DNA of 64,000 nt from Caulobacteraceae bacterium. Lineage in GTDB: Bacteria > Pseudomonadota > Alphaproteobacteria > Caulobacterales > Caulobacteraceae. Position 1 is the stretch's first letter. Each line of letters opens with the position of its first letter. A program made the translations under genes and the position numbers. The DNA lies in assembly GCA_947475845.1 (NCBI GenBank), contig CANJMO010000003.1:1-64000 (forward strand). Reading direction: 5' to 3'. Below, piece by piece: positions 1 to 64,000 of the stretch. The notes under the pieces are model-generated. The model was given only the letters and a program-made list of their open reading frames with translations, had not been told where the DNA came from and did not search any database.

Positions 1-1
1 G

Positions 2-175
2 GAAGACGTCATGACGGTCATCGACCCGATCGCCTTCACCAAGCCGTGGGTGATCACCCGCCTGTACGACCTGAAGCCCACCTGGGAGATCACCGAGTAC
101 ATCTGCGAGGAAAACAACCGCAACCCGCTCAACGCTGACGGCTCCACCGCCACCGGCGCCATCCTCAACCAGTAG
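2..175 (+). CDS. C-terminal part of exported hypothetical protein, NGHSIG family (5' truncated by window edge)
   Basis: The reading frame is open from the window edge to a TAG stop and gives the last 57 residues of a protein. The segment contains DPIAFTKPWVITRLYDLKP, then a TWEITEYICEENNRN stretch. The same block (FEDPRYFTKPW..., then FWEYVCE) occurs near the C-termini of the proteins at 33396-34118 and 36463-37203, so I place it in the same uncharacterised family. Those relatives have signal peptides, so this one is probably exported too. A strong intrinsic terminator follows ten bases after the stop. Function unknown; the family assignment rests on short motif similarity seen by eye. Confidence 0.75.
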   Translation, partial: EDVMTVIDPIAFTKPWVITRLYDLKPTWEITEYICEENNRNPLNADGSTATGAILNQ

Positions 176-184
176 CCTTCAGAG

Positions 185-215
185 CCGGGCCGGCCTTCGG
201 GCCGGTCCGGTTTTT
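185..215 (+). terminator. Intrinsic terminator of the first gene
   Basis: An 11-bp GC-rich stem (185-195 with 200-210, one G-T wobble) is closed by a TTCG tetraloop and followed directly by five T. It lies ten bases past the TAG at 173-175 and is a textbook rho-independent terminator on the plus strand. Confidence 0.9.
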
Positions 216-232
216 GCCGACTCGCGCCCATG

Positions 233-264
233 AAAAAAGCCCTGGCCTCGCGGCCAGGGCTTTT
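233..264 (-). terminator. Intrinsic terminator of the DUF6152 gene
   Basis: A 13-bp stem (235-247 with 252-264) has a 4-base loop and is flanked by six A on the plus strand, which reads as a T-tract on the minus strand. It sits 22 bases past the stop of the minus-strand DUF6152 gene. With the terminator at 185-215 it separates two convergent genes. Confidence 0.88.
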
Positions 265-286
265 GCTTTGTCGCTGTGGGCGAAGC

Positions 287-676
287 TTAGGTCTTGGCGC
301 CGCCGACCACCTTGCCGTTGACGGTGGCGGTCATCAGCGAACCACCCGGAGTGCCATCCTTGAGGGGGTGCACGTTGATCTGGGCCTTGTCGCCGGGCTT
401 CAGCGAAGAGCGCGACCAGCCTTGACGGCCGAGGCCGTTGGGGCTGGTGGCTTCCACCGACCACTCGATGTCTTTGCCGGAGACGGGGTCCTTCACCATG
501 ATCTGGATCCAGGCGTGGGGATTGGTCCACTGGAATTCCTTGATGGTGCCATCGAGGAGCATGGTCTTCTGGCTGTCGAACATCGCAAACGAGTGGTGCG
601 CGACCGCGGGAGCGGCGGCCAGGGCGACGGCGGCCAGGCCGGCCAGGAGCAGCACTTTTTGGGTCTTTTGGCGCAT
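287..676 (-). CDS. Exported DUF6152 family protein
   Basis: This 129-residue protein has a signal peptide of about 26 residues (MRQKTQKVLLLAGLAAVALA, cleaved after AVA) and a mature part starting HHSFAMFD. The HHSFAMFD start, GTIKEFQWTNPHAWIQI and the late GLGRQGW segment match what I know of DUF6152, a small periplasmic beta-rich domain of unknown function. Its length is normal for the family. The start is supported by an AGGA-type site just upstream (GAGGAAGGACACCC before ATG on the minus strand). It stands alone between its terminator and a long, lower-GC upstream region. No enzymatic motif is visible. Confidence 0.8.
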   Translation of the reverse strand: MRQKTQKVLLLAGLAAVALAAAPAVAHHSFAMFDSQKTMLLDGTIKEFQWTNPHAWIQIMVKDPVSGKDIEWSVEATSPNGLGRQGWSRSSLKPGDKAQINVHPLKDGTPGGSLMTATVNGKVVGGAKT

Positions 677-1034
677 CGGGTGTCCTTCCTCAGTTATTCA
701 GCATTGATAGCGATTAATTGTGTTGGTCTTACGGCTTCGAACTGTTGGCGTGGCCTCTGTTCCGCGAATACTCCGCGGGCGCGTCAGAGGCGCAAGCGAG
801 GCAAGAACAACAAATCGCAGCGTGAAGCATCAGGTTGTGATTTCATCAGAAATCGGCTGTTTATTCAAGAGCCCGCGCCCTGAATGGCGAAATGAAGAGG
901 CTGATTTAATATGTTTTTGGTCTCCGCCCCTCGTATTGAATTTATTTTTCATGCGAGGTGAGGTTTATGTGATTTCTAACGTCTTATTATAGACAAGAGG
1001 GATTCTAATCCTCCGAGCAGGGATAAGGGAACGG
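677..1034. other. Intergenic region, lower GC, divergent promoters
   Basis: 358 bases lie between the divergent DUF6152 and STN-receptor genes. The stretch is visibly AT-richer than its surroundings, especially 900-1010, and must carry both promoters. Short open frames here lack plausible coding character. I see a possible ribosome site (AGGGATAAGGGAACGG) just before the receptor ATG at 1035, but no operator I can name. Confidence 0.5.
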
Positions 1035-4000
1035 ATGTCCAAACGGGCAAACCTTGTCGCGTGTCTGCTGAGCAGCATCGCGATATTAGGTCTGGTCGAT
1101 ACCCCCTCAGCCAACGCTCAATCGGCGCAGACCTACAACATCGCGCCCAAGCCGTTGGTGACCGCGCTCAAGGACTTCACCGCCCAGAGCCATGAACAAC
1201 TGCTGGCCACCGGCGAACTGATCAACGGCAAGTCCTCGCCCGGGGTCTCGGGCCTGAACGATGCCGCCACTGCCCTGGCCAGGCTGCTGGAAGGCACCGG
1301 CCTGACCTTTCGCCGCTCGGGGCGCATCTTCCTGATCGTGAAGAGCGGCGAACCGCCAGCGCCGCCGAGGGCCGTCGCCGCCGCCCAGATTCAGGCGCAG
1401 CCCGCCTCCCCGCCCCTGTTCGCGCTGCATTCCGCCTCGGTCACCTCGCAGAACCTTGAAGAGATCGTGGTGACCGCCTCGCGGGTGCGCAGCGGCTTCT
1501 CGGCGCCGACCCCGACGGCCATGATCGGCCAAGCCCAGATGCAGACCCGCGGCGCCACCAACGTCGCCGACGTGATCAACGAGGCGCCGCAGTTCAAGGC
1601 CACCCACACGGCCACCTCCACCACCCGCAGCTCGGGCTTTCCCGGGGGCACTTTCCTCGATCTGCGCGGCCTGAACGGCAACGACTCCCTGGGTGTCGCG
1701 CGGACCCTGGTGCTGGTGGACGGACGCCGCTTCACTCCGACCACCGCCAACATGCAGGTCGATCTGAACATGATCCCCTCCAGCCTGCTGGACCGCACGG
1801 AGGTGGTCACCGGGGGCGCGTCGGCGGCGTGGGGTTCGGACGCGGTGGCGGGGGTCGCCAACCTGATCCTCAAGGACCAGCTGCAGGGCGTGCAGGGGGC
1901 GGTCGGCTACGGCGTAACCGATAAAAGCGACTATCGCGAATACTCGGCTAATCTTGCGGCAGGGACGGGTTTTGCTGGCGGACGCGGGCACGTCATCGCC
2001 GGTTTCGACTACGTCAACAACGGCGGCGTCGGCGACCCCATGCGCACGCGCGACTGGGGTCGGCTCAATCCGGGCTCGCTGATCCTGCCCTCGACCCGAG
2101 CCGGCGGTTTGCCGCAGAAGATCACCGCCAACGGCGTGACGGTGTCCAATCGTATGACCCCCGGCGGGGTAATCGTCGGCGGCCCGCTGGCCGGGACCAT
2201 GTTCCTGCCCGGCGGCCAGACCGCCCAATTCGTGGCCGGACCGATCATCGGCGGCAACCAGATGCTGTCGGTCCCCGGGGCCAGCAACGCCGACGTGACC
2301 ATCAACGGCGGCTCGCACCTGGCCGACGCCTTGGAGCGGCACACCTCGCTGATCCGCCTGAACTACGACCTGACCAGCCGGGTCACGGGCTATGTCGAGC
2401 TTTCGGAAGGCGGATCGCGCAAGAACGGCCTGACCGGCCAGCGCCGGGACGACGGCTCGATCACTGTCCAGCGGGACAACGCCTTCCTGCCGGAGACTGT
2501 GCGCGCGGCGATGGCCGCCAACAACCTCAGCACGATCACAGTGGGCCGTATCGCCAACGACCCCGGCTATGGCGAGAGCGGGCGCGGCGGCGGCTACTAC
2601 AAGCGTTACACCAAGCTGGAGCTGCAGCGGATCGTGGGCGGGCTGAAGGGGTCGTTCGGTTCCAGTTGGAACTGGGACAGCTACGTCGAGGCCGGTCGCT
2701 CCCACTACATCTCGCAGGGCCAGGCGACGATCCAGCCCAACTACTTCGCCGCCATCGACGCGGTGAAGGACGCCGACGGCGCCATCGTCTGCCGCCCCGG
2801 CGCGGCCCTGGCGCTGGCGGCGCCCGGCTGCGCGCCGTTCAACATCTTCGGTCAGGGCTCGCCCTCGCAGGCGGCGATCAACTATGTGCTGACCTACGGC
2901 GTGAACAACCTGACCCTGGACGAGCTGGCCGGCGCCGCCACCCTCAGCGGCGACCTGTTCACCCTGCCGGCCGGGCCGGTCTCGGTGGCGGTCGGGCTGG
3001 AGTACCGCCGCAACGGCGTCAACAGCGTAGTCAGCGCCGACTCGCAGGCCGGGCGACTGGACACCTCGGCGTTCCAGCCTATCCACGGCGAACTGCACGA
3101 CGAGGAGATCTACGCCGAAGCGGTGATCCCGCTGCTGAAGGACCTGCCCTTCGCCCACCACGCCGAGTTCAACGCGGCCGTACGCGAGACCAACTATTCA
3201 ACCAGCGGCGCGGTGACCACCTGGAAGGTCGGCGCGACCTTCGAGCCGACCGAGGATTTCCGGCTGCGCTTCACCCGCTCGCGCGACATCCGCGCGCCCA
3301 ACCTCAACGAGCTCTACCAGAAGGGCCAGGGCAATTTCGCCACGGTGATCAATCCGATCACCGGCCTGTCCGGACAAATCCTGACCACCCAGGTCGGCAA
3401 TCTGAAGCTGAAGCCCGAGGAGGCGGACACCGTCACTGGCGGGATCGTGTTTCAGCCGACCTTCTTCCGCGGCTTTCGCGCCTCGGTCGACTACTACAGC
3501 ATCAAGATCAACGGCGTGATCGCCGCCCTGCTGCCGCAGCAGATCGTCGACCAATGCACCGCCGGCAACCAACTGTTGTGCAGCGACATCGAGCTGAACG
3601 GCTCGACGGTGACGCGGATCACCATCCACGCCCTGAACTTCAACAAGCTGGAAACCTCAGGCTTCGACCTGGTGATGGCCTATAGGGCCCCGCCGGACTT
3701 CCTGCGCATTCCGGGGGTGATCACGCTGGGCGCCCTGGGCACCAACACCCTGCATCAGAAGACCACCAATATCGTCGGGGCCATCGACCGCGCCGGCCAG
3801 ACCTCGCCCAAGTGGTCGTGGAACCTGCAGACTACCTATGACATCGGCCTCTGGAGCGCCAACGCCCAGGTCCGCTACGAGAGCGGCATCCTGATCGATG
3901 CGACATTTCTGGACCCCAGCGACAGCGGCTACAACGCCGCCGCCCTGTTCAGCACCAACAAGAACCACCAGCCGGACGCGACCTATCTGAACCTGTCGCT

Positions 4001-4232
4001 GTCCTACACGGTGGCTGACAACGGCGGGCGCCAGGTGCAGGTCTACGGCGTGGCAAACAATGTGTTCGACAGCGAACCGCCGCCGGGGTCGAGCAACACC
4101 AACAACAACTCCTCGCCCTACGACTTGATTGGGGAGCTTTCCGCATGGGCGTGCGCTTCAAATATTGAAGCCTGCCGTCAGCTAGGGCTCAGGGGGGCGT
4201 CAGATTTTCCCTTTCCCCGTCCTTGTCGATGA
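1035..4232 (+). CDS. TonB-dependent receptor with N-terminal STN domain; C-terminus frameshifted
   Basis: This is an outer-membrane active transporter. A signal peptide (about residues 1-29, ending ANAQ) precedes an STN domain (about 32-105) of the kind used by FecA/FpvA-type receptors for cell-surface signalling. A TonB-box-like LEEIVVTASR follows near 141, then the plug (TRGATNVADVINEAP, LVLVDGRRFTP, WGSDAVAGVANLIL) and a 22-strand-type barrel. In the annotated frame the last residues run into non-homologous sequence and stop at 4232. One base over, FRMGVRFKY followed by TGA (4139-4168) gives the typical terminal beta strand with an aromatic end. A one-base deletion near 4131-4137 explains this. 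No FecI/FecR-like sigma/anti-sigma pair is visible nearby. Substrate unknown. Confidence 0.88.
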   Translation: MSKRANLVACLLSSIAILGLVDTPSANAQSAQTYNIAPKPLVTALKDFTAQSHEQLLATGELINGKSSPGVSGLNDAATALARLLEGTGLTFRRSGRIFLIVKSGEPPAPPRAVAAAQIQAQPASPPLFALHSASVTSQNLEEIVVTASRVRSGFSAPTPTAMIGQAQMQTRGATNVADVINEAPQFKATHTATSTTRSSGFPGGTFLDLRGLNGNDSLGVARTLVLVDGRRFTPTTANMQVDLNMIPSSLLDRTEVVTGGASAAWGSDAVAGVANLILKDQLQGVQGAVGYGVTDKSDYREYSANLAAGTGFAGGRGHVIAGFDYVNNGGVGDPMRTRDWGRLNPGSLILPSTRAGGLPQKITANGVTVSNRMTPGGVIVGGPLAGTMFLPGGQTAQFVAGPIIGGNQMLSVPGASNADVTINGGSHLADALERHTSLIRLNYDLTSRVTGYVELSEGGSRKNGLTGQRRDDGSITVQRDNAFLPETVRAAMAANNLSTITVGRIANDPGYGESGRGGGYYKRYTKLELQRIVGGLKGSFGSSWNWDSYVEAGRSHYISQGQATIQPNYFAAIDAVKDADGAIVCRPGAALALAAPGCAPFNIFGQGSPSQAAINYVLTYGVNNLTLDELAGAATLSGDLFTLPAGPVSVAVGLEYRRNGVNSVVSADSQAGRLDTSAFQPIHGELHDEEIYAEAVIPLLKDLPFAHHAEFNAAVRETNYSTSGAVTTWKVGATFEPTEDFRLRFTRSRDIRAPNLNELYQKGQGNFATVINPITGLSGQILTTQVGNLKLKPEEADTVTGGIVFQPTFFRGFRASVDYYSIKINGVIAALLPQQIVDQCTAGNQLLCSDIELNGSTVTRITIHALNFNKLETSGFDLVMAYRAPPDFLRIPGVITLGALGTNTLHQKTTNIVGAIDRAGQTSPKWSWNLQTTYDIGLWSANAQVRYESGILIDATFLDPSDSGYNAAALFSTNKNHQPDATYLNLSLSYTVADNGGRQVQVYGVANNVFDSEPPPGSSNTNNNSSPYDLIGELSAWACASNIEACRQLGLRGASDFPFPRPCR

Positions 4233-4344
4233 GGGATTGCCAAGCTTGGCCACGTATTCCCTGACGTGCATCTTCGCAGCCGTCCTGGAAGCGGGACGAT
4301 TCAGCACGACAGACAAAAACAAGTCGTCTAACCGGGGGATATCC

Positions 4345-6513
4345 ATGTCCAAACAACTCATCCGCGCAGCCCTGCTGCTGACCTGTTCGGCAGCCGGCCT
4401 GCTGGCTCTGCCGAGCCGGGCCGCCGCCCAAGGCGCCAGCGTCGACAGCGTCGTCGTCACCGGCCAGCGCACGTCGGAACTGGTGCAGCCCGCCGCCACC
4501 GGCAGCCGCCTGGGCATCACCGTCCTGGAAACGCCCGCCTCGGTCGAGGTGCTGTCGGGCGAGTTGATCCGTTCACGCGGCGACCTGTCGATCGTCGACG
4601 CCGTGACCCGCGCCACCGGCGTGACCACCGCGGCCAACGGCGGCAACGGCGGCACCGGCCTGTCGGTGCGCGGCTTCACCGACCAGGGGTCGGTCATGCA
4701 ACTCTATGATGGCATCCGCCTGTATCCCGGGGCCGGCACCGTCACCTTCCCGTTCGACCCGTGGACCGTGGACCGCATCGAGGTGCTGCGCGGCCCGGCC
4801 TCGGTGCTGTTCGGCCAGGGCGCCATCGGCGGCGTGATCAACGTCATCCCGCGCAAGCCGACCCAGACCGAAGTCATCGAAGGCGAAGCCGGCTACGGCA
4901 GCGAGAATACCTGGCACATCTCGGCGGAAGCCGGCGCGCCGATCGCCAAGGACCTGGCCGCCCGTCTCGACGTCAGCGCGCGCGGTTCGGACGGCTGGGT
5001 CAACAACGGCAAGTCCTCCAGCCAGGCCCTGTCGGCGTCGGTGCGCTGGGCCCCCAGCGACCGCCTGGCCATCACCCTGTCCGAGGATTACGGGGTGCAG
5101 GATCCGATGGACTATTACGGCGTGCCCGCCCGCGCGGACGGCAGCTTCGACACCCGCCTGCGCAAGCAGAACTACGAGGTGGCCGACAGCGTCATCCACT
5201 ACATCGACAACCAGACGCGGGTTAAGGCCGAGTGGCAGGCGACCGACGCCATCAGCCTGACCAACACCGTCTACCGGCTGACCAGCGACCGCACTTGGCA
5301 CAACCTGGACACCTATGCCTTCAACGGCCCGAACCGCATGGACCGCACCGACTTCTTCGGCGGCGAGCATCATCAGACCCAGATCGGCGATCAGGCGAAC
5401 CTGCTGCTGAAGAGCAAGTTCGGCACGGTCGAGAACAACCTGGTGGTCGGGCTGGACGTCAACAACATCCGTTTCCAGCACGTCAACAACTTCACCTTCG
5501 TCGACACCTCATTCTGCTGCGACGCCTACGACACGGTGCCGGTGCTGGGCTTCAATCCCGGCCGGTTCATCAGCCCGGCCTATATCCTGCCGGCCTATCG
5601 TACCGAGACCAATCAGCTGGCCTTGTTCCTGGAAGACCGGATCAAGCTGACCGAGCAGCTGTCGATCGTCGGCGGTGTGCGCCGCGAGCACGCCAATGTG
5701 CGGCGCTACTCCAACACCTACACTCCGGCTCTGGTCCCCACCGGATCAGTGCAGGCGTTCAGCAAGAACCTCGACAACACCTCGGGACGGATCGGCGTGG
5801 TCTACCAGCCGGTCCCGTCGTCCTCGATCTACGCCCAGTACACCACCGGCACCGACCCGTTGGGCTCCCTGATCACCACCAACGCCTCGCAGATCAACTT
5901 CACCCTGGCCACCGCGCGCCAGGTCGAGATCGGCTACAAGCAGTCGTTCATGGGCGGGCGCGGTGAGTTCAGCATCGCCGCCTATGACATTGTCAAAAAC
6001 AACCTTCTGACCCGCGACTTCTCCGCCCCGGGGCTGGTGCAGCAGATCGGCGGCCAGTCGTCGCGCGGCGTCGAAGTCTCGCTGGCCGTGCCGGTCGCCG
6101 AGAAGTTCACGGTCGAGGCCAACGCGGCGGTGCTGAACGCCCGGTTCGACAAGTTCAACGAGAACGTCAGCGGTGTGCTGACATCGCGCAGCGGCAAGCA
6201 TCCGACCAATACGCCCAACGTCTCCAGCAACCTTTGGCTGACCTACACCCCCGTGACCAAGCTGCGCCTGCAAGCGGGCGTGCGCTACGTCGGCCAGGAA
6301 TTCACGGACAACGCCAACACCGCCGCCAACCGACTGCCGGACTATGTGGTGGTGGACATGGGAGCCAGCTATGCGGTGAGCGACAAGGTGCAGGTGCGGC
6401 TGAATGTCTACAACCTGGCCGATAAGCTGTACGCCACCAACGCCTACAACGCCGGCACCTGGATCCTCGGCCGGCCGCGTTCGGTTGACGTGACCATCAG
6501 CGCCCGGTTCTAG
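4345..6513 (+). CDS. TonB-dependent siderophore receptor
   Basis: This 722-residue outer-membrane receptor takes up ferric siderophores using TonB energy. The chosen ATG at 4345 is followed by a clear signal peptide (MSKQLIRAALLLTCSAAGLL... to AAAQ) and preceded by GGGGGA at good spacing; a longer upstream frame lacks these. The plug includes SVDSVVVTGQR (TonB box), SVRGFTDQGSVMQLYDG, and RIEVLRGPASVLFGQGAIGG, the hallmark of siderophore receptors of the FhuA/FoxA kind. The barrel ends in VDVTISARF with terminal Phe, so this copy is complete. The PepSY membrane protein follows 7 bases later, a common pairing in iron-siderophore loci. The siderophore cannot be told from sequence. Confidence 0.92.
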   Translation: MSKQLIRAALLLTCSAAGLLALPSRAAAQGASVDSVVVTGQRTSELVQPAATGSRLGITVLETPASVEVLSGELIRSRGDLSIVDAVTRATGVTTAANGGNGGTGLSVRGFTDQGSVMQLYDGIRLYPGAGTVTFPFDPWTVDRIEVLRGPASVLFGQGAIGGVINVIPRKPTQTEVIEGEAGYGSENTWHISAEAGAPIAKDLAARLDVSARGSDGWVNNGKSSSQALSASVRWAPSDRLAITLSEDYGVQDPMDYYGVPARADGSFDTRLRKQNYEVADSVIHYIDNQTRVKAEWQATDAISLTNTVYRLTSDRTWHNLDTYAFNGPNRMDRTDFFGGEHHQTQIGDQANLLLKSKFGTVENNLVVGLDVNNIRFQHVNNFTFVDTSFCCDAYDTVPVLGFNPGRFISPAYILPAYRTETNQLALFLEDRIKLTEQLSIVGGVRREHANVRRYSNTYTPALVPTGSVQAFSKNLDNTSGRIGVVYQPVPSSSIYAQYTTGTDPLGSLITTNASQINFTLATARQVEIGYKQSFMGGRGEFSIAAYDIVKNNLLTRDFSAPGLVQQIGGQSSRGVEVSLAVPVAEKFTVEANAAVLNARFDKFNENVSGVLTSRSGKHPTNTPNVSSNLWLTYTPVTKLRLQAGVRYVGQEFTDNANTAANRLPDYVVVDMGASYAVSDKVQVRLNVYNLADKLYATNAYNAGTWILGRPRSVDVTISARF

Positions 6514-6520
6514 TCCGGGC

Positions 6521-7987
6521 ATGGCGGAGGGGCTGGCCAGGATCAAACGGGACGCGCTGCGCTGGTCGGTGACAATCCACCGATGGACCGGCGTGGTGAC
6601 GTGCGTGTTCTTCCTGGTCTGGTTCCTGAGCGGCGCGATCATGGTGTTCTGCCCCTTCCCTTCCCTGGGCAAGGCGCAGCGCCTGGTGCTGGCCGAGCCG
6701 GTCAATTCGGCGGCGGTAACGATGTCGCCGTCGCAAGCGTTCGGGGACGACGCGGCCGCCATGCGGACCGTGAAACTGGTCAGCATCGCCGGCGCTCCAC
6801 TCTATGTCGGCGCACCGCGATCCGGGCCGCCCGTGGTGCGTTCGGCGCGCTCGGGCGCCCTGGTGCGCGGCCTGACGCCGGCCCAGGCCAAGGCCACGGC
6901 GGAGTACTTCGGGCGCGCGCCGGCTTTGTCGGTCAGCAAACCGTTGAACTACGACCAGTGGCTGGTCAATTCCAGCTACAACGCCGGGCGACCGTTCTAC
7001 CGGGTGCGCCTGGCTGGCCCGACCCGCACCGACCTTTATGTGGCCAGCCGCACAGGCGAAATCTACCAGCGCACCACCGCCGTGGAGCGCGGCTGGGCCT
7101 GGCCCGGATCGATCATTCATTGGGCCTACTACACCGTGCTGGCCCAACACCGACAGCTGTGGAACCAGGTCTGCTGGTGGGGCTCTCTGTTCGCCTTCGC
7201 CGTGGCGATCCTCGGAATGATCCTGGGGGTCGAGCGCTGGCTCGCCGTTCGCAGGGCGGGCAAGCTGTCCCCTTTCCCGCAGCAGTGGATGCGCTGGCAC
7301 CACATCTCGGGCCTGTTCGCCGGAACTCTGGTGCTGACCTGGATGGGCTCGGGCTGGCTGTCCAACGACGGCCATCGCTTCTTCTCCGACAGCGCGCCGG
7401 CGGGCGATGTGCAGGCCCGTTACGACGGCCCGCGCGATACCGCTGGCTACGACCGCATCGTCGACGCCCGTTTCTCGCGCGCCACCGAGGTGGCTTACGT
7501 CAATGTGGCCGGGGCGGCCTATCTGGTCGGGCGCGGCGGCGAGCTGAACAAACCGATCGTGATGCAAGCGCGCACGGGTCAGGCGACCGACGCCATGCCC
7601 CTGGCGCAGATCAACGGCGGCGTCGCGGCGGCCTGGCCCGGCGCTCCGGCGCCGAGTGCGGTTGCGCCCAACGACTTCTACGGCAAGGCCGAGGGCGTGC
7701 CGGCGCGGGCCCTACGCTTCGAGATTCCCGGCGCCGAAAAGCTGCGAGTCTACGTCGATCGGGACACCGGCGCGGTGGCTGCGGTGATGAACGGCTCGCG
7801 GCGGGCATCGGCGTTTTTCTACTACGGCCTGCATACCCTGCAGCTGCCGGGGCTGATCGGCCGCGAGACGCTGCGCAAGACCATCGAATGCCTGCTGCTG
7901 CTGATCGGCGCCTCGGTTGCCCTGACCGGCGTGGTGCTCGGCTATTCGCGGATCAAGCAGACCGCCGAGGACGCGCGCGGAAGCTAG
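6521..7987 (+). CDS. PepSY-associated TM protein (iron-regulated membrane protein type)
   Basis: This 488-residue inner-membrane protein has four or so transmembrane stretches: one near residue 20-45 (VVTCVFFLVWFLSGAIMVF), a pair around 215-300, and one near the C-terminus (LLLLIGASVALTGVVLGYS). The layout and the SIIHWAYYTVL and MRWHHISGLF segments fit the PepSY_TM family. Members sit beside TonB siderophore receptors; some have been described as siderophore-linked ferric reductases using membrane-embedded histidines, so a role in releasing iron is a reasonable inference. The start lies 7 bases after the receptor stop, indicating one operon. Its TAG overlaps the stop of the convergent TetR gene in a shared CTAG. 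Confidence 0.85.
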   Translation: MAEGLARIKRDALRWSVTIHRWTGVVTCVFFLVWFLSGAIMVFCPFPSLGKAQRLVLAEPVNSAAVTMSPSQAFGDDAAAMRTVKLVSIAGAPLYVGAPRSGPPVVRSARSGALVRGLTPAQAKATAEYFGRAPALSVSKPLNYDQWLVNSSYNAGRPFYRVRLAGPTRTDLYVASRTGEIYQRTTAVERGWAWPGSIIHWAYYTVLAQHRQLWNQVCWWGSLFAFAVAILGMILGVERWLAVRRAGKLSPFPQQWMRWHHISGLFAGTLVLTWMGSGWLSNDGHRFFSDSAPAGDVQARYDGPRDTAGYDRIVDARFSRATEVAYVNVAGAAYLVGRGGELNKPIVMQARTGQATDAMPLAQINGGVAAAWPGAPAPSAVAPNDFYGKAEGVPARALRFEIPGAEKLRVYVDRDTGAVAAVMNGSRRASAFFYYGLHTLQLPGLIGRETLRKTIECLLLLIGASVALTGVVLGYSRIKQTAEDARGS

Positions 7988-8598
7988 GCGACGAACAGGT
8001 TGTCGAGGTGGACCTTCAGCACCCGGCTCATGTCCAGCGGTGACGCCTCTGCAAACACGCCCTGCCAGATCAGTCCCATGATCATCGGCGCCATGACCAA
8101 CTGGGGAAACTCAGCCACCCCGGGATTGCGCAACTCGCCAGCCGCCGCGGCGCGCTGGAGAAGGCCGCGCAGCAGTTCCAGGGTCGGCTCGACCACCTCG
8201 CGCCGATAGCGCTCGCCCAGGCGCGGGAAGCGGATCGCTTCGGAGATCAGCAGGCGCAGCACTGGCCCGGTCGCACCGCTGAACACTTCCTGCAGCATGG
8301 CGGTGAGAAGCGGCTCCATCATCGAGCGTAGGGGCCCCGCCCCACCGGCGGCCATGCGGCCGCGGATGCGCTCGGCCAGGGGCGCCATGTGGGCGGAGAT
8401 GACGCCTTCGAACAGCTGCTCCTTGTCCGGGAAGCTGAGGTAGACGGTGCCCTTGGCCACGCCGGCGCGTTTGGCGATGTCCTCGACGCGGGCGGCGGCG
8501 AAGCCCTTGGCGACGAACTCGTCCTTGGCGGCGGCGAGGATCGCCTCGCGGCGGGCTTCGGCCATCTGGGTGCGGCGGTTGATGGGCGAAGTGCTCAT
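7984..8598 (-). CDS. TetR/AcrR family transcriptional regulator
   Basis: This 204-residue DNA-binding repressor has an N-terminal TetR helix-turn-helix (residues about 15-60: AKDEFVAKGFAAARVEDIAK, then AGVAKGTVYLSFPDKEQLF) and a C-terminal ligand/dimer domain with GVISAHMAPLAERIR and a PMIMGLIWQGVF stretch. The ATG lies 2 bases after the stop of an ABC-2 permease remnant on the same strand (TAGGCATG). The gene was therefore once the last cistron of an ABC efflux operon, which it may have controlled. That operon is gone, so the present target is unclear. It converges on the PepSY gene with a 4-base stop overlap. Confidence 0.88.
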   Translation of the reverse strand: MSTSPINRRTQMAEARREAILAAAKDEFVAKGFAAARVEDIAKRAGVAKGTVYLSFPDKEQLFEGVISAHMAPLAERIRGRMAAGGAGPLRSMMEPLLTAMLQEVFSGATGPVLRLLISEAIRFPRLGERYRREVVEPTLELLRGLLQRAAAAGELRNPGVAEFPQLVMAPMIMGLIWQGVFAEASPLDMSRVLKVHLDNLFVA

Positions 8599-8600
8599 GC

Positions 8601-8798
8601 CTAGTCCAGGGTGGTGCGCGATCGGGCCAGGGCGAGGCCGGAGATGACCAGGACGATGGCAGTCAGGGCGGCGAGGTTCGGGCCCATGTCAGCCAGCACC
8701 TGATCCTTGAGCAGGGCGCCGCGGACGATGCGCAGGAAGTGAGTGATCGGAATGCACTCGCCCAGCGCCCGCGCCCAGTTGGGCAGACGAACGGGGGG
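8601..8798 (-). pseudogene. C-terminal remnant of an ABC-2 type transporter permease
   Basis: On the minus strand about 65 codons run in frame to TAG at 8601-8603. They read LPNWARALGECIPITHFLRI, VRGALLKDQVLADM, a hydrophobic segment, then RSRTTLD. This is the typical end of YhhJ/YbhR-like ABC-2 permeases, in which a conserved (L/P)THFLRIVRG(I/A)LLKG element precedes the last transmembrane helix. The frame opens directly after the TGA of the 2-hydroxyacid dehydrogenase (8802-8804) with no start codon or membrane domain before it. The rest of the permease and any ATPase or adaptor have been lost, apparently through a deletion joining the dehydrogenase gene to this tail. Confidence 0.78.
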
Positions 8799-8801
8799 AT
8801 G

Positions 8802-9758
8802 TCAGGCAGCCGGAGCGACCGGGCGGATCGGTTTGCCGTCGATGAAGGCCAGGATGTCCTCGACGATCTGGCTGTAGAACAGGGCGTAGTTTTCCTGGGT
8901 CACATAGCCGATGTGGGGAAGCAGGACGGTGCGCGGAGCGCTGCGGAGGGGGTGGTCCGTCGGCAACGGTTCTTGATCATAAACGTCGAGGCCGGCGCCG
9001 CCGATGGTCCCAGCCTTGAGTGCGGCCAGCAGGGCCGCCTCGTCGACGATCGGGCCGCGCGAGGTGTTGATCAGAAAGGCTGTGGGCTTCATCGCCGCCA
9101 GCTCCTTGGTCCCGATCAGGCCTGTGGTGCGGGCCGACAGGATCAGATGGATGGTCAGGTAGTCGCAGCGCGCCATCAGGTCGCCCAGCGAAGAAGCCAG
9201 TTCGGCACCATGCTCGGCCGCCTTGTCCGCCGTCAGGTTCTGGCTCCAGGCCAGCAGGTTCATGCCGAACGCCTTGCCCACGGTGGCCATCATCTGGCCA
9301 AGCCGGCCGAGGCCGAGGACGCCGAGGGTCCGGCCCGAGAGGCTGGAGCCGACCTCCAGTTGCCAGCCGCCTTGGCGGACCGAACGGTCCTCGGCGATCA
9401 CACCCCGGGCCAGGGCCAGGATCAGCGCCCAGGCGGCTTCGGGAGCGCCGTTGGTCAGGCTCTGGGTGCCGCTGACGACGATGCCGCGCGCGGTGGCGGC
9501 CGCCACATCGACGGAAGCGTTGCGCATGCCGGTGGTGATGATCAGCTTCAGATTGGGCAAGGCCTCGATCAACGCCGCCGGCATCGGGGTACGCTCGCGC
9601 ATCAGCACCACGACGTCGAATGGTGCCAGACGCGCGGCCAGATCTTCTGCATTGATCAGGTCACGGAACACCACGACCTCGGCCTTAGCCTGGACCGCGG
9701 ACCAGTCGGCGCTGGTCAGGGCCACGCCTTGATAGTCGTCCAGGACCGCGATGCGCAT
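8802..9758 (-). CDS. D-2-hydroxyacid dehydrogenase family protein
   Basis: This 318-residue cytoplasmic NAD(P)-dependent oxidoreductase interconverts 2-oxoacids and D-2-hydroxyacids. The Rossmann motif GLGRLGQMMA and the family's catalytic set are present: Arg in LINTSRGPIVDEAAL, Glu in DVYDQEPLP, and His in LLPHIGYVT. The start at 9758 is chosen because MRIAVLDDYQG is the usual N-terminus and TGTGGAGG lies upstream. The gene is divergent from the isopropylmalate dehydrogenase-like gene at 9862, with about 100 bases shared for promoters, which suggests a joint catabolic role. Its stop now abuts the ABC permease remnant. The exact substrate is not deducible. Confidence 0.88.
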   Translation of the reverse strand: MRIAVLDDYQGVALTSADWSAVQAKAEVVVFRDLINAEDLAARLAPFDVVVLMRERTPMPAALIEALPNLKLIITTGMRNASVDVAAATARGIVVSGTQSLTNGAPEAAWALILALARGVIAEDRSVRQGGWQLEVGSSLSGRTLGVLGLGRLGQMMATVGKAFGMNLLAWSQNLTADKAAEHGAELASSLGDLMARCDYLTIHLILSARTTGLIGTKELAAMKPTAFLINTSRGPIVDEAALLAALKAGTIGGAGLDVYDQEPLPTDHPLRSAPRTVLLPHIGYVTQENYALFYSQIVEDILAFIDGKPIRPVAPAA

Positions 9759-9861
9759 GACGCCTCCACACATTTTCCGGGCTTCCGATTCCGCCGGTTG
9801 GTGTATCGGGTTTTCAGACGGCAACCTATCGCCCAGGCTCGGCGATTTTTGAAGGTTCGAC

Positions 9862-10923
9862 ATGCGACTGCTGGTTCTTCCGGGCGACGGCATCGGTCCG
9901 GAGATCACCGCCGCCACGGTGACGGTGTTGGAGGCGGTCTCGCGGCGGTTCGAGCTGGGGCTCGTGCTCGATCATGACGTCGTCGGCCACGCCAGCCTGA
10001 AGGTCCACGGGGCCACGGTGCGTCCCGAACTGCTGGACATGGCCCGCGCCAGCGACGGCGTGGTGCTCGGCCCCACCGCCACCTTCGATTTCAAGGACGA
10101 GGCCAAGGGCGAGATCAACCCTTCGATGTTCTTCCGCAAGAACCTCGACCTGTTCGCCAATATCCGCCCTTCGCGCACCTATCCGGGCCTGCCGACCCGC
10201 TTCAACCCGTTCGACCTGGTGGTGGTGCGCGAGAACACCGAAGGCTTCTATGCCGACCGCAACATGGCCCAGGGCAATGGCGAGATCCTGGTCACCGACG
10301 ACGTGTCGATCGCCCTGCGCCGGATCACCCGTCAGTGCTGCGCCCGCATCGCCCGCGCCGGGTTCGAGCTGGCGGCGCGCCGCGGCAAACACGTCACGTT
10401 GGTGCACAAGGCCAATGTGCTGAAGATCACCGACGGCATGTTCCTGGAGGAGTGCCGCAAAGTCGCCGCCGAATTCCCGGACGTGAAAGTCGATGACCTG
10501 ATCGTCGACGCCATGATGGCCCACGCCATCCGCGCGCCCGAGCGGTTCGATGTGATCGTCACCACCAATATGTTCGGCGACATCCTCTCGGACCTGACCG
10601 CCGAGATGTCGGGCAGTCTCGGCCTCGGCGGCTCGATCAACGCCGGGACCGACCACGCCATGGCCCAGGCCTCGCACGGATCGGCGCCGGATATCGCTGG
10701 ACGCGACATCGCCAATCCCTTCTCCTTGATCCTGTCTTGCGCCCTGCTGCTGGACTGGCACGGGCGCCGCAAGGGGCTGCCGGTGTTCGAAGCAGCGGCA
10801 AATGCGATCGATACGGCGGTCGAGCAAGCCTTGGCGACAGGGGAAGTCACCCCCGATGTCGGCGGCAAGCTGGGGACCAGAACGACGGGCGAGGCGCTGG
10901 CGGCGCGGCTGCTGGCGGCCTGA
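9862..10923 (+). CDS. Isocitrate/isopropylmalate dehydrogenase family protein
   Basis: This 353-residue NAD(P)-dependent beta-decarboxylating dehydrogenase acts on 2-hydroxy (R-malate-like) acids. Motifs include GDGIGPEI at the N-terminus, RENTEGFYADR (substrate loop), HKANVLKITDGMF with the catalytic Lys, and TNMFGDILSDLTAEM with metal-binding Asp residues. The substrate loop reads RENTEGFY rather than the leuB-type RELTGG, which points to a homoisocitrate/tartrate/malate-like activity more than leucine synthesis. A downstream MFS carrier and exported amidohydrolase, without leuC or leuD, also argue for catabolism. First gene of a three-gene plus-strand unit. Confidence 0.85.
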   Translation: MRLLVLPGDGIGPEITAATVTVLEAVSRRFELGLVLDHDVVGHASLKVHGATVRPELLDMARASDGVVLGPTATFDFKDEAKGEINPSMFFRKNLDLFANIRPSRTYPGLPTRFNPFDLVVVRENTEGFYADRNMAQGNGEILVTDDVSIALRRITRQCCARIARAGFELAARRGKHVTLVHKANVLKITDGMFLEECRKVAAEFPDVKVDDLIVDAMMAHAIRAPERFDVIVTTNMFGDILSDLTAEMSGSLGLGGSINAGTDHAMAQASHGSAPDIAGRDIANPFSLILSCALLLDWHGRRKGLPVFEAAANAIDTAVEQALATGEVTPDVGGKLGTRTTGEALAARLLAA

Positions 10924-10968
10924 GGAACGAGAATAACGAGCGGGCCTGGCCCGCCGGGGGAGCGAGAC

Positions 10969-12234
10969 ATGGACGCGGTGCTCGACAGAGCTGTGCGCAA
11001 GGCGGGCTGGCGGTTCATGCCCCTGCTGCTGACCGGCTATGTGCTCAACTACATGGACCGCAACAGCGTCGGCTTCGCCGGTCTGACCATGAACCAGGAC
11101 CTTGGGATGACCGCGTCCCAGTTCGGCTTGGCGGCGGGCATCTTCTTCATCAGCTACTGCCTGTGCGAAGTGCCCAGCAACGTCATCCAGTACCGGATCG
11201 GCGCGCGGCTGTGGCTGTCGCGGATCATGATCACCTGGGGACTGGCGTCGGCCGCCACCGCCTTCGTCATTGGACCCAAAAGCTTCTATGCGGCCCGGTT
11301 CATTCTCGGCATCGCAGAGGCCGGGTTCTTTCCCGGGGTGGCCTATTTCGTGGCCGCCTGGTTCCCGCACAAGGAGCGCACGCGCATCTACGGCTGGCTG
11401 CTGCTGGGCATTCCGCTGTCGTCCGTGATCGCCGGACCGATCTGCAGCCTGCTGCTGCAGATGGACGGCATCCTCGGCTTCGCCGGCTGGAAATGGATGT
11501 TCGTGCTGGTGTCCCTGCCCTGCACCGTACTCGGCTTCGTCGCCCTCAAGGTGCTGTGCGACAGCCCGGCTCAGGCGACGTTTCTGACCGACGAGGAACG
11601 CACGGCGCTGCAGAACGCCTTGGCCGCCGAAGAGAAGCTGCGGGACAAGAAGAGCCTGTGGGAAACGCTGAAGGACAAGCGCATCCTGATCCTGGCGGCG
11701 ACCCATTTCGGCTTCACCTTGGGTTCCTACGCCATCACCATCTGGCTGCCGCAGATCATCAAGGAATTCCACCTGACCAACCTGCAGGTCGGGTTCACCT
11801 CCTCGGTGCCCTACATCTTCGCCTCGGTGGTGATGCTGTGGTGGACCGCCCGTGTCGGCCGCAAGGGCTACACCATCCCCAACATCGTGGTCGGCTGCGC
11901 CTTGGCGGCGGCGGGGCTGTGGTGGGCGGTGATCTCGACTCATTCGCTGGTGATGTCGCTGGCGGCGATCACCATCGGCCTGACCGGCATGGTGGCGGCG
12001 CGGGCGCTGCTGTGGACCCTGCCCTCCAAGTTCCTCACGGGGCTCGCAGCCTCCAGCGGCATCGCCTTCGTCAACAGCGTGGGCACTACCGGGGGCTTCG
12101 TCGGTCCGTACATGATGGGCGTACTGAAGGACGCCACCGGCTCGTTCCAGACCGGCGTGGCGGTGCTGGCCGGGATCATGATGTTCAGCGGCGCCTGCGC
12201 CCTGTGGCTCAGGCGCTATATCAAGGATGACTGA
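10969..12234 (+). CDS. MFS transporter, anion:cation symporter-like
   Basis: This 421-residue inner-membrane carrier has about twelve transmembrane helices. The N-terminal LLLTGYVLNYMDRNSVGFAG and the motif region around GARLWLSRIMITWGLASA resemble the ACS subfamily, which moves tartrate, phthalate, glucarate and similar organic anions with protons. The central cytoplasmic loop (about 190-235) is charged, as usual. The gene lies 45 bases after the dehydrogenase gene, with GGGGGAGCGAGAC before the ATG, and overlaps the next gene. By context it probably imports the acid handled by the neighbouring enzymes; this is inference. Confidence 0.87.
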   Translation: MDAVLDRAVRKAGWRFMPLLLTGYVLNYMDRNSVGFAGLTMNQDLGMTASQFGLAAGIFFISYCLCEVPSNVIQYRIGARLWLSRIMITWGLASAATAFVIGPKSFYAARFILGIAEAGFFPGVAYFVAAWFPHKERTRIYGWLLLGIPLSSVIAGPICSLLLQMDGILGFAGWKWMFVLVSLPCTVLGFVALKVLCDSPAQATFLTDEERTALQNALAAEEKLRDKKSLWETLKDKRILILAATHFGFTLGSYAITIWLPQIIKEFHLTNLQVGFTSSVPYIFASVVMLWWTARVGRKGYTIPNIVVGCALAAAGLWWAVISTHSLVMSLAAITIGLTGMVAARALLWTLPSKFLTGLAASSGIAFVNSVGTTGGFVGPYMMGVLKDATGSFQTGVAVLAGIMMFSGACALWLRRYIKDD

Positions 12235-13177
12235 GGCGATGATGACACGGCGGGAGCTTGGCATGGCGGCAGGCGCGACGACCCTGGCGGTGGCCACGAA
12301 TGCGGGCGCGCAAGGCAAGCGGCGGATGCAGGTGCCTCCGCTGACCTGCGACGTGCACGTCCATATCATCGGCCCGCCGGACAAGTACCCGTTCATCCCC
12401 GACCGCGCCTACACCCCGCCGCAGGCCTCGGTCGCAGACTTGAGGGCCATGCGCGTCCGGGCCGGCAATCAGCGCAATGTGCTGGTGCAGCCGAGTTTCT
12501 ACGGGACCGACAACCGCTGCATGATTGACGCCCTGACTGAGCTGGGCGCCAGCGCGCGTGGCGTGGCGGTGGTGGCGGACGATATTTCCGACGCCGCCCT
12601 GGCCGACATGGACCGGCGCGGCGTGCGGGGCGTCCGCCTGAACCTGGCCACCACCGGGTTCAGCAACATGCAGGCGGTGAAGGAGCAGATCGCCCTGATG
12701 GGCCGGCGGCTGAAGCCGCTGAACTGGCACATTCAGATCTTCACTTCGCTGGACAATGTGGTGGCCCTGGCTCCGGTGATCGAGACGTCGGCCGTGCCGG
12801 TCGTGCTCGACCATTTCGCCCTGGCCGCGGCGGCCAAGGGACCCGGCCAGCCGGGGTTCGAGGTGCTGACGCGGCTGGTCAAGGGCCAGGCCTGGGTCAA
12901 GCTGTCGGCGCCGTACCGGATCAGCGACCATCCGCCGGCCTATGCCGACGTGACGCCGATCGCCCGCGCTCTGATCGCCGCCAATCCGGCGCAGATGCTG
13001 TGGGGCAGCGACTGGCCGCATACGACGCGGGCGCCGGGCAAGGGGCCGCTCGATATCCACCCGTTCCTGGTGCAGGACGAGGCGGCGACGCTGGACCTAC
13101 TGGTGGACTGGGCGCCCGATGCGAAGACGCGCCAGGCCATCCTGGTGGACAACCCGGCGCGGCTCTACCGCTTCTAG
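12227..13177 (+). CDS. Tat-exported amidohydrolase family protein (2-pyrone-dicarboxylate lactonase-like)
   Basis: This protein of about 316 residues has a twin-arginine signal (TRRELGMAAGATTLAVA, ending NAGAQ) and an amidohydrolase_2 TIM barrel. Metal/catalytic motifs are CDVHVHIIGP (HxH) early, DHFALAAA in the middle and GSDWPHT near residue 262. The fold matches LigI-type 2-pyrone-4,6-dicarboxylate hydrolases, which open lactones. The first ATG overlaps the MFS stop; ATGs at 12239 and 12242 are alternatives and sit better behind GAGG. Export to the periplasm suggests it hydrolyses a precursor that the adjacent carrier then imports. Its stop abuts the stop of the convergent esterase gene. 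Confidence 0.83.
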   Translation: MTEAMMTRRELGMAAGATTLAVATNAGAQGKRRMQVPPLTCDVHVHIIGPPDKYPFIPDRAYTPPQASVADLRAMRVRAGNQRNVLVQPSFYGTDNRCMIDALTELGASARGVAVVADDISDAALADMDRRGVRGVRLNLATTGFSNMQAVKEQIALMGRRLKPLNWHIQIFTSLDNVVALAPVIETSAVPVVLDHFALAAAAKGPGQPGFEVLTRLVKGQAWVKLSAPYRISDHPPAYADVTPIARALIAANPAQMLWGSDWPHTTRAPGKGPLDIHPFLVQDEAATLDLLVDWAPDAKTRQAILVDNPARLYRF

Positions 13178-14188
13178 CTAGCGGACCTTCTTCATCCAGG
13201 CGAACAGCGGGGTCTCGACTTCCTTGTCGTCGCTGTTGATCGCCGACACCTCGGAGATGTGGCTCTCCATCTTGTTGACCTGGAAGCGCGGGCAGCGGCC
13301 CTGCTTGCACATCAAGTCGCGGAGCATCTCGCCCGCCTCGACCGTACGCTCGGGGTCGAGCTCGGCGGTGGTCACGTAGAGCGGGATCTTCAGCGCCTTG
13401 AAGCCCGGCAGTTGCGAGTGGGCCAGTTGCACGGCCGGATCGACCGGCGGCGGGCCCGCAGGCGCACCGCCCGCCGCGCGGGCCGCGGCGATGGCCGCCG
13501 CGCCGCCGTCGCCGGGACCCTGACGCGCCGAGTTGACCGCCTTGCCTTGCAGCGGGGCGAGGTTGTAGCCGCCCGACATCAGCACCGCGGCCTTCACGCC
13601 CAGGCCGTCAGGCCCCCAGGTATCCTTGTGGGTCAGGTAGTTGGACAGGGCGCCGGCGCCGGCCGACTGGCCCCAGATGATGATGCGGTTGGGGTCGCCG
13701 CCGTAGCGGGCGATGTTCTTGCGAACCCACTGGATGGTGTTGGAGACGTCCTTGGCGCCCGCGTCCCACTCGCGCGAGGCGCGGCGCTCGGTGCTGACCC
13801 CGACCATACCCTCGCGCACGGTGGCCAGCATGATGTTGTCGTAGAACGGGCGGCCATTGGGATAGTCGACCTGCTTGTTGCCGCCACCGCCCGAGACATA
13901 GATCATCACCGGCTTGAGCCTGGCGCTTTTGGCCGTCGGCGTGGCCACGTCGAGGATTTCGCGCGGATCGGGACCGTAGTGGATGTTGCGGGTGAAGTAG
14001 GCTCCGGAATAGGACTGGTTGGCCAGGATCGGACCGTAGATGAAGGTGGTGCCGGGCGCGTCGACGACCCGGCCGATGGCCACCAGCTTGGCGTAGACAT
14101 CGGGCGGCGGGACCGCGTGGGCGCCCGTACAAGCCAGGACGGCCGCCATGGCCGCGCCGAACGCCACTGCCGGTTTGAACATCTTCAT
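13178..14188 (-). CDS. Exported alpha/beta-hydrolase (carboxylesterase type)
   Basis: This 336-residue protein has a signal peptide (MKMFKPAVAFGAAMAAVLAC to AHA) and an alpha/beta-hydrolase core. An oxyanion-hole-like YVSGGGGNKQVDYPNG precedes the nucleophile elbow GQSAGAGALSNYL, typical of carboxylesterase/BD-FAE-like enzymes. An Asp in AELDPERTVEAG and a late His in MESHISEVSAI are plausible triad partners. An Ala/Gly/Pro-rich insertion lies near residues 240-260. It probably cleaves an ester outside the cytoplasm. It converges on the amidohydrolase gene with no spacer (TAG|CTA). Confidence 0.83.
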   Translation of the reverse strand: MKMFKPAVAFGAAMAAVLACTGAHAVPPPDVYAKLVAIGRVVDAPGTTFIYGPILANQSYSGAYFTRNIHYGPDPREILDVATPTAKSARLKPVMIYVSGGGGNKQVDYPNGRPFYDNIMLATVREGMVGVSTERRASREWDAGAKDVSNTIQWVRKNIARYGGDPNRIIIWGQSAGAGALSNYLTHKDTWGPDGLGVKAAVLMSGGYNLAPLQGKAVNSARQGPGDGGAAAIAAARAAGGAPAGPPPVDPAVQLAHSQLPGFKALKIPLYVTTAELDPERTVEAGEMLRDLMCKQGRCPRFQVNKMESHISEVSAINSDDKEVETPLFAWMKKVR

Positions 14189-14225
14189 GGTCGCCTCCGC
14201 CCTATCCGCCTCTTGCTGGGCGGAC

Positions 14226-15530
14226 CTAAGTTATGCGCGCCAGGACTTCGCCCAGCTTGCCGATCATTTCGTCGATCTGCACCTTGCTCACGATCAGCGG
14301 CGGCGACAAGGCGATGATGTCGCCGGTGACGCGGATCAGCAGGCCCTCGTCGAAACAGGCGTGGAAGATTTCAGTGGCCCGGCGGCCCGGCGCGCCCTGG
14401 CGCGGCTGAAGTTCGATGCCGGCGACAAGGCCGAGATTGCGGATGTCGATCACGCCCGGCGCATCGGCGAGGCTGTGCACGGCGTCCTGCCAGTAGCCTT
14501 CCAGGTCGAGCGCCCGCTGGAACAAGCCCTCCTCGACATAAACGTTGAGCGTGGCGATGGCGGCGGCGCAGGCCAGGGGGTGGGCGGAATAGGTGTAGCC
14601 ATGGGCGAATTCGATGCTGGGGCTGGAAGCGGAGCCGATGATGGCGTCGTGCACGGCGCGGCTGGCGGCGACGGCGCCCATCGGCACGGCGGCGTTGGTC
14701 AGGCCCTTCGCGCAGGTGAGGATGTCCGGCGTGACGCCGAAGCGCTCGGCGGCGGTAGCGTGACCGAGGCGGCCGAAAGCGGTGATCACTTCGTCGAAGA
14801 TCAGCAGGATGCCATGACGGGCAGTGGCCTCGCGCAGACGCTGCAGATAGCCGAGCGGCGGGATCAGGACGCCGGTCGATCCGGCGACGGGCTCGACAAT
14901 CACCGCGGCGATGGTTTCGGCGCCGTGCAGGGCGACGACGCGCTCGACCTCGTCGGCCAGATCATTGGCGGCGGCGGGCTGGCCGCGCGTAAAGGCGTTC
15001 GATGGGCTGTGCGTGTGGGCGATGTGATCGACGCCGGGCAGCTGGATAAAGGCGCGGCGGTTGCCGACGATGCCGCCGACCGAAACCCCGCCGAAGTTGA
15101 CGCCGTGATAGCCGCGTTCGCGGCCGATCAGACGGGTGCGCGTCCCCTGGCCGATGGAGCGCTGATAGGCCAGGGCCATCTTCAGGGCGGTGTCGGCCGA
15201 CTCCGAACCGGAATTGGTGAAGAAGATGCGGTCCAGCCCCACGGGCATGATCGCCGCCAGCCGGGTGGCGGCTTCGAACGCCAAGGGGTGGGCCAGCTGG
15301 AAGGTCGGGGCGAAATCGAGCGCCGCGGCCTGAGCCTGGATCGCCTCGGTGATCTTCGCTCGCCCGTGCCCGGCGTTGACGCACCACAGGCCCGAGGTGG
15401 CGTCCAGCAGCCGCCCCCCATCCGGGGTGAGATAGTGCATGCCCTTGGCCGAAGCCAAAAGGCGCGGATTGGACTTGAACGCCCGGTTGTCGGTAAACGG
15501 CATCCAGAAGGCGTCGGTGTCCATTGCCAT
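14226..15530 (-). CDS. Beta-alanine/omega-amino acid:pyruvate aminotransferase
   Basis: This 434-residue class III PLP transaminase has NSGSESADTALKMALAY (phosphate binding), GYHGVNFGGVSVGG, IFDEVITAFGRLG (Asp to pyridine N) and the Schiff-base lysine in CAKGLTNAAVPMGAV. These match beta-alanine:pyruvate transaminases (BauA/OapT). It starts 4 bases after the mmsA stop, so both are one operon: beta-alanine plus pyruvate gives 3-oxopropanoate plus alanine, and MmsA then makes acetyl-CoA and CO2. A second in-frame ATG at 15524 is possible. Length is normal. Confidence 0.9.
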   Translation of the reverse strand: MAMDTDAFWMPFTDNRAFKSNPRLLASAKGMHYLTPDGGRLLDATSGLWCVNAGHGRAKITEAIQAQAAALDFAPTFQLAHPLAFEAATRLAAIMPVGLDRIFFTNSGSESADTALKMALAYQRSIGQGTRTRLIGRERGYHGVNFGGVSVGGIVGNRRAFIQLPGVDHIAHTHSPSNAFTRGQPAAANDLADEVERVVALHGAETIAAVIVEPVAGSTGVLIPPLGYLQRLREATARHGILLIFDEVITAFGRLGHATAAERFGVTPDILTCAKGLTNAAVPMGAVAASRAVHDAIIGSASSPSIEFAHGYTYSAHPLACAAAIATLNVYVEEGLFQRALDLEGYWQDAVHSLADAPGVIDIRNLGLVAGIELQPRQGAPGRRATEIFHACFDEGLLIRVTGDIIALSPPLIVSKVQIDEMIGKLGEVLARIT

Positions 15531-15534
15531 GGCC

Positions 15535-17037
15535 TTATCGCAGGGTCGGGATGACGAAGCTCTGATCGGTAACCGGCCCGCCCTTGGGCCAGCGCGCGGT
15601 GACGGTCTTGGTGCGGGTGAAGAAGCGGATGCCGTCCATGCCGTACTGGTTCAGGTCTCCGAAGCCAGAGCGCTTCCAGCCGCCGAAGGAGTGATAGGAC
15701 ACCGGCACCGGGATCGGCACGTTGATGCCGACCATGCCGACCTCGACCTGCGAGACGAACTCGCGCGCCGCGTCGCCGTTGCGGGTGAAGATGGCGACGC
15801 CGTTGCCGTACTGATGCTTGGAGGCAAGATCGATCGCCGCCTCGACCGTGGGCGCGCGCACGATCTGCAGCACGGGGCCGAAGATTTCGTCCTGATAGGT
15901 TTGCATGTCGGGGGTCACCCGGTCGAACAGGGTCGGGGCCAGGAAATAGCCGTCCTCGTGGCCCTGAAGCTTGAAGCCGCGTCCGTCGATGACCAGCTCG
16001 GCGCCTTCGTCCACGCCCATCTGGATGTACTGCTCGATCTTGGCCTTGTGCGCGGCGCTGACCACCGGGCCATAGTGCGCCTCGGCGTCCGTGGACACGC
16101 CTACGCGAAGGGCCTCGATGGCCGGGATCAGCTTGGCGCGCAGGGCTTCGGCGGTGGCTTCACCGACCGGCACCACCACCGGCAGGGCCATGCAGCGTTC
16201 GCCGGCCGAACCGTAGGCCGCGCCCATGATGTCGGCCACGGTCTGATCGAGGTCAGCGTCGGGCAGGACGATGCCGTGGTTCTTGGCCCCGCCCATGCAC
16301 TGCATGCGCTTCCCGGCGGCCGCGCCGCGTGCATAGACCTGCTGGGCGATGTCGGAGGAGCCGACGAAGCTGACCGCCTTGATGTCCGGATGATCGAGGA
16401 TGGCGTCGACCACGACCTTGTCGCCGTGAACGACATTGAGGATGCCAGGCGGCAAGCCTGCCTCGATGGCCAGTTCGGCCAGCCGCACGCCGGTCGACGG
16501 GTCGCGCTCGGACGGCTTGAGGATGAAGGCGTTGCCGCAGGCGATGGCGGGGGCCAGCATCCACAGTGGGATCATGGCCGGGAAGTTGAACGGGGTGATC
16601 CCCGCCGCCACGCCCAGCGGCTGGCGCAGGGAATAGACGTCGATACCGGGCCCCGCGCCCTCCGTGTACTCGCCCTTCATCAGGTGCGGGACGCCGCAGG
16701 CGAATTCGACCACGTCCAGACCGCGCTGGATGTCGCCCTTGGCGTCGGAAACGACCTTGCCGTGCTCGCTGGCCAGCAGATGGGCCAGGGCGTCCATATT
16801 GGCTTCGATCAGGCGCTTGAACTCGAACATCACCCGCGCCCGGCGCTGGGGGTTCATCGCCGCCCAGGCGGGCTGAGCCGCCTTGGCGCTAGCCACGGCG
16901 CGTTCCAGCATGGCGGCGTCGGCCAGCTCCACCCACGCCTGCTGACGGCCGATGTTGGGATCGTAGACATCGCCGCGGCGCGCCTGCGGGCCTGCCGAAA
17001 CCGAAGACCCGTCGATGAAGTGGCTGATAGCGCGCAT
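15535..17037 (-). CDS. mmsA: CoA-acylating methylmalonate-semialdehyde dehydrogenase
   Basis: This 500-residue aldehyde dehydrogenase oxidises methylmalonate semialdehyde or malonate semialdehyde to propionyl- or acetyl-CoA in valine, beta-alanine and inositol breakdown. MmsA-type features are GITPFNFPAMIPLWM, ILKPSERDPSTGVRLAELA, VSFVGSSDIAQQVYARG, and the catalytic Cys in GSAGERCMALPVVV near residue 283. An EIFGPVLQIVR segment and a QYGMDGIRFFTRTKTVT C-terminus also fit. It is the first gene of the operon with the beta-alanine aminotransferase. A 160-base gap separates it from the divergent small gene at 17198. Confidence 0.93.
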   Translation of the reverse strand: MRAISHFIDGSSVSAGPQARRGDVYDPNIGRQQAWVELADAAMLERAVASAKAAQPAWAAMNPQRRARVMFEFKRLIEANMDALAHLLASEHGKVVSDAKGDIQRGLDVVEFACGVPHLMKGEYTEGAGPGIDVYSLRQPLGVAAGITPFNFPAMIPLWMLAPAIACGNAFILKPSERDPSTGVRLAELAIEAGLPPGILNVVHGDKVVVDAILDHPDIKAVSFVGSSDIAQQVYARGAAAGKRMQCMGGAKNHGIVLPDADLDQTVADIMGAAYGSAGERCMALPVVVPVGEATAEALRAKLIPAIEALRVGVSTDAEAHYGPVVSAAHKAKIEQYIQMGVDEGAELVIDGRGFKLQGHEDGYFLAPTLFDRVTPDMQTYQDEIFGPVLQIVRAPTVEAAIDLASKHQYGNGVAIFTRNGDAAREFVSQVEVGMVGINVPIPVPVSYHSFGGWKRSGFGDLNQYGMDGIRFFTRTKTVTARWPKGGPVTDQSFVIPTLR

Positions 17038-17197
17038 GAAACTCTCTTGGAACGGCTGACGGCGGCATCGTAGCCCGGCTTAAACCCCCTGCCCACCGGA
17101 CGATATCCGGCTAGTCCCAATGGCCAGAGATTCAACCTGGGCTTGAGTTAATGGGAATTAAGGTGCAGCTTGCTCAACCTACAGGGGAGTTCCTGCG

Positions 17198-17464
17198 ATG
17201 CGGGCCTACACCTTCTATCTGTATGGCCATGACGGCGGACTGCTCGCCTCGATGACGGCGATGCTGGGCCACGACGAGCACGCCAGGACGCGGGCTTTCG
17301 CTACCCTGTGCGCCCATCTCGGCTGCAACGAGATCGAGATTTGGGAAGAGCGCCGCTACGTTGGCCAGAGCCGGCTTCCGCATGGCGAGTTTCCCAACTA
17401 TGACGCAGACATCGTCCCCGCCCCGCGACGGCAGGCCGGACTAGCCCAGGCGCGCGGCCACTAG
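17198..17464 (+). CDS. Small hypothetical protein
   Basis: This 88-residue protein begins MRAYTFYLYGHDGGLLASMT and contains CAHLGCNEIEIWEERRYVG. A good ribosome site (AGGGGAG, 7 bases before ATG) supports it, as does a balanced, protein-like composition. There is no signal peptide or membrane segment. I do not recognise a named domain. It sits between the divergent mmsA operon and the YcaQ-like gene, 66 bases ahead of the latter. Confidence 0.65.
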   Translation: MRAYTFYLYGHDGGLLASMTAMLGHDEHARTRAFATLCAHLGCNEIEIWEERRYVGQSRLPHGEFPNYDADIVPAPRRQAGLAQARGH

Positions 17465-17530
17465 GACGGAGTCCGCAAGCCGCCACCGGCGGACTGGCGT
17501 GACAGCGGCGGCTGCGCAAGACTAGGCTTC

Positions 17531-18733
17531 ATGCGGACCCTGTCCCTGGCCCAGGCCCGGCGGATCGCCCTGGCCGCCCAGGGTTTCGCCGACCCCCGTC
17601 CGACCGGCGCGATCACCCAGCGCCATCTGGCCAGGGTGCTGGACCACATCGCTCTGCTGCAAATCGACTCCGTCAATGTCGTCAGCCGGGCCCACTACCT
17701 GCCGCTGTTCTCGCGCCTGGGCGCCTATCCGCGCGCGCTGCTGGACAAGGCCGCCTGGGGCAAGCCGCGGCGCCTGTTCGAGTACTGGGCGCACGAAGCC
17801 TCGCTGCTGCCGCTGGAAACCCAACCCCTGCTGCGTTGGCGTATGGAGCGGGCCTATCGCGGCGAGGGTATTTGGGGCGGGATGAAGCCATTCGCCGGCG
17901 AGCGCCGCGCCGAGGCCGACGCCATCCTCGCGCGCATCGCCAAGGAGGGACCGTTGGCCGCGTCCGATCTCGACGGCCCCAAAGGCGGCGGCGGGTGGTG
18001 GGGATGGAGCGACAGCAAGCGGGCCTGCGAGTGGCTGTTCTGGTCCGGTCAGATCACCGCCGCCACGCGGCGGTCGAGCTTCGAGCGGGTCTACGATCTG
18101 CCGGAACGGGTCCTGCCCCACGCGATCGTCGAGGCGCCGACACCGGAGCCGCGCGAGGCGCACCGCGAACTGCTGATGTTGGCGGCGCGGGCGCTGGGCG
18201 TAGCCACCGCGTCGGACCTGCGCGACTACTTCCGCCAGTCGCCGGGCGACGCCAAGCCGGCGCTTGACGCGTTGGTCGAGGACGGGCGGCTGATCCCCGT
18301 GCAGGTGCAGGGCTGGAAGAACCCCGCCTATCTGCATCCCGAGGCGAGAAAGCCCCGCCGGATCGACGCGCGGGCCCTGCTGGCGCCGTTTGATCCGCTG
18401 ATCTGGGAGAGGCCAAGGACCGAACGCCTGTTCGGGGTGCGGGTGCGGCTGGAGATCTACACCCCGGCGGACAAACGCACCCACGGCTACTACGTCCTGC
18501 CGTTCCTGCTGGGCGACCAGATCGTGGCGCGGGTCGATCTGAAGGCGGACCGGGCGGCGGGGGTGCTGCGGGTGCAGAGCGCCCACCGCGAAGCCCATGC
18601 GCCCGCCGATGTGGCGGAACACCTGGCGGCGGAGCTGCGGCTGATGGCCGATTGGCTCGGATTGGAGGCGGTGGCGGTTGAACCGAAAGGCGATCTGGCC
18701 CCGGCTCTGGCCAATGCTGCGGCGCGGCCATAA
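17531..18733 (+). CDS. Winged-helix DNA glycosylase-like protein, YcaQ/AlkZ family
   Basis: This 400-residue protein matches the HTH_42 family (YcaQ/AlkX, AlkZ), whose members remove alkylated bases and unhook interstrand crosslinks using tandem winged helices. The family's catalytic motif is QxQ in AlkZ and QxD in YcaQ-like proteins. Here LLQIDSVNVVSRAHYLPLF carries QID, placing it with YcaQ. Other supports are YWAHEASLLP and the FDPLIWERPRTERLFG plus TPADKRTHGYYVLPFLLGD C-terminal blocks. The cytoplasmic repair function is inferred from the family. Confidence 0.87.
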   Translation: MRTLSLAQARRIALAAQGFADPRPTGAITQRHLARVLDHIALLQIDSVNVVSRAHYLPLFSRLGAYPRALLDKAAWGKPRRLFEYWAHEASLLPLETQPLLRWRMERAYRGEGIWGGMKPFAGERRAEADAILARIAKEGPLAASDLDGPKGGGGWWGWSDSKRACEWLFWSGQITAATRRSSFERVYDLPERVLPHAIVEAPTPEPREAHRELLMLAARALGVATASDLRDYFRQSPGDAKPALDALVEDGRLIPVQVQGWKNPAYLHPEARKPRRIDARALLAPFDPLIWERPRTERLFGVRVRLEIYTPADKRTHGYYVLPFLLGDQIVARVDLKADRAAGVLRVQSAHREAHAPADVAEHLAAELRLMADWLGLEAVAVEPKGDLAPALANAAARP

Positions 18734-18789
18734 TCTTCGCAACGGATCGGGCTATGGTTCGTTCGCCCGTTCTCCCGGAGTCGCTGTCC

Positions 18790-19401
18790 ATGAAACGCCT
18801 ATTCGCCCCTGCCCTGGCCCTGATGGCCGCAGCTCTGCTGATGCTGGCCCCCGCGCCGGGCGGGCGAGCCGAGGCCGCCGCGCCGCAGACCGCGATCTTC
18901 TCCGGCGGCTGCTTCTGGTGCATGGAAACCGACATGAAGGCGATCCCCGGCGTGCTGTCGGTGGAGTCCGGCTACACCGGCGGCCAGCTCAACAATCCGA
19001 GCTACCAGGATGTGATCACCGAGACGACCGGCCACTACGAGGCGGTGCGGGTGAAGTTCGACCCGGACAAGCTGAGCTACGAGCGCCTGCTGCAGCGCTA
19101 TTGGAAGCTGGTAGATCCGACCGACGACAAGGGCCAGTTCTGCGACCGGGGCCCGTCGTATCGCCCGGCGGTGTTCGTCACCCCCGATCAGCGCAAGACC
19201 GCCGAAGCCACCCGCGCCGCCGCCGCCAAGCAGCTGAAGGTCGGCCAGATGAAGGCTCCGGTGATCAACGCCACCATGTTCTGGCCCGCCGAGGAATATC
19301 ACCGCGACTACGCCAAGCGACACAGCATCCAGTACATGATGTACCGCGAGGGCTGCGGCCGCGATCGCCGCCTGTCGCAGGTGTGGGGCGCCGCCGGCTA
19401 A
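18790..19401 (+). CDS. msrA: Exported peptide-methionine (S)-S-oxide reductase MsrA
   Basis: This 203-residue repair enzyme reduces the S epimer of methionine sulfoxide. The catalytic motif GCFWCME is present, followed by VESGYTGG, TGHYEAVRVKFDP and the late PAEEYHRDY signature. The ATG at 18790 is chosen because it opens a signal peptide (MKRLFAPALALMAAALLMLA, then AEAAA) and follows CGGAG; a longer frame from 18754 would bury the signal. It is thus a periplasmic or envelope MsrA, unlike most cytosolic copies. It converges directly (TAA|CTA) on dipZ, which with msrB probably completes an envelope repair set. Confidence 0.92.
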   Translation: MKRLFAPALALMAAALLMLAPAPGGRAEAAAPQTAIFSGGCFWCMETDMKAIPGVLSVESGYTGGQLNNPSYQDVITETTGHYEAVRVKFDPDKLSYERLLQRYWKLVDPTDDKGQFCDRGPSYRPAVFVTPDQRKTAEATRAAAAKQLKVGQMKAPVINATMFWPAEEYHRDYAKRHSIQYMMYREGCGRDRRLSQVWGAAG

Positions 19402-21258
19402 CTAGCCAAAGGTGAAGGTGAAGGCCTGGGCGCCCGCGTCCAGGAACTGGATCTGAAACACCCGGTCGTCCTGCGCGCCCAGCGCCATCTTCTTCTGGCG
19501 GACCAGCTGGTAGAGGCGCTGGTTGGTGATCGTGCCCATGCCGTTGGCGTCTACGTCGAGGCCGTGATCGGCCCCTGGCGGTTTGCCGTCCATAGTGATG
19601 CGGAAGCGGATCGGTTTGCCGTCGGCCGATGGACCAAGCACCATGTGCAGGTCGCGGGCGTGGAAGCGGAACTGGATTAGGGCGTTGGCGGCCGCGGTCC
19701 CCTCTTCCTTGCCGACCTTCCAACCGCCGCCCATCGCCCAACCGTCGGGTCCGTAAGCCTTGGGCACGGTGTAGGTCGCGGCCAGGTCGTGCTTCTGGCC
19801 GCCGGGCGAGGCGAACTTGTCACTGGCGCGGCCATAGCCGACGTAGGTTTCCGGCGACAGGGCGTTCTCGAAGTCGGCGGCGGCCTGAACGCCTGAGCCC
19901 GGCTTGGCGACCAAGGCGCCTTTGACGGCTGTCCCGTTACGCTCGGCCAGCAGGTCGCGGATGGTCTGCTCGGATTCGGGATAGCCGCCCTCGCCCAGGT
20001 GCGCCTTACGCAGCAAACCCTTGGCGTCGATGAAATAGGAGGCCGGCCAGCTGGAGTTTTCCAGGGCCTTCCAGATGGCGAAGTTGTTGTCCATCGCCAC
20101 CGGATAGTTGACGCCGAACTGCTTGATCGCGCGCTGCACATTAGAGGTCTGCTTCTCGAAGGCGAACTCGGGCGTATGCACGCCGATCACCACCAGCCCC
20201 TGGGGCCCGTAGGTCCGGGCCCATTCCTCGACGTAAGGCAGAGCGCGGATGCAGTTGATGCAACTGTAGGTCCAGAAGTCGATCAACACGACCTTGCCCT
20301 TGAGGCCTTCTGCGGTCAGGGGCGGCGAGTTGAGCCACTGGGTGACTCCGCCCAGATCGGGGATGGCGCCCAGCACCGGCAGCTTGCCGTCGGCGGGTTT
20401 ACCCGTGGTCATGGCCGGCCCCGTCATAGACGGACCTGTCATCGAGGGGCCGGTCATCGAGGGGCCCTGCATCGCCGGGCTGCCAGCCATGGCTGAGCCG
20501 GGGATGATGTTGGAGGACACCTGATCCTTCTTAGGACCGAGCTTGTCGAGCAGGCCCTGTTCCAGCGAAGCCGTGCTGTTGACCGACAACTGGTTCAGCA
20601 GGCCGGTGTCCAGCCCCATGGCGATGGCGACGACCGCGGCCAGGACGGCGACACCGAGGCCCTTGCGGACCAGTTCGCTGGCGCCCAGGGACTTCTTCAT
20701 GGCGGTGAACACCTTGCCGCCGATCAGCAGGGCGAGCGCGAGAGACGTGGCCGATCCGGCGGCGTAGGCCAGCAACAGCAGGGACGTCTTGGCGCTGGCG
20801 CCCTGGAGCGCGGCGCCGGTCAGGACCAGGCCCAGGATCGGGCCGGCGCAGGGGGCCCACAACAGGCCCGTGGCCACGCCCAGCAGCAAGGATGGCGCGA
20901 AGGCGCCGCCCGGCCCTTCGGCCGCGTCGGCCGATTGCGACAGACGTCCGCCAAGGGCGACGAGGGGTCTTGTTGCACGGTCCGCGATCGCCGGAAAAAG
21001 CAGAGTGACGCCGAAGAACGCCAGCACGGCCATGGCCGCCCAGCGCCCGACCGCATTGGCCTGCACAGCCCAGCCGCCGGCCACCGAGGCGAGGCTGGCG
21101 ACGGCGACAAAGGTCAGCACCAGCCCCAGCAGCATCGGCAGGCCGCTCTTGATGAAGGATCGATCCGCCCGCGTGAACACGAATGGCAGCACCGGCAGGA
21201 TGCACGGACTGACGATGGTCAGCACGCCGCCAAGGTAGGCCAGCAGGAACAGGATCAT
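19402..21258 (-). CDS. dipZ: DipZ-type thiol-disulfide transporter (CcdA + thioredoxin + C-terminal domain)
   Basis: This 618-residue membrane protein moves reducing power from cytosol to periplasm. Residues 1-225 form a CcdA/DsbD-beta-like membrane domain (VSPCILPVLPFVFTRADRS; LLWAPCAGPILGLVLTGAA). A Met/Gly/Pro repeat linker spans about 258-284. A thioredoxin-like domain follows with TYSCINCIRALPYVEEWA (CxxC) and VIGVHTPEFAFEK. The C-terminal beta domain (about 470-618) with YTVPKAYGPDGWAMGG fits DipZ. It starts 7 bases after msrB and faces msrA, so its likely clients are the exported Msr enzymes. Confidence 0.9.
   Translation of the reverse strand: MILFLLAYLGGVLTIVSPCILPVLPFVFTRADRSFIKSGLPMLLGLVLTFVAVASLASVAGGWAVQANAVGRWAAMAVLAFFGVTLLFPAIADRATRPLVALGGRLSQSADAAEGPGGAFAPSLLLGVATGLLWAPCAGPILGLVLTGAALQGASAKTSLLLLAYAAGSATSLALALLIGGKVFTAMKKSLGASELVRKGLGVAVLAAVVAIAMGLDTGLLNQLSVNSTASLEQGLLDKLGPKKDQVSSNIIPGSAMAGSPAMQGPSMTGPSMTGPSMTGPAMTTGKPADGKLPVLGAIPDLGGVTQWLNSPPLTAEGLKGKVVLIDFWTYSCINCIRALPYVEEWARTYGPQGLVVIGVHTPEFAFEKQTSNVQRAIKQFGVNYPVAMDNNFAIWKALENSSWPASYFIDAKGLLRKAHLGEGGYPESEQTIRDLLAERNGTAVKGALVAKPGSGVQAAADFENALSPETYVGYGRASDKFASPGGQKHDLAATYTVPKAYGPDGWAMGGGWKVGKEEGTAAANALIQFRFHARDLHMVLGPSADGKPIRFRITMDGKPPGADHGLDVDANGMGTITNQRLYQLVRQKKMALGAQDDRVFQIQFLDAGAQAFTFTFG
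20408..20482 (-). repeat. 15-bp tandem repeats in dipZ linker
   Basis: Five consecutive 15-base units, each starting (G/T)(T/G)CAT on the plus strand, encode a Met-Gly/Thr-Pro pentapeptide repeat (GPSMT) in DipZ. The two central units (20438-20467) are identical except for the last base. They form a flexible linker between the membrane and thioredoxin domains and could vary in copy number by slippage. Confidence 0.8.
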
Positions 21259-21265
21259 GAGGCGC

Positions 21266-21754
21266 TTAGGCCGTGGTCGGTCTGAAGGTCAGGGCGAGGC
21301 CGTTCATGCAGTAGCGCAGGCCGGTCGGCTTGGGACCGTCGTCGAACACATGGCCGAGGTGACCGCCGCAACGGGTGCAGCGCACTTCGCTGCGGATCAT
21401 GCCCAGGGATTTGTCGGTGACCGTGGCGACGGCGGTCTTGTTGATCGGCGCCCAGAAGCTCGGCCAGCCGGTGCCGCTCTCGAACTTGGTGTCAGACGAG
21501 AAGGCGTCCTGCTTGCAGCCGGCACAGCCGAACACGCCCTTGCGGTGCTCTTTCAACAGGGGGCTGGTGAACGGGCGTTCGGTGGCGGCTTGGCGCAGCA
21601 CAGCGAACTGGTCGGCGGTGAGGATTTTCTTCCAGTCCTGATCGCTTTTCATGACGGCGAAGGTGGTCTGGGCGAAGGCCGGCCCCAGAGCCGAGCCGAA
21701 AGCCAGGGCGACACCGGCAGCGCCGCTCATCATCAGGAAGCGTCTGGTGATCAT
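21266..21754 (-). CDS. msrB: Tat-exported peptide-methionine (R)-S-oxide reductase MsrB
   Basis: This 162-residue enzyme reduces the R epimer of methionine sulfoxide. The zinc cysteines are GCAGC and CTRCGGHLGH. The catalytic Cys is in RYCMNGLAL, and GTGWPSFW is the substrate pocket. The ATG at 21754 gives MITRRFLMMSGAAGVALAFG, a twin-arginine signal, and is preceded by an AGGGATAGGA site. A longer frame from 21790 adds 12 unlikely residues. It is first in an operon with dipZ (7-base gap). Confidence 0.92.
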   Translation of the reverse strand: MITRRFLMMSGAAGVALAFGSALGPAFAQTTFAVMKSDQDWKKILTADQFAVLRQAATERPFTSPLLKEHRKGVFGCAGCKQDAFSSDTKFESGTGWPSFWAPINKTAVATVTDKSLGMIRSEVRCTRCGGHLGHVFDDGPKPTGLRYCMNGLALTFRPTTA

Positions 21755-21861
21755 GGTCCTATCCCTTTCGCGAACGCGCACCCGCGGCATGCCGCGTGGG
21801 GCGTTTATCGTTGAATAGGATCATAGACGCGGGGCCGAATTTTGTCCCGCGGCTTGTGGGG

Positions 21862-22038
21862 TCATGACTTGGGCTTGAGGTCCGGCCGGGAGGCCAGGAA
21901 CGCCGCCTTTTCAGCAGCTGTGAGCACCTTCGCCTTGGTCTGCCGCGAGACCTTCGGACTGGGTCGATCGAAGGTCTTGGACTTCGGGTCCGGCTTCTTC
22001 CCTGGCAGATCCGACAAACGCTTGATCGGCGGCTTCAT
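21862..22038 (-). CDS. Small basic hypothetical protein
   Basis: This 58-residue minus-strand frame runs MKPPIKRLSDLPGKKPDPKS, then KTFDRPSPKVSRQTKAKVLT, and ends KPKS. It is Lys/Pro-rich with no hydrophobic stretch and has a coherent, protein-like composition over its whole length. No domain is recognised. No strong ribosome site is obvious before the ATG at 22038, so it is less certain than its neighbours. Confidence 0.5.
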   Translation of the reverse strand: MKPPIKRLSDLPGKKPDPKSKTFDRPSPKVSRQTKAKVLTAAEKAAFLASRPDLKPKS

Positions 22039-22135
22039 CCGTCACTCGCGGTTTGAGGCCCGCCGGATCCCGCGGGCCCTGCCTAGATGACAGATTCCGC
22101 GGGACCGCGATGCAGTAGATTAGCCGGGGCGCAGC

Positions 22136-22516
22136 CTAGCGGCGCCAGTAGTCGCGGCGGTCATGATCACGGCGATCATGGAAACGCTCGCGGCGGATCT
22201 CGTAGCCGGACGGGCGATAGACGCGGTGATCCCAGCCATTCCAGCCACGGGCGCCGCCCCAGCCGTAGCCACGCCGGCCGGCATAGCCGCACAGATAATA
22301 GCCTGCGCCGCGCCAACCGCCTTCATACCAGCAGTAATTGCGGCCGCCGTAGAAGTATTGGACTTCCTGCAGCAGGGACTGGTTCGTCGGCACATAGACC
22401 GCGTTGGTGAGCGGCGAAGCTCCGGTCAAGGTCGGCGCCGCCTGGGCGCCGCCGGAAAAGGCCGAAACAGCCATCGTAGCCGAGACGGCCAGGGCAATCA
22501 GGGTGGGCTTACGCAT
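22136..22516 (-). CDS. Exported Gly/Tyr/Arg-rich hypothetical protein
   Basis: This 126-residue protein has a signal peptide (MRKPTLIALAVSATMAVSAF to AQA) and a mature region rich in Gly, Tyr, Trp and Arg (YYLCGYAGRRGYGWGG), ending in an Arg/Asp/His-rich tail (RDHDRRDYWRR). AAAGGAAT lies before the ATG at 22516, which is preferred to an upstream ATG at 22564. It may be a small envelope protein. Function unknown. Confidence 0.7.
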   Translation of the reverse strand: MRKPTLIALAVSATMAVSAFSGGAQAAPTLTGASPLTNAVYVPTNQSLLQEVQYFYGGRNYCWYEGGWRGAGYYLCGYAGRRGYGWGGARGWNGWDHRVYRPSGYEIRRERFHDRRDHDRRDYWRR

Positions 22517-22639
22517 GAAACTATTCCTTTCTTCAACACAGGGTCCCAGATTTCGGGTCTTCATCTAAACGCGCGGAACCGCCGAAGGTTCTGCGCCGCC
22601 CGCGGGACTTGGCGCGGTCCGCCGTGCTAGAGTGCGGGG

Positions 22640-22819
22640 ATGACCGAAGACACCTCACCCAAGAAGACCGCCGCCGAAACCATGGCCGCCCTGGTGGCCC
22701 AGCGCAAAGCCGCGGCCAAGGGCGGACCGCCCGGAGCCGCCCGCGGGGGCAAGCACTCTGAGCGCGCCGCGGCCGCTCTATCCGCGTCGAAATCCAAGCC
22801 GGCGATGCGTAAGGGCTAA
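22640..22819 (+). CDS. Small Ala/Lys-rich hypothetical protein
   Basis: This 59-residue plus-strand frame begins MTEDTSPKKTAAETMAALVA and ends SKPAMRKG. It is basic and low-complexity, probably helical or disordered. It converges on the UvrB/UvrC-motif gene with a 4-base CTAA overlap, a junction type seen repeatedly between real genes here, which supports it. The ribosome site is weak. Confidence 0.55.
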   Translation: MTEDTSPKKTAAETMAALVAQRKAAAKGGPPGAARGGKHSERAAAALSASKSKPAMRKG

Positions 22820-23058
22820 CGCCCGCCCTTGCGGGGATTGATGTTGGATACGCCTAGATCGGGCTTCTTCGGCGGCTTCCATCCCTTGGGCGGCGCAAAC
22901 ACCTGCTGATCGGTGCCCAACCCCATGCGTCCGGGGACCTGGCGCTTGAACATAGTGGATTCCAGGGCTCCGATCTGGTCGCGCAGACGCGCGGCGAGTT
23001 CGAAGTCCTCGTCCGCGACCGCCTGGATCATGCGGCGTTCCAGTTCAGCCCTGTCCAT
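22816..23058 (-). CDS. UvrB/UvrC-motif domain small protein
   Basis: This 80-residue protein starts with a UVR helical-hairpin motif (ELERRMIQAVADEDFELAAR then LRDQIGAL), the element by which UvrB and UvrC interact and which also occurs in McsA and other small proteins. The rest is a Pro/Lys-rich tail (APPKGWKPPKKPDLG). It has no nuclease or ATPase domain, so it is likely a protein-interaction module. GGCAGGAGG precedes the ATG. Confidence 0.78.
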   Translation of the reverse strand: MDRAELERRMIQAVADEDFELAARLRDQIGALESTMFKRQVPGRMGLGTDQQVFAPPKGWKPPKKPDLGVSNINPRKGGR

Positions 23059-23081
23059 GATCGCCTCCTGCCACCCTCTGT

Positions 23082-23702
23082 CTAAGCCATCGCCTTCAGA
23101 TGATGGAAGAGCAACACCGCGCCATCGGCGCCGAGAACGACGATGCCGACGGCCAGGGCGAGCACCGCATAGCCCGCCAGCAACATCAGGCCGTCGCGGC
23201 AGGCGAGGCCCAGGGCCATCACCGCTAGGGCCAGGGCGGGCAGCAGATTGGCCAGAGTAATGGGCAGAACCAGGATCACCGCGATCAGGGTCGCCGCAAC
23301 GCCGGTCATCCGCATCCCAACCCGGCCGGTGATCCAGTCCAACCTCTGCCTGCCCATGGCCTCCACCTTCTCCAGCAGCGGCAGGATGGTGCGGATCAGA
23401 CGCGCGACCGCCTTGCGCGACAACGTCCTATTCTTAAGCCAGCGGGGCAGCCACAGGTGGCGGCGCCCGATCGCCATCTGCGGCGCGGTCAACAGCAACG
23501 GCAGGGCCAGGATCGTCGAGGCGCCCGGCGGCAGGGGCAGCAGGACCGGCAAGGTGAGGAAGAATATTACTTCACCGAGACCACCCCGGCCCTCGAAGCG
23601 CTCGACAATCTCGCCGATATTCAGCCGCGCCTTGCGGCTATGCAGCAGGTCGCGCAGATCGGCCGAAAGCGGTGTGCGGGAAGCGGGGCCGGTTGCGGGC
23701 AT
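23082..23702 (-). CDS. ExoD family membrane protein
   Basis: This 206-residue inner-membrane protein matches the ExoD family, linked in rhizobia to exopolysaccharide production and alkaline tolerance. Supports are the soluble N-terminus (DLLHSRKARLNIGEIVERF), GGLGEVIFFLTLPVLLPLPP, the LLLTAPQMAIGRRHLWLP block and three or so C-terminal transmembrane helices. Length is typical. The exact role is unknown for the family. It is divergent from the M3 peptidase gene. Confidence 0.82.
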   Translation of the reverse strand: MPATGPASRTPLSADLRDLLHSRKARLNIGEIVERFEGRGGLGEVIFFLTLPVLLPLPPGASTILALPLLLTAPQMAIGRRHLWLPRWLKNRTLSRKAVARLIRTILPLLEKVEAMGRQRLDWITGRVGMRMTGVAATLIAVILVLPITLANLLPALALAVMALGLACRDGLMLLAGYAVLALAVGIVVLGADGAVLLFHHLKAMA

Positions 23703-23812
23703 CCAGCCATAACGGCGATCCGGCCCCGTTGTTCAGGCGCATCGCGCGTTGTCAGAACAACTCCTTCCGTGGCAACGTTTTTCGAAACCTCATGACAGGT
23801 CTGGAGTTCAGT

Positions 23813-25924
23813 ATGCGTCCCTCCCCGTTCAAGGCGGCCCTGATCGCCTCGGTCCTGCTTATGCCTTCCGCCGTCTTCGCCCAGACCGTGCCCGCGCCGT
23901 TGGCCGCCCGCTCGACCCTGCCGTTCAACGCGCCCCGGTTCGACCAGCTGAAGGACACCGACTACCAGCCGGCGATCGAGGCCGGAATCGTCGCCGACAC
24001 CGCCGAGGCCCTGGCCAGCGCCAACAATCCGGCGGCGGCGACCTTCGACAACACCATCGTGGCCATGGAGAGGGAGGGCGCGCTGCTGGGCCGCGCTAAC
24101 CAGCTGCTGCAGAACCTGGTGCAGTCCAACTCCTCCGACATTCTGCAGAAGGCCAACCAGGATCTGGCTCCCAAGCTGCAGGCTCACTCGGACTCGATCC
24201 TGCTGAACCCGAAGTTGTTCGCCCGGATCAAGACCCTGCACGACAAGTCCGCCAGCCTCGGCCTGACCAAGGATCAGGCGTTCCTGCTGGACACCTACTA
24301 CCGCCGGTTCGTCCATGCCGGCGCCCTGCTGTCGCAAGCCGACAAGGCCAAGCTGGGCGACCTCAACGGCAAGATCGCCGGGCTACAGGCGCAGTACCTG
24401 GAGAAGCTGCAGAACGCCGCCGACGCCAATGCGGTGGTGGTCGACACCCGTGCTGAGCTGGACGGCCTGTCGGACGCCGACATCGCGGTTACCGTGGAGG
24501 AAGCCAAAAAGCGCAAGCTGGACGGCAAGTTCGTCATCGTCCTGCGCAACACCACCCAACAGCCGCTGATGGCCTCGCTGAAGAACCGCGCGCTGAGGCA
24601 GCGCCTGCTGACGGCCTCGGAGATGCGCGGCGATGCGCCCGGCGCCAACGACCTGCGCGACCTGATCGCGACCCTGGCCCAGCTGCGCGCGAGCAAGGCC
24701 AAGCTGCTCGGATTCAAGGACTACTCGGCCTATGTGCTTGAACTGCAGATGGCCAAGACCCCCGATGAGGCCAAGAAGCTGCTCAACAGCCTGGCCCCCG
24801 CCGCCACCGCCAAGGCCCGCGCCGAAGCCGCCGAAATCCAGGCCCTGATCGACAGGCAGAAGGGTGGCTTCCAGCTGACCGCCGCCGACTGGTCGTTCTA
24901 TGCCGACCAGGTGCGCAAGGAGAAGTACAGCATCGACGATGCCGAGGTGCAGCAGTACTTCGAGCTGAATCGGGTGCTGAAGGACGGCGTGTTCTTCGCT
25001 GCCAACAAGCTCTACGGCCTGACCTTCAAGGAGCGCACCGACATCCCGGTCTATCAGCCGGATGTGAAGGTCTATGAGGTGTTCGACGCCGACGGCAAGC
25101 ACCTGGCCCTGTTCTACGCCGACTACTTCGCCCGGGCGAACAAGAGTGGCGGGGCGTGGTGCAACTTCCTGAACCAGCCCTCGGGCCTGAACGGCGAGAC
25201 GGCCCTAGTGGTCAATGTCGCCAACTTCACCAAGCCCGCCGAGGGCCAGCCGGCCCTGCTGAGCTTCGACGACGTGGACACCATGTTCCACGAGTTCGGC
25301 CACGCTCTGCACGCCATGTTCTCGGTCAAGCAGTACCCGTCGCAGAACGGCTTCAACCTGCCGACCGACGTGATCGAGTTCCCCTCCCAGTTCAACGAGC
25401 ATTGGATGCTCGATCCGACCGTGCTGGCCAACTACGCCAAGCACTACAAGACCGGGGCGGTGATGCCCTCCGCTCTGGTGGACAAGATCAAGGCGGCCAA
25501 GAACTACGGCCAGGGCTATGCCTTCACCGAACTGCTGGCGGCTTCGCTGCTGGATCTGGAGTGGCACGGCCTGTCTGCGGACGCGCCCAAGCAGGTCCCC
25601 GATACGTTCGAGGCGGCGGCGCTGAAGAAGACCGGCGTCGATCTGGCCACAGTGCCGCCGCGCTACCGCAGCCCCTATTTCCTGCACATCTGGGGCAACG
25701 GCTACGATAGCAACTACTACAGCTACACCTGGGGCGAGATCCTCGACGACGACGCCTTTGAGTGGTTCACCGAGAACGGCGGCCTGACCCGCGCCAACGG
25801 CCAGCGCTTCCGCGACAAGATGCTGGGGCCGGGCTACATCGCCGATCCGATGGCGCAGTACCGCGACTTCCGCGGCCGCGACCCCAGCACCCAGGCGCTG
25901 GAGCGCAACCGCGGCTTGAGGTAG
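23813..25924 (+). CDS. M3 family metallopeptidase (peptidyl-dipeptidase Dcp-like), exported
   Basis: This 703-residue zinc peptidase has the HEFGH motif at residues 493-497 (TMFHEFGHALHAMF), and a further Glu in EFPSQFNEHWM completes the site. The N-terminal helical domain and C-terminal YCYxW-like YYSYTWGEILDDDAFEWF are as in Dcp/oligopeptidase A. The ATG at 23813, with TCTGGAG 7 bases upstream, opens a signal peptide (MRPSPFKAALIASVLLMPSA to FAQ), so it acts outside the cytoplasm, removing C-terminal dipeptides from peptides. ATG 23792 is an alternative. Confidence 0.92.
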   Translation: MRPSPFKAALIASVLLMPSAVFAQTVPAPLAARSTLPFNAPRFDQLKDTDYQPAIEAGIVADTAEALASANNPAAATFDNTIVAMEREGALLGRANQLLQNLVQSNSSDILQKANQDLAPKLQAHSDSILLNPKLFARIKTLHDKSASLGLTKDQAFLLDTYYRRFVHAGALLSQADKAKLGDLNGKIAGLQAQYLEKLQNAADANAVVVDTRAELDGLSDADIAVTVEEAKKRKLDGKFVIVLRNTTQQPLMASLKNRALRQRLLTASEMRGDAPGANDLRDLIATLAQLRASKAKLLGFKDYSAYVLELQMAKTPDEAKKLLNSLAPAATAKARAEAAEIQALIDRQKGGFQLTAADWSFYADQVRKEKYSIDDAEVQQYFELNRVLKDGVFFAANKLYGLTFKERTDIPVYQPDVKVYEVFDADGKHLALFYADYFARANKSGGAWCNFLNQPSGLNGETALVVNVANFTKPAEGQPALLSFDDVDTMFHEFGHALHAMFSVKQYPSQNGFNLPTDVIEFPSQFNEHWMLDPTVLANYAKHYKTGAVMPSALVDKIKAAKNYGQGYAFTELLAASLLDLEWHGLSADAPKQVPDTFEAAALKKTGVDLATVPPRYRSPYFLHIWGNGYDSNYYSYTWGEILDDDAFEWFTENGGLTRANGQRFRDKMLGPGYIADPMAQYRDFRGRDPSTQALERNRGLR

Positions 25925-25985
25925 CGGCTTGGGCGGCGCCGCGTGCGCTGCTAAAGCCTGCGCTAAGTAAAAAGCTGGAGGAACG

Positions 25986-27179
25986 ATGAGCGGTCCGCTC
26001 AAGGGCATCCGCGTGCTGGAGCTGGGCGTGCTGATCGCCGCTCCCTTCGCCAGCCGCCTGTTCGCCGAGTTCGGTGCCGAGGTGATCAAGATCGAAGCGC
26101 CCGACGGTGGCGATCCGATCCGCACCTGGCGCAAGCTGCACAACGGCACCTCGCTGTGGTGGTATCTGCAATCGCGCAACAAGAAGTCGCTGGCTCTGAA
26201 CCTGAAGTCCCCGGAAGGGGTCGAGATCGTCAAGAAGCTGGCCTCCAGCGCCGATGTGGTGATCGAGAACTTCCGCCCCGGCGCCCTGGAGAAGTTGGGC
26301 CTGGGCTGGGATGTGCTGCAGGCCTGCAACCCCAACCTGGTGATGGTGCGGATCTCCGGCTTCGGCCAGACCGGCCCCTATCGCGACCGGCCCGGGTTCG
26401 GCGCCATCGGCGAAGCCATGGGCGGGATTCGCTACACCACCGGCGAACCGGGCACCCCGCCCTCGCGCGTCGGCGTCAGTCTCAGCGACACCCTGGCGTC
26501 CCTACATGGAGTAATCGGCGCCCTGATGGCGCTGCTGCGGGTCAAGACCGGCCAGGGCGGCGGTCAGGTGGTTGATGTCTCGCTGGCCGAGAGCGTGATC
26601 AACATCATGGAAAGCATCATCCCGGAGTACGACGTTTACGGGATGATCCGCGAGCGCAGCGGCGGCTCGATGCCCGGCATCAGTCCGTCCAACACCTACC
26701 TGACCGCCGAGGGCGCCTATGTGGTGATCGCCGGCAACTCCAACCCGATCTTCCGCCGCTTCATGACCTGTATCGGGCGGCCGGACCTGGGCGCCGATCC
26801 GACACTGCAAAGCAACGACACGCGGGTTCTGCGCAACGCCGAGCTGGACGAAGCCATCGCCGCCTGGACCGGCAGCCATCCGACTCAATATGTGCTGGAC
26901 GAACTGGAGAAGGCCGAGGTGCCGTCGGGCCTGATCTATTCGGCAGCGGACATCATCAACGACCCGCAATACATCGCCCGCGACATGATCCAGACCATGA
27001 CCCTGCCCGACGGCCTGGAGGTGCGGATGCCGGGCATCGTGCCTAAATTGTCCGAGACGCCGGGCGAGGTCCGCTGGCCGGGGCCGACCATCGGCCAGCA
27101 CAGCGACGAAATCCTGGCCGAGCTCGGCTACAGCGCGGCCGAGATCGCCGAGTTCCGGGCCAAGGAGGCCATCGCATGA
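25986..27179 (+). CDS. CaiB/BaiF (family III) CoA-transferase
   Basis: This 397-residue enzyme transfers CoA between carboxylic acids. Family features are GIRVLELGVLIAAPFASRLF, LKSPEGVEIVKKLA, VVIENFRPGALEKLGLGWD, SGFGQTGPYRDRPGFGAIGE, and the likely catalytic Asp in VSLSDTLASLHG. GGAGG lies before the ATG. It overlaps the HMG-CoA lyase gene by ATGA. The pair resembles the succinyl-CoA:3-hydroxymethylglutarate (or glutarate) CoA-transferase plus lyase arrangement, so activation of a free hydroxyacid to its CoA ester for cleavage is likely. Confidence 0.9.
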   Translation: MSGPLKGIRVLELGVLIAAPFASRLFAEFGAEVIKIEAPDGGDPIRTWRKLHNGTSLWWYLQSRNKKSLALNLKSPEGVEIVKKLASSADVVIENFRPGALEKLGLGWDVLQACNPNLVMVRISGFGQTGPYRDRPGFGAIGEAMGGIRYTTGEPGTPPSRVGVSLSDTLASLHGVIGALMALLRVKTGQGGGQVVDVSLAESVINIMESIIPEYDVYGMIRERSGGSMPGISPSNTYLTAEGAYVVIAGNSNPIFRRFMTCIGRPDLGADPTLQSNDTRVLRNAELDEAIAAWTGSHPTQYVLDELEKAEVPSGLIYSAADIINDPQYIARDMIQTMTLPDGLEVRMPGIVPKLSETPGEVRWPGPTIGQHSDEILAELGYSAAEIAEFRAKEAIA

Positions 27180-28105
27180 GCCAGTACGATCCGATCATCG
27201 TGCAGGAAGTCGCGCCGCGCGACGGGCTGCAGATCGAGCGGACCTGGGTGCCGACCGAGGAGAAGGTGCGCCTGATCGACGCCTTCACCGACCTGGGTTT
27301 CAGCCGCATCGAGGTGACCTCGTTCGTTTCGCGCAAAGCGGTGCCGGCCCTGCGCGACGCCGCCGAAGTGTTCGCCCGCATCAAACGCGATCCCAGGCTG
27401 ATCTACGTCGCCCTGGTGCCCAACGCGCGGGGGGCCGACGACGCCCTGGCCGCCGGCGCCGACGAGCTGAATCTGGTGATGTCGGCCAGCCAGACCCACA
27501 ACCTGGCCAATATGCGCATGACCGGCGAGGCATCCTTCGCGGGTTTCGAGGCGATCGCCGCCAAGCCGCGCGGCAAGGTGCTGCTGAACGGCTCGGTCGC
27601 CACCTCGTTCGGCTGTCCGTTCGAGGGAGCCCAGCCCGAAGAGCGGGTGCTCGATCTGGTGCGCAAGTACCTCGACCTGGGCGTCGACGGCGTGTCGCTG
27701 GCCGACACCACTGGCATGGCCAATCCGCGTCAGGTCAGGGCCCTAGTGGACAAAGCGCTGAAGCTGGTCACGCCGGACAGACTGACCCTGCACTTCCACA
27801 ACACGCGCGGACTGGGCTTGGCCAATGTGCTGGCGGCCTACGAGGCGGGGGCGCGGCGCTTCGATTCGGCGCTCGGTGGTCTCGGCGGCTGTCCGTTCGC
27901 GCCGGGGGCTACGGGCAACATTTGTACCGAGGACTTGGTCAATATGTGCCACGAGATGGGCATCGATACGGGGCTGGATCTGGAGACCCTGATCAAGCTG
28001 TCGCGGACCCTGCCGCCGCTGCTGGGCCACGATGTGGCAGGTCAGGTGATGAAGGCCGGCCGCAACTGCGACCTGCACGCCTCGCCGGTGGCCCTGGCCA
28101 GCTAA
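27176..28105 (+). CDS. Hydroxymethylglutaryl-CoA lyase
   Basis: This 309-residue HMGL-like TIM-barrel enzyme cleaves 3-hydroxy-3-methylglutaryl-CoA to acetyl-CoA and acetoacetate. It shows VQEVAPRDGLQIE at the N-terminus, FGCPFEGAQPEERVLDL, SLADTTGMANPRQV, LHFHNTRGLGLANVLAAYEA and the active-site signature SALGGLGGCPFAPGATGN containing the catalytic Cys. Translation is coupled to the CoA-transferase by an ATGA overlap. Its stop overlaps that of the convergent MarR gene (CTAA). A related acyl-CoA substrate such as citramalyl-CoA cannot be ruled out. Confidence 0.92.
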   Translation: MSQYDPIIVQEVAPRDGLQIERTWVPTEEKVRLIDAFTDLGFSRIEVTSFVSRKAVPALRDAAEVFARIKRDPRLIYVALVPNARGADDALAAGADELNLVMSASQTHNLANMRMTGEASFAGFEAIAAKPRGKVLLNGSVATSFGCPFEGAQPEERVLDLVRKYLDLGVDGVSLADTTGMANPRQVRALVDKALKLVTPDRLTLHFHNTRGLGLANVLAAYEAGARRFDSALGGLGGCPFAPGATGNICTEDLVNMCHEMGIDTGLDLETLIKLSRTLPPLLGHDVAGQVMKAGRNCDLHASPVALAS

Positions 28106-28608
28106 GCGGACTGCCTTTGGGGCTGAGGCGGCGACGGTACGGCCAGTTCGGCCAGCTCCGGCGTATTGGCCCAGACCCGCTCCAGATAGGTTTCGAGCAG
28201 GGTCTGCTCGTCAGGTGACAGACCACCGACCAACCTGCGCATGCGCTCCTGGGAGACGATGCGGATCGAACGGCACAGGGCCTCGCCGCGCGGGGTCAGG
28301 GCGATGCGGTTGCCGGTCTCGGAGGTGCGCACCACGGCGCCGCGCTCCACCAGGGTCTTGAGGGTGCGGCTGATGGCGGCGGGGTCGATGCCCAGGGTCT
28401 TGGCGATGTCCGCGCCACTGGGCGCCATGCCGTCGCCGATCAATTCGACCACCTTGGCTTCCAGCGAACCCACCCCCAGTCGGGCATAGGTGGCCGAAGC
28501 CGTGGCCACCAATCGTCCGGCCAAGTAGCCGAGGCGCGCCGATATCACCACGCCGGTAGCGGACGCGTTGGACGCCTTTTCGCGTACCATGCCGATCCTG
28601 AGCGCCAT
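28102..28608 (-). CDS. MarR family transcriptional regulator
   Basis: This 168-residue winged-helix regulator carries LEAKVVELIGDGMAPSGADI, AKTLGIDPAAISRTLKTLVE and GNRIALTPRGEALC, the usual MarR recognition helix and wing. The C-terminal LSPDEQTLLETYLERVW helix is the dimer region. It faces the CoA-transferase/lyase operon tail to tail, so it could control that operon, but no operator was identified. Confidence 0.88.
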   Translation of the reverse strand: MALRIGMVREKASNASATGVVISARLGYLAGRLVATASATYARLGVGSLEAKVVELIGDGMAPSGADIAKTLGIDPAAISRTLKTLVERGAVVRTSETGNRIALTPRGEALCRSIRIVSQERMRRLVGGLSPDEQTLLETYLERVWANTPELAELAVPSPPQPQRQSA

Positions 28609-28764
28609 TGCGACCTGTAAGCTGGGTGTAAGGTTCGGTGTGGATACGGGATAACAGCGTCATCAAAATGGCGGCCAAGCTTGCAACATTGCCGTCGCGT
28701 TACCGTCCCGTAACGGGAGACTCGAATTAGGCGGCCCCAGATCGCGTAAAGAGCGAATTCTCCG

Positions 28765-28793
28765 AACCGCGGGGCGGCCCTCGGGCGGTTTTT
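28765..28793 (+). terminator. Terminator-like hairpin in the creatininase leader
   Basis: The arms AACCGC (28765-28770) and GCGGTT (28785-28790) enclose a GC-rich loop and are followed by a run of T (28789-28793). No plus-strand gene ends just upstream, so it might end antisense transcripts or act within the leader of the creatininase gene starting at 28903. Weak. Confidence 0.35.
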
Positions 28794-28902
28794 ATATTTG
28801 CCGGACTGTGCGAACATATGAGCCTGCCGGGCATCCGGCTCACAACGACAGCAAAACAAGAGCCGCCGATCTCAAGACGGCGCCTGTATAGGGAGATGAA
28901 CC

Positions 28903-29838
28903 ATGGGGCGGACGCTCAAGATCGCGTTGGCGGGTACTATTCTGGCGGGCGTCGCCGCCCTGAGCACGGCTCAGGCGCAGACACCGCTTTCAGCGGCTGA
29001 CGCGGCGGGCGCCAACGGCCCCTACTCCGTGTTCACCGGCACCATCGCCGACATGACCTGGCCGGACGTCGGAGCGCAGGCCAAGGCCGGCGCCGTAGCC
29101 ATCTGGGGCATCGCGGTGATCGAAGAGCATGGTCCGGCCATGCCGCTGGGCACCGACACCTACGGCGCCGCCGTCACCACCCGCCTGGTCAAGGCCGACC
29201 TGGAAGCCAAGGGCATCAAGAGCCTGGTGGTCCCGGCGTTCGCCTGGGGCGCCAGCGATTCCACGAGCGTGTTCCCCGGCACACTGAGCGTGCGTCCGGA
29301 AATCCTCACCGAGTTGATGGTCGATGTGTTCAAGAGCCTGAACAACACCGGCTTCAAGACCGTCTATCTGATCCCGGGCCACGGCGACGCCGGGCACAAC
29401 ATGGCGATCTACAAAGCTGTGAAGCGCTCGGCCAAGGAAGCCGGCATCAAGGCGGTGATGGTCACCAACGCCGCCTTGGCCACCCGCATCGGCGTCGATC
29501 CCAAGGATCCGGATCTGGCCCTGACCGCCGCCGGCCCGCCGCCGGCCGGCCCGCCGCCGGAATTCATCGATGGCCACTCCGGCACCGGCGAGCACTCCAA
29601 CATGCTGGCCTACTACCCCAAGGTGGTGAAGCAGGACGTGGTGCCGACCCTGAAACAGGCCGGCGTGACCCCCGCCAAACTGGTTGACTGGCGCAAGGGC
29701 GGCCAGTTCACCCTCGATATCACCCCGCAAGGCTATACCGGCGACCCGTCCAAGGCCGATCCGGTCAGGGGCCGCGCCGCCTCCTTGGCCGCCGCGCAGG
29801 GTATGGCCGACGCCATCGCCGCTAACCTGAAGAAATAG
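28903..29838 (+). CDS. Exported creatininase family protein
   Basis: This 311-residue protein has a signal peptide (MGRTLKIALAGTILAGVAAL to AQAQ) and a creatininase-type amidohydrolase fold. Metal and catalytic motifs are IEEHGPAMPLGTDTYGA (Glu, His, Asp), IPGHGDAGHN and DGHSGTGEHSNML. The family includes creatininase and mycofactocin MftE-like enzymes; the exported members have no firmly assigned substrate to my knowledge. A Pro/Gly-rich loop (GPPPAGPPPEF) lies before the second metal motif. GGGAGATGAACC is upstream of the ATG, and a long perfect palindrome follows the stop. Confidence 0.87.
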   Translation: MGRTLKIALAGTILAGVAALSTAQAQTPLSAADAAGANGPYSVFTGTIADMTWPDVGAQAKAGAVAIWGIAVIEEHGPAMPLGTDTYGAAVTTRLVKADLEAKGIKSLVVPAFAWGASDSTSVFPGTLSVRPEILTELMVDVFKSLNNTGFKTVYLIPGHGDAGHNMAIYKAVKRSAKEAGIKAVMVTNAALATRIGVDPKDPDLALTAAGPPPAGPPPEFIDGHSGTGEHSNMLAYYPKVVKQDVVPTLKQAGVTPAKLVDWRKGGQFTLDITPQGYTGDPSKADPVRGRAASLAAAQGMADAIAANLKK

Positions 29839-29849
29839 GTCACGCAATA

Positions 29850-29881
29850 AGACGGCCGCAGGCGATCGCCTGCGGCCGTCT
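29850..29881. terminator. Perfect 32-bp palindrome after the creatininase gene
   Basis: Positions 29850-29865 are the exact reverse complement of 29866-29881, centred on GCGATCGC. It begins 11 bases past the TAG and would fold into a very stable hairpin on either strand. No T-tract follows, so it is either a terminator of the U-less type or an mRNA-end stabiliser. Confidence 0.7.
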
Positions 29882-30054
29882 ACCCGCCTAGACTTTATTT
29901 CCCCTCTCGGTTGAAAATATCGCCCGCGCCTTTACCTGGGCGGCGGCGCCCGCGACGACGCGTCGCAATGTAAACAATCGCAATATCCTGCATTTGCAGC
30001 TTCCCACGCCTCAGCTCTTTGGTATTGAGCGATCGGCAGGGGCTGGAGATTGCG

Positions 30055-30639
30055 ATGTCTGGGGAGCCTATTCTAAGGCGTATTCCACAATTACTGACGC
30101 TCACCTTGTACGCGACTCTAGCCACATGGCTAGGCGCCGGAGAGGCCATGGCTCAGGCGCCAGCCGCCGCCCCGGCTGCGGCTGCGGCTGCGGCTTTGCC
30201 GACAGCGCAATTCCTGCAAGCCGTCTCCTCGATGGACGCGTTCGAACAACGCGCAGGCAAGGTGGCCCAGGTGATGGGATCGAGCCTGGAAGTGCGCAAG
30301 TTCAGCCGCACCATGGTCGACGAGCACGCCAGGAACGCTCAGGCCCTGATGGACGCGGTGTCACGCGCCCAGGTCCCAGCTCCGACCTTCGACGTGACCG
30401 CGGCCCAGACCGGCACGGTGAAAGACCTATACGCCGTCGCGCCGCGCGATTTCGACCGCACCTACATGACCGGCGAGGTGGCCAGCCACCAGGACGCGCT
30501 TGAGGTGGCTCACCGACAGCACCGCAGCGAAGCGGGGACGGCTGATGAAGAAGCGGGAGAAGTTCATGGCGCGCGTGTCCGGATAGACCGCCCGGTCAAC
30601 AGACCGGGCGCGTCGGGGGAAGTTCGGATTGGAAGGTAG
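30055..30639 (+). CDS. Exported DUF4142 protein with degenerate C-terminus
   Basis: ATG 30055 follows GGGGCTGGAG and opens a signal peptide (ending AMAQ), an Ala/Pro-rich stretch, then a DUF4142 helical domain: TAQFLQAVSSMDAFEQRAGK, SSLEVRKFSRTMVDEHARNA and TYMTGEVASHQDALEVAH. From about residue 150 the frame leaves the family pattern and becomes Arg/Glu-rich to the stop at 30639. The next frame reads GRLMKKREKFMARVSG and stops at 30584-30586, just before a hairpin (30589-30610), which suggests a frameshift or partial loss of the last helix. DUF4142 proteins are small ferritin-like envelope proteins of unknown function. Confidence 0.65.
   Translation: MSGEPILRRIPQLLTLTLYATLATWLGAGEAMAQAPAAAPAAAAAAALPTAQFLQAVSSMDAFEQRAGKVAQVMGSSLEVRKFSRTMVDEHARNAQALMDAVSRAQVPAPTFDVTAAQTGTVKDLYAVAPRDFDRTYMTGEVASHQDALEVAHRQHRSEAGTADEEAGEVHGARVRIDRPVNRPGASGEVRIGR
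30589..30610. terminator. Hairpin, possible terminator
   Basis: A 9-bp perfect stem (30589-30597 with 30602-30610) has an AACA loop and no T-tract. It starts 3 bases after the TAG at 30584-30586 in the alternative frame of the DUF4142 gene, which hints that this was the original gene end. Confidence 0.5.
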
Positions 30640-30646
30640 GTCGGGC

Positions 30647-31789
30647 TTAGGAGGCGGGGTTCAGGGTCGCCAGGTCAGCCGTGGAGATCGGATCGGCGGA
30701 AGCGACAGGATTGACAGAGTCGCCCGGCCGCACCTTCTGCAGGCCGCTGACCACCACCTTGTCGCCGGGCTTCAGGCCCGAGCGGATGACACGCAGCTCG
30801 CCGATGGCGGGGCCGAGGGTGACGGGGTCGTATTCGACCTTATTGTCCTTGGTCAGGACCAGGACGTAGCGCTTGCCCAGATCGGTGCCGAGGGCCTTTT
30901 CAGGGACCAGGGCGACGGTCTCGGACTTGGAGGAGACCAGCTTGATGCGGGCGAATAGGCCCGGCGTGAACTGGCCCTCGGCGTTATCGAACAGGGCGCG
31001 GCCATTGATGGTGCCGCTCTTCACGTCGACTGCGTTGTCGATGAAGGCGAGCTTGCCCTTATGTGGGAAGCCGTCCTCGGTCATCAGGCCGAGATAGACC
31101 GGCGCTTCCTTGCCGCGCTCGGCGGAGGCGTACTTCAGGTAGGTCTGCTCGTCGGTGTTGAACGAGGCGTAGATCGGCCCGTCGGACACCACGGTGGTCA
31201 GCAGGTCGCTGGTGGTCACCAGGTTGCCGGAGGTTATCGAAGCGCGCGAGACGCGGCCATCGATCGGCGAGATCACCCGGGTGAAGGACAGGTTGAGGCG
31301 CGCGGTCTGCAGAGCGGCCTGGGCGGCGCCGACATCGGCGCGGACCGACTTGGCCTGGGCCTGGAGGCGTTCGAGCTCGCCCTGCGAGACGGCGTTCTGA
31401 TCCATCAGGCGCTGGCCGCTGTCGGCGTCGGCCTGGCCGAGGGCGGCCTGGGCCTGAGCGCGTTCGAGCTGGGCGGCGGCCCGATCGACTTCGGCCTGGA
31501 ACGGGCGCGGATCGATCTGGAACAGCACCTCGCCCTTGCGGACCTTGGCGCCTTCCTTGAAGCGGACGCCGTCGATGAAGCCGCCGACGCGGGCGTGGAC
31601 GTCGACGCTGCCTACCGCTTCGAGGCGGCCGGTCAGCTCATCGAACTGGCGCAGGGATTTGAACACCACCGGGATCACCGAAACGGTGGCGGCGGGCGGC
31701 GGGGCGGGTTGCGATTGGGCGGGCGCGCAAGCGGTCTGGATCAGCGAGACAGCCAGCAGGGCCGAGGCGATGGGGACGATGGGGTGCAT
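30647..31789 (-). CDS. RND efflux periplasmic adaptor subunit (HlyD/AcrA type), orphan
   Basis: This 380-residue adaptor would link an RND pump to an outer-membrane channel. The N-terminus is a signal peptide ending QTAC, a plausible though atypical lipobox. It continues with DELTGRLEAVGSVDVHARVG, FIDGVRFKEGAKVRKGEVLF (lipoyl half), a coiled-coil hairpin (about 95-165), then RVISPIDGRVSRASITSGNL and the beta-barrel and MP domains. In MexE/AcrA-like loci the pump gene follows directly. Here the next gene is an opposite-strand DUF4142 gene and no pump or channel is in view, so the adaptor is orphaned or works with a pump elsewhere. A TetR operator-like site lies upstream. Confidence 0.88.
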   Translation of the reverse strand: MHPIVPIASALLAVSLIQTACAPAQSQPAPPPAATVSVIPVVFKSLRQFDELTGRLEAVGSVDVHARVGGFIDGVRFKEGAKVRKGEVLFQIDPRPFQAEVDRAAAQLERAQAQAALGQADADSGQRLMDQNAVSQGELERLQAQAKSVRADVGAAQAALQTARLNLSFTRVISPIDGRVSRASITSGNLVTTSDLLTTVVSDGPIYASFNTDEQTYLKYASAERGKEAPVYLGLMTEDGFPHKGKLAFIDNAVDVKSGTINGRALFDNAEGQFTPGLFARIKLVSSKSETVALVPEKALGTDLGKRYVLVLTKDNKVEYDPVTLGPAIGELRVIRSGLKPGDKVVVSGLQKVRPGDSVNPVASADPISTADLATLNPAS

Positions 31790-31842
31790 GGGAGGCTCCT
31801 GCAGCGGCGACGAGCCTCCCGGATCGGAGACTCAACGAATAA

Positions 31843-31858
31843 TGTACCGAGCGGTACA
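31843..31858. promoter_or_regulatory. Palindromic operator candidate for the TetR gene at 31978
   Basis: TGTACCGAGCGGTACA is an inverted repeat of two 7-base arms around AG, 54-69 bases before the adaptor ATG. A related site with an intact left arm, TGTACCGACCGATA, lies at 31895-31908. A minus-strand TTGACG that could serve as a -35 lies between them (31880-31885). This arrangement between a TetR gene and an efflux adaptor is typical of local repression. Confidence 0.6.
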
Positions 31859-31977
31859 GATGTCGTTTCTGCTGCAGTGCGTCAAGGGTTATTTTGTACC
31901 GACCGATATTTTATTCTGCAGGTACAAAAACCTCAGGCCGAAGCCGAAGGGTAACAAATTGAAGTTACAGAATTAAA

Positions 31978-32610
31978 TCAGGCGACCTTGGCTTCCAGGC
32001 TTCCGCAGGGCCAAGCCTGCAGCGCCATCTTCACCACGCCGCGCATGTCGGCGAGGCTCATGCCCGAGCTGGCCTGGAGGGCCATGCCCTGGGCCAAGGC
32101 CATGACGTAGGAGGTCAAAGCCTGGGTATCGACGTCCTTGCGGATATCGCCGTCGGCCTTGGCCTTGTCGAAGCGGTCGCGCAGCTTGGTTTCCAGTCCG
32201 AAGCGGCGGGCGACCAGTTCCTGGCGCACCGATTCGGAAGCGATGCCGCCGCAGGTCAGAACACTGTTGACCCCCATGCACCCCGGCGTTTCCGGATCGG
32301 CGTGGGCGTCCGCGCCCTTCATCAGTAGAAACTCAACGGCCTCGTAGGCGGTGGGCTTGGCCAGGGCCTGATCGATGAAGGCGAGCTTCTCGCGCTCGTA
32401 CAGATCGAGCGCCTTCTTGAAGAGTTCTTCCTTGTTGCCGAAGGCGCAATAGAGGCTGGGGCGGGTGACGCCCATGGCCTCGGTCAGATCGCTGAGCGAA
32501 GCGCCCTCATAGCCCTTGCGCCAGAACACCTTGAGGGCGGAGGCCAAGGCCTCGTCGACGCAGAATTCGCGCGGACGGCCTACAACAGAACAGGCGGCGG
32601 CGGGTTTCAT
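31978..32610 (-). CDS. TetR/AcrR family transcriptional regulator
   Basis: This 210-residue repressor has the N-terminal HTH in EALASALKVFWRKGYEGASL, SDLTEAMGVTRPSLYCAFGN and KEELFKKALDLYE. The C-terminal domain has the GCMGVNSVLTCGG element of the TetR group that often controls RND pumps. It lies upstream of the adaptor gene on the same strand, with palindromes between them. The ATG follows a good promoter by only a few bases and has no Shine-Dalgarno sequence, so the mRNA may be leaderless or nearly so. Confidence 0.88.
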   Translation of the reverse strand: MKPAAACSVVGRPREFCVDEALASALKVFWRKGYEGASLSDLTEAMGVTRPSLYCAFGNKEELFKKALDLYEREKLAFIDQALAKPTAYEAVEFLLMKGADAHADPETPGCMGVNSVLTCGGIASESVRQELVARRFGLETKLRDRFDKAKADGDIRKDVDTQALTSYVMALAQGMALQASSGMSLADMRGVVKMALQAWPCGSLEAKVA

Positions 32611-32619
32611 ACCGGCTAG

Positions 32620-32648
32620 TCTATAACCTCGGACGGACCATCCGTCGA
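32620..32648 (-). promoter_or_regulatory. Candidate promoter/operator of the TetR gene
   Basis: On the minus strand TCGACG (32643-32648) and TATAGA (32620-32625) stand 17 bases apart as -35 and -10 boxes. An inverted repeat, GACGGA-CCA-TCCGTC (32632-32646), occupies the spacer and -35, where a repressor could block polymerase. Transcription would start near 32613, about 3 bases before the ATG at 32610. Confidence 0.45.
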
Positions 32649-32693
32649 GAGACAGAGATGGTGGCCCCCGATCCTTCCATCAAGTGCGGCGTA

Positions 32694-32933
32694 TCAACCC
32701 TCGACATCGGTGTCCGGCCGATCGCCGCCCGAAGCGACTTCGCCGTGCCATTTGTCCTTGGCGTCCTCATAGAGGATGCCGACGTCCTCGCCCGCGACCC
32801 GCTGCTCGCCCGCGGCTCGCTCGGCGGCTTTGCGCGCGGCGTCATGCGACGTGAAGGTCTCCGAATAGGTCGCGCCCACCCGATAGGCCCAGCCGCCGTC
32901 GTGCTCGACGATTTCGTATGTGAGCTTGGACAT
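32694..32933 (-). CDS. DUF2188-like small protein
   Basis: This 79-residue protein contains YEIVEHDGGWAYRVGATYSE, then a TFTSHDAARKAAERAAGEQ helix, the pattern of DUF2188, a short domain seen in small cytosolic proteins of unknown function. The acidic C-terminal tail is divergent. CCGGAG precedes the ATG. It stands alone. Confidence 0.72.
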   Translation of the reverse strand: MSKLTYEIVEHDGGWAYRVGATYSETFTSHDAARKAAERAAGEQRVAGEDVGILYEDAKDKWHGEVASGGDRPDTDVEG

Positions 32934-33098
32934 GGGCGAACTCCGGATGATGACGCCCCTACCCTACGCTCAATGGCCTGGGCGGCAATGGCTGGCGCTG
33001 AACGGCGGCTGAACGGCAGGCTCAGTCTCGGCTCAGCGGCGCCGGTCCAAGATGCCTGCTCGGTTGGCGCTCCAGCGGCCGGCAACGAGGTCAAGACC

Positions 33099-33302
33099 AT
33101 GCCCGAGCTTAACGCCGTGGACTGGGTTCTGCTGAACGGATCCGAAGTGAAGGTGGGCGATGTGGTGTCGGCGGACGCCGGCGGCATGCCGACCTATCGT
33201 ATCGAGGAGATCGAAGGCGAGCGCGCCTGGGTACGCGACAACGAGCACGATTTCGTCTGGGTCCTGCCGCTGTCGGTATTCCATTGGAAGGCGGCCATCT
33301 GA
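33099..33302 (+). CDS. Small hypothetical protein
   Basis: This 67-residue frame begins MPELNAVDWVLLNGSEVKVG and contains a beta-rich RIEEIEGERAWVRDNEHDF. ACGAGG lies 8 bases before the ATG; a much longer frame from 32658 runs antisense through the DUF2188 gene and is not credible. It may be a small SH3-like barrel. No domain is recognised. Confidence 0.6.
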   Translation: MPELNAVDWVLLNGSEVKVGDVVSADAGGMPTYRIEEIEGERAWVRDNEHDFVWVLPLSVFHWKAAI

Positions 33303-33395
33303 CGATCGCTTTTGAAGCTGCTGCTGGACGGCGGCTTCAAGACGGCCTCGCTGCCGTCGCTACAATGAACTCGCGATAGATCAGCGAGGCCGCGC

Positions 33396-34118
33396 GTGAC
33401 TGCTTATTCCCGGATGTTATCGGCGATGCTTGGCACCCTCGCCCTGGCGGGTTCCGCTCAAGCCCAGACCAAGACCAAGATTCCCGGCATCACCGGCCTC
33501 TGGAGCCTGGAGGCCAAGGACTTCGCCCGCGACCTGAAGCTGCCCCTGACCCCAGCTGGACAAGCGGTGTTGGATGCCCGGCGCAAGGCCGTCGAAGCCG
33601 GCGACGTGATCGGCGACAAGTCGTGCTCGCCCAAGGGCATGCCCAGCATGATGGCCAACGAGTTCGGCCTGGAGTTCATGGAGTCGCCCGAGCGTGTGGT
33701 GATCCTCAACGAGGCCGCCACCATCCCGCGCAATGTCTATCTGGACCTGAAAACCCACACCAAGGGGTTGGAGCCGAGTTGGAACGGCCATTCGATCGGC
33801 CACTGGGAAGGCAAGGGCCCCGGCAAGACCCTGGTCGTCGATACGGTCAATTTCAACGACAAGGGCGAACTGCTTGGCTTCATCGGCGTGAAGTCCTCGA
33901 CCACCCACCTGGTGGAGCGCTTCCAGGTGTCCGCCGATGGCCAGCACCTGACCGGGACCTACACCTTCGAGGACCCGCGCTACTTCACCAAGCCGTGGAC
34001 CGGAGTGGTCCACTACCGGCAGCTGCCGCCCAAGAGCGAGTTCTGGGAATATGTGTGCGAGGTCGGCGGCGGCTGGCAGGAACGGTTCAAGGGCGACTCG
34101 GCCGCGAAGGCCAACTAG
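33396..34118 (+). CDS. Exported hypothetical protein, NGHSIG family
   Basis: This 240-residue protein has a signal peptide ending AQAQ. Conserved blocks are MPSMMANEFGLEFM, LEPSWNGHSIGHWEGKG, KTLVVDTVNFNDKGELLGF, STTHLVERFQ and TFEDPRYFTKPWTG. The paralogue at 36463-37203 shares all of these in the same order, and the window's first gene shares the last. The paired beta strands and absence of a clear catalytic triad suggest a lipocalin-like or beta-barrel ligand-binding protein, but that is a guess. The start codon is GTG (GTGACTGCTTATTCC). Its TAG overlaps that of the next gene in CTAG. Confidence 0.75.
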   Translation: MTAYSRMLSAMLGTLALAGSAQAQTKTKIPGITGLWSLEAKDFARDLKLPLTPAGQAVLDARRKAVEAGDVIGDKSCSPKGMPSMMANEFGLEFMESPERVVILNEAATIPRNVYLDLKTHTKGLEPSWNGHSIGHWEGKGPGKTLVVDTVNFNDKGELLGFIGVKSSTTHLVERFQVSADGQHLTGTYTFEDPRYFTKPWTGVVHYRQLPPKSEFWEYVCEVGGGWQERFKGDSAAKAN

Positions 34119-34627
34119 CGCTCGCGCTTGACCCGGATAGAGGCCTGGCCGTCGACCTTCATGTCGAAGCTGCCAAGTGCGCCCTTCTTGATCAGGGCGG
34201 TGGAACCCAGCTTGGGATCTCGCAACAGGCTGTTGCTGTCGGTCTGATGCCAGAAGCCGCCGCCCACCAGTTCGATCTGCCAGCGGCCTTCGCGGTCGGT
34301 GAAGGCGTGGTCGACCTTGAAGGTTTGCGCGGAATCCTCCACGGCTCCAGCGCCCTTGTCGAAGATGGCCAGGGACGGCAGGGCGAAACCGAAGGTCTCA
34401 CGGCGCAGGGTGCGGCGCTGCTCGCGGTCGATCGACACCAGATCGCCTTTGGCCTGAGCGTCATCGAGCTTGGCCGCCGCGGCGTCGAAACAGGCCAGGC
34501 GCTGGACGCCGTCACCGATCTTGCGGCAGTCGACCACCGCCTGCACCGCCGGGGCCTGACTGACCTTGGGTTGCGCCAAGGCGAGCCCTGGGACGGCGAG
34601 AAGGAGCGGGACGATCAGGCGCTTCAT
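34115..34627 (-). CDS. Exported hypothetical protein
   Basis: This 170-residue protein has a signal peptide (MKRLIVPLLLAVPGLALA). A VVDCRKIGDGVQRLACFDAA segment, a Cys-containing helix found at the start of many small exported proteins, is followed by LRRETFGFALPSLAIFD and beta-rich sequence ending KVDGQASIRVKRER. No known enzyme motif. A possible disulfide links the two Cys of the N-terminal helix pair. It lies tail to tail with the NGHSIG gene. Confidence 0.7.
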   Translation of the reverse strand: MKRLIVPLLLAVPGLALAQPKVSQAPAVQAVVDCRKIGDGVQRLACFDAAAAKLDDAQAKGDLVSIDREQRRTLRRETFGFALPSLAIFDKGAGAVEDSAQTFKVDHAFTDREGRWQIELVGGGFWHQTDSNSLLRDPKLGSTALIKKGALGSFDMKVDGQASIRVKRER

Positions 34628-34677
34628 GACAGGCTCCTACTGCAGCCGCCCACCATCCGACTAAAGCCTGAATGAAA

Positions 34678-36288
34678 TCAAGCCGCGGCGGCGGCGTCGA
34701 AGCGTTCGGCGCAGGCCCGGGCCCAGTTGGCGGTGTAGAAGGTCTGTTCGCAGGCGCCTGTGAGCAGCTCGCCGGGCTGCAGGAAGGTATGTAACTCGGA
34801 GAACTGCTTGACCTGGGTCGCGCTGACCCGCCGCACCAGGTGATGGGGACCGAGTTCGTCCGGATGCGTCAGGCCAGCCGCCGCCAGCATGTCGGCCAGG
34901 GAGCGCAGGGTCTGGCGGTGGAACTTGAACACCCGCTCGCCCTTGTCCGGCACGTCCAGCGCCGTCTGGCGGACCTTGTCCTGGGTGGCGACGCCGGTCG
35001 GGCAATGGTTGGTATTGCAGCTGAGCGACTGCACGCAGCCGATCGCGAACATGAAGCCGCGCGCCGCATTGGCCCAGTCGGCGCCGATGGCCAGGACCGA
35101 GGCGATGTCGAAGGCGCTGACGATCTTGCCGGCGACCCCAATCTTGATCCGGTCGCGCAGGCCGGCGCCGATCAGCACATTGTTGACGAACAACAGGCCC
35201 TCGCGCATCGGCGCGCCGATGTGGTCTGAGAACTCGGTGGGCGCGGCGCCCGTGCCGCCCTCGGCTCCGTCGACGACGATGAAATCTGGGGTGACGCCGG
35301 TCTGCAGCATGGCCTTGACGATGGCCATGAACTCCCACGGGTGACCGATGCACAGCTTGAAGCCGACCGGCTTACCGCCGGATAGGGTGCGCAGCTGGGT
35401 GATGAAGGTCATCATCTCCAGGGGCGTGGAGAAGGCGCTGTGGCGCGGGGGCGAGATGCAGTCCTCGCCCATCGGCACGCCGCGCGTCTCGGAAATCTCC
35501 TTGCTGACCTTGGAGGCCGGCAGGACGCCGCCGTGGCCGGGCTTGGCGCCTTGACTGAGCTTGATCTCGATCATCTTGACCTGATCGTTGGTCGCCTGGA
35601 CGGCGAAGCGGTCCGCGTCGAACCGGCCATCCGAACCCCGGCAGCCGAAGTAGCCGGACGCGATCTCCCACACGATGTCGCCGCCATACTCGCGGTGATA
35701 GGGGCTGATCGAGCCCTCGCCGGTGTCGTGCGAGAAGCCGCCGAGCTTGGCCCCCTTATTCAGGGCGCGGATGGCGTTGGCGCTGAGCGAGCCGAAGCTC
35801 ATCGCCGAGATGTTGAACACCGAGGCCGAATAGGGCCTGGCGCACTGGTCGTTGCCGATGGTGATGCGGAAGGTCGAGGGGGCCGAATGGATCGGCGGCG
35901 ACATCGAGTGCGCTATGAACTCGTAGCCGTCGCGGTAGACGTCGAGCAGGGTGCCGAACGGCCGTTCGCCCTGCTCGCCCTTGGCGCGCTGATAGACCAG
36001 AGCGCGCTGGCTGCGCGAGAACGGCGCGGCGTCCTGGTCGGCCTCGATCAGGTACTGGCGGATTTCGGGGCGCACGAACTCGACCATCCAGCGGATGTGG
36101 CCGATCACGGGATAGTTGCGCTGGATCGAGTGACGGCGCTGGATCAGGTCGACGACGCCGAGCACGCCGAGGCTGAGGCCAAGCACCATCAGCAGCCAGG
36201 AACCTCGCCAATATTGCAGGGTCAGGGCGCCGATGACGCCCACCACGATGCAGAGGATGAAGGCGGTGTACCGGCTCTGCATGATCAT
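34678..36288 (-). CDS. FMN-binding glutamate synthase family protein, membrane-anchored
   Basis: This 536-residue protein has two N-terminal transmembrane helices (YTAFILCIVVGVIGALTL; GSWLLMVLGLSLGVLGVVDL) and a glutamate synthase alpha2-like FMN domain. It shows SFGSLSANAIRALNKGAKLG, FSHDTGEGSISPYH, GGVLPASKVSKEISETRGVP and GGTGAAPTEFSDHIG. The iron-sulfur cysteines CVQSLSCNTNHC follow the 3Fe-4S spacing of GltB. The glutaminase domain is missing, so it is not a full GOGAT; related stand-alone proteins include methylglutamate-synthase-like enzymes. ATG 36288 is chosen because GAAGGA lies 5-6 bases upstream. Confidence 0.88.
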   Translation of the reverse strand: MIMQSRYTAFILCIVVGVIGALTLQYWRGSWLLMVLGLSLGVLGVVDLIQRRHSIQRNYPVIGHIRWMVEFVRPEIRQYLIEADQDAAPFSRSQRALVYQRAKGEQGERPFGTLLDVYRDGYEFIAHSMSPPIHSAPSTFRITIGNDQCARPYSASVFNISAMSFGSLSANAIRALNKGAKLGGFSHDTGEGSISPYHREYGGDIVWEIASGYFGCRGSDGRFDADRFAVQATNDQVKMIEIKLSQGAKPGHGGVLPASKVSKEISETRGVPMGEDCISPPRHSAFSTPLEMMTFITQLRTLSGGKPVGFKLCIGHPWEFMAIVKAMLQTGVTPDFIVVDGAEGGTGAAPTEFSDHIGAPMREGLLFVNNVLIGAGLRDRIKIGVAGKIVSAFDIASVLAIGADWANAARGFMFAIGCVQSLSCNTNHCPTGVATQDKVRQTALDVPDKGERVFKFHRQTLRSLADMLAAAGLTHPDELGPHHLVRRVSATQVKQFSELHTFLQPGELLTGACEQTFYTANWARACAERFDAAAAA

Positions 36289-36462
36289 GAAATCCTTCGT
36301 ACGGGATCTTGGTGACGTCAGCCTTTCAGGATTCTGACCCAACCACTAATCGACCCCGATTTTCAGAAGAGCGTTGAAAGTGCTGCGTTGCGGCGCCGGG
36401 GGGTCAGCTGCGCGCTCGCGCATCATACTGGCGGCCTCATTCTGGCTTGGAAGGTCCGCCTG

Positions 36463-37203
36463 ATGCCGTCGAAGTCCGCCACTCTTGCCGCCGCGACCCT
36501 GCTCGCCGTCCTGGCCGCCACGTCTGCTCGCGCCGCCGACGCGCCGAAGTCTCTCACGGGACTCTGGCTGCTGGACGGCGCTGAATACGAAGGGCCCAGG
36601 GCGCCGATGTCCCTCAGCCCAGCGGGACTGGCCCTGCAGAAGGAGATGCGCGCCAAGACCACCGCCGTGCAGAGCACGCTGTCGGACCGCGCCCGCAAAT
36701 GCATGCCGTCGGGCATGCCGGGAATGATGGCCAACGAGTTCGCCCTGCAGGTGCTGGAGACCCCCGACCGGGTGTCGATGTTCAACGAAGCCAGCACCCT
36801 GCCGCGCAACATCTATCTGAACGAGACCGAGCACACCAAGGGCGTGGAGCCCGGGTGGAACGGCCATTCCATCGGTCACTACGAAGGCAAGGGCGACAAG
36901 ACGGTGCTGGTGATAGACACCGTCAATCTCAACGACCGGATGGGCGCCGTGAACGGGCGCGGGGTGCATTCGCCGACCACCCATCTGGTGGAGCGCTACT
37001 ACCTCGCTGGCCCAGACCAGCTGGTGGGCGAGATGACCTTCGAGGACCCCAACTACCTGGCCAAGCCGTTCAAGACGATCCACCACTACAACCGCATCAA
37101 GGGCAAGGCGGAGCTCTGGGAATACGCCTGCGAGACCGATGCGCCGGGCTGGTCCGAGCGGTTCGACGGCGATCCGGCGGCCAAGCTGTCCCAGGCCCAA
37201 TGA
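36463..37203 (+). CDS. Exported hypothetical protein, NGHSIG family paralogue
   Basis: This 246-residue protein has a signal peptide (MPSKSATLAAATLLAVLAAT to ARA). It shares with 33396-34118 the blocks MPGMMANEFALQVLETPDRV, VEPGWNGHSIGHYEGKG, KTVLVIDTVNLNDRMG, SPTTHLVERYY and MTFEDPNYLAKPFK, ending LWEYACE. GGAAGG precedes the ATG at 36463. The small hydrolase gene follows 45 bases later. Role unknown. Confidence 0.78.
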   Translation: MPSKSATLAAATLLAVLAATSARAADAPKSLTGLWLLDGAEYEGPRAPMSLSPAGLALQKEMRAKTTAVQSTLSDRARKCMPSGMPGMMANEFALQVLETPDRVSMFNEASTLPRNIYLNETEHTKGVEPGWNGHSIGHYEGKGDKTVLVIDTVNLNDRMGAVNGRGVHSPTTHLVERYYLAGPDQLVGEMTFEDPNYLAKPFKTIHHYNRIKGKAELWEYACETDAPGWSERFDGDPAAKLSQAQ

Positions 37204-37248
37204 CCTGCTAGACTGCCTTCAAAGCCCGCCAAGGGCTGGGAGGACGCA

Positions 37249-37944
37249 ATGCTCAAGCAAGTGTTGACCGGCGCCGTGGCGCTGTTGGCGGTAGCGGGCG
37301 CTGCCCGCGCCGAGATCGTATCCAAGAGCGGCAAGTTCGGCGGGCTGCAGATCGACTACAAGGTGTCGCTGCCGCCCGGCTATTCGGCCGACAAGGCCTA
37401 TCCCCTGGTGCTGGTGTTCACCGGCGGCGGGCAGGCGCTGCAGGCGGCGCAGAACACCATCGAGGTCGACTGGCGGGCCGAGGCCGACAAGCGCGGCTAC
37501 ATCGTGGTCAGCCCCGGCGCGCCCGGCGGCGCCCTGTTCTTCCAGGGTGGCGACGTCGCCTTTCCCGCCTTCCTCGACACGATCCGCAAGGACTACAAGG
37601 TCGCCGGCAAAATCCACATCGCCGGCCACTCCAACGGCGGGCTCAGCGCCTTCCATATCGCCGCCAAGTATCCCGCCTACTTTTCAACGGTGACCGGCTA
37701 TCCGGGCCTGTATGAAGATGCGCAGGGCTCGCCCATGACCAAGCTGAAGCCGTTGTGCCTGTACATGCACTCCGGCAGCCTCGACCCGGAATGGTCGGGC
37801 GCCATGCAGGAGCAGTCCGCCGAGATGCGGCGCGACGGCTACAAGATCAAATACACCCTGGAAAATGGCCAGCCGCATCGGTTGAAGGCGCCGGAGATCA
37901 ACCTGTCCAACCGCCTGTTCGACGAGATCGAAAGCTGCAAGTAG
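37249..37944 (+). CDS. Exported alpha/beta-hydrolase, PHB-depolymerase/esterase-like
   Basis: This 231-residue protein has a signal peptide ending ARA. The nucleophile elbow is IHIAGHSNGGLSAF, the oxyanion region is LVLVFTGGGQALQ, a candidate acid is in SGSLDPEWSG, and the late His is in ENGQPHRLKAP. The GHSNGG elbow and short size fit LpqC/PHB-depolymerase-like secreted esterases. It is co-directional with the NGHSIG gene and possibly co-transcribed. Substrate unknown. Confidence 0.82.
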   Translation: MLKQVLTGAVALLAVAGAARAEIVSKSGKFGGLQIDYKVSLPPGYSADKAYPLVLVFTGGGQALQAAQNTIEVDWRAEADKRGYIVVSPGAPGGALFFQGGDVAFPAFLDTIRKDYKVAGKIHIAGHSNGGLSAFHIAAKYPAYFSTVTGYPGLYEDAQGSPMTKLKPLCLYMHSGSLDPEWSGAMQEQSAEMRRDGYKIKYTLENGQPHRLKAPEINLSNRLFDEIESCK

Positions 37945-37964
37945 GCGCTACTCGCCGCTCGGCA

Positions 37965-38138
37965 TGTGCAGGCATCCCGGCCCTGGCCACCGCGCTCAGC
38001 GACAAGGAAGCGTTCCGCGCCCTGTTCTTCCGCGGCGGCTCGCTGGCGAAACTGAACCGGCGTCAGGTGTCTGGCGTCGCCCCCGCACGGGCCCTGGTCG
38101 ACGAATTCACCGCCGAAGTGCGCAAGCTGCTGAAGTAG
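37965..38138 (+). pseudogene. C-terminal gene remnant (perhaps ParA-like)
   Basis: An open frame without a start codon reads CAGIPALATALSDKEAFRAL, then FFRGGSLAKLNRRQ, and ends LVDEFTAEVRKLLK before TAG. The composition is that of real coding sequence and the tail resembles the end of ParA/MinD-like ATPases (an AxxR/AFR element then a final helix with EVxxLL), but no Walker motif precedes it. It follows the hydrolase stop by 20 bases and abuts the cytochrome stop. I read it as the tail of a deleted gene; the ParA link is tentative. Confidence 0.5.
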
Positions 38139-38501
38139 CTACTGCGTTTTCAAGAAGGCGATGAGGTCGTCGCGGTCGTGCGGGTCTGGCATGCCGGCGA
38201 ACGGCATCTTGCTGCGCGGGACCACAACGCGGGGATTGGACAGGTAGGCGTTCAAGGTCTGCTCGTCCCAGACGATCTCCGAGCGCTTCATGGCTCCCGA
38301 ATAGATGTAGTCCTCCACCTGCGCCGACTTGCGTCCGACGATACCCTTCAGGTTCGGGCCGGGATCGTTCTTGGCCGCATCGAAGGAATGGCAGGCGGCG
38401 CACTGGGCGAACACGACCTTGCCGTGCTTGGCGTCGCCGGCCGCGAGCGCCGGGGAGGCGGCGAGAAAGGCCAGAAGGCTCAGTCCGATCAGGGTCTTCA
38501 C
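38139..38501 (-). CDS. Class I cytochrome c, electron-transfer subunit of the GMC dehydrogenase
   Basis: This 120-residue c-type cytochrome has a signal peptide (MKTLIGLSLLAFLAASPALA), one CAACH heme site and an axial Met in SKMPFAGMPDP. The start is GTG, overlapping the GMC stop as GTGA, so translation is coupled. It is the third gene of an operon with the small Tat subunit and the GMC flavoprotein and would pass electrons from FAD to the respiratory chain. Confidence 0.9.
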   Translation of the reverse strand: MKTLIGLSLLAFLAASPALAAGDAKHGKVVFAQCAACHSFDAAKNDPGPNLKGIVGRKSAQVEDYIYSGAMKRSEIVWDEQTLNAYLSNPRVVVPRSKMPFAGMPDPHDRDDLIAFLKTQ

Positions 38502-40270
38502 ACCAGCATCCCCGGCTTCTTCAGATAGCGGTTCTTGATCGCATCGGCGGCGAAGAAGGCAAGGGCGCCGACCGGCCCGGTGGGATTATAGGCGGAGTTG
38601 TGCGGGAACACCGCCGCGCTGGTGACGAACACATTAGGCACGTCCCAGCTCTGGCCGAACTTATTGACCACGCTGGCCCCCGGCTGTGCTCCCATGATCG
38701 CGCCGCCGGTGTTGTGGGTGGTCTGATAGGGCACCACCGACCAGCCGCTGCGCCGCGACGCGCCGGGGGCGATGATCTTGGGGTTCATCGCCTTGGCGAT
38801 GACGCCGGCGGCGTCGGTGGCCTGGCCGATCACCTTGTAGTCGTTGTCGTGGAAATCGAAGGTCATGCGCAGCAGGGGCTGGCCGAAGCGGTTCTTGTAG
38901 GTCGGGTCCAGCGTCAGGCAGTTGTCGGCATGGGGCATGACCGACCCGGTGGCGGCGATGTTGACCGCGCCCTGATACCACTTGGCCGTCGCTCGCTTGA
39001 ATTCGGAGCCCCACTGCGGCGTGCCTGGCGGAGTCGGGTGGTAGTTGATCGGCCGCCCGTGCGGGCCGCCCATGGCCAGGGTAGCGCCGCCGATGGTCCC
39101 GATCTTCGAGCGGTCAAAGTCCTGGTTGTAGTGGAAGTCGTCCATGATGGCGCCGAGGCTGCCCGTCGAGATGAACGGATTGAACGCCCGGTCCTCGAAG
39201 AACAGGGTGACGCCGCCCTGCACCTGGTAGCAGTAGTTGGCGCCGACGATGCCCTCACGGGTCTTCGGATCGTAGGGCTTGCCGATGCCCGACAGCAGCA
39301 GCAGGTGCACGTTGTTGAGCTGGTAGCCCGACAGGATCACCAGGTCCGCCGGCTGCTCCAGCTCCTCGCCGGTCTTCACATTCACATAGAGGACGCCGGT
39401 CGCCTTCTTGCCTGTGGAATCCAGCAGCACCTTCTGCACCCAGCTATAGGTGCGCAGATCGACGTTCTGGTTCTTGAGCGCGACCGGGATGACAGTGATG
39501 TGCGGGCTGCCCTTGGAGTTGGACTCGCAGCCGAACCGCTCGCAGAAGCCGCAGTACTGGCACTGCCCGAGCTGCTGTCCGTCACGGTTGACCCAGGGCT
39601 GTGAGGCCTGTGACGCGGGCCGCGGGAAGGGATGGAAGCCGACCTCGGTCGCCGCCTTGGTGAACATGTTGGACGCCAGGCTCGGCGTCAGCGGCGGCAT
39701 CGGATAGTCCTTGGCCCGCGCGCCCTCGTACGGGTTGCCGCCCGGCTGAAGCTTGCCCTTCAGGTTGCCGGCCTTACCCGAGACGCCGGTGGTGTATTCG
39801 AACTTCTCGTAGAAGGGTTCGAGTTCGGCGTAGCCGACGGCCCAGTCGCGCAGGGGCATGTCGGCGGGGATGTAGGCCTTGCCGTAGCGCTGCTCGTAGT
39901 GACTGCGGATCTTCAGGTCCTGGTCGGCCCAGCGCCAGTTGACGCCGTTCCAGTGCACGCCCGAGCCGCCGACGCCCTCGCCGGGAAGGAACGAGCCGAG
40001 CCGGCGCATCGGAAGAGCTTCTTCCGACAGCTTGTTGCGGACGGTCAGGGTGTCCTTGGCCGTGTCCATCATCAGTCCGGTGCGCTGATGGAAGCGCAGT
40101 TCGTCGCGGATTTGCGGGATGTTGAAGTCGTCCTGGGTCGAACGCGGGCCGCCGCGCTCCAGCACGGCGATCTTCAGGCCCGTGGGACCCAGCTCCTTGG
40201 CCATGATGCCGCCGGCCCAGCCCATGCCGACGATGACGATATCGACAGGCGGAAGTTTCCTGGGCGCCAT
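38498..40270 (-). CDS. GMC family oxidoreductase, large FAD subunit (gluconate 2-dehydrogenase-like)
   Basis: This 590-residue flavoprotein has the FAD-binding VDIVIVGMGWAGGIMAKELG, GGSGVHWNGVNWRW, a Cys-rich CQYCGFCERFGC insertion seen in membrane-bound sugar/polyol dehydrogenases, and a GMC C-terminus with HNTGGAIMG and NPTGPVGALAFFAADAI. Such enzymes oxidise gluconate, fructose, sorbitol or the 3-OH of glucosides in the periplasm. The CxxCxxC-like insertion may hold an Fe-S cluster, as reported for fructose and glucose dehydrogenases. It starts 2 bases after the small subunit, which provides the Tat signal for the complex. Confidence 0.9.
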   Translation of the reverse strand: MAPRKLPPVDIVIVGMGWAGGIMAKELGPTGLKIAVLERGGPRSTQDDFNIPQIRDELRFHQRTGLMMDTAKDTLTVRNKLSEEALPMRRLGSFLPGEGVGGSGVHWNGVNWRWADQDLKIRSHYEQRYGKAYIPADMPLRDWAVGYAELEPFYEKFEYTTGVSGKAGNLKGKLQPGGNPYEGARAKDYPMPPLTPSLASNMFTKAATEVGFHPFPRPASQASQPWVNRDGQQLGQCQYCGFCERFGCESNSKGSPHITVIPVALKNQNVDLRTYSWVQKVLLDSTGKKATGVLYVNVKTGEELEQPADLVILSGYQLNNVHLLLLSGIGKPYDPKTREGIVGANYCYQVQGGVTLFFEDRAFNPFISTGSLGAIMDDFHYNQDFDRSKIGTIGGATLAMGGPHGRPINYHPTPPGTPQWGSEFKRATAKWYQGAVNIAATGSVMPHADNCLTLDPTYKNRFGQPLLRMTFDFHDNDYKVIGQATDAAGVIAKAMNPKIIAPGASRRSGWSVVPYQTTHNTGGAIMGAQPGASVVNKFGQSWDVPNVFVTSAAVFPHNSAYNPTGPVGALAFFAADAIKNRYLKKPGMLV

Positions 40271-40272
40271 GA

Positions 40273-40983
40273 CTAGGACATGTCCGCGATGCCGAGGGGC
40301 TCGGCCTTGAACGGCATCCCATCGTTGTATTTCTTGATGTTCTCGGCGTTGTTGGCGCTGACGCCGGGAAAACCGACCATCCTCCAGCCGACCATGTCGC
40401 GATTGCCGCCGTAGATCGGGTCGGCGAACAGGCCCTCCATCACGGTCTGGTAGACCATGTCGAAGAACTCACGGCCGGGCACGCCGGCGAGCTCGATCTT
40501 GCTGGCCTGCAGCCCCTTGAGGAAGGCTTCCTTTTCCGCCGCGGTGATGCGGTCGAAGGCCTTGCCGTAGGTCTTGCGGCAGTAGGCGTTCGAGGCGGCG
40601 ATGCCCTGCTGGTAAAACTCCGCCGGGGTCAGCGGCAGTTGGTAGCCCTGGTTGGCTGTGCCGGCCTTGAAAGGGCCCTGCATGTAGAGCCGGTCACCCC
40701 TGCCCCAACTGCCTGAACAGGCGCGGTCGATGAAGACGGCGACGCCGATATCCGTGCCCGAGGGGGTCAGTTCGTCGGCCGGGATCATGTGGTCCACCAG
40801 CGCCTCGACGAAGGCCTGCTCGCTGGGCTTAAGGAACATATAGCCGGCCGGCGCGGGATGGACGGCGGCGGGCGGCTTAGCGGCGGGAGCCTGCGCCGCC
40901 GCGGGTCCGGCGATCGGCAGGGCAGCGGCCCCGACCACACCTGCGCCCAGAAGCAGGTCGCGGCGGCGAACCTTGTCAGACAT
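40273..40983 (-). CDS. Gluconate 2-dehydrogenase subunit 3 family protein (small Tat subunit)
   Basis: This 236-residue protein has a twin-arginine signal (RRRDLLLGAGVVGAAAL to AAAQ) and the subunit-3 domain: FVEALVDHMIPADELTPSG, ACSGSWGRGDRLYMQGPFK, and DMVYQTVMEGLFADPIYGGN. ATG 40983 is preferred over a longer frame because GGGGAGGG precedes it and the signal follows at once. It escorts the GMC subunit through Tat. First gene of the operon. Confidence 0.9.
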   Translation of the reverse strand: MSDKVRRRDLLLGAGVVGAAALPIAGPAAAQAPAAKPPAAVHPAPAGYMFLKPSEQAFVEALVDHMIPADELTPSGTDIGVAVFIDRACSGSWGRGDRLYMQGPFKAGTANQGYQLPLTPAEFYQQGIAASNAYCRKTYGKAFDRITAAEKEAFLKGLQASKIELAGVPGREFFDMVYQTVMEGLFADPIYGGNRDMVGWRMVGFPGVSANNAENIKKYNDGMPFKAEPLGIADMS

Positions 40984-41242
40984 GACGCCCTCCCCGGACG
41001 ATTTCTTATGTCGTGACACTATAGCGGGCGCGGCGCTTTGCCAGCCGCGAACTTTGACCGGACAACACAGTCGCTGGCCCTCAAGTCGGCCAGACCCTGG
41101 ACACTACAGGGTGCGCGCGAGGAAGCCTCGCGGTTCGCGCGGCCCGATCAGGCCGAGTGCTCCCGCCCGGCACGCGATCTTCAATAGAAGACCTGACCGC
41201 TTTACTCATCTCTTCTTGTGTTTTCCGCGCAACGGCCGATAG

Positions 41243-41515
41243 ATGCGGCCTCTTGAATATTTCGACGATATTCCGGGATCGAGCATGTTCGGCGAACACG
41301 ACTACGAAATCACCTACGGACGACGGGCAGGTCTGCTCAACCGTTCAACCGAGGTGCATATCCGAGCCGTCCGCGCCAGCGCTCCGGCCGTCGGCGACAC
41401 CTACACCTTCGGCGGTGAGAACGGCCTTTGCGACGCCGTCGTGGCAGAGGTCACGCGCGTGGCGGGCGGGGCGTGGAACGCGCGCTGCCGCATGGTCGAC
41501 AATTCGCCGGTCTGA
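41243..41515 (+). CDS. Hypothetical protein
   Basis: This 90-residue frame begins MRPLEYFDDIPGSSMFGEHD and continues YEITYGRRAGLLNRSTEVHI to a CRMVDNSPV end. The mixed, globular-looking composition contrasts with the Arg/Pro-rich shadows in the other frames. The ribosome site is weak; ATG 41285 is an alternative start. No domain is recognised. Confidence 0.5.
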   Translation: MRPLEYFDDIPGSSMFGEHDYEITYGRRAGLLNRSTEVHIRAVRASAPAVGDTYTFGGENGLCDAVVAEVTRVAGGAWNARCRMVDNSPV

Positions 41516-41612
41516 TGCGCGCAGGGCGTGACCCCGCGCCGCAGAGACGAACAGTGTTCGCTTAAACTACGGTCGCCAGGCCGTAGAGGCACGCAGCGGT
41601 GGGGACCAGCTG

Positions 41613-41795
41613 ATGACCGAAGACGAGGCCAAGCGCCTTCTGTGCGAGAATGCGTACCTGAAGGACCGTTGCGCCCTTCTGGAGGCCAGCGTCACCGATC
41701 TGGACGCCAAGCTCAGCCGGCTGCAGGCGGGCGACAAGCCGCACAAGGTCGCGGGCAAAAGCTGGCTGTCCAACCCCCTGTCGACCGGACAGTAG
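41613..41795 (+). CDS. Small coiled-coil hypothetical protein
   Basis: This 60-residue protein starts MTEDEAKRLLCENAYLKDRC and continues ALLEASVTDLDAKLSRLQAG, with heptad-spaced Leu typical of a short coiled coil, then a basic tail. GGTGGGG lies upstream of the ATG. It may be a small regulator or adaptor. No named family. Confidence 0.58.
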   Translation: MTEDEAKRLLCENAYLKDRCALLEASVTDLDAKLSRLQAGDKPHKVAGKSWLSNPLSTGQ

Positions 41796-41810
41796 GTCCA
41801 GAGCCCCGAC

Positions 41811-42065
41811 TCAGGCCTCTTCGGACTCTTCGACTTCGGTTTCGGCGGCGGCTTTCTTCTTGGACACCGCCTTCTTGCGCGGCGCGGGGACGGCCTTGGG
41901 CTTAGCGGCCTTGCGCGCTGCGACTTCCGCGTCGATCAGCGGGATCAGCGTTTCCGCTTCCTTCTGACGAGGACCCTCGGCGCCCGCGCCGATGCGCTCT
42001 GCGTTGGCGCGCAGGCTGATCAGGGCCTTGTCGTCCATTTGCGGAATGAGATCGGCGATGCTCAT
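41811..42065 (-). CDS. Small hypothetical protein with Lys/Ala-rich tail
   Basis: This 84-residue protein has an N-terminal helical part (MSIADLIPQMDDKALISLRA, then NAERIGAGAEGPRQKEAETL) and a histone-H1-like Lys/Ala/Pro tail (PAPRKKAVSKKKAAAETE). AGGAGG precedes the ATG at 42065, so the upstream extension is rejected. The tail suggests nucleic-acid binding. Function unknown. Confidence 0.68.
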   Translation of the reverse strand: MSIADLIPQMDDKALISLRANAERIGAGAEGPRQKEAETLIPLIDAEVAARKAAKPKAVPAPRKKAVSKKKAAAETEVEESEEA

Positions 42066-42333
42066 GGCGCGCCTCCTGTTTGATTTCGGCTGAGGCCGCC
42101 GGGATGGGGCTGTCATAGGCCCATAGCCGTCCGAAGTCAGCCTAAACCGACCGAAACCGACGACGGACGGCAACAAAAGCGACTGTCGCCTGCCCTATTG
42201 TGGTCGCGGCGCGTGGGCATATCTTCATGGCCAAGCTTGCTCGGCCTCCCGTCAGGGATCGCCGGCTAGGCGTGAACGTTCTGGCATCTTGACCGAGCCC
42301 CACGCAGGGGCCGCCTCAAGCCTGGAGGTAGCA

Positions 42334-43032
42334 GTGAGTACATCGATGAAGATTCGCGCCCTGGCCGCGTCCGTCCTTTCCGGCCTGCTGGCCGTCAGCG
42401 TGACCGCGCCGGCATTCGCCCAACCGGGCTACGGCCCGCCTCCTCCGCCTCCTCCGCCTCCTCCGCCTCCGGGCTATCAGCAGGGGTATCCCGATCAGGG
42501 ATACCAGCAGGGCTACCCGCCGCAAGGGTATCAGCAGCAGCAGGGCTATCCTCAGCAGGGTTATCAGGACCCGGCGATGAACCCTCCCGCCGGCTACAGC
42601 GCCGACGACGCTCGCCGCGACGCCTCCGAACAGGCGCGCCAGCAGGACCGCGAATACGCCGCCCGAGCCGAGGCCTGGGCCCAGGCCAACTGCATGCGCG
42701 CCGAAGCCAACCGGTCGACCGGCGGCGCGATCATCGGCGGGATCCTCGGCGCGGTGATCGGATCGAACCTTGGCTCAGGCGGCGGACGCACGGGCGGGGC
42801 CATCATCGGCGGCGCGGCGGGAGCGGCGCTGGGCGCCAATGTGGCCAAGAATTCGGAATCGGCCTGCCCGCAAGGCTATGCCCTACGTCCGGGGGCTCCG
42901 CCCTTCGCGCCGCCGACGGTCGTCGTCTACGACGCCCCCACCTGGTACAATCCGTGGATTTGGTACGACGGCCGCTACATGTACCGGCCCTATCCCTACC
43001 ACCGCTACTATCGCGAGCACTTCCGCCGCTAG
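42334..43032 (+). CDS. Exported glycine-zipper protein with polyproline/YQQGYP repeats
   Basis: This 232-residue envelope protein starts at GTG 42334 because GGAGG lies 5 bases before it; the ATG at 42346 is too far from that site. Signal peptide to AFAQ, then a 12-Pro run, Gln/Tyr/Gly repeats (GYQQGYP type, about 45-80), a charged helix, and a glycine zipper (GGAIIGGILGAVIGSNLG and a second copy GGAIIGGAAGAALGANVA). The tail is Tyr/Arg/His-rich. Glycine-zipper proteins insert in or attach to the outer membrane; a structural or stress role is likely but unproven. Confidence 0.75.
   Translation: MSTSMKIRALAASVLSGLLAVSVTAPAFAQPGYGPPPPPPPPPPPPGYQQGYPDQGYQQGYPPQGYQQQQGYPQQGYQDPAMNPPAGYSADDARRDASEQARQQDREYAARAEAWAQANCMRAEANRSTGGAIIGGILGAVIGSNLGSGGGRTGGAIIGGAAGAALGANVAKNSESACPQGYALRPGAPPFAPPTVVVYDAPTWYNPWIWYDGRYMYRPYPYHRYYREHFRR
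42437..42470 (+). repeat. 9-bp tandem repeats encoding polyproline
   Basis: CCGCCTCCT repeats about four times in a row and encodes the proline run of the glycine-zipper protein. Such a tract is prone to slippage in multiples of three codons, so length variation between strains would keep the frame. Confidence 0.8.
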
Positions 43033-44058
43033 CTAGGCTGCGCTGGTCCTTGCCTCTTTCAGGGACCGGCGGCCTTCCACGAACTGCCAGGACAGCAGCA
43101 CCGGCACGCCGATGGCCACGTCGCGCGCCCGCTTGAGCAGGGAAAGCGCCAGCGCCGCCTCAGCCGGCAGGCCGAACAGCGGACCGAGCAGGGCGTAGAC
43201 GCCTTCCTGCACACCCAGTCCCGAGGGCACCACAAAGGCGGCGTTGCGCGCGGCGAACAGCAGGGACTCGATGGCCACCACCGACAGGAACGGCAGCGGG
43301 TGGCCCATCAACAACAGGATCAGCCAGGTGCCCGCCGCCGCGCCGAACCAGGCGAAGATATGCAGGACCAAGCTCCAGGCGAGGCGCGCGGGCTTGCCGT
43401 AGGCCTCCTCAATCACGCGGGTCATTTCCGAGGTGTGCTCGGCGGCTGACGGCGCCAGGCGCTGCACAAACTTGCCCAGGCCCTCCAGGCCCTTGCGCTG
43501 GGTGAAGATGAAGCTGCAGACGATGGCGAGGCCGACGCCGACGCTGCCGACGATGGGCAGCAATAGCTTGCTCTGTCCCTCTCCGCCGAAGCCGAGGTGC
43601 GCGGCCAGAAGAGCGATGCCGATCAGGGTGTAGATGATCTGGGCCACCATTTCGACGGTAACATCGACGATGTTGGAGCCGAACGACGAGCCGCCGGAAA
43701 CGCCGCCCAGCACGGCGCAGCGGGCCGAGATCACCAGGCCGCCGACCTGGGAAAAGGGCAGGACGTCGGACGCCGCCTCGCGGGCGATGCGGCCCCACAT
43801 GAACACTGGGGAGCGGCGCAGCGTCTCGCCTGGCGCCACAACCCACCAGGCCAGGCCGAGCGGTGCGAACAGGATCACCTGGGCGGCGATCACCTCCAGG
43901 AAACCGATAACGCCAATCGGCGCCACGGCGGCGAGCACCTTGCCGGCATTGAAGTAGGCGATCACCCCGGTGGCGATGAACAGGCCAATCACCGCGGCGA
44001 TGACGGCGGTGGTCTTGGCCTTCGAACGGGACGGCTTGGCGCCGGTAACTTCGCTCAC
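43033..44058 (-). CDS. hpnL: HpnL-like membrane protein (hopanoid locus)
   Basis: This inner-membrane protein of about 341 residues has eight or so helices and the UPF0104/lysylphosphatidylglycerol synthetase TM-like fold. Features are ASDVLPFSQVGGLVISARCA, GSNIVDVTVEMVAQIIYTLI and FAARNAAFVVPSGLGVQEG, as in the HpnL family found in hopanoid clusters. GTG 44058 overlaps the hpnI stop (GTGA), so I prefer it to an ATG at 44109 inside hpnI. The role is unproven, possibly hopanoid transport. Confidence 0.85.
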   Translation of the reverse strand: MSEVTGAKPSRSKAKTTAVIAAVIGLFIATGVIAYFNAGKVLAAVAPIGVIGFLEVIAAQVILFAPLGLAWWVVAPGETLRRSPVFMWGRIAREAASDVLPFSQVGGLVISARCAVLGGVSGGSSFGSNIVDVTVEMVAQIIYTLIGIALLAAHLGFGGEGQSKLLLPIVGSVGVGLAIVCSFIFTQRKGLEGLGKFVQRLAPSAAEHTSEMTRVIEEAYGKPARLAWSLVLHIFAWFGAAAGTWLILLLMGHPLPFLSVVAIESLLFAARNAAFVVPSGLGVQEGVYALLGPLFGLPAEAALALSLLKRARDVAIGVPVLLSWQFVEGRRSLKEARTSAA

Positions 44059-45191
44059 TGGGACGCCATCGCTCCGTCGGACTTCAAGCGCAGGCGATTG
44101 CCGCGCCACTCGATGCGGTTGCCCGCGAAGGCAGCGAGGTACACGGCAAAGGACAACAAGTCACGAAGCGCGAACAACCATACCACGCTCTTGTCCGCCC
44201 GCATCAGGGCACACAGGACCACGCACTGCAGCAGGCGTGAGGCTGCCAGGACCGCCAGGGCGGCCAGCGCCCAAGGCGCGAATCCGGTCAGGGCCGCGCC
44301 GATCAGAGCCAGCGGCAAGACATGGGTGATGGCGCTGCCGATATAGCCGCCGGGATTGAGCAGGCGGATGGTGCGGGCCCAGCGCAGTTCGTGGCTCCAG
44401 ACTTCGCTCAGGCTCCGCTCGGGAAAGAGGTGATCGATCAGCATCGGCGGGCAGGCGATGCCGAGGCCCTGCTCGCGCACCATGCGACCCAGCTCGAAGT
44501 CGTCGGCCAGCACGTCCTTCAGCCTCTCGAAACCGCCGGCCGCGGCCAGCACATCGGCGCGCACCGCCATGGTCGGGCCCAGCACCGGATGGGCGCCCAG
44601 CGCCTGGCCGACCACCACGCTGCAGGCGAAGCGGGCGTTGATGTCAAGGCCCGCGATGCGCGACCAGACATTGCCTGCCGGCCGGCCCCGATAGAGGCCG
44701 TAGACCAGGCCCACCCCGGGCGCCTCCAGAGCCGCGACCAGGGCCGATAGGCCCTCGGGCGGCAGGCGGACGTCGCTGTCGCTGATGACGACGATGTCGC
44801 CGCGGAGCTGGCCGGACATGTTGATCAGGTTGCCGAGCTTGCGGTTGGTCCCATGCAGGGTGGGATCAGCAACCACGGCGATATCGCGATGCGGGTAGGC
44901 GGCCTGCAGGCGACGGGCGGCGGCGATGGCCGGATCGGCCTCGCTGTCGGCGCCGAGGATGATCTGCACCGCGCCGACGTAGTCCTGGGCGCACAGGCTC
45001 TCGAGGTTTGCATCGCCATCAGGCTCGGCGCCCTTCATGGGTCGCAGGATGGTGACCGCCGGGGCGCCGACGGGCGCGGCCGGCGCCCCGCGCAGGAACC
45101 GCCAGGTAGCCCAGGTCGCCAGGACGCTATAGCCCGCACCGCAGAGCGACAGGGCCAGCACAACCATCCCGGCGATCGCGATCGGACTCAC
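44055..45191 (-). CDS. hpnI: HpnI-type glycosyltransferase (hopanoid side chain)
   Basis: This 378-residue GT2 family enzyme has one N-terminal and several C-terminal membrane helices. Catalytic motifs are VVISDSDVRLP, VLADDFELGRM and SHELRWARTIR. The sequence resembles ceramide glucosyltransferase, as HpnI does. In the hopanoid pathway HpnI adds N-acetylglucosamine to bacteriohopanetetrol. Identification is helped by hpnL (overlapping) and hpnJ nearby. The deacetylase HpnK, which would act next, is not in the window. Confidence 0.87.
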   Translation of the reverse strand: MSPIAIAGMVVLALSLCGAGYSVLATWATWRFLRGAPAAPVGAPAVTILRPMKGAEPDGDANLESLCAQDYVGAVQIILGADSEADPAIAAARRLQAAYPHRDIAVVADPTLHGTNRKLGNLINMSGQLRGDIVVISDSDVRLPPEGLSALVAALEAPGVGLVYGLYRGRPAGNVWSRIAGLDINARFACSVVVGQALGAHPVLGPTMAVRADVLAAAGGFERLKDVLADDFELGRMVREQGLGIACPPMLIDHLFPERSLSEVWSHELRWARTIRLLNPGGYIGSAITHVLPLALIGAALTGFAPWALAALAVLAASRLLQCVVLCALMRADKSVVWLFALRDLLSFAVYLAAFAGNRIEWRGNRLRLKSDGAMASQ

Positions 45192-45277
45192 CCTTGCCGC
45201 CCTTTCCTCGTCTGGCGTCCTTCATAGACGCGCCGGACGGGCTGGACACCCCCGCCGGTCCATGACTTTAGGGATTC

Positions 45278-45802
45278 ATGACGCTTCGCCCCGCCGCACC
45301 CGCCGACCTGCCCGCCGTCGTCACCCTGGTCAATGCCGCCTACCGCGGAGCGGGGGCGCAAGCGGGCTGGACCACCGAGGCCGCCTATATCGATGGACCG
45401 AGGATCAATCTTGGTCTCCTGCAAGCCGATCTCGACGCGCAGCCGCAGGCGATGTTGCTGGTGTGGCGTGAGATTCCGGAAGGCGAAATCCTCGGCTGTG
45501 TGTGGCTGGAGCCGGCGGCTGAGGAGGCATGGTATCTGGGCATGCTGACAGTCAGGCCGGAGCTGCAGGCGAGCGGACTCGGGAGACGCATCCTTGAGGG
45601 CGCGCAAACCGCCGCGGCGAAAGCCGGCGCCCGACGCCTGCGCATGACCGTGGTCAACATCAGGGAAAGCCTGATCGCCTGGTATCAGAGGCGCGGGTAC
45701 ACTCTGACAGAGGAGCGGCGGCCGTTCCCGTACGCCGACAACCGCTTCGGCAAGCCGAGGCGCGACGACCTGGAATTCGTGGTGCTGGAGAAGGCGCTCT
45801 AA
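45278..45802 (+). CDS. GNAT family N-acetyltransferase
   Basis: This 174-residue acetyltransferase shows TLRPAAPADLPAVVTLVNAA at the start, AWYLGMLTVRPELQASGLGR (acetyl-CoA binding motif A, Q-x-x-G-x-G form) and SLIAWYQRRGYTLTEERRPF. It sits on the opposite strand between hpnI and hpnJ, interrupting what is usually a continuous hpn operon. Its stop overlaps that of hpnJ (CTAA). Substrate unknown; a link to hopanoid amino groups would be speculation. Confidence 0.85.
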   Translation: MTLRPAAPADLPAVVTLVNAAYRGAGAQAGWTTEAAYIDGPRINLGLLQADLDAQPQAMLLVWREIPEGEILGCVWLEPAAEEAWYLGMLTVRPELQASGLGRRILEGAQTAAAKAGARRLRMTVVNIRESLIAWYQRRGYTLTEERRPFPYADNRFGKPRRDDLEFVVLEKAL

Positions 45803-47232
45803 GCCGCGACGACTTCCTTGCGTTCCTTGAGGAACTTGAAGAACTCCTGCCCCTCGCGCAGACGGCGCTTCATCATATCGAAGTCCCGGGCCATCTCGTT
45901 GACGATGGCCATGATCTTGCGCGGGCGGAAGTAGAAGCGGCGGTAGAACTCCTCGACCGAGGCGTGGATGTCGCCGTGGCTGAGGTGCGGATAGTGCAGC
46001 GGCGCGATCTGGATGCCGTCGTCGGTGACCAGTTCGGCGTGTTCGGCGTCGAGCCAGCCGTTCTCAACCGCCTGATTATACAGGAAGGTGCCGGGATAGG
46101 GCGCGGCCAGGGACACCTGGATGGTGTGCGGATTGACCTTGCAGGCCCAGTCGATGGTTTCCTGAATGGTTTCCTTGGTCTCGCCCGGCAAGCCGGCGAT
46201 GAAGGTGCCGTGAATCTTGATGCCGAGATCGTGGCAGTCGCGGGTGAAGCGCTCGGCGACTTCGACGCGCATGCCTTTCTTGATGTTGAACAGGATCTGC
46301 TGGTTGCCGCTTTCGTAGCCCACCAGCAGCAGGCGCAGGCCGTTCTTGGCGAACTTCTCAAGGCTCTTGCGCGGCACATTGGCCTTGGCGTTGCACGACC
46401 AGGTGACGCCCATCTTGCCGAGGCCCTCGGCGATCAGCTCGGCGCGGGGCAGGTCGTCGGTGAAGGTGTCGTCATCGAACATGAACTCCTTCACCTGCGG
46501 GAAGCGGCGCTTGGCGTCGGCGATTTCGTCGAGCACCGACTGCACCGAACGGGTGCGGTAGTTGTGGCCGCCGACGGTCTGGGGCCACAGGCAGAAGGTG
46601 CAGTGCGATTTGCAGCCGCGGCCGGTGTAGACCGACAGATAGGGGTGCTTCAGGTAGCCGATGAAGTAGTCCTCGATCCGCAGATCGCGCTCATAGACCG
46701 GCACCACCGACGGCAGGCTGTCCATGGCGTGCAGGATCGGGCGGTCGATGTTGTGGTGGATGACGCCGGCCGCATCGCGGTAGCTGAGGCCGAGGATGGT
46801 TTCCCAGGGCTTCTCTTCGGCCACTTCCAGACAGGTGAAGTCGAACTCGTTGCGGCAGACGAAGTCGAGGCCAGGCGCGTCTTCAAGGCTCTTGTCCGAC
46901 TGCACGGCGACCTTGGCCCCGATCATGCCGATCTTCAGCTTGGGGTTGGCCGCCTTGAGCGCCTCGGCGCACTTCACGTCGCTGGCGAAGGACGGGACGG
47001 AGGTGTGGATGACCACCAGGTCGAAATCGCCTGCCTGGGCGGTGACGTCGGCCAGGGTAATGTCGGCCGGCGGGGCGTCGATCAGCTTGGAGCCGGGAAT
47101 CAGGGCAGCCGGCTGGGCCAGCCAGGTGGGGAACCAGAACGACCGGATTTCCCGCTTGGCCTGATAGCGCGAACCGGCGCCGCCATCGAAGCCGTCGAAG
47201 GAAGGAGCCTGGAGGAAGAGGGTCCGGAGCAT
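45799..47232 (-). CDS. hpnJ: Hopanoid radical SAM protein HpnJ
   Basis: This 477-residue radical SAM enzyme has an N-terminal B12-binding-like domain (VVIHTSVPSFASDVKCAEAL), the cluster motif GRGCKSHCTFCLWPQ (CxxxCxxC), and GIKIHGTFIAGLPGETKETI. MLRTLFLQAPSFDGFDGGAG and IRSFWFPTWLAQPAALIPGS at the N-terminus are typical of HpnJ, which acts in cyclitol ether formation on bacteriohopanetetrol. ATG 47232 is chosen from this N-terminus. The gene is read toward hpnI but separated from it by the opposite-strand GNAT gene. Confidence 0.9.
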   Translation of the reverse strand: MLRTLFLQAPSFDGFDGGAGSRYQAKREIRSFWFPTWLAQPAALIPGSKLIDAPPADITLADVTAQAGDFDLVVIHTSVPSFASDVKCAEALKAANPKLKIGMIGAKVAVQSDKSLEDAPGLDFVCRNEFDFTCLEVAEEKPWETILGLSYRDAAGVIHHNIDRPILHAMDSLPSVVPVYERDLRIEDYFIGYLKHPYLSVYTGRGCKSHCTFCLWPQTVGGHNYRTRSVQSVLDEIADAKRRFPQVKEFMFDDDTFTDDLPRAELIAEGLGKMGVTWSCNAKANVPRKSLEKFAKNGLRLLLVGYESGNQQILFNIKKGMRVEVAERFTRDCHDLGIKIHGTFIAGLPGETKETIQETIDWACKVNPHTIQVSLAAPYPGTFLYNQAVENGWLDAEHAELVTDDGIQIAPLHYPHLSHGDIHASVEEFYRRFYFRPRKIMAIVNEMARDFDMMKRRLREGQEFFKFLKERKEVVAA

Positions 47233-47366
47233 GGGAATCCTATATCCGAGTGGCGCGGTGCGACGCACGGGCCGACGAAACAGAGACCGTCATATAGCTG
47301 GACAGCGCGAAAGCCGCCATGCGTCACGCGCCAATCGCGTGAGTTGATGCACAAAAGACGCGCACA

Positions 47367-48356
47367 TCAGGCCGAAGCCAGCGGCAGGCGCAGAACGAAG
47401 GCCGCTCCGCCGCCCGGACGGTCCTCCACCGACACCGTCCCCTGATGCCGCTCGGCGATCCGTGAGACGATCGAGAGACCGAGGCCCGCCCCTGCTCCCG
47501 CCTGCGATGATGTGCGGCGGCGGCGCCAGAAACGGCGGAACAGCAGTTCGCGCTGATCGGCGGGAACGCCCGGCCCGCGGTCCAGCACCCGCACCACGCC
47601 CTCGGCGTCCAGTTCGATATGGACCGCGCTGCCGCTCGGCGCGTGAGCGATGGCGTTCTCCACCAGATTGCGCACCGCCTGAAACAGGGGCGCGATCTCC
47701 TGCGGCATGCCGATCACCGGCAAGCGCACGTCGATACGGCTGGGGGTGATCGCCTCGGCCAGCTTGGAGGCGCGCAAAACGGGGGCCAGGGCTCGGCGCA
47801 CGATGATCACGTCAACCGCCAGCAGCACCAGCAGCAACACCACGCTCAGCCAGCCGACCTGCGGCAGGAAGCGGGCCAGGACATCGTCCAGCACCACGTC
47901 GGGATATTCAAGGTTTTCGCCGATCTGGATCCAGATGCGCCGGCCGGCGACGGTTTCGGGGAAGCTGGCGCCGGAATAGACGCCCTCCTTCAGCCGCAGC
48001 TTGAAGATACGCGGCCCCTTGTCGCCGGGCGCCGGCAGGGGCGCCAGGGCCACTCTGCCGGGCTGAGACGAGATCAGGGACTGGCCCACCGCATCGACCA
48101 CGGCGAAATCGAAGCCGGAATTATCGGCGCCATAGCGGTTGCGCAGCCGCTGCGGCAGAATCGGCGCGGATCCGGACAGGTTCAGGGCCCCGAGCAGCCC
48201 CTGCTCATGCTGGTGCAGGACCTTGAGCTGGTAGGAGGTCATGGTCCGGCTGAGGAACAGGAAGATCGCCACCGGCATGATCAGCGAGGTGGCGACGATC
48301 GCCAGCATCTGCAGCCAGATGATTTGGGAAAAGGTCGACCGGAAGGCCCATCTCAT
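47367..48356 (-). CDS. Histidine kinase-like protein lacking the DHp/H-box domain
   Basis: This 329-residue protein begins as a normal kinase: TM1 (IIWLQMLAIVATSLIMPVAI), a periplasmic sensor (residues about 38-165), TM2 and a HAMP-like region (RRALAPVLRASKLAEAI, then VRLPVIGMPQEIAPL). It then jumps straight to the ATPase N-box (FQAVRNLVENAIAHAPSG), followed by DRGPGVP and GAGLGLSIVSRIAERHQG. The dimerisation/phosphoacceptor helices (H-box HELRTP) are absent. About 130 residues are missing in frame near 47675-47695. ATG 48356 follows GGCGGGG. It cannot autophosphorylate in the usual way. The partner regulator is also damaged. Confidence 0.85.
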   Translation of the reverse strand: MRWAFRSTFSQIIWLQMLAIVATSLIMPVAIFLFLSRTMTSYQLKVLHQHEQGLLGALNLSGSAPILPQRLRNRYGADNSGFDFAVVDAVGQSLISSQPGRVALAPLPAPGDKGPRIFKLRLKEGVYSGASFPETVAGRRIWIQIGENLEYPDVVLDDVLARFLPQVGWLSVVLLLVLLAVDVIIVRRALAPVLRASKLAEAITPSRIDVRLPVIGMPQEIAPLFQAVRNLVENAIAHAPSGSAVHIELDAEGVVRVLDRGPGVPADQRELLFRRFWRRRRTSSQAGAGAGLGLSIVSRIAERHQGTVSVEDRPGGGAAFVLRLPLASA

Positions 48357-48368
48357 CCCCGCCAAAGC

Positions 48369-49046
48369 CTAGACCTTCTCTTCGGTGATGAAGTAGCCGA
48401 CGCCCTTGACCGTATGCACCACCGCGCGCGCGTCCAGGGCCTGCAGGTGCTTGCGCAGGCGGTGGATGGCGACCTCGATGGCGTTGGAGCCCACGGGGGA
48501 CTACAGACCGAACAGATGATCCTCCACATAGCGCCGCTGCACCACCCGTCCGACCCGGCGCATCAACAGTTCGAGCAGGTCCAGTTCACGCGCGGAGAAG
48601 TTCTCGGGCCGACCGCCCACTAACATCTGGCGCGCCTCCACGTCCAGCGACAGGTCGCCCACCTGCAGTCGCTTGCCGAGAATTTCGCCCGGGCGGCGCA
48701 GTAGGGCCTGGAGCCGCGCCACCAGCTCCTCGGTGGCGAAGGGCTTGACCAGATAGTCGTCGGCCCCGGCGCGCAGGCCATCGACCCGGTCTGCCACGCT
48801 GCCGCGCGCGGTCAGGATCAGCACCGGCACGCTTGAGCCCTTGGCGCGCAGGCGCTTGAGCAGGGAGAGGCCGTCCTCGTCCGGCAGGCCGAGGTCCAGG
48901 ATAACGGCGGCGTAGTGAGCGCTGGCCAAGACGTCCTCGGCGCTGGAGGCCGAAATCATCAGATCGGCCGCAAAGCCGTTCTTGAGCAGAGCGGAGCTCA
49001 ACAGCTCGGCCAGATCCAGATTGTCCTCGACCACCAAGAGGCGCAT
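48369..49046 (-). pseudogene. OmpR-family response regulator with in-frame amber stop
   Basis: The receiver domain (MRLLVVEDNLDLAELLSSAL; phospho-acceptor in VILDLGLPDEDG; LVKPFATEELVARL) is followed by a winged-helix domain (LDVEARQMLVGGRPENFSAR). Translation meets TAG at 48501-48503 after DHLFGL. The same frame then continues SPVGSNAIEVAIHRLRKHL and VVHTVKGVGYFITEEKV to TAG at 48369-48371, just before the kinase gene. One base change (for example CAG to TAG) explains it. The truncated product keeps the receiver but loses the recognition helix and wing. A TTG at 49064 is a less likely start than ATG 49046. Confidence 0.9.
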
Positions 49047-49161
49047 TCGACCGTCCGTTCCCAATGCCGTTAAGCGCCGGTAATCGGACCGCGCCGCTAC
49101 GGCCTAGAATTCCGAGCTTACGGCGACCTTACCCGCATCCCTTTAGGCGAACGACAAGCCT

Positions 49162-50109
49162 CTATGGCTTCAGGTCCGCGTATAGGCCATGCAGGCCGCG
49201 CACCATGGCGAAGCCGGGATCGGGCCAGTGCAGCGGGCCCTTGTTGAGGTGCGTGCGCAGGTCGGCTTGCGTCTTTGTCCCGTCGGCGAGGAAAGCCCTG
49301 ACATCGGTGCGCACGCGCTCAAGGATGTCGCGGTAGGCCACGATATCGGCGGGCGTCCCGAGCGTGCCGTGGCCCGACATCACCCGGTCGAACTTGTAGT
49401 CGGCCAGGATCGAATTAAGCCGCTCAATCCAGCCGCCGATGGAGCCGCCGGCGATGTAGTCGATCAGGGGATACTGACCGCCCCGCTCCAGGTCGCCGAT
49501 GTGGGCCAGGTCGCCGACGCAGATCACGCGGTCCTGCGGGAAATAGACCACCACGTCGCTGTTGGTATGGCCGGGGCCGTAGTGGCGGATGCGCACTTCC
49601 TTGCCGCCGAGATAGAGCCGCATCTCCCCGGTGAAGGTGACGTTGGCCGGCGCCATGCCGACGGGAGCGCCCGGCTGCTTCTTGGCCAGGATGTCCTCGC
49701 GCCCCGGGATCGACGAGATGACCTGGACGCCGTCCTTGAGGAAGCGGACGTTCGCCCCCGAGTGGTCGGCATGGTAGTGGGTGTCGATCACGAACTTGAT
49801 CGGTTTGGTCGAAACCTTCTCGCGGATGACCTTGATCAGGTCGTCGTACTGGTAGTCGTATTTCACATCGACCAGGATCAGGCCCTCGTCGGTCACCAGC
49901 ACCATCACATTGGAATTGCTGCCCGAGCCTGGGATTTGCCAGAGGTCGTCGCTCAGCTTGACCGCCGTGAACGGTGGGTAGGGCTGAGGCTTGAGATCGG
50001 TGGCCAGGACCGACATCTGATCGAGCGGCTGCGCGCGCGCGGCCGGCGCGCCGAGGCCGAGGGCCGCGGCGGCCAGGATCGCGAGCAGAGCCGGTCGCTG
50101 GCGCTTCAT
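49162..50109 (-). CDS. Exported MBL-fold metallo-hydrolase
   Basis: This 315-residue protein has a signal peptide (MKRQRPALLAILAAAALGLG to ARA) and a metallo-beta-lactamase fold with DTHYHADHSGANVRF (HxHxDH), HYGPGHTNSDVVVYFP and MSGHGTLG as zinc ligands. The family includes beta-lactamases, lactonases and quorum-quenching enzymes; the substrate is unknown. It overlaps the upstream, very similar paralogue by 4 bases (ATGA), so both are one operon from a tandem duplication. Confidence 0.88.
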   Translation of the reverse strand: MKRQRPALLAILAAAALGLGAPAARAQPLDQMSVLATDLKPQPYPPFTAVKLSDDLWQIPGSGSNSNVMVLVTDEGLILVDVKYDYQYDDLIKVIREKVSTKPIKFVIDTHYHADHSGANVRFLKDGVQVISSIPGREDILAKKQPGAPVGMAPANVTFTGEMRLYLGGKEVRIRHYGPGHTNSDVVVYFPQDRVICVGDLAHIGDLERGGQYPLIDYIAGGSIGGWIERLNSILADYKFDRVMSGHGTLGTPADIVAYRDILERVRTDVRAFLADGTKTQADLRTHLNKGPLHWPDPGFAMVRGLHGLYADLKP

Positions 50110-51056
50110 CCCTTGGGCTTCAGGTCCATGAACATGCCGTGGGTCGAGCGCACGATCGACAGGCCGGGATCGGGCCAGTGTTCGTCCCGGACGAGGTGGG
50201 CGCGCAGGTCCGCCTCGGTCTTGGTCCCGTCGCGCAGATAGGCGGCGACGTGGTCGCGCAGCTTCTCCAGCAGGTCACGGTAAGCGATAATGTCGGCCTT
50301 GGTCCCCACCGTGCCGTGGCCGGGCACGACCTTGTCGATGACGGTGCTGGAGGTGATCGTATCGAGCCGGTCGATCCAGCCCTGGATGCTGCCGCCGCCA
50401 TTGTAGTCGATCAGCGGGTACTGACCGCCGCGCGCCAGATCGCCGATGTGGGTCAGGTCGCCGACGCAGATGACGCGGGCGTGCGGAAAGTAGACCGTCA
50501 CGTCGGTGCCGGTGTGGCCGGGGCCATAGTGATTGATGCGAATCTCGCGGCCGCCGACGTACAGGCGCATCTCGCCGGTGAAGGCGATGTTGGCGGGCAC
50601 CATGTTGGGCGGCGCGCCGGGCTGGACCTTGTTGACCGTGTTGTCGTGCCCGGGGATCGACGAGATGATGTCGGCGCCGGCGGGGCGGAAGCGCGTGTTC
50701 CCGCCCGAATGGTCGGCGTGATAGTGGGTGTCGATCACATATTTGACCTTCTTGGTGCTGATCTTCTCGCGGATCACCTTCATCAGGTCGTCGTAGTGGT
50801 ACTCGTACTTGTCATCGACCAAAGCGAGGCCCTCGTCGGTGACGAGGATGGTCACGTTGGAGCCGGCGCCCGGCACCTCCCACAGATCGTCGGCCAACTT
50901 GACCGCCTCGAACGGAGGGTGCGGTTGAGGGGTGGTCTGATCGACCGGCTGCGATGCCGTGACGTTGGGTTTGGGCTGGGCGTGGACGCTCAGGGCGCCG
51001 AGGCCGAGGGTCGCGCCGGCCATGAGGACGAGCAGGGCCTGCTTGGAAGGCTGCAT
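50106..51056 (-). CDS. Exported MBL-fold metallo-hydrolase, tandem paralogue
   Basis: This 316-residue protein with signal peptide to VHAQ is alignable end to end by eye with the downstream protein: DTHYHADHSGGNTRFRPAG, INHYGPGHTGTDVTVYFPHA, CVGDLTHIGDLARGGQYPLI and VPGHGTVGTKADIIAYRDLL. All zinc ligands are kept in both copies, so both are probably active. It lies 37 bases after a third, more distant MBL gene. Confidence 0.88.
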   Translation of the reverse strand: MQPSKQALLVLMAGATLGLGALSVHAQPKPNVTASQPVDQTTPQPHPPFEAVKLADDLWEVPGAGSNVTILVTDEGLALVDDKYEYHYDDLMKVIREKISTKKVKYVIDTHYHADHSGGNTRFRPAGADIISSIPGHDNTVNKVQPGAPPNMVPANIAFTGEMRLYVGGREIRINHYGPGHTGTDVTVYFPHARVICVGDLTHIGDLARGGQYPLIDYNGGGSIQGWIDRLDTITSSTVIDKVVPGHGTVGTKADIIAYRDLLEKLRDHVAAYLRDGTKTEADLRAHLVRDEHWPDPGLSIVRSTHGMFMDLKPKG

Positions 51057-51093
51057 GGGTCTTCTCTTCGGTAAAGCTGGAAGGGGGCGCGGA

Positions 51094-52035
51094 CTACTTC
51101 TTCATCCGGCGCGTGAGGTCGGTGTAGATCAGGCCGATCCAGCGGGCGGGCGTGATGTTGCCGCCCAGACGGCCCTCATTGAAGTCCTTGGTCGGCTCGG
51201 CGGCGACGATCTGTTCCAGCGTCTTGCCCTGCTTGATCATCTTGGCGATGCGGTCGCGCACGGTCTGGAACATGGTGTCCTGGATCGTGATCTCCTTGAA
51301 CCCGACCACGGGGCCGAGGTGGCCCGGCACGATCTTGGTCTGCGAATTGGCCAGCTTCATCACCAGCTTGCCGTCGGCGATCATGCCGTCGACAGAGCCG
51401 CCATCGTTGACGCCGATGTTGTTGAAGCGGAACGAGGCCGGCAGGTCGCCGACGTGCATCACATTAGCCTTCTTGAAGTAGACGATGGTGTCGCCGTCGG
51501 TGTGGGCCGCGGGCGGGTGGATAAGCTCGATGTCCTCGCCGTCGAAATGCAGGGTCATGCGGTCGTTATAGGTGACGGTCGGCACGTTCTCCGGCGGATA
51601 GGCCGGAGTCAGTTCGCTCTTGGGCAGCAGCATGCGGCGGCGCACGCTGTCTTGGGCGATGATCACCGTCCCGTCCTTGGCGAACAGGCCGTTGCCGGCG
51701 GTGTGGTCGCCGTGCAGGTGAGTGTTGATGACGTACTTCACAGGGCCCGTGGCGCCCGTGGCGCGGATCGCGGCCATCAGCTTGTCGTGCAGTTGCGGGA
51801 ACATCGAGTCGATCAGCAGTACGCCGTCAGCCCCGGTCAGCATCATCACGTTGCCGACGCCGGGCGCGGCCTCCATCACGTAGAGGTTGTCGGCCAGCTT
51901 GGTGGTCTTGATCTGCAGCTTGGCGAAGTCCATCGCCTGACCCTGTTGGGCGTGGGCGGCGGTTCCGAAACCGAGTGCGGCCATGGCCACGGCGGCGGCG
52001 AGCGTCTTCACGACCCCGATCCGGAAATTATGCAT
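51094..52035 (-). CDS. Exported MBL-fold metallo-hydrolase (third, divergent copy)
   Basis: This 313-residue protein has a signal peptide (ending AAHAQ) and MBL motifs NTHLHGDHTAGNGLFAKDG, HPPAAHTDGDTIVYFKKANV and VPGHLGPVVGF. It has the HxHxDH pattern (HLHGDH) but differs clearly from the two downstream copies, which have HYHADH. All three read in the same direction and are closely spaced, suggesting a common transcript beginning in the 348-base region upstream. Confidence 0.87.
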   Translation of the reverse strand: MHNFRIGVVKTLAAAVAMAALGFGTAAHAQQGQAMDFAKLQIKTTKLADNLYVMEAAPGVGNVMMLTGADGVLLIDSMFPQLHDKLMAAIRATGATGPVKYVINTHLHGDHTAGNGLFAKDGTVIIAQDSVRRRMLLPKSELTPAYPPENVPTVTYNDRMTLHFDGEDIELIHPPAAHTDGDTIVYFKKANVMHVGDLPASFRFNNIGVNDGGSVDGMIADGKLVMKLANSQTKIVPGHLGPVVGFKEITIQDTMFQTVRDRIAKMIKQGKTLEQIVAAEPTKDFNEGRLGGNITPARWIGLIYTDLTRRMKK

Positions 52036-52383
52036 TGTCGGACTCCCTGCGCCGGGCGTTTTCGCCCTGGCCTGTTCTCATTGCCAAGCTGGAGCCCGCA
52101 TACTGGACGAGACGCCAAGCGAAGTCGATTCGCAGATACCGGGATTTTTGGCCCTCTTTTCAGGTCGTCGCCATCACGGGCGCGTCGTTATCGCACAGCG
52201 CTCGGCGCAGACAGAGGGGCCGTCCAGCGATATACGCTCTGCTCAGGAAGTTCTGTTAAGCCGTCACTGTAGCGATCCGCCCCGCTTTCGGGGTCAGCGC
52301 CTAGAAATCAGGCAGGCGGAAACGGGCGGCAACCTTCGCTGGCATAGGGCGTTCGGTTGGCCAACTCCCACCCCTACTGAGAC
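52036..52383. other. Intergenic region between divergent MBL and transglutaminase genes
   Basis: 348 bases with no credible gene. It must contain promoters for the MBL operon (minus) and the transglutaminase gene (plus). I see a few weak GC hairpins but no clear operator, terminator or repeat. Confidence 0.5.
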
Positions 52384-53196
52384 ATGACGATGCGAATTCG
52401 CGCGGGCTTTGAGATCATCTACGACTGCCCGGCGCCCGTGCCGATGGTGCTGTTGCTCGACGTGCACCCCTCGCGTGAGGACGATCTGGAAACCCCGGAC
52501 TTCCTGCGCACAACCCCGACCGTGCCGATCCACCACTATCGGGACCTGTTCGGCAACAACGCCGCCCGCATCCTAGCCCCCGCCGGCCGCATTACCTTGT
52601 CCGCTGACTTCGTCATCCGGGACAGCGGCGAGCCCGATCCGGTTTATCCCGACGCGGCCCTGGCGCCGGTTCACGAACTGCCCGACGACGTGATCCTGTA
52701 TCTGCTGTCCAGCCGTTACTGCGAGACCGACAGCATGGTCCAACTGGCGTGGTCGCTGTTCGGCCATACCCCGCCCGGCTGGGCGCGGGTGCAGGCGATC
52801 GTCGACTATGCCCATGAGCGCATCAAGTTCGGCTACGAGCACGCGCGTCCGACCAAGACCGCGTGGGAAGCGCACGAGGAGCGTCAGGGGGTCTGCCGCG
52901 ACTTCGCCCACCTGGCCATCACCCTGTGCCGCTGCATGAACGTGCCGGCCCGCTACTGCACAGGCTATCTCGGCGACATCGGCGTACCCTATTCGCCGAC
53001 GCCGATGGACTACAGCGCCTGGTTCGAGGCGTTCCTCGACGGCGCATGGCGCACTTTCGACGCCCGCCACAACAAGCCGCGGATCGGCCGCATCGTCATG
53101 GCGCGCGGACGCGATGCGACTGACGTGGCGATCACCACCGCCTTCGGGCAAGCTAACCTGATCCAGTTCAAGGTGATCACCGAGGAACTGACTTAA
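52384..53196 (+). CDS. Transglutaminase-like family protein
   Basis: This 270-residue cytosolic protein has an N-terminal beta domain (IRAGFEIIYDCPAPVPMVLL) and a transglutaminase-like cysteine peptidase core. The catalytic Cys is in EERQGVCRDFAHLAITLCRC. The usual His-containing HAW(F/V)E block here reads DYSAWFEAFLDGAWRTFDAR, with Ser where His is expected, while the Asp of TFDARHN is kept. Family members are thought to be amidases or peptidases, often next to proteasome or peptide genes. The next gene, an M14 peptidase, starts 13 bases later, suggesting one operon. Confidence 0.86.
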   Translation: MTMRIRAGFEIIYDCPAPVPMVLLLDVHPSREDDLETPDFLRTTPTVPIHHYRDLFGNNAARILAPAGRITLSADFVIRDSGEPDPVYPDAALAPVHELPDDVILYLLSSRYCETDSMVQLAWSLFGHTPPGWARVQAIVDYAHERIKFGYEHARPTKTAWEAHEERQGVCRDFAHLAITLCRCMNVPARYCTGYLGDIGVPYSPTPMDYSAWFEAFLDGAWRTFDARHNKPRIGRIVMARGRDATDVAITTAFGQANLIQFKVITEELT

Positions 53197-53209
53197 CGAG
53201 AGGCCGGCC

Positions 53210-54328
53210 ATGACCCTGCGCATCGACGCCGACTTCGACGGCGGCAATATCGTCGTGGTCAGTGTGGACGAAGCGGCCGCCAATCTGACCATCCGTCAGG
53301 ATTCCAACGGGCCCTGGTTCCAATGGTTCTATTTCCGGGTGGACGGCGCGGGGAGCAAGGATCTGGTCCTGCGCATCGTCAACGCCGGCGTCTCGGCCTA
53401 TCCCGGCGGCTGGCCGGGCTATCAGGCCTGTGTCTCGACCGACAACGAAACCTGGACCCGCGCCCAGACCAGCTTCGCCGACGGCGTGCTCTAAATCCGC
53501 TATCCGGCGCAGGCCGACACCGTCTGGTTCGCCTTCTTCGCCCCCTACGACCTTGCCCGGCACCAGCGCCTGCTGGATCGCGCCGCCGCCGCCCCGGGCG
53601 TGGCGGTCGATGTCTTGGGCCAGTCGGTCGATGGCCGGCCGATCCATCGCGTCGCCATGGGCGATGGCCCCAAGCGCGTCTGGGTGGTGGCCTGCCAGCA
53701 CTCCGGCGAGACCATGGCCAGCTGGTGGATGGAGGGGGCATTGGATTGCCTGCTCGATCCCACCGACCCCGTCGGCGTGGCGCTGCGGGCGGAAGCGCAG
53801 GTGCACCTGGTCCCGATCGTCAACATCGACGGCGCGTTCCGCGGCAACCTGCGGGGCAGCGCGGCGGGGGTGGACCTGAACCGCCAATGGCATGCGCCCG
53901 ATCCGGCCATCGCGCCTGAAGTGGCCTGTGTTCTGGCCGCCATGGACAAGACCGGCTGCGACCTCAGTCTCGACGTGCACGGCGACGAGACCCTGCCGCA
54001 CGTGTTCGTCGACGGCTGCGACCAGGATCCGGTGGCGACTGCGGCTCAGGTCGCCGGGGTGCGGCGGTTCGAGGCCGCCCTGCTGGCCGCCAGTCCCGCC
54101 TTTCAGACCGCGGTCGGCTATCCCCCGACCTATGGCGGCGACGCGGCGCCGGGCATGTGCAACCGCGCGCTGGGCCGCCGCTTCGGTGCTATCGGCCTGA
54201 CCCTGGAAATGCCGTTCCACGACAGCCTGGAGACGCCCGATCCCATCGCGGGTTGGTCGCCGGAGGCTTCAAGGCGTATGGGCCGGGCCAGCCTGGAAGC
54301 CATCCTCAACACCGTGCGTGCAGGCTAA
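53210..54328 (+). pseudogene. M14 family (cytosolic carboxypeptidase-like) zinc peptidase with in-frame TAA
   Basis: One continuous frame encodes an N-terminal beta domain (MTLRIDADFDGGNIVVVSVD; WFQWFYFRVDGAGSKD) and an M14 catalytic domain. It is interrupted by TAA at 53492-53494 between DGVL and IRYPAQADTVWFAFF; GAA to TAA would explain it. Downstream the zinc and catalytic residues are intact: QHSGET (H, E), LDVHGDE (H) and LTLEMPF (E). The arrangement resembles AGBL/CCP-type carboxypeptidases, which have a beta domain before the catalytic domain. A GTG at 53600 might restart the catalytic part alone. Confidence 0.87.
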
Positions 54329-54483
54329 GTCGCCGGTTTTACAAAGATTTCCACTCAACCTGGGCGATAGTCCCCTATCACGCGCGGGCAGGGTGTGCTC
54401 TTTTGTCGCATGCTGAAGCTTGAACCGGATCTCCGATCACGGATTTGAGCGTCGAGCGGGGTAGCGACGGGCGGCGGGAGCTG

Positions 54484-56422
54484 ATGCGGGCAAGGGGAAC
54501 GACGGGCGCGGGCCTGGCGATGGTTTTCGCCACATGGATGGCGTCCGCCGCCCCAGCCCAAGCCACAGCCACGACTCCCAGTCTTGAAGACCTGAGCAGC
54601 CTGTCGATCGAACAGCTGGGCGACATCCAGGTGACCTCGGTGACCAAGGTCGCCGAGCCGGTGCGTAAGGCCCCGGCATCGATCTTCGTCATCACCCACG
54701 ACGACATCATCCGCTCGGGCGCGCTGAGTGTGCCGGAAATGCTGCGCCTGGCTCCGAACCTTCAGGTCGAGCAGACCAGCGCCAGCAAATATACGATTCA
54801 CCGCGCGCGGCCTGAACGGTAACGTCTCGGACCAGAACTTCACCAACAAGCTGCTGGTGCTTATCGACAGACGTAGCGTCTACACGCCGCTCTATTCCGG
54901 CGTCTATTGGGACATGCAGGACGTCCTGGCCGAGGACGTCGACCGCATCGAGGTGATCAGCGGACCGGGCGCGACCCTGTGGGGCGCCAACGCCGTCAAT
55001 GGGGTCATCAACATCATCACTCGCTCCGCCAGCGAGACCCAGGGCGCGGTCCTGACGGTCGGCGGCGGCAACCAGCAGCGCGGCGCCAGCGTGCAGTACG
55101 GGGGCAAGATCGGCGACAGCCTGGCGTATCGCGCCTACGCCAAGACCTTCTACGCCAACGACACCCTGACCGCCGCGAACGCAGGAGCCGGCGACCACTG
55201 GACCAAGCCGCAGATCGGTCTGCGGATGGACTGGACCCCGAGCAAGGCAGACACCGTCACCCTGCAGGCCGATGGCTACCAGGGCCCGCAGGCGCAATTG
55301 GGCGCGCCGGATGAGGTGATCACCAGGGCCAATGTCTCCGGCCGCTGGACGCACAACTGGAGCAATGGCTCAGCCCTGCAGATCCAGAGCTATTTCGACC
55401 GCACCGCCCGCGAGACCCAGCAGGACGGCGGCAGCTTTATGGTCAACACCTACGACTTCGACGCCCAGCACAGCTTCACCCTGGCCGGCCGTCACGAGAT
55501 CGTCTGGGGGGGCGGCGTCCGGGTCAGCGATTTCCGCATCGACGGCACGACCTCGCTGTTCTTCCGCCCCCGCAACCGGGTGCTGACCCTGGGCAATCTG
55601 TTCGTCCAGGACACCATAGCCCTGACGTCCAAACTGCGCCTGACCGTGGGCATCAAGGGTGAGAACGATCCCTATTCCGGCGTAGTCCTACTGCCGAACC
55701 TGCGGCTCGCCTTTACACCCAGCAACGCCTGGACCCTGTGGGCCGCGGCCTCGCAGGCAGTGCGCGCGCCGACGCCATTCGACCGCGATGTGGTGGAGCG
55801 TTCGGGCGGGGTGACCTTGCTGCGCGGCGACCCCGATTTTCGGACCGAGAAATTGACCGCCTATGAGCTGGGCGTCCACAGCCAGCCGGCCGCCAACATC
55901 TCGTTCTCGGCCTCGGCCTACTACAACCTCTATGACGATCTGAAGAGCATCGAGCTGACTCCGGTGGTGTTCTTCCCCCTGACCTGGGGCAACAACATCG
56001 AGGGGTACACCTACGGGCTGGAGGCGTGGAGCGATATCAAGGTAGCGTCCTGGTGGCGGCTAAGCCCCGGCTTCAGCCTCATCTCCGAGCACCTGACCTT
56101 CAGCCCCGGCGCCACGGGCGCTGCCGTGGGCGTACTGCAGGTCGCCAACGATCCCCAGGAACAGGCGACCCTCAAATCGTCAATCGACATCGGCAAGGAT
56201 GTCTCCTTCGACGCCGCCCTGCGTTACGCCGGCGCCCTGCCTAACCCGAAGCTGCCGGCCTATACCGAGCTGAATCTGCGCGTGGGCTGGAACGTGACCC
56301 GCCACATCCAGCTGGCCATTTCCGGCTATAACCTGTTGCACGCTCAGCACCAGGAACTACCGGCGCCGACAGCAAACGCCATCCCTCGCAGCGTCTACGC
56401 CGAAGCCCGCCTGCGCTTCTGA
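54484..56422 (+). pseudogene. TonB-dependent receptor with one-base insertion
   Basis: The first frame gives a signal peptide, SLEDLSSLSIEQLGDIQVTS and the plug up to NLQVEQTSASKYTI, then goes off frame at C54799 and stops at 54822. The adjacent frame resumes TARGLNGNVSDQNFTNKLLV, then GPGATLWGANAVNGVINIIT and a full barrel ending VYAEARLRF at 56422. Removing C54799 restores a complete receptor. The usual LVLIDGRSVYTPLY element reads LVLIDRRSVYTPLY here, so another substitution may exist. The product as it stands would be a 113-residue fragment. Substrate unknown. Confidence 0.9.
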
Positions 56423-56489
56423 GCCTCTGTATACGGCTGCGGGCAAAGGCTTTGGGAAGTCAGCGGTTCTTGTGCCGGGCAGAGCCGAT

Positions 56490-56499
56490 TTGTATACAA
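56490..56499. promoter_or_regulatory. Palindrome TTGTATACAA, operator candidate upstream of Rieske gene
   Basis: A perfect 10-bp palindrome lies 27 bases before the oxygenase ATG. A related half (TGTATAC) occurs at about 56428-56434. The form resembles operators of GntR/FCD regulators such as VanR, which control vanillate-demethylase-type oxygenases, but no such regulator gene is in the window. Confidence 0.45.
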
Positions 56500-56526
56500 T
56501 GAAGCCGTAGGACGAGGTGAGGCGCG

Positions 56527-57564
56527 ATGTTCATCCGCAACCAATGGTATGTGGCGGCATGGGACGGCGAGGTGGGCCGCAAGCCCCTGGCGCGCACCCT
56601 GCTGGGCGAACCTGTCGTCATGTATCGCAAGATCAGCGGCGAGGTGGTGGCCCTGGCCGACGCCTGCCCGCACCGCATGCTGCCGCTATCGATGGGCATG
56701 ATCGAGGGCGACGACCTGCGCTGTCGCTATCACGGGGTGAAATTCAACGCCGCCGGCCAGTGTATCGAGATGCCGGGCACGGCGCAGAAGCTCGATTTCA
56801 TGAAGGCCAAGACCTACCCGGTGGTCGAGCGCTACCGCTTCGTCTGGGTCTGGATTGGCGACGCCGACAAGGCCGACCCGGACCTGCTGCCCGATCTGTG
56901 GCCCTGCGAAAAGGATGGCTGGGCCTTCGAGGGCGGGGCCTATTTCATCAAGGCCAACTACAAGCTGATGATCGACAACCTGATGGACCTGACGCACGAA
57001 ACCCATGTGCACCCCGGCTCCATCGGCCAGGCCGAAATCCTGGAGGCGCCGCTGGAGGTCAGCCACGTCGGCGACGATATCTTCGTCAAACGCTGGATGC
57101 CCGGCGTCGAAAACCCGCCGTTCTGGCAGATGAACAGCGGCATCCGAGGCAAGGTCGATCGCTGGCAGATCTGCCACTTCATGGCCCCCCACGCGGTGAT
57201 CATCGACGTCGGCGTGGCCCCGGTCGGCGTGGTGGGAGGCATCGACGGCGAGCGCACCAAAGGCGCCAACGGCTTCGTCATCGACCTGATGACGCCCTCC
57301 GGTGAAGACACCTGCTGGTACTTCTGGGGTCTGGCCCGCAGCTTCCATGTCGACGACCCAGGCTTCGGCCAGCGCGCCAAGACCGCCCAGGGCAAGGTGT
57401 TCATGGAAGACGTCGAGATCCTGGAAGCGCAACAGGCCAGCATCGACGCCAACCCCGGCCGGCGGCTGCGCGCCTTCGATATCGACGGCGGGTCGGTCAG
57501 GGCCCGGGCGGTCTTGGACCGTATGGAAAAGGCGCAGGCGACCCAGGCAGCGGCGGCTGAGTAG
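56527..57564 (+). CDS. Rieske non-heme iron oxygenase, VanA-like
   Basis: This 345-residue aromatic ring-hydroxylating or demethylating oxygenase has the Rieske cluster ligands in ACPHRMLPLS and DLRCRYHGVKF. The mononuclear iron ligands are in NLMDLTHETHVHPGSIG, with the bridging Asp. MFIRNQWYVAAWDGEVGRKP is typical of VanA/DdmC-like O-demethylases. GAGG lies before the ATG. No ferredoxin-reductase partner (VanB) is adjacent, so electrons must come from an enzyme encoded elsewhere. It is convergent with the FAH-family gene. Confidence 0.9.
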   Translation: MFIRNQWYVAAWDGEVGRKPLARTLLGEPVVMYRKISGEVVALADACPHRMLPLSMGMIEGDDLRCRYHGVKFNAAGQCIEMPGTAQKLDFMKAKTYPVVERYRFVWVWIGDADKADPDLLPDLWPCEKDGWAFEGGAYFIKANYKLMIDNLMDLTHETHVHPGSIGQAEILEAPLEVSHVGDDIFVKRWMPGVENPPFWQMNSGIRGKVDRWQICHFMAPHAVIIDVGVAPVGVVGGIDGERTKGANGFVIDLMTPSGEDTCWYFWGLARSFHVDDPGFGQRAKTAQGKVFMEDVEILEAQQASIDANPGRRLRAFDIDGGSVRARAVLDRMEKAQATQAAAAE

Positions 57565-57600
57565 CCCCGGCGTTCAAATCGCGTGAAACGGGGGCTGACC

Positions 57601-58452
57601 TTAGGCGCGGGTCCAGGCTCTGGTGGTCTGGCGCTGCGCCCCGAGGCCCTCGATGCCGACGTCCATCACGTCCCCCGCCTTGAGGAAGAGCGGCGGCTTC
57701 TTGCCGAGGCCCACACCGGGCGGGGTGCCGGTGACGATCACGTCTCCGGGCAATAGGGTCATGAACTGGCTGATATAGTGCACCAGGTGCGCCACACTGA
57801 AGATCATGGTCTTGGTGCTGCCGTCCTGGAAGCGATGGCCGTTGACGTCGAGGTACATGCTGAGGTTCTGCGGATCGGGAATCTCGTCCTTGGTCACCAG
57901 CCACGGGCCTAGCGGGCAGAAGGTGTCGCAGCCCTTGCCCTTGTCCCAGGTCGGCCCGCGCTCGATCTGGAATTCACGCTCCGACACGTCATTGGCGACC
58001 GCATAGCCAGCGACGTGGTCCAGGGCATCCTTCTCGTCGACGTAGGACGCCTTCGTGCCGATCACTACGGCCAGCTCGACTTCCCAGTCCGTCTTCACCG
58101 ATCCGCGCGGGATAACGACATCATCGTTGGGGCCGCTGAGGGAAGACACCGCCTTCATGAACAGGACCGGCTCGGTGGGGATCGGGTTGCCGGATTCCAC
58201 CGCGTGGTCGGCATAGTTCAGTCCGACCGCGATGATCTTGGAGACGAAGGCGACGGGCGGGCCGAAGCGGGCGCCGGCGGGGGCTAAGGGCAGGCTGGCC
58301 GGATCGATGGCCGCCAGCTTCTTCAGCCCCGCCGGCGACAGGGCCGCCGCGTCCAGGTCGGCGATCACGCCCGACAGGTCGCGCACCGCGCCCGAATTGT
58401 CCACCAGACCGGGCTTTTCGGCGCCCGCAGCGCCCCAGCGCACCAGCTTCAT
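57601..58452 (-). CDS. Fumarylacetoacetate hydrolase family protein
   Basis: This 283-residue hydrolase has the FAH C-terminal fold: IIAVGLNYADHAVESGNPIP, metal ligands in TDWEVELAVVIG, the VANDVSEREFQIERGPTWDK block and GDVIVTGTPPGVGLGKKPP. FAH enzymes cleave C-C bonds of diketo acids. AGGAG precedes the ATG. With the BDH2-like SDR upstream it matches the last two steps of non-phosphorylative L-fucose-type catabolism (2,4-diketo-3-deoxy-fuconate to pyruvate and lactate), though other acylpyruvates are possible. Confidence 0.9.
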   Translation of the reverse strand: MKLVRWGAAGAEKPGLVDNSGAVRDLSGVIADLDAAALSPAGLKKLAAIDPASLPLAPAGARFGPPVAFVSKIIAVGLNYADHAVESGNPIPTEPVLFMKAVSSLSGPNDDVVIPRGSVKTDWEVELAVVIGTKASYVDEKDALDHVAGYAVANDVSEREFQIERGPTWDKGKGCDTFCPLGPWLVTKDEIPDPQNLSMYLDVNGHRFQDGSTKTMIFSVAHLVHYISQFMTLLPGDVIVTGTPPGVGLGKKPPLFLKAGDVMDVGIEGLGAQRQTTRAWTRA

Positions 58453-58483
58453 CGTTTTTACTCCTGAAAAAGTTGGTCGGCGC

Positions 58484-59251
58484 CTAGTTCGACAGGCCGC
58501 CGTCGATCACGTGGATGGCGCCCGTCGTGAAGGCGGATTCGTCGGAAGCCAGATACAGCGCCAGGGCGGCGACTTCCTCGGCCGTGCCGAGCCGTCCCAT
58601 AGGCTGGCGAGCGACGAACATGGCGCGCACCTCGTCCTCGGTCTTACCGGTGGCTTTGGCCTGGGCGGCGATGCGCCCGCGCAGCGACGGCGACTCCGCG
58701 GTGCCGGGCAAGATGGCGTTGCAGCGGACCCTCTGGGTCACGAAGTCGGCGGCGACCGACTTGGTGAGGCCGATCACAGCGGCCTTGGAAGCGCCGTAAG
58801 CGAAGCGGTTGGGCAGACCCTTCAGGCTGGAGCAGACCGAGGACACATTGATGATCGAACCGCCCTGCCCGCCTTCCAGCATCGCCGGCAGGAAGGTGCG
58901 GACGGTGCGGAACATGGCCTTGGCGTTGAGCTCGAAGCTGAAGTCCCAGTCCTTTTCCGAGCAGGTCAGCACCGTGTCGGCCGAGACATAGCCGGCGCAG
59001 TTCATCAGCACGTCGAGGCACCCGGTGCGGTCGGCCATCGCCTTGACCTCGGCGTCGCTCAAAACATCGAGCTTGGCGACGGTCAGATCGAGGCCCGTCG
59101 CCTCGGCCTTGAGGCTGTCGAGCGCCGCCTGGTCGATGTCGGTGGCCCACACCTTGGCCCCCTCGCGGGCGATCATCAGGGCTGTGGCCCGGCCGATGCC
59201 GGCGCCGGCGCCGGTGATCAGGACGGTCTTGCCGTCAACACGCTGGGTCAT
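58484..59251 (-). CDS. SDR family oxidoreductase (2-keto-3-deoxy-fuconate dehydrogenase/BDH2-like)
   Basis: This 255-residue NAD-dependent dehydrogenase has TGAGAGIGRATALMIAREGA (cofactor), LMNCAGYVSADTVLTCSEKD, catalytic Ser in NVSSVCSSLKG and Tyr/Lys in FAYGASKAAVIGLTKS. The KDWDFSFELNAKAM and CNAILPGTAESPSL blocks closely recall DHRS6/BDH2 and bacterial 2-keto-3-deoxy-L-fuconate dehydrogenases. It lies between the MFS and FAH genes in one minus-strand operon (16 and 31 base gaps). Confidence 0.9.
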   Translation of the reverse strand: MTQRVDGKTVLITGAGAGIGRATALMIAREGAKVWATDIDQAALDSLKAEATGLDLTVAKLDVLSDAEVKAMADRTGCLDVLMNCAGYVSADTVLTCSEKDWDFSFELNAKAMFRTVRTFLPAMLEGGQGGSIINVSSVCSSLKGLPNRFAYGASKAAVIGLTKSVAADFVTQRVRCNAILPGTAESPSLRGRIAAQAKATGKTEDEVRAMFVARQPMGRLGTAEEVAALALYLASDESAFTTGAIHVIDGGLSN

Positions 59252-59267
59252 GGGTACAGGTCCGAAA

Positions 59268-60653
59268 TCAGGTGGAGAGTTGTTCGAGGCTGCGGTTCAA
59301 GGTGCGCAGGCCGAACAGGCCGATGGTCCCGACCATGATCAGCATGGCCGTCGCGATGAAACCGGCCACCCCGAGCGTCCCGCCCTCCTTCAGGAAGAAG
59401 CCAATCAGAAGGCCCGCCATGGCCGCGCTGATCCGGCTCCAGCTGTAGACGAAGCCGACGGCGCGGGCGCGGATGCGGGTCGGATACTGCTCGGCCTGAT
59501 AGCCGTGGAAGACGAACGATATCCAGTTGTTGGACAGGGTCGTCAGCACCCCGAAGAAGATCACCCACCCCGGCCCGACACCGAGCGCGAACAGGGTGAT
59601 GAAGGTGCCCGAGCAGATGCCGGCGCAGACGATCTGGAACTTCCGCTCCATCTTGTCGGCGATCAACATGCCCAGCAGCGGGCCGATCGGCGCGGCCAGG
59701 GCGATGATGAAGGCGTACTGAAGGCTCTTGGTAACGAGCAGGCCCTTGGAGATCAGCAGCGTCGGCACCCAGGAGCTGAAGCCGTAGAAGGAGATGGTCT
59801 GCGTCAGATTGAAGATCGACAGCACCAGGGTGCGTTTGCCGTAGGGGGCCTTGAACAGCTCCCAGAAGCTGCTCTTGGTCTGGACCTCCTCCGTCGAGGG
59901 CAGAACCGCGGGGAGCGGCCCCCCGCCGATGTCTTTCGTCACCCCAGCCTCGATGCGGACCATGATCGCCTCGGCCTTGTCGACGTGACCATGCATGGCC
60001 AGCCAGCGCGGGCTTTCGGGCAGGGCCAGGCGCAGGAACCAGGCAGCCAGAGCGCCGATCGAACCCAGGATCGCCACGCCGCGCCAGCCGTCGAAGCCGA
60101 AGGGCATCTTGTCGATCAGCAGCCAGCCCATCAGGGCGACCAGCGGAACGGCCAGGAATTCGAAGAATTGGTAGAAGGCGAAGGCGCGGCCGCGTCCCTG
60201 CGGCGGGACCAACTCGGGCAGGTAGGTGTCGATGATGACCTGCTCCAGGCCGACGCCGATGGCGGCGACGAAGCGCCAGAAATCGACACCCACGGCGGTG
60301 GTCTGAAGCGACATCATCAGCGTCGCCAGCGAGTACCAGATCAGGGAGATGGTGAAGATCGAGCGACGCCCAAGCCGGTCGGCGAGGGCGCCGAACACCA
60401 CGCAGCCAACCCACATGCCGGCGAAGAAGGAGAAGACGAAGAACCCGATGCCGTCGGTGGCGAAGAAGCTTTCGGTCGTCGCCTTGAACATGCCGCTCTT
60501 GACCAGTCCGGGCGCGATATAGGCCGTCATGAACAGGTCGTAGATTTCGAAGAAGCCGCCGAGCGAGATCAGAAGGACGAAGCGCCAGATGGTGCGCGTG
60601 AAGGGCAGCCGGTCGAGCCTGGCGGCGACTTCGCCCGCGTATTTTCCGGTCAT
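59268..60653 (-). CDS. MFS transporter (sugar/organic acid type)
   Basis: This 461-residue carrier has twelve helices and the MFS signature GALADRLGRRSIFTISLIWY. GGFFEIYDLFMTAYIAPGLV and ALPESPRWLAMHGHVDKAEA resemble the metabolite:H+ symporter/NiaP-like group. It is the first gene of the MFS-SDR-FAH operon and probably imports the acid those enzymes degrade. A LysR gene is divergent 148 bases away. Confidence 0.88.
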   Translation of the reverse strand: MTGKYAGEVAARLDRLPFTRTIWRFVLLISLGGFFEIYDLFMTAYIAPGLVKSGMFKATTESFFATDGIGFFVFSFFAGMWVGCVVFGALADRLGRRSIFTISLIWYSLATLMMSLQTTAVGVDFWRFVAAIGVGLEQVIIDTYLPELVPPQGRGRAFAFYQFFEFLAVPLVALMGWLLIDKMPFGFDGWRGVAILGSIGALAAWFLRLALPESPRWLAMHGHVDKAEAIMVRIEAGVTKDIGGGPLPAVLPSTEEVQTKSSFWELFKAPYGKRTLVLSIFNLTQTISFYGFSSWVPTLLISKGLLVTKSLQYAFIIALAAPIGPLLGMLIADKMERKFQIVCAGICSGTFITLFALGVGPGWVIFFGVLTTLSNNWISFVFHGYQAEQYPTRIRARAVGFVYSWSRISAAMAGLLIGFFLKEGGTLGVAGFIATAMLIMVGTIGLFGLRTLNRSLEQLST

Positions 60654-60766
60654 GCGTTCCCGTCCCTGATGAGGCGCGCCCCGTCGTTGCGTGCAAGGCG
60701 GCGGCGGCTCCGCTGGAAGCCGGCGGTCACCCTAGCGGTTCAGCCGGTCGTGACAATGCTGGATAA

Positions 60767-60796
60767 GTCATGCCACATATCGCGAAAACTCATGAC
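60767..60796. promoter_or_regulatory. Inverted repeat between LysR gene and MFS operon
   Basis: GTCATG (60767-60772) and CATGAC (60791-60796) form 6-base inverted arms 18 bases apart, just before the LysR ATG in the divergent promoter region. Spacing and place suit a LysR-type binding region, but the arms are short. Confidence 0.3.
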
Positions 60797-60801
60797 ACCC
60801 C

Positions 60802-61704
60802 ATGCCCCGTAAACTTCCCCCGTTAAACGCCGTCCGCGCCTTCGAAGCAGCGGGCCGCTATCTGAGTTTCACCGGCGCCTCGCAGGAGTTGCTGGTGACC
60901 CAGAGCGCGGTCAGCCGGCACGTGTCGGTGCTCGAAGACTGGCTGGGGGCCAAGCTGTTCTTTCGCCGCCAGCGCGGCATCGAGCTGACGCCGCGCGGCG
61001 AGGCCTATTTCCGCGATCTGTCGCGCGCCCTAGACCAGATCGACCAGGCCACCCGGCGCATGCGCGACGACGCCGACGAGAAGGTCCTGCGCCTGAAGCT
61101 GCCGCCGACCTTCGCCACCCGCTGGCTGGTGCCGCGTCTGGGTGGCTTCCGCGCCCTGCACCCCGACATCGAAATGCAGATCACCACCTCGCACCAGGCC
61201 GCCAATTTCGACCGCGAGGACGTCGACGTATTCGTCCATAGCGAGTTCGGCGGTCCGGCGCCGGAGGGCTATCGGCGCTTGTTCGGCGAGGTGTTGTTGC
61301 CAGTCTGCAGTCCGCAGCTGATCGAGCAAGGCCCGGCGCTGACGCGTCCTGCCGACCTTGCCGGGCATGTTTTACTGTCGTCGATCTATCGCCCGCGCGA
61401 CTGGCCTCTGTGGCTGGCGGCGGCAGGGGTCACGCCGCTGGAAGCCAAGGGCGTCATGACCTTCGACAACGCCGCCCTCGCCTATCAGGCGGCCATCGAC
61501 TCCCTTGGCGTTGTGATCGCCCAAAGGGCCCTGATCGCCGACGATCTGAAGAGCGGACGACTGGTCGCGCCATTCGAAAAGCAGGCCGCGACCCAGGGCG
61601 CCTACTACCTCGCCTACCATCCGCATCGACCCAAGCCCCGGCGCGTCGCGGCTTTCGAAGCTTGGCTGCTGGAGGAGGCGGCCAAGAGCGATGAAACGAG
61701 CTGA
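60802..61704 (+). CDS. LysR family regulator, GcvA-like
   Basis: This 300-residue LysR regulator has the N-terminal HTH PPLNAVRAFEAAGRYLSFTG, ASQELLVTQSAVSRHVSVLE, and a substrate-binding domain with LPPTFATRWLVPRLGGFRAL and DNAALAYQAAIDSLGVVIAQ. This layout is typical of the GcvA/AmpR-like clade. It is divergent from the MFS-SDR-FAH operon, the usual place for its regulator; a sugar-acid intermediate would be the expected inducer. Confidence 0.9.
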   Translation: MPRKLPPLNAVRAFEAAGRYLSFTGASQELLVTQSAVSRHVSVLEDWLGAKLFFRRQRGIELTPRGEAYFRDLSRALDQIDQATRRMRDDADEKVLRLKLPPTFATRWLVPRLGGFRALHPDIEMQITTSHQAANFDREDVDVFVHSEFGGPAPEGYRRLFGEVLLPVCSPQLIEQGPALTRPADLAGHVLLSSIYRPRDWPLWLAAAGVTPLEAKGVMTFDNAALAYQAAIDSLGVVIAQRALIADDLKSGRLVAPFEKQAATQGAYYLAYHPHRPKPRRVAAFEAWLLEEAAKSDETS

Positions 61705-61766
61705 ACCCTAATGCGTTGAGACTTTCGCCGCTTCGTCGGCACGCTTAGACTTGCTCAGCCCACCCC

Positions 61767-64000
<2,234 letters not shown>

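Follow-up and report, generated by a model that had tools for sequence, protein, structure and literature searches.

A TctD/TctE-like two-component operon of a Caulobacteraceae bacterium, probably inactivated recently by an amber codon in its regulator gene and a deletion in its kinase gene

In this work, we have analysed a two-component operon located in a window of 64,000 nucleotides (the whole stretch of DNA under analysis) from the draft genome of a Caulobacteraceae bacterium. Our results indicate that this operon is very probably a non-functional, early-stage pseudogene remnant of a TctD/TctE-like accessory system that lost its function recently, in a genome undergoing erosion. Both genes carry a lesion, relatives carry both genes intact, and a congener lacks the operon in its syntenic slot. 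In intact systems of this kind, the kinase autophosphorylates on a histidine of its DHp domain, the phosphate passes to the receiver, and the winged helix of the regulator binds DNA. Here, the nonsense mutation would remove the recognition helix and the wing, so that the receiver would be joined to only part of a DNA-binding domain, while a 375-nt deletion between short direct repeats would remove the DHp and leave a kinase without its phospho-acceptor histidine. These two independent lesions in one operon point to decay; the loss of residual activity, relaxed selection as the cause and the order of the two events are inferences.

The regulator gene (48369–49046, minus strand) is a frame of 225 codons that translates with a single internal stop, a TAG at 48501–48503 (codon 182) followed by a T, as the sequence-only reading of this DNA had claimed when it described an otherwise open OmpR-type regulator split by an amber codon. 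From the ATG at 49046 its open part codes for 181 aa, or 187 aa if the alternative TTG start at 49064 is used. The receiver (residues 4–112) is complete (PF00072, 88.3 bits), with the acidic pocket (E7, D8), the phospho-acceptor aspartate (D51) and the lysine K101 present and invariant with the relatives. The claimed truncation of the DNA-binding domain is also borne out: read with an X at the TAG, Pfam Trans_reg_C scores 61.8 bits over 73 residues (147–219), whereas the truncated ORF, which holds only the first portion of this domain, reaches 22.5 bits, short of the cut-off of 26.2. Alignment to PmrA/BasR structures (8jo2, 4s04) places the stop just upstream of the recognition helix, at a site that we take to be the α2–α3 loop from general knowledge of the fold, and the winged-helix domain of the translated regulator is thus incomplete; the residue at this position differs among the relatives. 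The remainder 3΄ of the TAG (48369–48500, minus strand), coding for the recognition helix and the wing, continues in frame. Re-initiation at a GTG two codons past the TAG was considered as a source of function and rejected, the product being only 41 aa long and devoid of most of the domain. The best-scoring NCBIfam models were those for PmrA (207.9 bits) and for TctD (202.9 bits), neither reaching its equivalog cut-off (330 and 337, respectively). The gene therefore shares with the PmrA(BasR)/TctD members of the OmpR family a receiver and, with the X, a Trans_reg_C domain, and BasR/PmrA is its best solved relative, but it differs from them in these sub-threshold scores and in being stopped ahead of the recognition helix.

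The adjoining gene codes for a TctE-like sensor kinase (47367–48356, minus strand; the ATG at 48356 is the assumed start, and a TTG at 48365 is also possible) that consists only of a membrane/sensor region, a HAMP domain and HATPase_c (PF02518, 94.5 bits). A Pfam profile search gave no HisKA match in this protein, in agreement with the earlier claim of a DHp-less kinase, and the HAMP region runs straight into the N box. Between EIAP and RNLVENA (or the corresponding motifs) every one of the five relatives has 130 residues and the window kinase has 5, so that exactly 125 codons (375 nt) are absent, in frame. In the relatives a 15-nt motif that codes for LxxAV or similar stands on each side of the missing segment, the two copies sharing 7–11 of their 15 bases; a single copy survives at the junction (47673–47687, minus strand). 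The loss probably arose by slippage or recombination between these short imperfect direct repeats. Like the TctE-type kinases (2CSK_N, HAMP, HisKA, HATPase_c), whose orthologues occupy the same position in the operon, the window protein has HATPase_c; unlike them it has neither HisKA nor DHp. As the phospho-acceptor histidine lies within the deleted DHp, canonical phosphotransfer should be impossible.

We searched 390 genomes of this family for orthologues. Three other genera (G010, G006 and G009) have a clear orthologue of the regulator, 58–62% identical and followed in each case by the kinase gene, and the pair is also present on two MAG contigs, one labelled Hyphomicrobiales (L086) and the other Xanthobacteraceae (L087), whose kinases match the TctE-type 2CSK_N sensor domain above the cut-off. 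In all five relatives the regulator is uninterrupted and the kinase has both HisKA and HATPase_c; neither of the window lesions is present in any of them. These intact operons, together with the exact in-frame deletion, agree with the previous suggestion that both halves of the system appear disabled. Identity to the five relatives is 53–63% over the 38 codons after the stop, against 49–64% over the 61 codons before it, and GC3 downstream of the TAG is 0.97; because post-stop identity is near the pre-stop level and third-position GC is so high, the continuation past the TAG is not due to chance. The sequence-only reading was hence right that the residues after the stop are preserved in frame and that, with such a clean frame, the change looks recent. 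When positions otherwise invariant are considered, the window breaks 3 of 18 after the stop (0–3 in each of the other sequences), 2 of 60 in the receiver and 2 of 34 in the kinase ATPase domain. In the DNA-binding codons upstream of the TAG it breaks 5 of 23, the highest value of the six sequences, the others breaking 1–3 of 19–21 each. For relaxed constraint on the regulator this is a slight indication at best, and the operon was not found in close relatives. The good preservation of the post-stop frame and of the remaining kinase domains speaks against decay in so far as decay can be recent at most, and for the same reason we regard the lesion as recent. It could also be proposed that the truncated proteins hold a new role, the regulator as a receiver acting by itself and the kinase as a membrane ATPase without DHp, given that both remaining ORFs are open and most invariant residues are kept. 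We consider this very unlikely, since the regulator stops within a folded domain and not at a domain boundary, the part of that domain that is still translated breaks more invariant positions than in any of the other five sequences, and this form is seen in none of the five relatives, the congener being without the genes.

What is the status of this operon in the genus? On its left flank lies hpnJ, coding for a hopanoid-associated radical SAM protein (45799–47268, minus strand), and on its right flank three tandem genes for secreted proteins of the metallo-beta-lactamase fold (49162–52035, minus strand), for which SoxH-related models score below their cut-off. Both flanks are syntenic with the congener G002, with 94% aa identity for hpnJ and about 81% nt identity for the lactamase-fold genes. 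The operon is missing from the syntenic slot of this congener, which carries instead a methyltransferase, a calcineurin-like phosphoesterase and a TrkA-type channel, genes without detectable similarity to the regulator or the kinase. In a second congener (G001, 79% complete) the best match does not exceed 52% identity, and the window's own genome contains no further copy of the regulator above 41% identity. Judged from synteny, the regulator–kinase module is accessory and lies in a variable genomic slot. In two of the other genera the intact operon is divergent from two adjacent genes that by their size could encode a membrane-fusion protein and an RND pump (G006, L043 10093–14542, plus strand; G009, L044 7219–11648, plus strand), a pair that may be an ancestral target. 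An RND efflux pump in this role is no more than a candidate: no match to it is present in L045, L086 or L087, and the window operon has none beside it. In the literature we found nothing specific to this operon.

The stop in the regulator is one case of an apparent excess of internal stops in this genome, enriched in signalling genes. We scanned 1.27 Mb of the draft genome (101 contigs) for codon-usage signal continuing across a stop in the same frame, and obtained 13 internal stops (8 TAG and 5 TAA), an approximate number reached after ordinary adjacent genes were removed by eye. The same scan, with the codon model of the window genome, gave 0–1 internal stops (curated by eye) in 838 kb of the relatives G010 and G006; 13 would be very unlikely at that rate. 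Two-component genes, which make up about 3.6% of coding codons, hold five of the 13 (p about 6e-5, hand-curated and approximate), and all five are TAG. Besides the regulator, these genes are a hybrid histidine kinase with the TAG in its H box (L288, C2 97887–97889, minus strand), intact in both congeners at 77% identity; a hybrid histidine kinase with two TAGs, in the membrane region and in the receiver (L197, C8 42435–42437 and 41328–41330, minus strand); and a CHASE8 hybrid histidine kinase whose HisKA region has a TAG at its end (L166, C9 39629–39631, minus strand). We rejected the possibility that the TAG is conserved across genera in the orthologous C2 kinase, as in G005 and G026 the stops lie upstream of the start and the H box is intact. 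Outside signalling, in-frame TAGs interrupt a Kup-type potassium transporter near the start of its K_trans domain (L204, C11 25960–25962, plus strand), a TonB receptor (L202, C10 37701, plus strand) and a PQQ dehydrogenase (L187, C5 27633, plus strand). TAAs interrupt a carboxypeptidase-like gene in the window itself (53492–53494, plus strand), where Pepdidase_M14_N spans the stop, a membrane-fusion protein (L178, C2 27490, minus strand), a pyridoxamine-oxidase-like gene (L180, C2 75441, minus strand) and a methyltransferase-like gene (L192, C7 5099, plus strand); a large surface-type protein gene is also among the 13. In most of the stop-bearing genes submitted to Pfam, a domain extends across the stop. 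The region around the 53492–53494 stop is missing from the syntenic contig of G002. As the pyridoxamine-oxidase-like and methyltransferase-like genes each carry a downstream frameshift in addition to the TAA, these two are genuine pseudogenes and not base errors.

Could the TAG come from a base error in the consensus of the draft assembly, or from an allele of a minority strain, with the regulator intact in the living population? A genome in 101 contigs with an excess of in-frame stops invites this explanation, and the mix of stop types, with many TAA and no TGA, is in better agreement with GC>TA or AT>TA changes than with the usual GC>AT transitions. Nevertheless, we think it rather unlikely. 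The 375-nt deletion that the kinase of the same operon has suffered at short repeats is no error of base calling and makes a consensus error at the TAG less likely; the internal stops cluster in two-component genes; and the two frameshifted genes show damage of another kind. The substitutions in hpnJ also argue against it, since their spectrum is without clear skew: when they are polarised, any tendency towards GC>TA is weak (8/63 versus 2/41). A mutator arising by loss of MutY or MutM was rejected on this same spectrum and because both ORFs are intact. A mutator or read-damage signature is neither shown nor fully excluded.

The sequence-only reading had left room for read-through or suppression of the amber codon, which would yield some full-length regulator. 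The clean frame downstream of the TAG, the exclusive presence of TAG among the stops in two-component genes and the incompleteness of the recovered tRNA set are consistent with this idea. However, release factor 1 is intact (488 bits, over the cut-off), and TAG is an everyday terminator, ending 244 of 644 long ORFs, so that efficient suppression would lengthen a great number of proteins. The amber suppressor tRNA for which a search had been suggested was not found: a search with RF00005 gave 34 tRNA matches, those typed by ARAGORN include no CTA anticodon in a recovered set that lacks Trp, Ile and most Ser tRNAs, and a pattern search combining a CTA anticodon loop with a T arm returned one ordinary tRNA-Arg and two sites not called as tRNA by ARAGORN. 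In addition, 5 of the 13 internal stops are TAA, and a full-length regulator would still be without its phosphorylating partner. Read-through at this codon is therefore highly improbable, and we give hardly any credence to the broader proposal that the lineage tolerates TAG in signalling genes, with low-level amber read-through supplying a little of the regulators and kinases at full length.

As in the two-component pseudogenes generally known from genomes under reduction, we observe nonsense and deletion lesions, a dispensable operon and other broken signalling genes; there is no qualitative difference from those cases. In this operon the lesions affect both genes, and that in the kinase gene is, by chance, in frame. 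Our analysis removes a candidate for stop-codon recoding and replaces it with the probable ordinary decay of an accessory two-component module. Most likely, this genome is losing accessory signalling genes, and if the wider pattern is real, it would be a snapshot of signalling genes being shed.
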